Source of the DNA: a virus
Length of the DNA stretch: 24,417 nt
IMG/VR virus record: IMGVR_UViG_3300012039_000026
Location: 1-24,417 of that record
Strand: one strand, 5' to 3'
Shown: positions 1-24,417 of the stretch, piece by piece
How the letters are laid out: each line of letters opens with the position of its first letter
How positions within the stretch are numbered: position 1 is the stretch's first letter
Notes under the pieces: model-generated
What the model saw: the letters and a program-made list of their open reading frames with translations, nothing else
What the model was told of the DNA's origin: nothing
Database searches by the model: none
Made by a program: the position numbers and the translations under genes

Positions 1-108
1 CAATCGATCGAGCAGGAAGTACTCATCGAAGATGTTGTCTTCGGGCTTGGTCCCGACGATCGCCTCCCAGGACGATGCGACGGTCTGCCCGAACTGCGGA
101 TCTGGCAT
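1..108 (-). CDS. Major capsid protein, N-terminal fragment (likely)
   Basis: A reading frame opens at ATG 108 and runs off the left edge, giving 36 residues that begin MPDPQFGQTVASSWEAIVGT and continue KPEDNIFDEYFLLDRL. A strong ribosome binding site (GAGGAA, about 8 nt upstream) supports the start. The N-terminal pattern and the position directly after a scaffold-like gene fit the N-terminus of a phage major capsid protein, which forms the icosahedral head shell. The body of the protein, including the HK97-type fold if present, lies outside the window, so the family is inferred from context and the short N-terminus. The gap to the preceding gene is 20 nt, so the two are probably cotranscribed. 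Confidence 0.6.
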   Translation of the reverse strand, partial: MPDPQFGQTVASSWEAIVGTKPEDNIFDEYFLLDRL

Positions 109-128
109 TGGTCTAATTCCTCAGCGGG

Positions 129-1163
129 TCACGAAAAGTGCGCCAGTGCTTCAGCAAAGCCATCCGCCGTAGGTGTGAATACCTTCGGGGTAGCCGTGCT
201 GGCACTGGACGGATTCGTGGTCCCCGCCACAGCGCGTTGTGTAATGGCGGCAACGGCCTTGGTGGTGCCCTGTTCAGTGAGTGCCGATGTTTTGGCGGTC
301 AGGAGCGTGGTATAGGCTGCGTACACGGCTGCCTGCATCTCTTCACCCGTCGCCGTGGGAGGGAGCGACGTGAGCGCCTTCCCCAGTTCCGGCTTGAGTT
401 CGTCGAAATACGGCAACTTTGACAAGGGCGCGATGACGGTCGCGGCCCATTGCGTACTCTGCTGACGGAGTTCGTTCTGGCGTTCGATCGCTTGCAGCTT
501 CTCCGCTGTATTGGCGAGCGGCTTAAACTTCTCCATCAACCGTGACTCCAACTCGGGCGCGAGTTGGTTGCGCAGCCATGCCTCCCGCTTCCGCTGCCCG
601 TCTGCGGTGTACACCGGCACTTGCGTGCCGTCCGCTAACTGGATCGCGGCATCGGGTTGGGGTTCCGGGTCAACGGCCTGTGCTTGTGCCTCCGCACCGA
701 CAAACGCACGAAGCGTCTGGGCTAGTGCAGGGTTGCTTTGGGCTACAGTCCTGATGTGCGCCTGCGCGGCGGGATCACCCGACATCGCCTGCTGCCACAA
801 CTTGAGTCCGGCACGTTCCTCCGAGGTCATCGACTGGAAGTCGCGTACCTCGGCGTATTGGGCTTCGATCTCCTGTCGGACACGCGCCGCCGTTTCCTCA
901 GCGGTCGTCTTCCGCGCATTCTCCAGGATGTCTTGCCACCGCCACGCTGGCGGCTCACCTTTGGGCTTCTCCTCCGTCGTCGCTAGGACCGGCGCCGGGA
1001 TCTCTGTCGCGGGCTGCACTATCGCGGCAGCAGTCGCCTCTCCCTCAACAGGAGCCGTAGACGTCGATACAGGTTCCGGGGTGGACGCAGGCGAGGCGTC
1101 CGCAGCACTGGCCGTTTCAAGGGCCTCACTAAACGCTGCTGTCATGTCGCCACTACCGTTCAT
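129..1163 (-). CDS. Scaffold-like head assembly protein
   Basis: This 344-aa protein has a disordered N-terminus rich in Ala, Thr, Pro and Glu (about residues 1-75), then a charged helical region rich in Glu, Ala, Gln and Arg (about 80-260), and an Ala/Thr-rich tail. This low-complexity, coiled-coil make-up and the position between portal-linked genes and the putative capsid gene fit a scaffolding protein, an internal assembly core that is removed before DNA packaging. ATG 1163 (MNGSGDMT) was chosen because purine-rich GAGAG precedes it by about 9 nt. The upstream extension is Arg/Cys-rich and reads like non-coding sequence. A second ATG at 1145 is possible. The gene lies just after a terminator, so its level relative to upstream genes may be set separately. 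No protease domain is visible. Confidence 0.65.
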   Translation of the reverse strand: MNGSGDMTAAFSEALETASAADASPASTPEPVSTSTAPVEGEATAAAIVQPATEIPAPVLATTEEKPKGEPPAWRWQDILENARKTTAEETAARVRQEIEAQYAEVRDFQSMTSEERAGLKLWQQAMSGDPAAQAHIRTVAQSNPALAQTLRAFVGAEAQAQAVDPEPQPDAAIQLADGTQVPVYTADGQRKREAWLRNQLAPELESRLMEKFKPLANTAEKLQAIERQNELRQQSTQWAATVIAPLSKLPYFDELKPELGKALTSLPPTATGEEMQAAVYAAYTTLLTAKTSALTEQGTTKAVAAITQRAVAGTTNPSSASTATPKVFTPTADGFAEALAHFS

Positions 1164-1211
1164 GTCGTTGTCTCTCTGCCGTCTCTCTCGCTGGACGGCC
1201 CGCGAATAACA

Positions 1212-1272
1212 CAAGGACAAACAAAAAGGGCGGCTGCTCCCATGACATCGCGTCATGACGAACAGACCGCCC
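1212..1272 (-). terminator. Rho-independent terminator with nested hairpin
   Basis: On the minus strand GGGCGG-T-CTG (1272-1263) pairs with CAG-CCGCCC (1236-1228), nine base pairs with one bulged T, and is followed at once by TTTTTGTTTG. Inside the loop a second perfect hairpin is present: CATGAC, 5-nt loop, GTCATG (1241-1257). The U-tract lies on the side expected for minus-strand transcripts. It sits between the small head genes and the scaffold/capsid pair, so it would end or attenuate the upstream transcript. Confidence 0.8.
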
Positions 1273-1292
1273 TGGATCTGATTGCCCTTGTT

Positions 1293-1343
1293 GTTTGTGC
1301 GCCCGTGGGCTACGGGTGTTCGGCTGGCCGGCCTAGCACAAAC
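1293..1343. other. Inverted-repeat element with two inner hairpins
   Basis: GTTTGTGC (1293-1300) and GCACAAAC (1336-1343) are perfect 8-bp inverted repeats enclosing 35 nt. Inside are a CCCGT/ACGGG hairpin (1302-1316) and the palindrome GGCCGGCC (1325-1332), so the transcript could fold as a three-way junction. There is no U-tract on either strand, so it does not look like a second terminator. It lies in the 88-nt gap between the 1361-1600 gene and the terminator. Its function is unknown; it could be an RNA processing or stability element. Confidence 0.45.
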
Positions 1344-1360
1344 TGAAAATCGGTCTTACC

Positions 1361-1600
1361 TCATTCCCACGGTGGATACGGTTCGGTGCCGCTGGTATCC
1401 TCAGCGCCTTGGTCGTACGGCTTGTCCACTTCCACTTCAGTCAACCAAAAGCGTTGCACCGGAGGCCCTCCATATACGTAGACATCTCGCTGGAGACGCT
1501 CGATTTCGGTCGCCGCAAGTTCACGTGTCGTCCACAGCGACATCAACTCCGAGGGTTCATGGGATCCGCCGCCATCAAGCCAGATGGCAAATACCTTCAT
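1361..1600 (-). CDS. Small phage protein of unknown function
   Basis: This 79-aa acidic protein begins MKVFAIWLDGGGSHEP. I do not recognise a family. The middle (about residues 17-45) looks helical (LWTTRELAATEIERLQ) and the C-terminus is Pro/Glu/Tyr-rich (SGTEPYPPWE). ATG 1600 is well supported: GGAAG lies 5 nt upstream and the start overlaps the previous stop as ATGA. It is the last gene before the terminator in the packaging/head operon, in the region where head-completion or connector genes often lie, but no such role can be shown. Confidence 0.7.
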   Translation of the reverse strand: MKVFAIWLDGGGSHEPSELMSLWTTRELAATEIERLQRDVYVYGGPPVQRFWLTEVEVDKPYDQGAEDTSGTEPYPPWE

Positions 1601-1959
1601 ACGATCTTCCGACACGTAATGGTCCCGGTCGCCGAGGCTTCCAACCCCGACCCATACACCGCATACGTGAACGTGTTCGCGTCCGCCCTCGAGTCCACGC
1701 GGAAATCGCCATTGAAATACGCCTGGTCTGCACCCGCAATCCGTACCAGGTTCCCGATGATCAGCCCGTGCGCCGTAGCCGTGGCCGTGGCGACGTTTGT
1801 CGCCCAAGCAATCGTGGCGCTGACGGCTGTGCCAAGTTCGCTCGTCACAATCGGCTGTACGATCGGTTTGGCCCCAACCTGGGCATTCTCCCGGCCTGCC
1901 GGTGAACCGACTGCACGATTGTCTCGGCCTCGGACGGTGCGTTGGACAACGTAGCTCAT
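1597..1959 (-). CDS. Small beta-rich structural-type protein
   Basis: This 120-aa protein starts at ATG 1959 (MSYVVQRTVRG), with GGGGAG 5 nt upstream and an ATGA overlap with the gene before it. The central and C-terminal part contains AHGLIIGNLVRIAGADQAYF, followed by NGDFRV, ANTFTY and ATGTI. This pattern recurs in phage structural proteins as a small Ig-like or beta-sandwich module. It therefore probably sits on the virion surface or at the head-tail interface, though the exact role is inferred. Its stop overlaps the start of the next gene by 4 nt, which suggests translational coupling. No signal peptide or membrane segment is present. Confidence 0.7.
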   Translation of the reverse strand: MSYVVQRTVRGRDNRAVGSPAGRENAQVGAKPIVQPIVTSELGTAVSATIAWATNVATATATAHGLIIGNLVRIAGADQAYFNGDFRVDSRADANTFTYAVYGSGLEASATGTITCRKIV

Positions 1960-2222
1960 AGACTCTCCCCGTTGAACGTCAGATACCGGCACCTACATTC
2001 AAGGGCGATATGTGACCTGGTAATTTCTCCGCGCATCCCGTCCGGCGTTCGATGATCCTCAAAGCAGGCATCGCACCGAATCAGCATCCGAAAACGCCGC
2101 TTCCTGAGCGCCTTCGCCGCGGCCCGAATCATCCTCGCGTCTTCGGCAGACAAGACTTCCGTGGGCCTGTTTAGGAGCGCCCCATCGGAATCCCTGAGTG
2201 TCATCACCCCAGCTTCGATCAC
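1956..2222 (-). CDS. Small zinc-ribbon-like phage protein
   Basis: This 88-aa basic protein carries a CDAC pair and a later CRC pair (CDACFEDHRTPDG ... LECRCRYLTFNG), with an Arg-rich helix (AAAKALRKRRFRMLIR) just before. The cysteines could bind zinc. The start was set at GTG 2222 because GTGA overlaps the previous stop; ATG 2204 (MTLRDSDG) is an alternative that would shorten it by 6 residues. The stop overlaps the next start as ATGA. No named family is recognised. Its place among head genes suggests a structural or assembly accessory, but nothing in the sequence proves it. Confidence 0.65.
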   Translation of the reverse strand: MIEAGVMTLRDSDGALLNRPTEVLSAEDARMIRAAAKALRKRRFRMLIRCDACFEDHRTPDGMRGEITRSHIALECRCRYLTFNGESL

Positions 2223-2608
2223 AGCGCAGCCACCCCGTGAATGTCGTAGCCTTTGCCGACCCAGGGGTAGTTCACCATGTAGACATCCGTCCGACCGCTG
2301 ACCATGACCCACCCGCATTGGAATGGCGTGATGTCAGACGTGACAGCCCCGACGCACCCTACCGATGCCCCCTTGACTCGAGTTGCGCGGTATTGCTCGT
2401 CGATGGCGACAAACTCTCCAACGCGCAAGTCCTCTGCGGCCTGCACGTACATGTACTCATAGCCATCTATGCCACGCGCTACTCTGGTCCCAATGGGGAC
2501 ATCCTGTTTCGCTTCAGCCTGTGTCGGTGCATGTTGAAGCCACATCGGGGCCGTAGCCGCAGCCGCCACCGCCCCTGCCGTACGCGTCAGAAATGAGCGT
2601 CTATTCAC
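2219..2608 (-). CDS. Decoration-like protein with twin-arginine leader
   Basis: This 129-aa protein begins MNRRSFLTRTAGAVAAAATA. The NRRSFLT segment fits the Tat consensus (S/T-RR-x-F-L-K) and is followed by an Ala-rich hydrophobic stretch and a polar AEAKQDVP junction near residues 31-38. The mature part (about residues 38-129) is beta-rich, with YMYVQAAEDLRVGEFVAID and TPFQCGWVMVSGRTDVYMV, resembling small capsid-decoration-type proteins encoded near capsid genes. The GTG start at 2608 is fixed by a GTGA overlap with the preceding stop and by GGTGG 4-5 nt upstream. A Tat leader on a virion-operon protein is unusual. The alternative is that the N-terminus is a coincidental RR/Ala-rich helix, but a second gene in the operon has the same feature. 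Confidence 0.7.
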   Translation of the reverse strand: MNRRSFLTRTAGAVAAAATAPMWLQHAPTQAEAKQDVPIGTRVARGIDGYEYMYVQAAEDLRVGEFVAIDEQYRATRVKGASVGCVGAVTSDITPFQCGWVMVSGRTDVYMVNYPWVGKGYDIHGVAAL

Positions 2609-3009
2609 AGATCCACCACCATGTCATCACCCATTGTCGTCCACGGCCCATCCGTCACCGTGCGTGTCGTCCACGTCAACGTCTCGCATGTCACCGTGGG
2701 GTCATTCTTCGCCGCAGATTGCCGGGACACCAGAATCCGGCCATTCTCCAAGGTCTGCGGGTCCATCGTCGCCCAGTTACTCAAGTGCTTCGACCCAGGC
2801 ACATAATGGGGCCGCAGCTCCATGCCATCCGCGGCCAGGGCCTTCTCATACTCGGACTGGCTGTAGAACTTCCTGGGTTCTCTCCAGGCGTTCTCTATCA
2901 CGAAGCCTCCCGGGACATCGTCACGCTGGATGTTGACCCGAGCCGAGCCATGCGGGCAGAACGGCCAGTCACCAACGGACAACGGCGCAGCGCACTTGCT
3001 ACAGGTCAC
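2605..3009 (-). CDS. Zinc-finger phage protein downstream of portal
   Basis: This 134-aa protein opens with a probable zinc finger, MTCSKCAAPLSVGDWPFCPH (CxxC, then CxH), followed by a body containing DDVPGGFVIENAWREPRKFY, a Ser/Tyr-rich segment and RILVSRQSAA. I recognise the arrangement as a conserved hypothetical protein often encoded near phage portal genes. Its biochemical role is unknown. GTG 3009 overlaps the portal stop as GTGA, which supports both that start and translational coupling. The C-terminus is Thr/Trp-rich (ETLTWTTRTVTDGPW). Apart from the finger, no catalytic motif is seen. Confidence 0.75.
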   Translation of the reverse strand: MTCSKCAAPLSVGDWPFCPHGSARVNIQRDDVPGGFVIENAWREPRKFYSQSEYEKALAADGMELRPHYVPGSKHLSNWATMDPQTLENGRILVSRQSAAKNDPTVTCETLTWTTRTVTDGPWTTMGDDMVVDL

Positions 3010-4946
3010 TGAATCCCAACCCCCTGCACGCCGCCCGTCTTCTCAGAGCTGTGCTGGTTAATCTTCTCGGTCACATTCGCGGACCCACCATGCCCCTGCT
3101 TGCCGCCCCCAATGATCTTGGCTTCGGCCTCTGCCTGTTCCAGCGCCACCTGTTGCGCCTGGCCCGCAATCAGGGCATCGATCGCGCCCTTGGAAATCAC
3201 GATGCCGTTCTGCGCCAGGATCTCCACGCACGCCTGCGACTGCGCCCCAACGAAATCCTCGCCCTTCATCGCAAACGAGAACTTCATCGGGTCTGGTCCC
3301 GCTTCCGGTGCCTGCGGCAGAACCAACTTCGCCGGGTCATGGCCGAGCGACCGCGCCAACCCAGCCAAGAGTTCAGCCGCGTTCACCTGGGGGTCTTTCC
3401 TCAGCAGGTTGTACTCATCCAACTTCTGCGCCCGGAACTGCGCCGCGTCCACATGCACACCCGAATCCGGCAGCATCTTGTAGAGGTAGCGCCCCCCAAT
3501 GGCCCTGAACGCCTCATAGATCTGTGCGCCATGCTGCCCGAGAATCTGCACTAGGTCATCCGCGGTAATCGTCCAGCCCACGACACAGTCAAACTTCTGC
3601 GCGGCCTTGATGTAGTACTCGCGCAGCCGATCCTTCTCCGTATCCGCTCGTGAGTTGGAATTGCCCTGCGTAATCCTGGCTTCCGTCGCCGTGGTGCGCT
3701 TGTTCTTGGACAACTGGCCCGACTGGTTGTCGGCCGTGCCCAAGGCCCCCTGCCAGTCCCGCTCCGCGTAGTCCTGGGCCGTGTAGTTGTCCCGTGGCTC
3801 CTGCCCAGGCGTCACCGACACAATCGGCGGTGGGTTCCCATTCGCCAGGCGACCCGTGTTCACCATCACGGTCTTTTCGCCGGCCTTGATCTTCTCCAGT
3901 TCCTCCGGTGGGAAGCCTTCCGGGTCGATCAGGTTGAACGTCTGCCGGCCAATACGGTTCCGCATCTGACTCGTGCGGAACTTGTTCACCTCATTGACGA
4001 GCTGTTCCCCCACCACGAGATCCGCGTCGATATAGGCCGAATCGGACATATCGCGCAGTGTCCCCACATGGATCGGGTTGCCCTGCATCGATATGGGTAG
4101 GAGCCTACCCGTATTGGGGTCGATGGCCTGGAACGGACTATCGACGTGCTTCGCCGGCACGTCATGGCCCTTCACCAACACCAGCAGCCGGTACAGCTCC
4201 GGGTTGATGATCGTCTCGTCAAAGTCTTCCGCCCGGTACCAGATGGTTGTGTACTCCACCACCCGCTCACCGTCTGCCGGTGACTCCCCCTCCGCCTGGA
4301 ACACGTTCTCATCCCGCGAGGTCGTGGTATCAAACTCCGGTGGCAGCGTAAACACCCGCTTGGCCTTCGACAGCGGCATCGTGCCGTCCACGGCCAACCA
4401 CGGCGCCCGGTCAAACTTCGTGCTGCGGAAGTCATCCGGGACAATCAACTTCTTGGGCGACACCCGCGAGAAGAACGGTTTGCCCCAGATCGCGACGTTC
4501 GTCCCCGTCACCGGGTCCACCGCCGTCCGCGCATCAAACCCGACTTCGACAATCAGCCAGCCCGAGGCGGCAATACAGTCAAACAATGTCTCGTGGATCG
4601 CGCCCTTCGCATCCGCCCCATCCGGCCCTAACAGCTGATTCAACACCTTCTGCCGCTGCGGCATGATGGCCGTGACCGGCACTTCCGGCGTCGTCGGGTC
4701 GATCGGGTGGAGTTGAATCTCCGGGGTCTGGTAGAACAGCTGCGACTTCTTCGTCTCGGTATGCCGGAAATCCAGCAGCGCATTCACGTCGTAGTTCTGC
4801 GCCTTGGACCGCCGGTACCGCTCCAACGCCGCGTCCCACCGCGGCTCATTATGCTTCCGCCGACGTCGCCCGCGCTCGAGCCGGCCTTCCCAGGCCTTGA
4901 GGTCTTCGTCAGTCAGTTCGCGAGGGGCGCCGGGTTCCCAGATCAC
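3006..4946 (-). CDS. Portal protein
   Basis: This 646-aa protein has the length and composition of a phage portal, the dodecameric ring at one head vertex through which the terminase pumps DNA. It has a charged N-terminus (about 1-60), an aromatic/Asp-rich body with WLIVEVGFDARTAVDP and RVSPKKLIVPDDFR, a central stretch with ADLVVGEQLVNEVNKFRTSQ, and a long helical C-terminal third ending in Gln/Ala/Glu-rich coils. The SQLFYQTPEIQLHP segment near the N-terminus is typical of portals that begin with a helical wing. GTG 4946 overlaps the previous stop as GTGA. The position after the terminase genes and before small head genes is standard. Confidence 0.85.
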   Translation of the reverse strand: MIWEPGAPRELTDEDLKAWEGRLERGRRRRKHNEPRWDAALERYRRSKAQNYDVNALLDFRHTETKKSQLFYQTPEIQLHPIDPTTPEVPVTAIMPQRQKVLNQLLGPDGADAKGAIHETLFDCIAASGWLIVEVGFDARTAVDPVTGTNVAIWGKPFFSRVSPKKLIVPDDFRSTKFDRAPWLAVDGTMPLSKAKRVFTLPPEFDTTTSRDENVFQAEGESPADGERVVEYTTIWYRAEDFDETIINPELYRLLVLVKGHDVPAKHVDSPFQAIDPNTGRLLPISMQGNPIHVGTLRDMSDSAYIDADLVVGEQLVNEVNKFRTSQMRNRIGRQTFNLIDPEGFPPEELEKIKAGEKTVMVNTGRLANGNPPPIVSVTPGQEPRDNYTAQDYAERDWQGALGTADNQSGQLSKNKRTTATEARITQGNSNSRADTEKDRLREYYIKAAQKFDCVVGWTITADDLVQILGQHGAQIYEAFRAIGGRYLYKMLPDSGVHVDAAQFRAQKLDEYNLLRKDPQVNAAELLAGLARSLGHDPAKLVLPQAPEAGPDPMKFSFAMKGEDFVGAQSQACVEILAQNGIVISKGAIDALIAGQAQQVALEQAEAEAKIIGGGKQGHGGSANVTEKINQHSSEKTGGVQGVGIQ

Positions 4947-5245
4947 CGCTTCACCGCCTCGGCCGCAAGCCTCATCCCGGCGGCGTGACCGCGGGCATAG
5001 CCCATCGCTTCACCCTTACGAAAGGCATGGTCGTACGTGTCTCGTATCACGTCATGCGGCCCACCACGCAACCACATATACAGGGAACAGGACCATCCGG
5101 CGATCCAATTCAACGGAATGGGCAGGCAGTACCATCTGTGCGAATAGGGCATCGCCCACGCGATCCCGAGCCAGCGAGGGATGGCCTCGCCTTCCGCAAT
5201 CGATCGCGCACTGATATAGCGCCCACACCGGAGTTCCCAGATCAT
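4943..5245 (-). CDS. Small Trp-rich probable membrane protein
   Basis: This 100-aa protein starts at ATG 5245 (MIWELRCGRYISARS) in an ATGA overlap. A hydrophobic, Trp/Tyr-rich region around residues 24-60 (WYCLPIPLNWIAGWSCSLYM) is a candidate membrane segment. It is followed by a soluble Asp/Arg/Ala-rich helix ending HAAGMRLAAEAVKR. No family is recognised. It lies between a Tat-leader Cys protein and the portal, where membrane proteins are not usual in the packaging operon. The first 12 nt after the first base of its start codon are identical to those of the portal start, so both proteins begin M-I-W-E. Confidence 0.65.
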   Translation of the reverse strand: MIWELRCGRYISARSIAEGEAIPRWLGIAWAMPYSHRWYCLPIPLNWIAGWSCSLYMWLRGGPHDVIRDTYDHAFRKGEAMGYARGHAAGMRLAAEAVKR

Positions 5246-5478
5246 ACTGGCCCCCAGAAGTGCGCCGCATGGAACACACCGCAGAGACAAGCCGTGGGCG
5301 ATGTTTGCGCCTCAGTCGTCGGAGATCCAGGAGGGAAATGAATCTGACACCGGCAGGAGACGCACACCAGTTGTCGAGCACTCATCACCATCGGCTTCTC
5401 GGCTCGCACCGCTGGAGCCACCGCGACCGTTGCCGCGCCGACCAACCCCATGCGCGAGAGAAACCTGCGACGGTTCAC
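5242..5478 (-). CDS. Cys-rich small protein with twin-arginine leader
   Basis: This 78-aa protein begins MNRRRFLSRMGLVGAATVAV, a textbook Tat signal: RRRFLS, a hydrophobic stretch, then APAVRA before EKP (likely cleavage after residue 26). The mature part of about 52 residues has CVSCRCQIHFPPG and ACLCG, so it could bind a metal. The Tat system exports folded, often metal-loaded proteins across the inner membrane, which would suit such a product. GTG 5478 overlaps the terminase-nuclease stop as GTGA, and GGGGTG lies 5 nt upstream. I do not recognise the mature domain. It is cotranscribed with the terminase and portal genes. Confidence 0.7.
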   Translation of the reverse strand: MNRRRFLSRMGLVGAATVAVAPAVRAEKPMVMSARQLVCVSCRCQIHFPPGSPTTEAQTSPTACLCGVFHAAHFWGPV

Positions 5479-6107
5479 GCTAACACCCCGCTCCCCCGCT
5501 GCGCCCGCTCATGCTGCTGACGCAACCAGGGCAGGCTATTGGGCACCAACTCTTTCTTCTCCACGAACACCGTCGGCCGCGGCCGGCTCATCGCCCCATA
5601 CCGCAACGCATCCACCGCGTGATCATCCTTGGACGAATCCAGGTCATCAGGGTCGTTCTTGTCCTGCACCATCGCCGGCAACGTGCGAATCAGATACCGG
5701 CAGCCAGGGTCGACAGTCAGCCAGGGCCCCTCACAGTCTGGATGCGTTCTCAAGAGTTCATGTACGCGCATCCACCCGAGAAATCGGTCATTGTCAGACT
5801 TCCGCACGGGTAGCTTCAGGCGCATCAACGTCTCAGCGATCGACTCGCCACGGCCGGCCCCGGTCTTTTGCCACATAGCGGGGTCGCAGGCGATGTAGCG
5901 GAGCTTCTCGAGCCCGAGTTGCTTCGTGGTGTCATGTATCTGCTTGCCTACCTGTTCTGCCGTCTGACCCTGGAACTTGTACTCACGAACGATGTGCAAC
6001 CGACCATCGGGGAGACAGAGCCACCAGAGATGCACGCCTGGGCTGTTCCATCCCCAGTCACAGGACCCGAAAGCCTCAAGGTCACGCGCACTCACGGAAC
6101 CGCCCAT
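5475..6107 (-). CDS. Large terminase, C-terminal nuclease part (separate gene)
   Basis: This 210-aa protein corresponds to the RNase H-fold nuclease half of a large terminase, which cuts concatemeric DNA at packaging start and end. Acidic motifs are visible in order: CDWGW (Asp17), YIACDPAMW (Asp75) and KDDHAVDALRYG (Asp161/162 and Asp166). The ATPase half is absent here and is encoded upstream at 6510-7412, with an HNH gene between them. ATG 6107 (MGGSVSARDLEAF) lies inside the end of the HNH gene (26-nt overlap) and just before the first nuclease beta strand. Only a weak GGAG about 13 nt upstream is seen, so translation may rely on coupling. If the gene were instead rejoined by splicing, this start would not be used. 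Confidence 0.8.
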   Translation of the reverse strand: MGGSVSARDLEAFGSCDWGWNSPGVHLWWLCLPDGRLHIVREYKFQGQTAEQVGKQIHDTTKQLGLEKLRYIACDPAMWQKTGAGRGESIAETLMRLKLPVRKSDNDRFLGWMRVHELLRTHPDCEGPWLTVDPGCRYLIRTLPAMVQDKNDPDDLDSSKDDHAVDALRYGAMSRPRPTVFVEKKELVPNSLPWLRQQHERAQRGSGVLA

Positions 6108-6510
6108 GATTCGCGAGATACTCCGCGGCTCTGAACAGCAACACTGGGTCATCGCTAAACATGCCAAGCCCGGCATTGCACTTATGGCAGAGCAGCGCCC
6201 TGACATCGCCAGTGCCGTGGTCATGGTCCACGCGCAACGTCGCCATGTTCCCCTTGCCTGCCGGCACTCGTTCACAGAGTGCGCATCTCCCGCCTTGGTC
6301 CTTTACCATCTGAAGGTACTGTTCACGGGATAGGCAATATCGATCCGCCCGGTGCTCCTCCGACTTCGTCCCTGGGTTATCGCGCCGCCATGCCGCCACC
6401 TTCGCGTTTAATCGCCCACGGTTCTTCGCGTACCACGCACGGTGATACAGGCGCAGCTTCTCTCTGTTCGCTTCACGGTACCGAGCTGCGCCAGCCTTGG
6501 TTCTCGCCAC
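6082..6510 (-). CDS. HNH (endonuclease VII-like) endonuclease inside the terminase gene
   Basis: This 142-aa protein has a basic helical N-terminus (about 1-60, YREANREKLRLYHRAW) and a treble-clef HNH domain of the T4 endonuclease VII type: CALC (76-79), RVDHDHGTG (93-101), and LLCHKCNAGLGMF (107-118). All four zinc cysteines and the DHDH catalytic core are intact. GTG 6510 overlaps the terminase ATPase stop by one base (TAGTG), with GGGAG about 11 nt upstream, and the gene ends 26 nt inside the terminase nuclease gene. Such proteins may be mobile homing endonucleases or, as known for some HNH proteins next to terminase, packaging cofactors. The gene fills nearly the whole interruption, leaving little room for a ribozyme. 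Confidence 0.85.
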   Translation of the reverse strand: MARTKAGAARYREANREKLRLYHRAWYAKNRGRLNAKVAAWRRDNPGTKSEEHRADRYCLSREQYLQMVKDQGGRCALCERVPAGKGNMATLRVDHDHGTGDVRALLCHKCNAGLGMFSDDPVLLFRAAEYLANHGRFRECA

Positions 6511-7412
6511 TAGAGAGCCAACTCCCGCACATGCCACGGCTTGCCGTCGTTCATCGCCCGCCACTCTCCGAAGAACTGTCCTTCAAAGGCTGTCCAATCC
6601 CCTTCCAACAACTGCCGTCGCCGCATCTCTGGCAGGTTCTCGAGCGTCTCCCGGTAATCCGGGTCGATATACGGGTTGTCGTCCAACCGCGCTTCGATGA
6701 AATGCCAGTGCGCCGGGTTATACTTCGGATACTTCTCCCGATCCGGGGCCTGGTCGATAAAGAAGTCCTTCACCCACAACGCCCCACGCCCACCAGGGTT
6801 ACTCGCCGTCCACACCTTCGCCCCACCACTCGCCAGCACTTCCGCCTTCGACGTCCGCGCCCGCGTCATAATCTCCAACGCCGGCCCCTCGTCAAACGTC
6901 ACCAACTCGTCAAACACGATCCGGTCATACTCCGTGCTCAAGTAGTTCTGCGCGTCTGACTCCGTCTCGCAATGCCCCGCCTGAATCAACGACCCGTTCG
7001 GGAACCGCATCAGCTTCTTCCCGTCCAGATACTCCGCCCCCAACCGCGGCGCATCCTTCAGAAACTCCCGGAGATGCGTATCCTCCAACTGCTTGTAGGT
7101 ACGACGTAGCAGCAGACACGTCAAGTCCCGCACATTCAGACAGTCCCGATACAACGCCTCCCGTAACTGCCGACTCTTCCCAGGACCAGCCGCGCCCCCG
7201 TTCAACGTGTGCTTCCATCCCGCCTGCGCCTCATGCGCCTCCACCTGCTTCGGCGTCGGCACATACCGCCACGTCCGCTTCTTACTCTTCTTCTCCATCA
7301 ACGCCGAGGCCCACGCCGACTGCCGCCGCCGACACGCCAATGACCCGCTGCACCAGTAGGCTCCTTCAGCCAGGACCAGCGGGGCCCGGCACCAACAACA
7401 GGTCGCGGTCAT
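6510..7412 (-). CDS. Large terminase, N-terminal ATPase part (separate gene)
   Basis: This 300-aa protein is the DNA-packaging motor half of a large terminase. Walker A is GGAAGPGKS (72-80), followed by LLRRTYKQLEDTHL (101-114), Walker B is RIVFDE (164-169), and a coupling-type motif TASNPGG lies at 202-208. An N-terminal Cys cluster (CCWC, then CSGSLAC, residues 5-27) suggests a zinc finger. It ends at HVRELAL after GDWTAFEGQFFGEWRAMNDG, exactly where an intact terminase would continue into the nuclease domain, which is encoded separately at 5475-6107. ATG 7412 was chosen because ATGA overlaps the previous stop. The intact family is usually about 450-550 residues; here the sum of both parts is 510. 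Confidence 0.9.
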   Translation of the reverse strand: MTATCCWCRAPLVLAEGAYWCSGSLACRRRQSAWASALMEKKSKKRTWRYVPTPKQVEAHEAQAGWKHTLNGGAAGPGKSRQLREALYRDCLNVRDLTCLLLRRTYKQLEDTHLREFLKDAPRLGAEYLDGKKLMRFPNGSLIQAGHCETESDAQNYLSTEYDRIVFDELVTFDEGPALEIMTRARTSKAEVLASGGAKVWTASNPGGRGALWVKDFFIDQAPDREKYPKYNPAHWHFIEARLDDNPYIDPDYRETLENLPEMRRRQLLEGDWTAFEGQFFGEWRAMNDGKPWHVRELAL

Positions 7413-7690
7413 CGCATGGCATGGCCGACACACCACCCGCCACAGGCCGAACATGGCGCATACGTGGCCGTAATCACCTGCTGCTCATGGTCCCAGTCCA
7501 TCGCCTGCACATACCCAATGTTGACCTTACCCAAATCTGGGTCGGTCGTATACGCTATAGGGCCAAGGCCATCGCCCCTAGGGTCCCCTGCCTGGTCCCG
7601 CGCCGAGCAGCCCCCCTCCCCCTCCCCCCGTGCTTGGCCTGGTTTCGCTCGAGTATCCATAACCTGTGTTATGCGACCCAAGATCTCCAC
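7409..7690 (-). CDS. Small Gly- and Cys-containing protein before the terminase
   Basis: This 93-aa frame (GTG 7690; ATG 7660, MDTRAKPG, is an alternative) ends in an ATGA overlap with the terminase ATPase gene. The first half is low complexity, encoded by a run of 17 G interrupted by two A (7611-7629) and reading ARGEGEGGC. The second half looks like ordinary protein, with VNIGYVQAMDWDHEQQVITA and a CSACGGWC pair that may bind zinc. No good Shine-Dalgarno is seen before either start. I recognise no family. Indels in the G run could shift the frame, so the N-terminus is uncertain while the C-terminus is firm. Confidence 0.6.
   Translation of the reverse strand: MEILGRITQVMDTRAKPGQARGEGEGGCSARDQAGDPRGDGLGPIAYTTDPDLGKVNIGYVQAMDWDHEQQVITATYAPCSACGGWCVGHAMR
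7611..7629 (-). other. G-rich tract (G6-A-G5-A-G6) on the coding strand
   Basis: The plus strand reads C6-T-C5-T-C6, so the coding strand and its mRNA carry 17 G in 19 bases. With several possible splits of the runs this could form a G-quadruplex. It lies inside the small gene upstream of the terminase ATPase. It is also a place where sequencing or replication slippage is likely. Confidence 0.6.
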
Positions 7691-7717
7691 TTAGTGAGGT
7701 TATCCACAGCCTAAGCC

Positions 7718-8170
7718 CTACTCATGATCAGGCGAAAGCGAAGGGGATATGGCGAAGGTCTGTATCTCAATAACCGGTGGGTCGAGTGGCCTATCAGCCT
7801 GGCCCATGACCACGACCACGTTGTTCCCAGCCCCAGCCTGATCCTCACGCACGACATCCAGCTTCCCAAGGGCCTTGAGTGCGACTGTGCTGTCTTTGGT
7901 GTTAACGACGGTCTGAGCCAGTTTCAGGGCTCCACCCTCGAGCCGCTTGCGGGCTAGCTCACGGCTATCCATGAACTTGGCAAGCGTGTCACTGACGGTT
8001 GAGAGGCTACAGCCCACGAGCGAGGCTGTTTCGGTTTGTGTCTTCCCCAACGCAGCCATGTTCAGAATTAAGGCTATGTCGTCTTTGGTTAGACGTTTGT
8101 AATCAATGGGCCGTGACCGTGTCAGGGCTTGTGTTGAGCCTGGACTATCGGTTGAGTCTAGGCCACTCAT
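7718..8170 (-). CDS. Small terminase subunit (likely)
   Basis: This 150-aa protein has an N-terminal helix-turn-helix (about residues 28-70: DDIALILNMAALGKTQTETA, then SLVGCSLSTVSDTLAKFM), a middle helical region (residues 72-110), and an acidic, Pro-rich tail. The size, the HTH and its place two genes upstream of the terminase ATPase fit the small terminase, which binds the packaging site and recruits the motor. HTH proteins of other function are not excluded. ATG 8170 overlaps the previous stop as ATGA. A 27-nt gap follows before the next gene. Confidence 0.75.
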   Translation of the reverse strand: MSGLDSTDSPGSTQALTRSRPIDYKRLTKDDIALILNMAALGKTQTETASLVGCSLSTVSDTLAKFMDSRELARKRLEGGALKLAQTVVNTKDSTVALKALGKLDVVREDQAGAGNNVVVVMGQADRPLDPPVIEIQTFAISPSLSPDHE

Positions 8171-8361
8171 GGTTTGTGTTTATAGCAGCAGAACGGGATG
8201 CTGGGCTGGCCCTTGCGAGCTGGAGTTCGGTAAAGCGCGATAGAGCCACATTGGTGGCAGACAATCTGTAACTTGGCAGCGTGGTCAAGCTCGGCCTTAC
8301 GTTCGGCCGTGAGTGGCTTGGACCAGAATGCTGGCCTGTACGTTGTTGTGCAGAATCGCAT
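8167..8361 (-). CDS. Small zinc-ribbon protein, first gene of the packaging operon
   Basis: This 64-aa basic protein contains CHQC and, after about 20 residues, FCCYKHKP, so it may hold a zinc ion. The N-terminus (MRFCTTTYRPAFWSKPLTAE) is followed by a Lys/Ala helix. It is the first gene of the minus-strand packaging/head operon and its stop overlaps the small terminase start as ATGA. A modest GAG precedes ATG 8361 by about 5 nt. Similar tiny zinc ribbons often precede terminase genes in phages, but their function is not established. Confidence 0.65.
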   Translation of the reverse strand: MRFCTTTYRPAFWSKPLTAERKAELDHAAKLQIVCHQCGSIALYRTPARKGQPSIPFCCYKHKP

Positions 8362-8557
8362 GCTCTCAAAGGATTGTGGACCCCAGATGAGAGCCTGTCA
8401 CTACGGCATATCGCAGCATATCGCAACATTCTCCCTGTAGCTAGATTAATGTGTCCTCTAAAGGCTGCATTATCCGTGTGTAGGACGACTTATTTATGTG
8501 ATAGGTAGACTTCTCGTGATGTGCCTTTGTGCTTGAGCGATAATCATTAGGATATCT
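8362..8557. promoter_or_regulatory. Divergent intergenic region between packaging operon and plus-strand cassette
   Basis: These 196 nt separate genes starting at 8361 (minus) and 8558 (plus), so promoters in both directions are expected. The segment is clearly more AT-rich than its neighbours (stretches such as GACTTATTTATGTGATAG and GATAATCATTAGGATAT) and holds a tandem 10-bp repeat. I could not find a convincing -35/-10 pair on either strand: the best plus-strand candidate is TTGTGC, 17 nt, GGATAT. The regulatory role is inferred from layout and composition. No ORF of useful length is seen. Confidence 0.5.
8406..8425. repeat. Tandem 10-bp direct repeat, possible operator
   Basis: GCATATCGCA occurs twice in immediate succession, one helical turn per unit. 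It lies 45-64 nt upstream of the first gene of the packaging operon. The spacing would place two bound proteins on the same face of DNA. Candidate binders include the ribbon-helix-helix and HTH proteins encoded nearby. No proof of binding is available. Confidence 0.6.
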
Positions 8558-8842
8558 GTGAGGTTATCATCTGGCATGGCTCATGCTCTAGTGAGAGGCA
8601 TGTCTATCAACAGAGTTTACCCGGCACAGATGCAACCGACTCGACATGAAAAGCTTGAATGGTCGCGTATGGCCCAATCGGCCTATAACAGCGATCGGAA
8701 CGACTGGGGCCATCGCTACTCGGCGTACGCCTCCATCCGTGACACGTCAACCATTCCACTGATCGTGTTCGATACACTCCAGCAGCACTATCGTCAGTGG
8801 CTCATCGGTGGATGGGCCGCAGTAGAAGCAGGAACCAACTAA
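8558..8842 (+). CDS. Small early-type protein of unknown function
   Basis: This 94-aa protein is the first of the plus-strand cassette. GTG 8558 has AGGA at a good 5-6 nt spacing; ATG 8576 (MAHALVRG) and ATG 8600 (MSINRV) are alternatives. The body has a Ser/Asp/Tyr-rich part (EWSRMAQSAYNSDRNDWGHR) and a C-terminal helix with several Trp (HYRQWLIGGWAAVEAG). No domain is recognised. The divergence from structural genes and the small size are typical of early host-takeover genes, which is inference. A repeat element follows its stop codon. Confidence 0.6.
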   Translation: MRLSSGMAHALVRGMSINRVYPAQMQPTRHEKLEWSRMAQSAYNSDRNDWGHRYSAYASIRDTSTIPLIVFDTLQQHYRQWLIGGWAAVEAGTN

Positions 8843-8847
8843 CCCAG

Positions 8848-8865
8848 CATCACGCTAACCTGAAA
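8848..8865 (+). repeat. Intergenic 18-nt repeat, copy 1
   Basis: CATCACGCTAACCTGAAA lies 5 nt after the stop of the 8558 gene and overlaps a small hairpin, AACCT-GAA-AGGTT (8857-8869). The 3' arm of that hairpin carries the AAAGG that may act as ribosome binding site for ATG 8878. A second copy with one mismatch is at 9079-9096. Confidence 0.75.
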
Positions 8866-8877
8866 GGTTGTAAGCAG

Positions 8878-9078
8878 ATGACTAAGACACTCACAGCTGG
8901 AGACTATATCCAAGACACGATCGGTCATTGGTACCGCGTGCTAGAGATTCAGGCGCAAGGGTATCGACTCAAGGTGGATCAGGTATACGTCTCACACAAC
9001 TCCGATAACGGCGCGACCAAGTTTAACTCGTACGGTTATCGGCCGATCGTTATGGGTCGGTCGGACTTCAAAGACTAA
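8878..9078 (+). CDS. Small beta-rich protein of unknown function
   Basis: This 66-aa protein begins MTKTLTAGDYIQDTIGHWYR and looks like a small beta barrel, with alternating hydrophobic residues and a Gly/Asp turn (LKVDQVYVSHNSDNG). ATG 8878 is preceded by AAAGG about 9 nt upstream, located in the 3' arm of a small hairpin, which might modulate translation. Longer in-frame starts would extend into the previous gene and read as low-quality sequence. No family is recognised. The gene is followed directly by a repeat element shared with the gene in front. Confidence 0.6.
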   Translation: MTKTLTAGDYIQDTIGHWYRVLEIQAQGYRLKVDQVYVSHNSDNGATKFNSYGYRPIVMGRSDFKD

Positions 9079-9096
9079 CATCACGCTAACCCGAAA
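9079..9096 (+). repeat. Intergenic 18-nt repeat, copy 2
   Basis: CATCACGCTAACCCGAAA begins at the base right after the TAA of the 8878 gene. It matches copy 1 (8848-8865) except for C in place of T at position 14. That change, and the sequence that follows, removes the AACCT/AGGTT hairpin seen at copy 1. Confidence 0.75.
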
Positions 9097-9104
9097 TCCG
9101 CCTC

Positions 9105-9197
9105 GTGGCATCTATTATCCTCGCGTGGGGATTGGCCTCGGCCGCCTCTGCCCCGCTCAATAACTTGGCCGAACAGATCGCACGGGTGAACCGATGA
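9105..9197 (+). CDS. Possible 30-aa hydrophobic leader-like peptide
   Basis: GTG 9105 opens a 30-codon frame reading VASIILAWGLASAASAPLNN, then LAEQIARVNR. The first 16 residues are a short hydrophobic segment ending ASA, like a signal peptide. The stop overlaps ATG 9194 of the next gene as ATGA, the arrangement used by most genes here, and this is the main argument that it is translated. No good ribosome binding site is visible before the GTG. It could be a leader peptide that couples translation to the 9194 gene, or chance. Confidence 0.4.
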   Translation: MASIILAWGLASAASAPLNNLAEQIARVNR

Positions 9198-9781
9198 CAC
9201 GCCCAGTCAACGCCACGGAACGGCTAGCCTTACGTCAGGCCTTCATACCCAAGGATTACAGCCCATACCTTGAGCATGAGAACAGCTCAGCCCTGTATGT
9301 CAGGGACTACACGTTCCCCACTGGATCAACCAAGTACTACGCAATAGCCTTCTGGGGCACCTCGGCTAAGCCCCTCTGGCATCACAGCTTCAAGACCATT
9401 GAGCAGCGCGATCGCATGATCGGAGAGTTCAGGGATCGCGTGAACCATTCAGTTGAGTACAAAGCTAAGCAGAAGGCCAGTGAACTTGCCGGCGTCTGCA
9501 CGCTCAAGGTCGGTGACATCGTCAACACATCCTGGGGATACGACCAGACAAACGTCGACTTCTTCGTGGTTACCCGTGTATCGGCCAAGATGGTCTGGGT
9601 AAGGCCCATTGCCTCCGATTATGAGGCGACCGGGCATATGTGCGGCCGAGCTTGGCCTGTCGTGCCAGTTCGCATGGTAGGCGAGGAAACCAAGCACGTC
9701 TGCCGCGGCTCGTCATTCTCTATCGATGGTCACGGCGCCTCGTTGACCACGGGCGACAAGTACACCAGTAGCTACGCATAA
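9194..9781 (+). CDS. Conserved phage/plasmid protein with SWGYDQTNVDFF motif
   Basis: This 195-aa protein has two parts. The N-terminal part (about 30-90) contains YYAIAFWGTSAKPLWHHSF, then KTIEQRDRMIGEF. The C-terminal part contains VGDIVNTSWGYDQTNVDFF (106-124), followed by VVTRVSAKMVWVRPI, which looks like a small beta barrel. I recognise the SWGYDQTNVDF motif from conserved hypothetical proteins on plasmids and phages; the function is unknown. ATG 9194 begins in an ATGA overlap with the 30-codon frame upstream. It is the largest gene of the plus-strand cassette. No catalytic signature is apparent. Confidence 0.75.
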   Translation: MTRPVNATERLALRQAFIPKDYSPYLEHENSSALYVRDYTFPTGSTKYYAIAFWGTSAKPLWHHSFKTIEQRDRMIGEFRDRVNHSVEYKAKQKASELAGVCTLKVGDIVNTSWGYDQTNVDFFVVTRVSAKMVWVRPIASDYEATGHMCGRAWPVVPVRMVGEETKHVCRGSSFSIDGHGASLTTGDKYTSSYA

Positions 9782-9791
9782 GGAGCATCCA

Positions 9792-10178
9792 ATGTCTGCC
9801 ATGTCTTATAAACTCTCAGATTGGGACAAAGCCCACAGGGCCGGACGGCGTGTGTTCTTTGAGTCGTCCACGCTCACGATCCGCCAATGCCCCGAGAATC
9901 ACATGCTGGCCTATCGACAGGCCTATGCCCCGTATAGGTGGATACCTGCCCCAGACAAGGCGAGCACCATCAACGCGCATTCCCTCGGGTTTGTGCTGGA
10001 CCAGAATCAGGGCCTAGCTGGTGATGCTATGGCCGATGCCGTGGAACTTGGGTTCTGGGGTGAACTGGGCCATAAGACCAGTTCTCAGGAACTCACAGGC
10101 TGCACACATGAACCCGCGCCAGAGTTCACAATCTGCGCGTCATGTTATACACGCATGGTGCTGGATCGGGTGGAATAG
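9792..10178 (+). CDS. Small phage protein with C-terminal Cys pair
   Basis: This 128-aa protein starts at ATG 9792 behind an ideal AAGGAG six nt upstream. The middle contains ESSTLTIRQCPENHMLAYRQ and an Asp/Ala/Gly-rich stretch. The C-terminus has GCTHEP and FTICASCYTRMVLDRVE, a C-x-H/CxxC set that could form a small zinc finger. No family is recognised. It sits between the SWGYDQTNVDF protein and the ribbon-helix-helix gene with a 1-nt gap to the latter, so the three are likely one transcript. Confidence 0.65.
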   Translation: MSAMSYKLSDWDKAHRAGRRVFFESSTLTIRQCPENHMLAYRQAYAPYRWIPAPDKASTINAHSLGFVLDQNQGLAGDAMADAVELGFWGELGHKTSSQELTGCTHEPAPEFTICASCYTRMVLDRVE

Positions 10179-10179
10179 G

Positions 10180-10341
10180 ATGGCCGCCTACATTCTCCGC
10201 AACATCGATCCAGCCCTGTGGTCCCGTGTCAAGGCCATGTCCGAGGCTGAGGGTATCCCGCTCAGGGCCGTGATACTCAAGCTGTTGGAGCTGTACGGGT
10301 TAGGTGAGGTCGTGATCAGGGCAGACAGGAAGGGGAATTGA
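10180..10341 (+). CDS. Ribbon-helix-helix (Arc-like) DNA-binding protein
   Basis: This 53-aa protein begins MAAYILRNIDPALWSRVKAM. It has a short N-terminal strand (AYILRNI), helix 1 (PALWSRVKAMSEAEG), a turn, and helix 2 (PLRAVILKLLELYGLG), which is the ribbon-helix-helix layout of small phage and plasmid repressors such as Arc. Such proteins dimerise and insert the beta ribbon in the major groove. ATG 10180 follows the previous stop by 1 nt, with GGTGGAATAGG upstream. It could bind the tandem repeat at 8406-8425 and control the divergent promoters, but that link is inference. Confidence 0.75.
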   Translation: MAAYILRNIDPALWSRVKAMSEAEGIPLRAVILKLLELYGLGEVVIRADRKGN

Positions 10342-10343
10342 GT

Positions 10344-10604
10344 ATGACATCCAGGGCCGATCGTGTCGCCGTGTTACAGGCCGAGTTAGATGCCGCAAGC
10401 AACGCCCTTGCCATGCTGTACAAATCGCCAGAATTGGAGGCTGCCAATCATCGGTATCTGGTCGCGTTTGAGATGCTGCGGGCCTTTAATGAGGCGCAAC
10501 GTCACTTCAAGGGCAGCGTTGCTCCATTCGCAGACTTGGCCCCATCGCCATCCCGCGACAGGGCCCTTGACAGATGGCGCAAAGTCACGAATGGAGATTG
10601 CTAG
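10344..10604 (+). CDS. Small helical protein of unknown function
   Basis: This 86-aa, Ala/Leu-rich helical protein (RADRVAVLQAELDAASNALA, then MLYKSPELEAANHRYLVAFE) looks like a helical hairpin or coiled coil. ATG 10344 was preferred because GGGG lies 8 nt upstream; TTG 10338 would overlap the previous stop as TTGA and add two residues. The last 20 nt overlap the 3' end of the excisionase-like gene on the opposite strand, so the two transcripts are convergent with no terminator between them. Function unknown. Confidence 0.65.
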   Translation: MTSRADRVAVLQAELDAASNALAMLYKSPELEAANHRYLVAFEMLRAFNEAQRHFKGSVAPFADLAPSPSRDRALDRWRKVTNGDC

Positions 10605-10752
10605 TATCTTGGGGAGTGGGCTGGGCAATGTGCCACCAGCCCTTTTCCCCGATCTTGATGGCCTGGACGTCACCCTTGGCGATCCACCGCTTGACCGTTT
10701 CCGGGTGTACGCCGAGGGCCTGGGCGTATTCCTTGACCGATAGCCAGGTCAT
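10585..10752 (-). CDS. Excisionase/MerR-type helix-turn-helix protein
   Basis: This 55-aa protein begins MTWLSVKEYAQALGVHPETV and continues KRWIAKGDVQAIKIGEKGWW. It shows the winged-helix layout of phage excisionases and small MerR-like DNA-binding proteins: an entry helix (SVKEYAQALG), a recognition helix (HPETVKRWIAKG) and a beta wing (AIKIGEKGWWHI). ATG 10752 overlaps the previous stop as ATGA. Excisionases bend attachment-site DNA to direct excision, while relatives act as repressors. No integrase is visible in the window, so a regulatory role is equally possible. The 3' end overlaps a plus-strand gene by 20 nt. Confidence 0.75.
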   Translation of the reverse strand: MTWLSVKEYAQALGVHPETVKRWIAKGDVQAIKIGEKGWWHIAQPTPQDTSNLHS

Positions 10753-10904
10753 TTATCCAGCCTATCCGCCCAGAGGTGGACCTGCTCCAGATCCTTGGCG
10801 TGGTACACCTTGAAGGCCCGCATCTCTTGAGCCAGGGCCTTGTTCTCTGCCCGCAGTTCGGCTAGCTGCTTGAGCACGTAATTGAGTACCACGATCTCGC
10901 TCAA
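10749..10904 (-). CDS. 51-aa coiled-coil peptide
   Basis: A TTG at 10904 opens a 51-codon frame reading LSEIVVLNYVLKQLAELRAE and on through NKALAQEMRAFKVYHAKDLE, a clear amphipathic coiled coil. AAGGAAG lies 8 nt upstream of the TTG. The start overlaps the previous stop (TTGA) and the stop overlaps the excisionase-like ATG (ATGA). The double overlap and the regular heptad-like pattern support translation. Function unknown; it might dimerise with a neighbour. Confidence 0.6.
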   Translation of the reverse strand: MSEIVVLNYVLKQLAELRAENKALAQEMRAFKVYHAKDLEQVHLWADRLDK

Positions 10905-11137
10905 TGCTTGGCTTCCTTGGCGCGTTGCGCGAGACGTTGCCGGAGCAGATCCCGGCCTTCTCGGGCCAGTTCTCGAGTCTCCCTGACAGCCTTGAATTGG
11001 GCGGTCTGCTCCTGTTCCGCCGCAATCAGTTGGAGTAAGCAGGCCGAGATGGCGATCTGGCCGGCCTCAACGCTGAGAATGAACCAGACCAGCGCCACTA
11101 AGATCAGAGCTAACAACACCGCCACCAATATCATCAT
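10901..11137 (-). CDS. Small single-pass membrane protein with coiled-coil tail
   Basis: This 78-aa protein has one strong N-terminal membrane helix (MILVAVLLALILVALVWFIL, residues 2-21), then a charged helical tail (ETRELAREGRDLLRQRL, then AQRAKEAKH). ATG 11137 overlaps the previous stop as ATGA. The topology resembles inner-membrane spanin (Rz-like) or other phage membrane accessories, but no endolysin or holin is visible nearby, so a lysis role is only a possibility. It belongs to the tail end of the fibre operon. Confidence 0.65.
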   Translation of the reverse strand: MMILVAVLLALILVALVWFILSVEAGQIAISACLLQLIAAEQEQTAQFKAVRETRELAREGRDLLRQRLAQRAKEAKH

Positions 11138-11397
11138 GCCGTTGCGTCCTCGATTAGCTTCCGAAGCCTAGCCGTATATTCCCCGGTACACTGCTCGCGC
11201 AGATACTTCACAATCAGTGCTCCCACGTCAGGGTGGATTGAGCCGTAGAACGTTCGCAGAAACACGCTAATCCGTGTGTTGATGTCGAGTATGGTGTTGC
11301 CGACAATAGCACCAATATCAGCCCAGACATTCTCTTCCCACGCCAGGTCGGACCATGTCCCACTCGCCCAGACGCTACCGACTGGCCCGGCCGGCAC
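11134..11397 (-). CDS. Small protein following the fibre-like gene
   Basis: This 87-aa protein begins at GTG 11397, directly after the TAG of the fibre-like gene (TAGGTG), with GGGG 8 nt upstream. The N-terminus (PAGPVGSVWASGTWSDLAWE) is Gly/Ser/Trp-rich and resembles terminal segments of phage fibre proteins. The rest is helical (DINTRISVFLRTFYGSIHPD, then VGALIVKYLREQ). It may be a fibre-associated accessory, or a C-terminal fibre piece separated by a stop codon. No family is recognised. Confidence 0.6.
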   Translation of the reverse strand: MPAGPVGSVWASGTWSDLAWEENVWADIGAIVGNTILDINTRISVFLRTFYGSIHPDVGALIVKYLREQCTGEYTARLRKLIEDATA

Positions 11398-12471
11398 CTA
11401 TGGACCCCACGGTGTTCCAGCACCATCACCAAGCACGGTCACGTCGTTGATACGCTGCACATTGGCATCGACCACGTTCGCCACCGTAAAGGTCAGGCTA
11501 TCGGTCTTGGCCTTGATCGCGGCCACTTCGGTATCCACGGCCGCAAGGATGTCTGCGATCTCGGTATCCAGGAAGTTATCGACATCAGACACGGCCGCTA
11601 GGACTGCATCGTCAGCCCCAGCGAGAGCCGTAGCAAGTTCCGCATTCGTAGGCAGGTCATCCACGCTGGTTTGGAGGGTGGTTACCGCCGTGGCTGTGGC
11701 GAGCCCTGCCTGGAGCTCCGTGGTGACATCCGGGTCCAACTTGGCCGCGGTTATGGCATTCGCCGCAAAGGATGAGGCCGTAATGCCCCCGGCGCCTACT
11801 GAACCCACCGCACCAGTGACACTCCCGACTGCCCCTGTCACGCTGCCCACGGCGCCAGTCACTGACCCGACCGCACCAGTGACAGACCCCACGGACCCGG
11901 AGAGGTTCCCCGTGATGCTGCCAATAATATCCATCGTCTGATTGGGTAGGTTGATGTTGGTCAGGCCAGCCCCGGCCGCACCAATCTCAGCCGTATCAAC
12001 CAGAATATCGTTGATCTTGGTGACAATCTGGGCATCGGCATCTAATCCGCCGGCATCGCTGATAATGAGCCCACCGGCCGCATCCGCCGCAGCAGCGGGA
12101 AGCGCCGTACCAGCCAGGCCTCGAGTCGCGCTGATGAGCCGGACATGCAAGGTTTCCGTGAATGCCGTCGCCACCTTCACGGTGAGATAGACGTTATCCA
12201 CGCCAGACGCGAAGGCCGCATCAGGCCAGTCCACGCGGTACACCCCGGGCTGGTCCGTGCCATCAATTTCAAAGGCCGTATTATCTGAGTGGGCTGAGTT
12301 CGCCGCGCCAAGGGCCGTGGCGTCTACCTTCGCGGCCGGCGTCTCACCAGATCGCGTGTATTGCAGATCGATATTGGTAATCGTGAGGCCGGTGGCGTCT
12401 AGCCCTGTCGCCGACAGCCGTAAGTGAAAATACGTGGTGACGTCGGTCGCGCCAATGGTGACAATCTGCAC
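11398..12471 (-). CDS. Tail-fibre-like protein with GSVTGAV repeats
   Basis: This 357-aa protein has an N-terminal beta domain (about 1-115, with VDATALGAANSAHSDNTAFE and GVYRVDWPDAAFASGVDN) of the kind found at the base of phage tail or baseplate proteins. A conserved GLAGTALPAAAADAAGG segment (118-134) follows, then a Gly/Ser/Thr/Val repeat of four 7-residue units GSVTGAV (about 191-227), and a helical trimeric-looking C-terminal part. GTG 12471 follows the preceding TAA with no gap. The composition fits a fibre or host-recognition structural protein. No enzymatic motif is visible. Confidence 0.7.
   Translation of the reverse strand: MQIVTIGATDVTTYFHLRLSATGLDATGLTITNIDLQYTRSGETPAAKVDATALGAANSAHSDNTAFEIDGTDQPGVYRVDWPDAAFASGVDNVYLTVKVATAFTETLHVRLISATRGLAGTALPAAAADAAGGLIISDAGGLDADAQIVTKINDILVDTAEIGAAGAGLTNINLPNQTMDIIGSITGNLSGSVGSVTGAVGSVTGAVGSVTGAVGSVTGAVGSVGAGGITASSFAANAITAAKLDPDVTTELQAGLATATAVTTLQTSVDDLPTNAELATALAGADDAVLAAVSDVDNFLDTEIADILAAVDTEVAAIKAKTDSLTFTVANVVDANVQRINDVTVLGDGAGTPWGP
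11791..11901 (-). repeat. In-frame 21-bp tandem repeats coding GSVTGAV
   Basis: Four consecutive 21-bp units encode GSVTGAV, flanked by partial units. The copies differ mainly at third codon positions (for example GGG TCA GTG ACT against GGC AGC GTG ACA), so the peptide repeat is conserved while the DNA has diverged. This points to an old expansion kept for its protein structure. Confidence 0.8.
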
Positions 12472-13734
12472 TTAGTTCATGCCTCCCGACATCGGTCGCA
12501 TCCCGCCATAGAGCCCGCGAGGCCGCGGGAATGGCACAAACCCGCTCGCCGCTGATTCACCAACGAGAGAGAGACTGCGGATCGTGCAGGCCCCAGACGT
12601 GTTCGGGGTTGTAATATGTACACAGTACCGACTACTGCCAGCCGTGAGCGCATCCGAGTTTGAGAGATCTTGCTTAACGCCTGTTTCGGCCGCATCAAAT
12701 AACACGTCGAGTGCCCCATCAACGCCGCCTATTCGTGACTCAATATGCGGGCCTATCCCCGTTAACGTATTCGCCGACACATCCACCGTCAGATGCTTCA
12801 GTGAACAGGTGATCCGAGACAGGAGTTGACAATCAGACTCCGTTCCTGACGCGGAGTTCAGCTTGCCGAAATGGTTAAACTCATTGACATTAAACGCAGG
12901 CGAATACGCGCTACTCAGGCCTGTCCCTATTAAGGGGAATGCCCCGCTTGCCGATGTCACCGTGAGCGCCCGTTGCTGAACCGTGATCGTCTCGGTCCCC
13001 GTGCTGGTGGTGATCGCTAAACAATACTCATCATCTAACGCCAGCGTGTCAGAATTGGACGTGTCTTCTTTGATCCCTGTTTCCACGTTGCCGTACGTGA
13101 CGGACACCGCACCATCGGCGGTATTCTTCCTGGTCTTGATCGTGGTGTTCGTGGTGCGTGCATTCGCCGAGACATACACAAAAAGGTTCTTGCCGACAAA
13201 GGCTTGCGTGGCGCTCCACTGCGCCGCGGCTTCGGTGGTCGTAGCGTTATACGACACCAAGCCCGTGTACCTGGTCGTGCTCGCCTGGGAATACCCTAAT
13301 GCCTCTGGCTGTGACAGCACCGTCGCCGTCCCACTGGTGGCCGTGAACACGACCGCGAGAAGAGACGCCGTCAGCGTGTTCGTGCCGGCCTCTGTGGGGA
13401 TGGCGAGCTGATGGCAGACTTCGTCACCAGCGGAGACAGACACCGTGTGCGTGATGTCCTCAAACTCCCCAGTCGCATCAGAGGTAATGTTCAGGGTCAG
13501 CGCAGAATCCGCACCATTCACCCGAAACATAAGCACGGTGGTGACCGTGCAGGTATTTGTCAGTACCCGGAAAAAGAGATTAGAGAAGACGCCCGCTTCC
13601 CGAATCGTGATCTGCCGATCGGCTTCCGTCGCAGACTCAGACGTGGTATCGACAGCCCCCGAGATGGCGAAATAACGGGTCGTGTTGTCGCTCTGCGACA
13701 TCTGCCCATAGGCGAGGATCTGGGCAGCGCTCAT
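12472..13734 (-). CDS. Triple-repeat beta-sandwich tail-type protein
   Basis: This 420-aa protein contains three divergent copies of a beta domain of about 110 residues (roughly 19-130, 155-260 and 286-392). Each copy ends in a matching signature: TGEFEDITHTVSVSAGDEVC (88-107), TGIKEDTSNSDTLALDDEYC (219-238) and TGVKQDLSNSDALTAGSSRY (351-370). The pattern suggests repeated jelly-roll or carbohydrate-binding-like modules on a tail fibre. The C-terminus is Gly/Met/Pro-rich (RPRGLYGGMRPMSGGMN). ATG 13734 overlaps the previous stop as ATGA. Its neighbours are all tail or surface type. Sugar binding is inference. Confidence 0.7.
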   Translation of the reverse strand: MSAAQILAYGQMSQSDNTTRYFAISGAVDTTSESATEADRQITIREAGVFSNLFFRVLTNTCTVTTVLMFRVNGADSALTLNITSDATGEFEDITHTVSVSAGDEVCHQLAIPTEAGTNTLTASLLAVVFTATSGTATVLSQPEALGYSQASTTRYTGLVSYNATTTEAAAQWSATQAFVGKNLFVYVSANARTTNTTIKTRKNTADGAVSVTYGNVETGIKEDTSNSDTLALDDEYCLAITTSTGTETITVQQRALTVTSASGAFPLIGTGLSSAYSPAFNVNEFNHFGKLNSASGTESDCQLLSRITCSLKHLTVDVSANTLTGIGPHIESRIGGVDGALDVLFDAAETGVKQDLSNSDALTAGSSRYCVHITTPNTSGACTIRSLSLVGESAASGFVPFPRPRGLYGGMRPMSGGMN

Positions 13735-14156
13735 CTAATCGCCTCACGCTGGATCGGAGGCTTGCGCGGGTTCGGCTCTATGGCAGCCGTCGCCAGAACA
13801 ACCCCGATCACCCCAGTCTCTTGGATCGCCTGTTCCGCTCGTGCTCGTCCCTGCCCTACCAGCCCCTCTACGTGAATCTCTAGCGTACGGCTGGCCCCGA
13901 CACCCACAAAGCGCCATGTCGGCTCCACACCGAAGTCCGCCTGTAGGCGATTGCGGGCCAGGTTCTTACGCCGGTTCTCCCCTTGTGGACCGCTGACAGC
14001 CACCCCAATCTCGGCATCGGTCAGTAAGACATGGGCCTCACATGCGGCTTCGACATGGTGTAGCGTGATACCAGAGTCAGGTATCTCCCGATCGTGCTCC
14101 TGGATAATGACGCAGTCACAGGTATCAGGCCGATAGCGCATCAGAGACACAGCCAT
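13731..14156 (-). CDS. Conserved phage protein with ENRRKN motif
   Basis: This 141-aa protein begins MAVSLMRYRPDTCDCVIIQE and includes HHVEAACEAHVLL, then GPQGENRRKNLARNRLQADF, then WRFVGVGASRTLEIHVEG. The Cys/His set at the N-terminus and the ENRRKN box are features I associate with a conserved hypothetical family of phage tail regions. No function is established. ATG 14156 lies one base after the PKD gene stop, and the gene ends in an ATGA overlap with the triple-repeat protein, so it is embedded in the fibre operon. Confidence 0.65.
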   Translation of the reverse strand: MAVSLMRYRPDTCDCVIIQEHDREIPDSGITLHHVEAACEAHVLLTDAEIGVAVSGPQGENRRKNLARNRLQADFGVEPTWRFVGVGASRTLEIHVEGLVGQGRARAEQAIQETGVIGVVLATAAIEPNPRKPPIQREAIR

Positions 14157-14157
14157 G

Positions 14158-16122
14158 CTAGGACGGCTGCTCCCAGAGGCTCGAATCGCCTTCGCTGATG
14201 GTGGCCCCGTGCAACATCACCAGATTACGCATGTAGACCACGAGCGGACCAGCCAGGCCAGGATTCGGCGAGATGTTGTTCGTAGACGTGTCAAACGACA
14301 CACGGAACTGGCCGATATGGGAATAGGGCAACCCGGTCGCCTTGTCGATCAATCGCTTGAAGGGCACCCGATAGAGCACCCGCGCCCGGGCATTGTCTTC
14401 GTCGGCCATCCAGAGCGACACCCGGTCATACGTCCCAGACGGCAAGCCATCCCCAGTGAACGTGGCCCAGTCCGTGAATGTGGAGCCGTCCTGGTTCGGG
14501 ACAATCTCGAGCCAATACCGAGTCCAGACCGAATGATGGGTTTTGTGCGTTCCGGTCAATGCCGCCGAGGGTCCGGTCGGCTGGAACGGGTCCACGAGAT
14601 CCACGCCAGCCGCAAACGGCAACACCGTGCCTTCGCTGTCGTCATGATGCCTGGAGACTTCGTCAGCACCAGCGAAGTCAAGCCCGCCGCCGACATACCG
14701 CTCGTGCAGAAGCGAATAGATCTTCGCCGCCGTATTCGGGCCATTCCCACAAAACAGCAGGAACATCTTAAACGCAAACCCAAGCCCGATGGTGTTCTCG
14801 TACAATTCCGGCCCGTGCCACATATCCCACGTCAAAAACAGCGTGGACGATGAGGCCGGGATGCCAACCCGAATCGCCTGTTTCGCGTGAACGCCTTCGT
14901 CGCCGCTATCCCCTAGTGCGAGGAAGGCATATTGCGGATAGTCGCTGAACGTATTCCGCGGCGGCTTGAACAGTTTGGCACCGTCCTGTGGCGTGTCGTA
15001 GTCATCCGTATCGGGGTCGTACGTCCAGAACACAGACGGATCGACGTTGACCAGGCTGTCGAGCTGCGCTTGGCTTCGGAGGGACAGCGACTTGATGCAC
15101 TCAGACCGAGCCGTCATCGAATCGAAATAGGCGTGGTCACCGCCCTCTGGGTCAGGACGTGTCACGACCGCAAACGTCACGCTATCGCTGCCTGTCGCGC
15201 CAGCCGCATCCCTCACGGTCATGGTGAATGTGCGTGAGGCGCTGGCCGTACTATAGGTGTGCGTGTACGTCGCAGGAGGCGACCCGGCAATCGTCCCAGA
15301 CGATGTCCCGTCACCGTGGGTGATGCTGTAGCTGGCAATCCCGTCGTCAGGGTCGCTCGCCGTCAACGTAAACACGAAATCCCCTGTATAGAACCCTGAC
15401 AAGATCGCCACGTCTGCCGTTGGAGACTGATTCGGTGCCACCTGGGACTGAATAATGACGGATCGGGTCGCGACCCCACTCAGCGGTGGCACCTCGTCGT
15501 CCGTGACCGTCAAGGTCGCCGTGTACGTGCCAGCCGCGGCGTAGGTGTGCGTCAATGTGTCTGGCACCAGCGTGCCGGTTTGCGGGGTCGTGCCGTCACC
15601 CGGGTCAAACACATACGTTAGATCGGCGATGACGCTGTCCACGTCAGTTGTGCCCACCGTAGACCAGACATACGGCTGGCCCCGGAATTGTCCAGAGACA
15701 TACGACAGCACCGCAATCGGTGACACGTTTTCCGGCTCTGGGTCAGGTGGTGGGTCTTCTGGATCTGGGGGATCTTCGGGATCGGGCTCAACCACTAATG
15801 TGAGGGTGGCGACCGCGCTATTTTCAGCCCCCACGTTGTCACGTACCGTTAACGTAATGGCGTAAGTATCAGCAGCGTCGTAGGCATGGGTGTACGTGTC
15901 CTGGGTCGCGACGTACGTCGTTGTTTCACCGTCGCCCCAGTTAATGTCCCCTACTACCGTCGAGCCTTCAGGGTCGCGTGTCCCCTCTGTGGAGACAATG
16001 ACGTCATCCGACACATACCTGGACGAGACAACGAACAATACCGCGATGGGTACCTGGTTTGGCTTGTTCGCGTTCGGGTTCCGAGGCTTGCGCCCACTGC
16101 GTACGTTTGTCGCTTTACCCAA
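14158..16122 (-). CDS. Triple-PKD-domain tail-associated protein
   Basis: This 654-aa protein has a basic N-terminus (1-22) and three PKD-type Ig-like domains (about 22-112, 132-225 and 229-320). Each has the expected core: NWGDGE with YTHAYDAADTY, VFDPGDG with LTHTYAAAGTY, and ITHGDG with YTHTYSTAS. Domains 1 and 2 are joined by a Pro/Asp/Glu linker (112-132). The C-terminal 330 residues contain FLTWDMWHGPELYE and RYWLEIVPNQDGSTF, like a lectin or polysaccharide-binding jelly roll. TTG 16122 was chosen: GAGG lies 6 nt upstream, with an 8-nt overlap with the previous gene. No signal peptide is seen, so it is probably a virion surface protein. Confidence 0.75.
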   Translation of the reverse strand: MGKATNVRSGRKPRNPNANKPNQVPIAVLFVVSSRYVSDDVIVSTEGTRDPEGSTVVGDINWGDGETTTYVATQDTYTHAYDAADTYAITLTVRDNVGAENSAVATLTLVVEPDPEDPPDPEDPPPDPEPENVSPIAVLSYVSGQFRGQPYVWSTVGTTDVDSVIADLTYVFDPGDGTTPQTGTLVPDTLTHTYAAAGTYTATLTVTDDEVPPLSGVATRSVIIQSQVAPNQSPTADVAILSGFYTGDFVFTLTASDPDDGIASYSITHGDGTSSGTIAGSPPATYTHTYSTASASRTFTMTVRDAAGATGSDSVTFAVVTRPDPEGGDHAYFDSMTARSECIKSLSLRSQAQLDSLVNVDPSVFWTYDPDTDDYDTPQDGAKLFKPPRNTFSDYPQYAFLALGDSGDEGVHAKQAIRVGIPASSSTLFLTWDMWHGPELYENTIGLGFAFKMFLLFCGNGPNTAAKIYSLLHERYVGGGLDFAGADEVSRHHDDSEGTVLPFAAGVDLVDPFQPTGPSAALTGTHKTHHSVWTRYWLEIVPNQDGSTFTDWATFTGDGLPSGTYDRVSLWMADEDNARARVLYRVPFKRLIDKATGLPYSHIGQFRVSFDTSTNNISPNPGLAGPLVVYMRNLVMLHGATISEGDSSLWEQPS

Positions 16123-18010
16123 TCATCGCCTCATACCGCGCCCGTGCGGGCAAGTTGTAGATCTTGATTGTGGACTCAGGCTCCACCCACGGCCACACCA
16201 TGTCACCAAAGAAAGCCGGCTTGGCCGTGAGATAGAGCGAATCAGGGATGGTCTGTGGTGGGCGATCCCAGTGAACCGCGTTCATCAGGTAATCCCAGTT
16301 CCCATCGCGCAGGACGGTCGATAGCACCTTCGGATCTGGTGCCTGCTCCCAATGTGACGGCGCATATCCAAGTTTCCAAATCGATGCCGGAGCGCCCCAG
16401 TCGTAGGACCACCCGGCCATCTGGTTGGCTTCGCCCAGGACGTTCCCGATGAACGAGTGCCACCAGGAGCCAAACATCAAGCCAGCACAGCGCGGGTTCT
16501 GTGTGTTCGAATAGTCCCGCCGCTTACCGACCAGGTGGTTACGGAAGATGGTCATGGCGAATGACGACCCGTGGGTGTCATCGCTGTCGTAGTTGCAGGA
16601 CTGATTGCCCTCAAACAGCACATGGTGACTGCCGACCATATGACTCGCGTTGATCCCGACTTCCACCCACTCAGGCTGATTGCCGATAAAGGCGTTGTCC
16701 ATGTAGTTGTACCCAACCACAGACCCGGCCCCAGCGGACTCCACGACCATGACCTTGTTCGCGCCTACAACAATGTTGTTTTCGATCAGGATCTCGGAGC
16801 TGCCCCACGCCAGTTCGATCCCGTATCCACCTCCACCGGGATACGGCCACACCGCGTCATGGATGTACGAGTCGCGCACCTCACAGCGGAAGGAGCCGTT
16901 GATGCTAAATCCCTTCCCGAGCCATGCCGTGTTCTCCACGTTCTTGGCCCAGCAGTAGGCCGCAGAATTGAACCTGACATTGCCGTCTGACCCACCGGAG
17001 ACGGTCAGATCTTCAAGGCCCGCACCCTTGACGTGCGGCTCCATCCAGCGCGTGAGTTGGGCAGACTTCAAGGCCGTGTAGTCCGCGTGCAACGGCGTCG
17101 TGAACCAGACCACATGGCCTTCGATGGACTCAATCTCTTTGATCTCGTTCACTGGCCGGCCGGAACGGCTAAACCATGTCAAGGATGCCGGAAATGGGTC
17201 ATCGGCTGGGTCTGGTGGGCTGTGCTTGGCGAACACCACCTGATCGCTGGCCCAAATCGTGGTGGCGGTTGGTGCCCCGTTACGATCAGGTAGGGCCTTC
17301 CATTCGGCTGGACCATCGTAGTCATCGCGATCAATGAACACGAACTGTCCGGCCGCGAGGCCGGTCGCGTTCTCAACCACGACAAACCTGTCTCCGCTTA
17401 GGCCTTCGCAGTTCACCGATGTCGTCTGTAACGTCGGCCATCGGCTCGGCCCGATGATCACGACTGGCTCAGCCTCTTCAGGCTGGTAACTGTTCGGCTT
17501 GGCCCCGTTGGTCTTGACAAGGAAGGTCTTACCTGCGCCAGCCCCGCGCAGTGTTACGCCTTTATGGAGCAGGATGTGATCATTACAAAGGAACGTCCCA
17601 GACCCGAGTAGGACCGTCTGTCCAGGCGGGCACGCATTGATAGCAACCTGTATCAATGCAGAGCCCTCAATCTCCAAACCAGAGCTAAGCAGTAGCGAGG
17701 AAACAACGGGCCTGTCCGGTATTCCCGTCCTCACCCCAGGTGCCCAGGTCGTGCGGCACTCGGCCGGCACAAGGCCGGTATCAGGCGGGATGGGTGGCTC
17801 TATCGGAGGGATTGGCGGGTCAATGGGCGGCTCAGGTATATTCTCGAGCGCCGTCACACGCTCGCTGAGGTTGGCATACGCAAAGGCCAGCACATCCACC
17901 CGGGAGGCCAAGAGATCGACCCGTGCCGTGGTGTCGGCCTGCTGGTGTTGCAGGACCGCCACATCCGCCTGGAGCTGCTTGATGTCGCCGTTGTTATTCG
18001 GTGGCGGCAT
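16115..18010 (-). CDS. Coiled-coil/beta-helix protein (pectate-lyase or tailspike fold)
   Basis: This 631-aa protein has an N-terminal coiled coil (about 8-57, DIKQLQADVAVLQHQQADTT), a Pro-rich linker (58-78) and a long right-handed parallel beta-helix region. The helix entry is typical: ALIQVAINACPPGQTVLLGS (118-137), then HILLHKGVTLRGAGAGKTFL (145-164). Later coils read LIENNIVVGANKVMVV and HVLFEGNQSCNY. This is the fold of pectate lyases and phage tailspike depolymerases, which trimerise and cleave surface polysaccharide. No specific catalytic residues can be assigned, so the substrate is unknown. ATG 18010 follows the protease stop with no gap (TAAATG). Confidence 0.8.
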   Translation of the reverse strand: MPPPNNNGDIKQLQADVAVLQHQQADTTARVDLLASRVDVLAFAYANLSERVTALENIPEPPIDPPIPPIEPPIPPDTGLVPAECRTTWAPGVRTGIPDRPVVSSLLLSSGLEIEGSALIQVAINACPPGQTVLLGSGTFLCNDHILLHKGVTLRGAGAGKTFLVKTNGAKPNSYQPEEAEPVVIIGPSRWPTLQTTSVNCEGLSGDRFVVVENATGLAAGQFVFIDRDDYDGPAEWKALPDRNGAPTATTIWASDQVVFAKHSPPDPADDPFPASLTWFSRSGRPVNEIKEIESIEGHVVWFTTPLHADYTALKSAQLTRWMEPHVKGAGLEDLTVSGGSDGNVRFNSAAYCWAKNVENTAWLGKGFSINGSFRCEVRDSYIHDAVWPYPGGGGYGIELAWGSSEILIENNIVVGANKVMVVESAGAGSVVGYNYMDNAFIGNQPEWVEVGINASHMVGSHHVLFEGNQSCNYDSDDTHGSSFAMTIFRNHLVGKRRDYSNTQNPRCAGLMFGSWWHSFIGNVLGEANQMAGWSYDWGAPASIWKLGYAPSHWEQAPDPKVLSTVLRDGNWDYLMNAVHWDRPPQTIPDSLYLTAKPAFFGDMVWPWVEPESTIKIYNLPARARYEAMIG

Positions 18011-19135
18011 TTAATACGTCACGCTCGCCTGATTCGTACAGACCGCCGTTGATTGCGCACACTGTTGATACGTGTACGATCCTGCGCCTGGGACCGTGTC
18101 AGCGGCAGACCCATCATTGGTCATCGTCGCGATCTTCACTCCATTGCGATACAGGTCCACATTGGCTGAGGTCAACCCACTCCAGACCAACTTCGTGCTT
18201 CTGACCCCGCTATCGAACGTACGTGCCGTCGCAGTCAACGTGGCCGTCGGTGGCGGTGGTGGGGGGGGCTCTCCGTCAGGCGGATACAGGAACTCAATCC
18301 CAGCGATGTCGTCCGCCGCAAGGGACCGCATCGCCTTGGAGCAGTAGGTATAGGCAGACCACATCGTTGCGGACTTGATCGTGGAATGCGACAGCCCCGC
18401 ATAGTGCCCAAACTCATGCGTGAGCACATCCTGGACATAGACCTTCAACGAGCAGGGCGTTGTGGTGGTCGCCAGGAAGGTATAGGCCCCATCCCACACG
18501 ATGATGTCGCAGTCGGTTTTCGTGTTCCCGGTCCACCAGCAGAACGTACTGGCGACAGCATCCTCGTTCGTAGGCGATGGCGTGTTCCTGAATAAGACGA
18601 TGTTTGTATAGTCCAACGCCTGCACGCTCTGGGCGGTGCGGCCCACGAACGTCATCGCGAAACTCGCATCGCTCTGGTCTGTCCAGGCACCGGCCGCGGC
18701 GATCGATTCCTGTTCTACGGTGTCAGCCGGTATGCCATCGGCGTTATCAGTGTTCAGAACCCAGAGAGAGTCACTGGGCCATGTACGCCCTGCCGTGCTG
18801 AAGTCTTCCTCTACGATCTTCACGCGCCAGCCACTCCGACCACTGGTGACCTCAACCAATGACCCAACTTCAGGCACCAACTCGTCTGACACGACCAATG
18901 TCACTCCGTCGCGTGTCCCGCCCTCCACTTGAGCCGAAACACGGCCACTCGGTAGGTCCACCTCGAGATCGGTGACGATCCGCTGGTCGCCATAGTCATT
19001 GGTGGCCCAACGAGATTGAGACTGCACAACCCGCCCGCGCTGGATGTCCTGGGAAGACACCGAAGGCACGAGCAGGCACACGGCCAGCGATATAGCACCA
19101 GCCGTGCGCACCGATCGAAGGTGGCGTTGCACCAT
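18011..19135 (-). CDS. Secreted matrixin-like zinc metalloprotease
   Basis: This 374-aa protein has a Sec-type signal peptide (RTAGAISLAVCLLVPSVSS, cleavage near residue 28), a small domain (about 30-110), and a catalytic domain with the zinc site HEFGHYAGLSH (240-250; HExxHxxGxxH). A probable Met-turn follows (SATMWS, 255-260), as does DDIAGIEFLYP (275-285), which typically closes matrixin domains. A Pro-rich linker (290-297) leads to a C-terminal Ig/FN3-like domain (298-374). All zinc ligands and the catalytic Glu241 are intact. Such proteases cut extracellular proteins and are rare in phages. ATG 19135 lacks a clear ribosome binding site. It is the first gene of the tail/fibre operon. Confidence 0.85.
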   Translation of the reverse strand: MVQRHLRSVRTAGAISLAVCLLVPSVSSQDIQRGRVVQSQSRWATNDYGDQRIVTDLEVDLPSGRVSAQVEGGTRDGVTLVVSDELVPEVGSLVEVTSGRSGWRVKIVEEDFSTAGRTWPSDSLWVLNTDNADGIPADTVEQESIAAAGAWTDQSDASFAMTFVGRTAQSVQALDYTNIVLFRNTPSPTNEDAVASTFCWWTGNTKTDCDIIVWDGAYTFLATTTTPCSLKVYVQDVLTHEFGHYAGLSHSTIKSATMWSAYTYCSKAMRSLAADDIAGIEFLYPPDGEPPPPPPPTATLTATARTFDSGVRSTKLVWSGLTSANVDLYRNGVKIATMTNDGSAADTVPGAGSYTYQQCAQSTAVCTNQASVTY

Positions 19136-19194
19136 AGATTGTATGGACGGAGAAAGCTGACGCTAGAATGGGCCAGGTGTGCCTAATTGAGTCT
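19136..19194 (-). promoter_or_regulatory. Short gap before the protease gene, possible promoter
   Basis: This 59-nt gap is one of the few real gaps on the minus strand. TACAAT (minus strand) ends 2 nt before the protease ATG and could be a -10 box, which would give a nearly leaderless transcript; no good -35 is seen. The lack of a Shine-Dalgarno before ATG 19135 would fit. The evidence is weak. Confidence 0.25.
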
Positions 19195-19389
19195 CTATAT
19201 GTCGTGTGTGGTGGAAATAGTTTGGACTTCTGGACGCTCGAGTGTGAAGAATAGCTGCTTACAGGTATCGCACTGGCGCTTACGTCGGTAGCCTCTGCCG
19301 TCCGGCCGGCCATCCTTCACGATGCTGCGCCAGCTCCCACATTTCGGACATTGGCACTTGGGGATCTCTGGAGCTGTGCCGCGTTTCAT
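19195..19389 (-). CDS. NrdR-like zinc-ribbon protein (no ATP cone)
   Basis: This 64-aa protein has CPKCGSW (14-20), a basic stretch with GRGYRRKRQC, then CDTCKQLFFTLE (40-51). This closely matches the N-terminal zinc ribbon of the ribonucleotide reductase repressor NrdR (CPxCGS ... RRRxCxxCxxxFTTxE). The ATP-cone domain of NrdR is absent, so it is a free ribbon, probably nucleic-acid binding. ATG 19389 overlaps the previous stop as ATGA. It is the last gene of the early block before the protease operon. Whether it regulates nucleotide metabolism is unknown. Confidence 0.75.
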   Translation of the reverse strand: MKRGTAPEIPKCQCPKCGSWRSIVKDGRPDGRGYRRKRQCDTCKQLFFTLERPEVQTISTTHDI

Positions 19390-19904
19390 TGCTCCCCTGT
19401 CTGTTCGGCGGGCAGGAGGGTGGCTAAGGTGTCGGCCCACTTGAACAGAAACTCGGCGCGCAGTTCCTCGACCACCTGTCGGATCGTGGCCTCCTGTGCC
19501 TGCAAGCGATCTTCTAGGTCGTGATTGCGCTCCAGATAGGCGAGGACGTTATGTTGCGCAGTGTCGTATTGCTGTTCGGCCTGCACGAGCGCCGCCGACA
19601 GATCGCGGATGAGTTCGGCCGTCCCCCCGAGCGCCCCACAATTACAGGCTTCGACTACAGGGTTGGTTCGCTCATCCCACGGCACGAGAGATCGACAGTA
19701 ACCCTTATGTGTCCCCCCGAGCGCAGAGAGGGTGTCGGCTAACCCGCAAGTGCAGGCCGATTTGAACTCATGACCAAACGATTTCGCATGGAGTGGCGTG
19801 TCAGAATCGTAGTGGTTGCATTCAGAACAGAAGTCAATCCCGCAACCGTCCTTGTGACTCGTAAACCCCACCAGCGCCGTGATCGCCGCCGCGTCCCTCG
19901 TCAT
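19386..19904 (-). CDS. Cys-rich protein with coiled-coil C-terminus
   Basis: This 172-aa protein has a Cys/His-rich N-terminal part: CGIDFCSECNHYDSDTPLH, then CTCGLADTLSALGGTHKGYC and ACNCGALGGTAELI. The last two are related, so an internal duplication of a small metal-binding unit is likely. The C-terminal third (about 105-165, AALVQAEQQYDTAQHNVLAY onward) is a long coiled coil. ATG 19904 was chosen for its ATGA overlap with the previous stop. Longer in-frame starts run through the preceding gene. I recognise the layout from uncharacterised phage proteins; the function is unknown. Confidence 0.65.
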   Translation of the reverse strand: MTRDAAAITALVGFTSHKDGCGIDFCSECNHYDSDTPLHAKSFGHEFKSACTCGLADTLSALGGTHKGYCRSLVPWDERTNPVVEACNCGALGGTAELIRDLSAALVQAEQQYDTAQHNVLAYLERNHDLEDRLQAQEATIRQVVEELRAEFLFKWADTLATLLPAEQTGEQ

Positions 19905-20083
19905 CGGCCCGACTCCTGAATCTGCTGTTGATGCGCCACCCAGCACTGGCATCGTTTCAGCTTTTGCACCGGCACTTGTCCCCATGTCCCGATCTCCCAT
20001 ACCTCAACCCACCCATCCTCGTCACAATAGCCACAGGACACAAACTTGGGGCCGATGATAGGAGTGGGCTTCTTACGCCTCAT
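19901..20083 (-). CDS. Small zinc-finger-like protein
   Basis: This 60-aa basic protein begins MRRKKPTPIIGPKFVSCGYC. CGYC and a later CQCW form a likely four-Cys metal site around an acidic, Trp-containing strand (DEDGWVEVWEIGTWGQ). ATG 20083 and the stop both use ATGA overlaps with neighbours, fixing the boundaries. It is one of several tiny Cys-pair proteins between the replication block and the tail operon. Nothing shows its role. Confidence 0.6.
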   Translation of the reverse strand: MRRKKPTPIIGPKFVSCGYCDEDGWVEVWEIGTWGQVPVQKLKRCQCWVAHQQQIQESGR

Positions 20084-20289
20084 GGCCTTGGCCTCACATC
20101 GTTTGCCCAACATAGCCGGCGCACGAACTGGTCATCGAGTGGCCCAGGCGCTACGTCATAGTGAATGCCGAGACGACAAAAAATGCGTTGGATCGGAGTC
20201 GGAGTCGGTTTCCACGACTCACCAACGTAGTCAGGATACGGGTCGTACCTGCCAGTCCACCGATCGCCATGTGCCCCTACTCCGTTCAT
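20080..20289 (-). CDS. Small protein of unknown function
   Basis: This 69-aa protein begins MNGVGAHGDRWTGRYDPYPD and contains IFCRLGIHYDVAPGPLDDQF. It has no clear domain. Both ends are 4-nt ATGA overlaps, consistent with a translated member of the early operon. The Tyr/Pro/Asp-rich N-terminus is probably disordered. Confidence rests mainly on the boundaries. Confidence 0.55.
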   Translation of the reverse strand: MNGVGAHGDRWTGRYDPYPDYVGESWKPTPTPIQRIFCRLGIHYDVAPGPLDDQFVRRLCWANDVRPRP

Positions 20290-20486
20290 GGCTTTTCAAG
20301 CAGATCGCAAACATCCTTGATACAGACCTCTAACTGGAACGATACGCTTGATATATGGGCCGCGAGTTGTGTGTGCATGGTCCGGCCCTCCACTAACTCA
20401 AAGTGATCATCTAGGTCTCGTTCCCGCGCTTGCCATTTCTTTACTAATTGCTCCAAATCGGCTCTACTAATTGGCTTCTCGTTCAT
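20286..20486 (-). CDS. Small helical protein of unknown function
   Basis: This 66-aa protein begins MNEKPISRADLEQLVKKWQA and continues as two amphipathic helices ending SFQLEVCIKDVCDLLEKP. The Lys/Glu/Leu pattern suggests a coiled coil. Start and stop are both ATGA overlaps. The small size and position right after the replication-type gene suggest an accessory to replication, which is inference. Confidence 0.6.
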   Translation of the reverse strand: MNEKPISRADLEQLVKKWQARERDLDDHFELVEGRTMHTQLAAHISSVSFQLEVCIKDVCDLLEKP

Positions 20487-20806
20487 ACCTTCTCCCGCTC
20501 CGCTCGAGCCTCAGCCAAGACCCGCCTGGTACAGTCCTGCATGTTCTGACATGGCGGGAAGTGCCCATACTGGTCCGGCTTCTCAGTGAATGTCTCCACC
20601 TTGCGCATCGGCTTGGCCCGATTTAGCCAGTTCACCAGGAACCGTTTCATGCCGGTGGCCTTCTTCCTGTTCCGCGGATTGGCGTCACACCAGGCCCAGG
20701 CCTTGCGACACTCACTCACCACGTCCACGTCCGGGTAGATGATCTGCCATTGCGCCAACTGCTCGTCCGATAGATCCCAGGTGCCACGTTCACAGGGGAA
20801 GTCCAC
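20483..20806 (-). CDS. Phage replication-protein domain (stand-alone)
   Basis: This 107-aa protein contains FPCERGTWDLSDEQLAQWQI, IYPDVDVVSECRKAWAWCDA, then NPRNRKKATGMKRFLVNWLN. I recognise this as a domain usually found at the C-terminus of phage helicase-loader or replisome-organiser-type proteins (pattern YPxVDVxxECRKAxxW...NPxxRKTxxGMxRFLxxWL). Here it stands alone, with a Cys-containing tail (CQNMQDCTRRVLAEARAERE). It probably contacts helicase or DNA. GTG 20806 has GAGG about 8-9 nt upstream and follows the largest gap of the early block, which holds a G-quadruplex motif. Confidence 0.65.
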   Translation of the reverse strand: MDFPCERGTWDLSDEQLAQWQIIYPDVDVVSECRKAWAWCDANPRNRKKATGMKRFLVNWLNRAKPMRKVETFTEKPDQYGHFPPCQNMQDCTRRVLAEARAEREKV

Positions 20807-21093
20807 GCCGAAACCTCAACGCAAAGAACAGATCTATCCTTAAAGACACGTCCCCCGTCCCCGCCTTCCCCGCCCCGATCCGCCCTCCGGCAGTCCATAT
20901 CTCTATGTCCTGTAGCCCTTCGTGGTCGGCCCCGAGATCTCGCCCGGGTCACAGCCGTTGAAGTTCTGCCGTATGGTTCGGTCGTTCGCGTCTCAGTCGG
21001 TCGTGCTCAGCTCAGACACACTGTTTCGCACTCGCGTGTGCGCCCTTCCGGCCCGATCGTGGCCCCCCATGTGTCTCAACTGCCTACGCTAGT
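20807..21093 (-). other. 287-nt gap without a convincing gene
   Basis: Between the methyltransferase stop and GTG 20806 no frame looks like a full gene. On the minus strand ATG 21071 opens 25 codons (MGGHDRAGRAHTRVRNSVSE) to a TGA, and the same frame continues after the stop as NFNGCDPGEISGPTTKGYRT before a TAG. This might be a decayed or shifted small gene. A G-quadruplex motif lies at 20852-20876. A promoter for the genes that follow is plausible, but no -35/-10 pair is clear. Confidence 0.5.
20852..20876 (-). promoter_or_regulatory. G-quadruplex motif upstream of replication gene
   Basis: On the minus (coding) strand the sequence has four G tracts of 4, 4, 4 and 5 (GGGG-C-GGGG-AAGGC-GGGG-AC-GGGGG), which satisfies the standard quadruplex rule with loops of 1, 5 and 2 nt. 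It lies about 45 nt before GTG 20806 and would be in the 5' region of that mRNA. Structure is predicted from sequence only. Confidence 0.7.
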
Positions 21094-21873
21094 TCAGACG
21101 GCTAACCCGTCATTCAGCGCAGGATTACCAAATAAATCGAGTGCGCCTTGCTGTAAACGCTTCGCGATTCGCTCGCAGTACTGCTCTTGCGCCTCCACCC
21201 CGACAGCCTTTCGGCCAAGTCGCTTCGCACATACTAGCGTCGTACCTGACCCTGCATAGAAATCAGCCACGAGATCGCCTGGGTTACTGAACAACGTGAT
21301 CCATTGGTTCAGCAGCCATTCGGGCTTCTGCGTCGGGTGCCATCGCTGCTCGTTCGTGTTCTCACAAGTGAACCCGTTGATCACTGGACCATCCCAGACA
21401 TTCGGGCAGTAGCCGCCAGCGTTAAATGTCCACCCGCCACCCTTCGTCTGCCAGACAGCCATCTCCATTGCGCGGACGATCTGCTTCCGAAAGTTAGGGG
21501 CCGGATTTGACTTACGCCAGAACAGCAGCGCCCGGTGGTCTAGGCCGGTCTGTAGGTAGGCAGAGAACAGGAACTCAGACGTGAAGCTCACCAGCGCCCC
21601 AGAGGGCCGCAGAACTCCAGCCACGGCCTGACAGAATGGTTCCGGTTGCCAGTCGTGATCCCAGTCGCCAAAGTCCCGAACGATCTCGCGCATCGTGCCA
21701 TCCTTGCGAGGCACCTTCCCGATGGTCGTATTCGCCCGCCCGCCCACAGCCCGAGCCGAGACGTTGTACGGAGGGTCCGTGAGAATCAACGACACGCCAG
21801 TCACCAGAGGCCAGACGTCGGCGCAGTCGCCCAGATACAGCGTGACAGCCTCATCCTGGTAGTACGGCGTCAC
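21094..21873 (-). CDS. Beta-class DNA amino-methyltransferase (N4-C or N6-A)
   Basis: This 259-aa enzyme would transfer a methyl group from S-adenosylmethionine to an exocyclic amino group of cytosine or adenine. Catalytic motif IV, TDPPYN (32-37), precedes the SAM-binding motif I, DFYAGSGTT (204-212), the order typical of the beta class. EQRWHPTQKPEWLLNQWI between them is the expected motif X region. GTG 21873 was chosen because GGGGGAAG lies 5 nt upstream and GTGA overlaps the preceding zinc-ribbon stop. Starting at 21897 would collide with that gene. No partner restriction enzyme is seen, so it is probably an orphan methylase for protection from host restriction. The target sequence is unknown. 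Confidence 0.9.
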   Translation of the reverse strand: MTPYYQDEAVTLYLGDCADVWPLVTGVSLILTDPPYNVSARAVGGRANTTIGKVPRKDGTMREIVRDFGDWDHDWQPEPFCQAVAGVLRPSGALVSFTSEFLFSAYLQTGLDHRALLFWRKSNPAPNFRKQIVRAMEMAVWQTKGGGWTFNAGGYCPNVWDGPVINGFTCENTNEQRWHPTQKPEWLLNQWITLFSNPGDLVADFYAGSGTTLVCAKRLGRKAVGVEAQEQYCERIAKRLQQGALDLFGNPALNDGLAV

Positions 21874-21986
21874 TGCTTCCCCCTGCACGCGATACACACC
21901 GGCTGCGGCTTGGTCATGTCAAATGGCTTCTTGCACTCTGCGCAGATGACGCGGGTGGCGTTGGCCTGGGTGTCGTCGTAACTCAT
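21870..21986 (-). CDS. 38-aa zinc-ribbon peptide before the methyltransferase
   Basis: ATG 21986 opens a 38-codon gene reading MSYDDTQANATRVICAECKK, then PFDMTKPQPVCIACRGKQ. The two CxxC pairs (CAEC and CIAC) form a minimal zinc ribbon. Both ends are 4-nt overlaps (ATGA with the nuclease, GTGA with the methyltransferase). Its last codons carry the ribosome binding site of the methyltransferase. The role is unknown; it may bind nucleic acid or a partner. Confidence 0.7.
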   Translation of the reverse strand: MSYDDTQANATRVICAECKKPFDMTKPQPVCIACRGKQ

Positions 21987-22297
21987 TCTTGGACCTTCCC
22001 CACGAGATCGATAAAGTCGCCATAGGCCAACACCACTAAGCCCTCGGTATCGCGCTGGCGTGGCTTCTTGAGGATGAGGATGCCCGTCTTACCCTTGGGT
22101 AGTGCCGTGCCTCTGATGCCGTCCAGCCATGCCCATAACCAGGCCGGGAGAGACTTGCGCAGCTTGACCTGGACGCAGAACAGGCCAGATTCTACGTCGG
22201 CCCCATCGCGATCGATGCCGGTCACGGGGATGCGCTTGCCATTGAGATCGGCTGCGCAGCGACGTTCACTGGCCTTCCATGTGGCGCGTGCGGTCAT
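21983..22297 (-). CDS. Hjc/Mrr-like nuclease of phage replication block
   Basis: This 104-aa protein has the small restriction-endonuclease-like fold pattern seen in phage resolvase-type nucleases: WKASERRCAADLNGKRIPVT (7-26) with Glu11, GADVES (32-37) with Asp34, then FCVQVKLRKSLPAWLWAWLD (40-59). The catalytic ExK of Hjc-type enzymes is here Gln43-Val-Lys45. QxK does occur in Mrr and VRR-NUC relatives, so activity is not excluded. It would cut branched DNA or packaging intermediates. ATG 22297 overlaps the previous stop as ATGA. Confidence 0.7.
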   Translation of the reverse strand: MTARATWKASERRCAADLNGKRIPVTGIDRDGADVESGLFCVQVKLRKSLPAWLWAWLDGIRGTALPKGKTGILILKKPRQRDTEGLVVLAYGDFIDLVGKVQE

Positions 22298-22599
22298 GGC
22301 CTGACCAGCGATTCCAGTAACTTGGCCTGCACCATGCCGAGCGTCGTAATGTGTGCGGAATTGCGCCTCTCGTCGCACCACACATGCAGTGAGACAATGA
22401 CCACCCTCAGCCGTTCTATCTCGGCCATCGCCTCGTCATAGGTCATGGGCTTCACTTGATCCTCTGGAAGCGCATGCCACCGAGCGGCACGAGCACAGGG
22501 TTGGTCCTCTTCAGCTCCACAATCCGAACAGCGGCCATTGAGTGGATCAGGGCCGAACTCGCGCTCGTCTGGGCCGTTGTAATATTTCGCATCCATCAC
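22294..22599 (-). CDS. Small phage protein with Cys pair
   Basis: This 101-aa protein has an N-terminal Cys unit (GRCSDCGAEEDQPCARAARW), followed by a helical part (YDEAMAEIERLRVVIVSLHV) and a C-terminal helix. The CxxC and later Cys suggest a partial zinc site. GTG 22599 would overlap the stop of one possible upstream frame; ATG 22596 (MDAKYYNGPD) is an equally good start 3 nt later. The stop overlaps the nuclease start as ATGA. Function unknown. Confidence 0.6.
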   Translation of the reverse strand: MMDAKYYNGPDEREFGPDPLNGRCSDCGAEEDQPCARAARWHALPEDQVKPMTYDEAMAEIERLRVVIVSLHVWCDERRNSAHITTLGMVQAKLLESLVRP

Positions 22600-22626
22600 T
22601 TCACGCGAATCGGCGGTCTGGGCTCC

Positions 22627-22776
22627 TCAGCACGCACGGGATTGTGCGACCAGCGCGTAGCCATCGACCCGCACTGACCCAGACCGCCGAATGTCAAAAT
22701 CTGTGTTGTCCCGAATCTCCACCAGCTCGGGACCACACTGGTTAGAAATGCGTCCATGTAAGGAGTCGGCCACCAT
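22627..22776 (-). CDS. 49-aa protein, probable
   Basis: ATG 22776 opens a 49-codon frame (MVADSLHGRISNQCGPELVE, then IRDNTDFDIRRSGSVRVDGY). Its balanced composition, with Asp/Glu/Arg and a beta-like C-terminal part, looks more like real protein than the overlapping longer frame (22596-22784), which is Trp-rich. No strong ribosome binding site is visible, and it lies 15 nt after the exonuclease stop. The competing frame does end in a GTGA overlap with the next gene, so the choice is not settled. No function can be assigned. Confidence 0.45.
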   Translation of the reverse strand: MVADSLHGRISNQCGPELVEIRDNTDFDIRRSGSVRVDGYALVAQSRAC

Positions 22777-22791
22777 AGGCGCACTTGGAGT

Positions 22792-23460
22792 TCAAAATCC
22801 CACCACCATCTCTGCCTGCCGCTGGATCACCCCTAGACGCCGTGCCAGCTCAACCGTGGTTTCCACATCCGCCTGGACATGGCTGACCACGGCTTCCCAG
22901 TCGCCAGCCGCGACCAGGGCCGGAATGTCCTTGCCGTTGATCGTGTCGTTGACGGGGATGCCAAACCGCTTAGCGAAGGCCTTGAGTGACCGGCGCATGG
23001 CCCCCTGGTCGTAGGTGCCTTCATTGAACGTGAGCAGGCTATAGAGATCCTCGATGCCGCGGCGGGTGTACTTGCCCAGGTCCAGGTCAGGGTGTGGCAC
23101 GCGCAGGTACCGGCTGCGCTGGATCATGTATTTCAGGTCAAAGGCCTTGATATTGAACCCGACGATGGTTCTGTGCCGTGCTATGTGCCAGGCATAGTTC
23201 AGGCCCTCATGTTCTTCGGCTTCATTCCTGATAGGCCGATAATCTGACGCGTCCTCCGTCCACAGCCCAATCGCCACGATGCGCCCGACATTCCAGTCCA
23301 GGCCGAGCTTGTCCAGCCGTGCCTCTGTCTTGGCTTCAATGTCGGCCTTGACCTTCTCTGGATCTTTCAGCCGTGAGTCGGGCTGGACCGGCTCGAGATA
23401 ATCCTCGGCATTTGGCAGACCGCAAGTCTCGATGTCGATGACGATTGGGCTGGTGTCCAT
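22792..23460 (-). CDS. DEDD-family 3'-5' exonuclease
   Basis: This 222-aa protein has an RNase H-fold exonuclease layout: VIDIET (7-12; Asp9, Glu11), GFNIKAFDLKYM (101-112; Asp108) and SHVQADVETT (193-202; Asp198). The spacing H194-x3-D198 matches YxxxD of the DEDDy class with His in place of Tyr. It probably serves in replication or recombination proofreading, as a stand-alone exonuclease encoded apart from a polymerase. The central segment (20-60) is Lys/Glu-rich and may be an insertion. ATG 23460 follows the previous stop by 3 nt with only a weak AGG. Confidence 0.8.
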   Translation of the reverse strand: MDTSPIVIDIETCGLPNAEDYLEPVQPDSRLKDPEKVKADIEAKTEARLDKLGLDWNVGRIVAIGLWTEDASDYRPIRNEAEEHEGLNYAWHIARHRTIVGFNIKAFDLKYMIQRSRYLRVPHPDLDLGKYTRRGIEDLYSLLTFNEGTYDQGAMRRSLKAFAKRFGIPVNDTINGKDIPALVAAGDWEAVVSHVQADVETTVELARRLGVIQRQAEMVVGF

Positions 23461-23463
23461 GAC

Positions 23464-23859
23464 CTAGAAATCGATGTCGTCTGCGACGATTGGATCTGGC
23501 GCAGATGCCACCGGAGCGGCTACCGTGGCTGTCTTTGTCTTCTTGGCCCGCACCCTGATCCCACCCACGAGCTTGCCACCGTACGACACATTCGGGTCCG
23601 TGTACAGGACAATCTGTTTACCGCGCCATTCATCGGTGTTATCCGACCCGAAGATCTTTTCGCAGAGCTGGATGTTGGTGCTGTTCAGGACCAACGGCTT
23701 GTCAATCTCCGCGAACGTTAGACACCACTTCATCTCGTGGTCTACGCCCTCCTTGGCGACGTTCATCTGGATACAGTCTTCAATGGTGCCCAACGCACCC
23801 GCACCCACATCGGACTGTTTCAGGAACTTGCTCTCTCTCATGTCACTGGTTCTCGGCAT
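23464..23859 (-). CDS. Conserved phage protein of replication region
   Basis: This 131-aa protein contains KFLKQSDVGAGALGTIEDCI, MKWCLTFAEIDKPLVLNSTN, then FGSDNTDEWRGKQIVLYTDP and GGKLVGGIRVRAKK. I recognise the pattern (LVLNxTN, Gx(D/S)xTDxWxGKxIxLY, GKxVxxIRVR) as a common phage family encoded near replication genes. A single-stranded-DNA-associated role has been suggested by context in such phages, but function is not established here. ATG 23859 was chosen because TAGGAG lies 5 nt upstream. The C-terminus ends in an acidic DDIDF tail, like that of SSB-type proteins, which may recruit partners. Confidence 0.7.
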   Translation of the reverse strand: MPRTSDMRESKFLKQSDVGAGALGTIEDCIQMNVAKEGVDHEMKWCLTFAEIDKPLVLNSTNIQLCEKIFGSDNTDEWRGKQIVLYTDPNVSYGGKLVGGIRVRAKKTKTATVAAPVASAPDPIVADDIDF

Positions 23860-23867
23860 CTGTGCTC

Positions 23868-24059
23868 CTACTCTGAAATCTTGCGTTGTTGGATATACAC
23901 CCGCATGGCCTGTCTGAGCGTGCGCTTGGCCTTGGCGGGTTGTGGCTGTTGGGTCACGCGATAGGCAGGAGGCATCGACCAGGCCTGGGCCATCGCCACC
24001 GCGAGCTGTTCCTGGGTCCAATCATCGATCGGCTCGAACCAATTACGCAGCATCGTCAT
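23868..24059 (-). CDS. Small basic protein of unknown function
   Basis: This 63-aa protein begins MTMLRNWFEPIDDWTQEQLA. An acidic N-terminal helix is followed by a basic Pro/Gln/Lys segment (TQQPQPAKAKRTLRQAMRVY). AAGGA sits 2 nt before ATG 24059 and 8 nt before ATG 24053, so the second ATG (MLRNWFEP) may be the true start. Its start overlaps the end of the small membrane protein by 11-17 nt. The next gene follows after 8 nt. No family is recognised. Confidence 0.6.
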   Translation of the reverse strand: MTMLRNWFEPIDDWTQEQLAVAMAQAWSMPPAYRVTQQPQPAKAKRTLRQAMRVYIQQRKISE

Positions 24060-24201
24060 AGTCCTTTGCGGTCATCGTGGCGTCATGGTCCTGCTGGCGA
24101 TGGACAATGGACGTGTTGTGCCCAGCCTCCACACAGCACCAGACGAACAGCACAATCGCGACCACTGCCGCCCAGAGCATGTAGATGTCTTCAGAGTTCA
24201 T
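24043..24201 (-). CDS. 52-aa single-pass membrane protein
   Basis: ATG 24201 opens a 52-codon gene beginning MNSEDIYMLWAAVVAIVLFV, followed by WCCVEAGHNTSIVHRQQDHD. It has one membrane helix (about 7-25) ending in two Cys, and a polar tail rich in His and Asp. GAGGG lies about 5 nt upstream and the start overlaps the previous stop as ATGA. Function unknown; early phage membrane peptides can act in exclusion or host takeover, but nothing here shows it. Confidence 0.6.
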   Translation of the reverse strand: MNSEDIYMLWAAVVAIVLFVWCCVEAGHNTSIVHRQQDHDATMTAKDYDDAA

Positions 24202-24417
24202 GCGGCCCTCGGTACAAGATCAAGCCACTGACAACCCGGCGCGTTCATGTCGATGAGAATCTCCACGACCCACTCGGCATATTCCGCGAGTGCGCGGTCA
24301 CGCGCACGAGCGGCGTAGTCGGCGGAGGCGGCGGCGGAGGCGGCGGCGGCGCCGGCGGAGGCGTCGCCGTCGGCGGCGGAGGCGGCTGCGTCGGCGGCGG
24401 CGCCGCCGTCGGCGGCG
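24198..24417 (-). CDS. Ala-rich repeat protein, C-terminal fragment
   Basis: The frame enters from the right edge and ends at TGA 24198, giving 72 residues. The first 33 are almost only Ala, Ser, Asp and Gly in triplet runs (AADGGAAADAAASAADGDAS). The rest is normal: ADYAARARDRALAEYAEWVV, then EILIDMNAPGCQWLDLVPRA. Ala-rich repeats of this kind occur in uncharacterised phage and plasmid proteins upstream of a conserved Trp/Leu-rich C-terminus. The start is outside the window. The stop overlaps the next start as ATGA. Function unknown. Confidence 0.6.
   Translation of the reverse strand, partial: AADGGAAADAAASAADGDASAGAAAASAAASADYAARARDRALAEYAEWVVEILIDMNAPGCQWLDLVPRAA
24318..24417. repeat. 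GCC-type triplet repeat tract at right edge
   Basis: About 100 nt are built from imperfect GCC/GGC triplets with interspersed GAC and TCC codons (minus strand). The tract encodes the Ala-rich part of the fragment gene and continues to the window end. Its simplicity makes slippage, length variation and assembly breaks likely. Confidence 0.8.

Follow-up and report, generated by a model that had tools for sequence, protein, structure and literature searches.

A putative cement-protein duplicate behind a Tat-type leader in a phage head operon, and related small genes carrying pieces of head and packaging proteins

Why should small genes that lie among the head and packaging genes of a phage encode proteins with Tat-type export leaders? 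The question is raised by two small genes, here termed Tat1 and Tat2, in the window analysed, a 24,417-base linear record of a tailed uncultured phage. A preliminary description of this DNA had given the coordinates, frames, GTG starts and four-base GTGA overlaps of both genes, and all are as described; in each frame the GTG is the first start following the preceding stop. The head genes of the window are all on the minus strand (Table 1). The portal-like gene is named from its position alone, between terminase and scaffold, and is without a family match. Homologues of the zinc-ribbon-like gene are found in the related contigs (numbered with an L) L006-L010, L015 and L016. Further small genes lie between g1956 and the scaffold-like gene. 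The MCP gene is outside the window, past the scaffold-like gene, and its start is present in the near-identical contig L003 (match L003:5907-6434).

Table 1. Features of the head and packaging region, with positions in the window.
Feature	Position	Strand	Remarks
Terminase ATPase half	6510-7454	-	phrog_979, E=6e-37
Endonuclease VII gene	6082-6564	-	Between both terminase halves
Terminase nuclease half	5475-6275	-	PF17289, E=3e-5; 43-48% identity to relatives; GTGA overlap with Tat1 start
Tat1	5242-5478	-	78 aa; marginal Tat-type leader and CxxC/CxC tail
Small gene after Tat1	4943-5245	-	ATGA overlap
Portal-like gene	3006-4946	-	30-33% identical homologues in relatives
Zinc-ribbon-like gene	2605-3009	-	Upstream of Tat2, 4-base GTGA overlap
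Tat2	2219-2608	-	129 aa; Tat-type leader and head-decoration (cement) domain
Tat2 leader, residues 1-21 (MNRRSFLTRTAGAVAAAATAP)	2546-2608	-	TIGR01409 match, residues 2-23
Tat2 cement-profile stretch, residues 22-107	2288-2545	-	hmmsearch E=3e-14
g1956, small Cys-rich gene	1956-2222	-	Downstream of Tat2, GTGA overlap
Scaffold-like gene	129-1256	-	Homologues in L006-L010; named by position just before MCP

At the amino acid level, the Tat2 leader is recognized by TIGR01409 with 26.0 bits (E=7.6e-6), which is above the curated cut-off of 16.7. A homologue of Tat2 is present in L114 (1816-2169) and also in L115, and its alignment to Tat2 starts at residue 1 (33%, E=2e-8). In the leader, over 20 codons counted from the one following the start codon, Tat2 and the L114 gene differ 5, 5 and 15 times at codon positions 1, 2 and 3, respectively, and the leader is thus under selection as protein. 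Across the wider set of leaders described below, an arginine pair consistently precedes a moderately hydrophobic stretch, an arrangement more typical of Tat than of a simple membrane anchor, and the leader probably works as a Tat signal. A possible signal peptidase site, A31-E32-A33/K34, is slightly past the leader and was read by eye. The leader pattern alone is weak evidence, since in the GC-rich related contigs it is equally common in sense (19/3938) and antisense (18/4597) open reading frames; from the codon usage of the window itself, ∼4e-4 of genes should begin with a strictly Tat-like leader. In 84 related records, few leaders score above the TIGR01409 cut-off, and therefore either the model misses many of these leaders or the leaders are weak. 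Two near-identical contigs of the same virus show zero changes in Tat1 or Tat2, which makes a dN/dS estimate impossible.

The remainder of Tat2 was described as a decoration-like beta domain, and this agrees with the cement profile. The cement profile that Tat2 matches was built from genes found just after the MCP in relatives, and the L122 cement gene by itself matches Tat2 with E=3e-10. A single-sequence AlphaFold model was unusable (pLDDT 41), and a model based on an alignment of 19 sequences was used instead; this has a confident core, with pLDDT ∼93 in residues 51-80 and 91-100. Top Foldseek matches of the model are mostly capsid decoration or head-fibre proteins, with PDB E-values of 0.008 or worse, none significant by itself, and two matches in BFVD are below 0.001, both to unnamed proteins. 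The predicted fold may thus be of the capsid decoration type. It is highly probable that Tat2 is composed of a Tat-type leader and a cement domain.

Tat2 differs from the cement genes of relatives in its location, which is upstream of the scaffold-like gene and not directly after the MCP, and the cement genes that follow the MCP have no Tat-type leader. L114 has a separate, normal cement gene after its MCP besides the Tat2 homologue, and thus the Tat-leader version there is an extra copy. The L114 protein also displays an MCP-like stretch (LETLDTTRFNVFD) ahead of the cement part. In L015, the zinc-ribbon-like gene directly adjoins the g1956 gene without Tat2 between them; accordingly, Tat2 looks like an accessory insertion.

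Tat1 presents a different picture. TIGR01409 gives it 14.8 bits when the translated protein is searched and 16.6 bits in a six-frame scan, both just under the cut-off. Thus, of the Tat-type leaders proposed in the preliminary description for both proteins, that of Tat2 stands on its score and its L114 homologue, but that of Tat1, below the cut-off and without a homologue, does not. The expected conservation of leaders in homologues is likewise seen for Tat2, in the single lineage of L114/L115, and for Tat1 only identical copies of the same virus were found; a search for Tat1 homologues gave nothing beyond these near-identical copies. The mature part of Tat1 is a CxxC/CxC peptide, as had been read. 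It has no similarity to head or packaging proteins, and Tat1 is therefore outside the class proposed below. An origin of Tat1 as a fragment of g1956 ranked first of 30 targets, but with z=2.1 and 4.4 HMM bits it is unproven; a candidate relative in L043 proved to be an antisense open reading frame and was discarded. On present evidence, Tat1 is unremarkable. Similarity to head proteins is also absent from both Tat-leader mini-genes of L140 (1782-2216 and 2213-2503) and from L123:7684-7944, the latter having CxxC pairs like Tat1. Another small Tat-leader gene near packaging genes, L181:14288-14773, has a mature part without a match.

Genes with the architecture of Tat2 but other contents are found in relatives. 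Eighty viral loci were retrieved using the MCP of relatives, and a search for MCP pieces outside MCP genes, in which no leader was required, yielded a handful of complete small genes. An MCP piece is joined to a Tat-type leader in L145, L150 (two genes in tandem), L147/L149, L099 and L008:4286, and further in L120, L185 and L183. The copied MCP positions are 3-45 (L145, L120), ∼145-200 (L150, L147, L008) and ∼235-295 (L099). The NCBI capsid model NF033394, which is independent, matches the L147 (3e-7) and L099 (1e-6) genes. A terminase-profile search gave one complete small gene, L008:4022-4270 (E=0.0025), which has a Tat leader and carries two terminase stretches in reversed order. No portal or scaffold fragments were found in small genes of the related contigs. 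The mini-genes come and go between relatives, and several are without a clear cleavage site.

MCP-like pieces without a Tat leader are found in L105:7914-8204, L105:8415-8711, L149:3569-3829 and L150:5282-5461, and thus genes with MCP pieces are not limited to Tat-tagged ones. These untagged pieces correspond to MCP positions ∼107-138 and 184-214, that of L150:5282-5461 having been recognized by eye only.

A leader-linker module is common to mini-genes of L145, L120, L140, L180, L181, L182, L183 and L185. It consists of the Tat leader and then LDxExLLWxP, which mostly continues as PxIVVPA or similar. Behind the module, the MCP N-arm is found in L145 and L120, as well as in L182 and L180 (by comparison with a distant member of the same MCP family), and by resemblance only in L181. 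L183 carries the N-arm of the BPP-1 type MCP family (phrog_212, E=1e-8), and L185 an MCP C-terminal piece (E=1e-4). The MCP families involved are therefore two and not three unrelated ones, as the MCP of L182 falls, although distantly, within the same family. Relatives of the module were not detected in 398 bacterial genomes of one phylum, in a search that had no positive control.

The association of leader and MCP piece was quantified for small open reading frames on the MCP strand, by comparison of the post-leader part, or the whole reading frame, with the same-contig MCP and with shuffled sequences. A z-score above 5 is reached by 9 of 28 Tat-like reading frames (7/26 when duplicate contigs are removed), by one of 658 other small reading frames (Fisher p=4e-10 against the Tat-like set) and by none of 34 antisense Tat-like reading frames (Fisher p=0.002). 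Because the first cases were already known when the test was devised, these values measure effect size and are not a blind replication; they apply to the MCP pieces of relatives and not to Tat2. For ten Tat mini-genes the same-contig MCP is the top match among the proteins of the contig, the second L150 mini-gene matching it after the sister mini-gene. Among all MCPs, however, a mini-gene's own MCP is usually not the best match, which rules out a recent copy from the own MCP as a general origin.

In eight of nine aligned pairs of mini-genes, most differences are at third codon positions; the other pair is a tie, and there are zero stop codons. The mini-genes therefore look like maintained proteins and not like decaying fragments, and these alignments indicate that selection acts on the proteins they encode. 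The constancy of the arginine pair is partly built in, since the pattern by which some members were identified requires RR. It is very probable that Tat-leader genes with head-protein contents form a real class.

As far as has been found, this is a recurring and apparently undescribed class. Descriptions of it were not found in databases or in the literature, the latter searched without most subscription journals, and to our knowledge there is no report of phages that copy pieces of capsid protein into separate small export-tagged genes. Among annotated phages, Tat1, Tat2, the portal-like protein and the mini-genes gave no significant match, with the exception of L183, which matches MCPs; a generic Tat leader also had no match there. 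No relative of Tat2 was found in bacterial genomes.

What might such proteins do? The explanation proposed here is that Tat2 represents a second copy of a cement protein, set behind a Tat-type leader and encoded as an accessory of the late head operon, and that it is one of a class of mini-genes in which phages fuse such a leader to part of an MCP, cement protein or terminase of their own type. Expressed with the late genes, the mini-proteins would be directed by their leader to the inner membrane or would pass through it on the Tat pathway, and at that site the head-protein part may mimic a head protein rather than serve as a virion component. Its likeliest use would be in conflict, between phage and host or between phages, as a decoy or as a means of interference. 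Taken as a whole this is, tentatively, the best explanation, with confidence somewhat short of even. The alternative in the preliminary description, an export leader taken over for another purpose, may also hold.

The conflict role is considered possible rather than probable. Known triggers of bacterial immunity include the MCP, for CapRel, Lit and PifA, and the terminase, for antiviral STAND proteins (PMC9712102). A role in conflict is favoured by the overlap between the copied proteins and these triggers, together with the patchy, accessory distribution of the genes. Perhaps membrane-targeted or exported mimics of a phage's own head and packaging proteins blunt the host immune sensors that recognize these proteins or disturb the assembly of competitors, a suggestion held with similar reserve. 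Because the own MCP is usually not the best match, the data do not point specifically to a self-directed decoy. If the mini-proteins are decoys or assembly poisons, they would add a further layer to phage conflict, one that is new, and each would indicate which region of the capsid is the target of sensing or attack. An export leader would then have been recruited repeatedly for virion proteins. The mini-genes are short, directly testable constructs.

Other explanations account for parts of these observations. An uncleaved leader may be an anchor that holds assembly at the membrane, with the head-protein part attached to the packaging machine or to heads under assembly. All of the pieces derive from proteins that contact the head or the packaging machine, and the leaders that lack a clear cleavage site would suit such a tether, but a leader with the arginine pair on the cytoplasmic side puts the C-terminal part outside, and the head-protein part would be located there. 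Patchy distribution is also difficult to reconcile with a core assembly role, and a tether is considered unlikely. Superinfection control, as suggested in the preliminary description, would have the mature part counter incoming phage from the periplasm or the cell surface, which the Tat-type leaders and the accessory, variable nature of the genes would allow. The MCP N-arm, however, normally resides in the shell or inside the head, and N-arm and terminase pieces without an evident target outside the cell fit control at the cell surface poorly; this role appears very unlikely.

It may also be asked whether the mini-genes have any function. They could be debris of recombination, short-lived fusions of fragments whose leaders are chance Arg/Ala-rich starts, and the short lengths of the pieces, the reversed order in L008:4022, the high turnover and the absence of enrichment of the leader pattern over antisense reading frames are all compatible with this. 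Yet the aligned pairs, including the Tat2 leader, show selection at the protein level, and one leader-linker module is common to phages with two MCP families, so that debris has a low probability. Tat2, on the other hand, may simply be a minor decoration protein of the virion whose N-terminus is an odd extension and not an export signal, as its cement homology, predicted fold and head-operon position would allow. This is decidedly unlikely: in relatives, the cement genes that follow the MCP lack a leader of this kind, L114 has both versions, the Tat2 leader is kept by selection, and the MCP or terminase pieces of the other members cannot form a decoration domain.

The proposed mimics can be compared with known systems. 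Residues 22-107 of Tat2 match the cement profile of relatives and place it with head decoration or cement proteins (gpD, SHP, the phi29 gp8.5 base and the Phage_cement_2 type), but Tat2 differs from these in its N-terminal Tat leader and in its gene position, between the zinc-ribbon gene and g1956 and upstream of scaffold and MCP. With Tat substrates (TIGR01409/PF10518) it shares the RRxFL motif, a short basic n-region and a moderate hydrophobic stretch; unlike these, it is phage-coded in a head operon, and its cargo is a piece of a head protein and not a cofactor enzyme. Capsid-derived restriction factors of the Fv1 type are similar in that a derivative of a capsid protein is encoded as a separate gene and possibly interferes with viruses. 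Fv1 is a host gene that acts against retroviruses, whereas the mini-genes are in phages and have a Tat leader. Tab, the tail assembly blocker of a Pseudomonas prophage, is prophage-expressed (PMC10884400). It is a phage-coded protein that acts on the virion assembly of competitors, which for the mini-proteins is a proposal; Tab concerns tail assembly, whereas the mini-proteins resemble head proteins and their genes are in the late head operon.

Several other features of these loci were observed. The large terminase is encoded by separate ATPase and nuclease genes in the window (5475-7454), L008, L013, L014 and L016, and by a single fused gene in L009, L010 and L015. Between the two halves there is an endonuclease VII gene in the window, another HNH-like gene in L014, and no gene in L008, L013 and L016; no Rfam intron was found in the window. 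L016, a contig of 6.9 kb from the bin of a Rhizobium MAG, has a terminase 65% identical to that of the window, which is either a host clue or the mark of a misbinned phage contig.

Other small proteins with signal-like starts are encoded in these head regions. L015:14530-15054 has a Sec-like signal peptide (MTRLVLLLTFVLSLCPSPVLAQ) and is located between the portal-like and zinc-ribbon genes, an interval that in this phage group also tends to receive Tat mini-genes. A family of lipoprotein-like small proteins (L112:6772-7179, L109:928-1338 and L116:7101-7511) has LLLAGC or VVPAC after a hydrophobic start. Elsewhere in the window, a matrixin-type metalloprotease with a Sec-like signal peptide is encoded at 18011-19135 on the minus strand (PF00413, E=1.5e-13), a protease predicted to be exported and carried by a phage, and its gene adjoins those of PKD-domain and beta-helix proteins.
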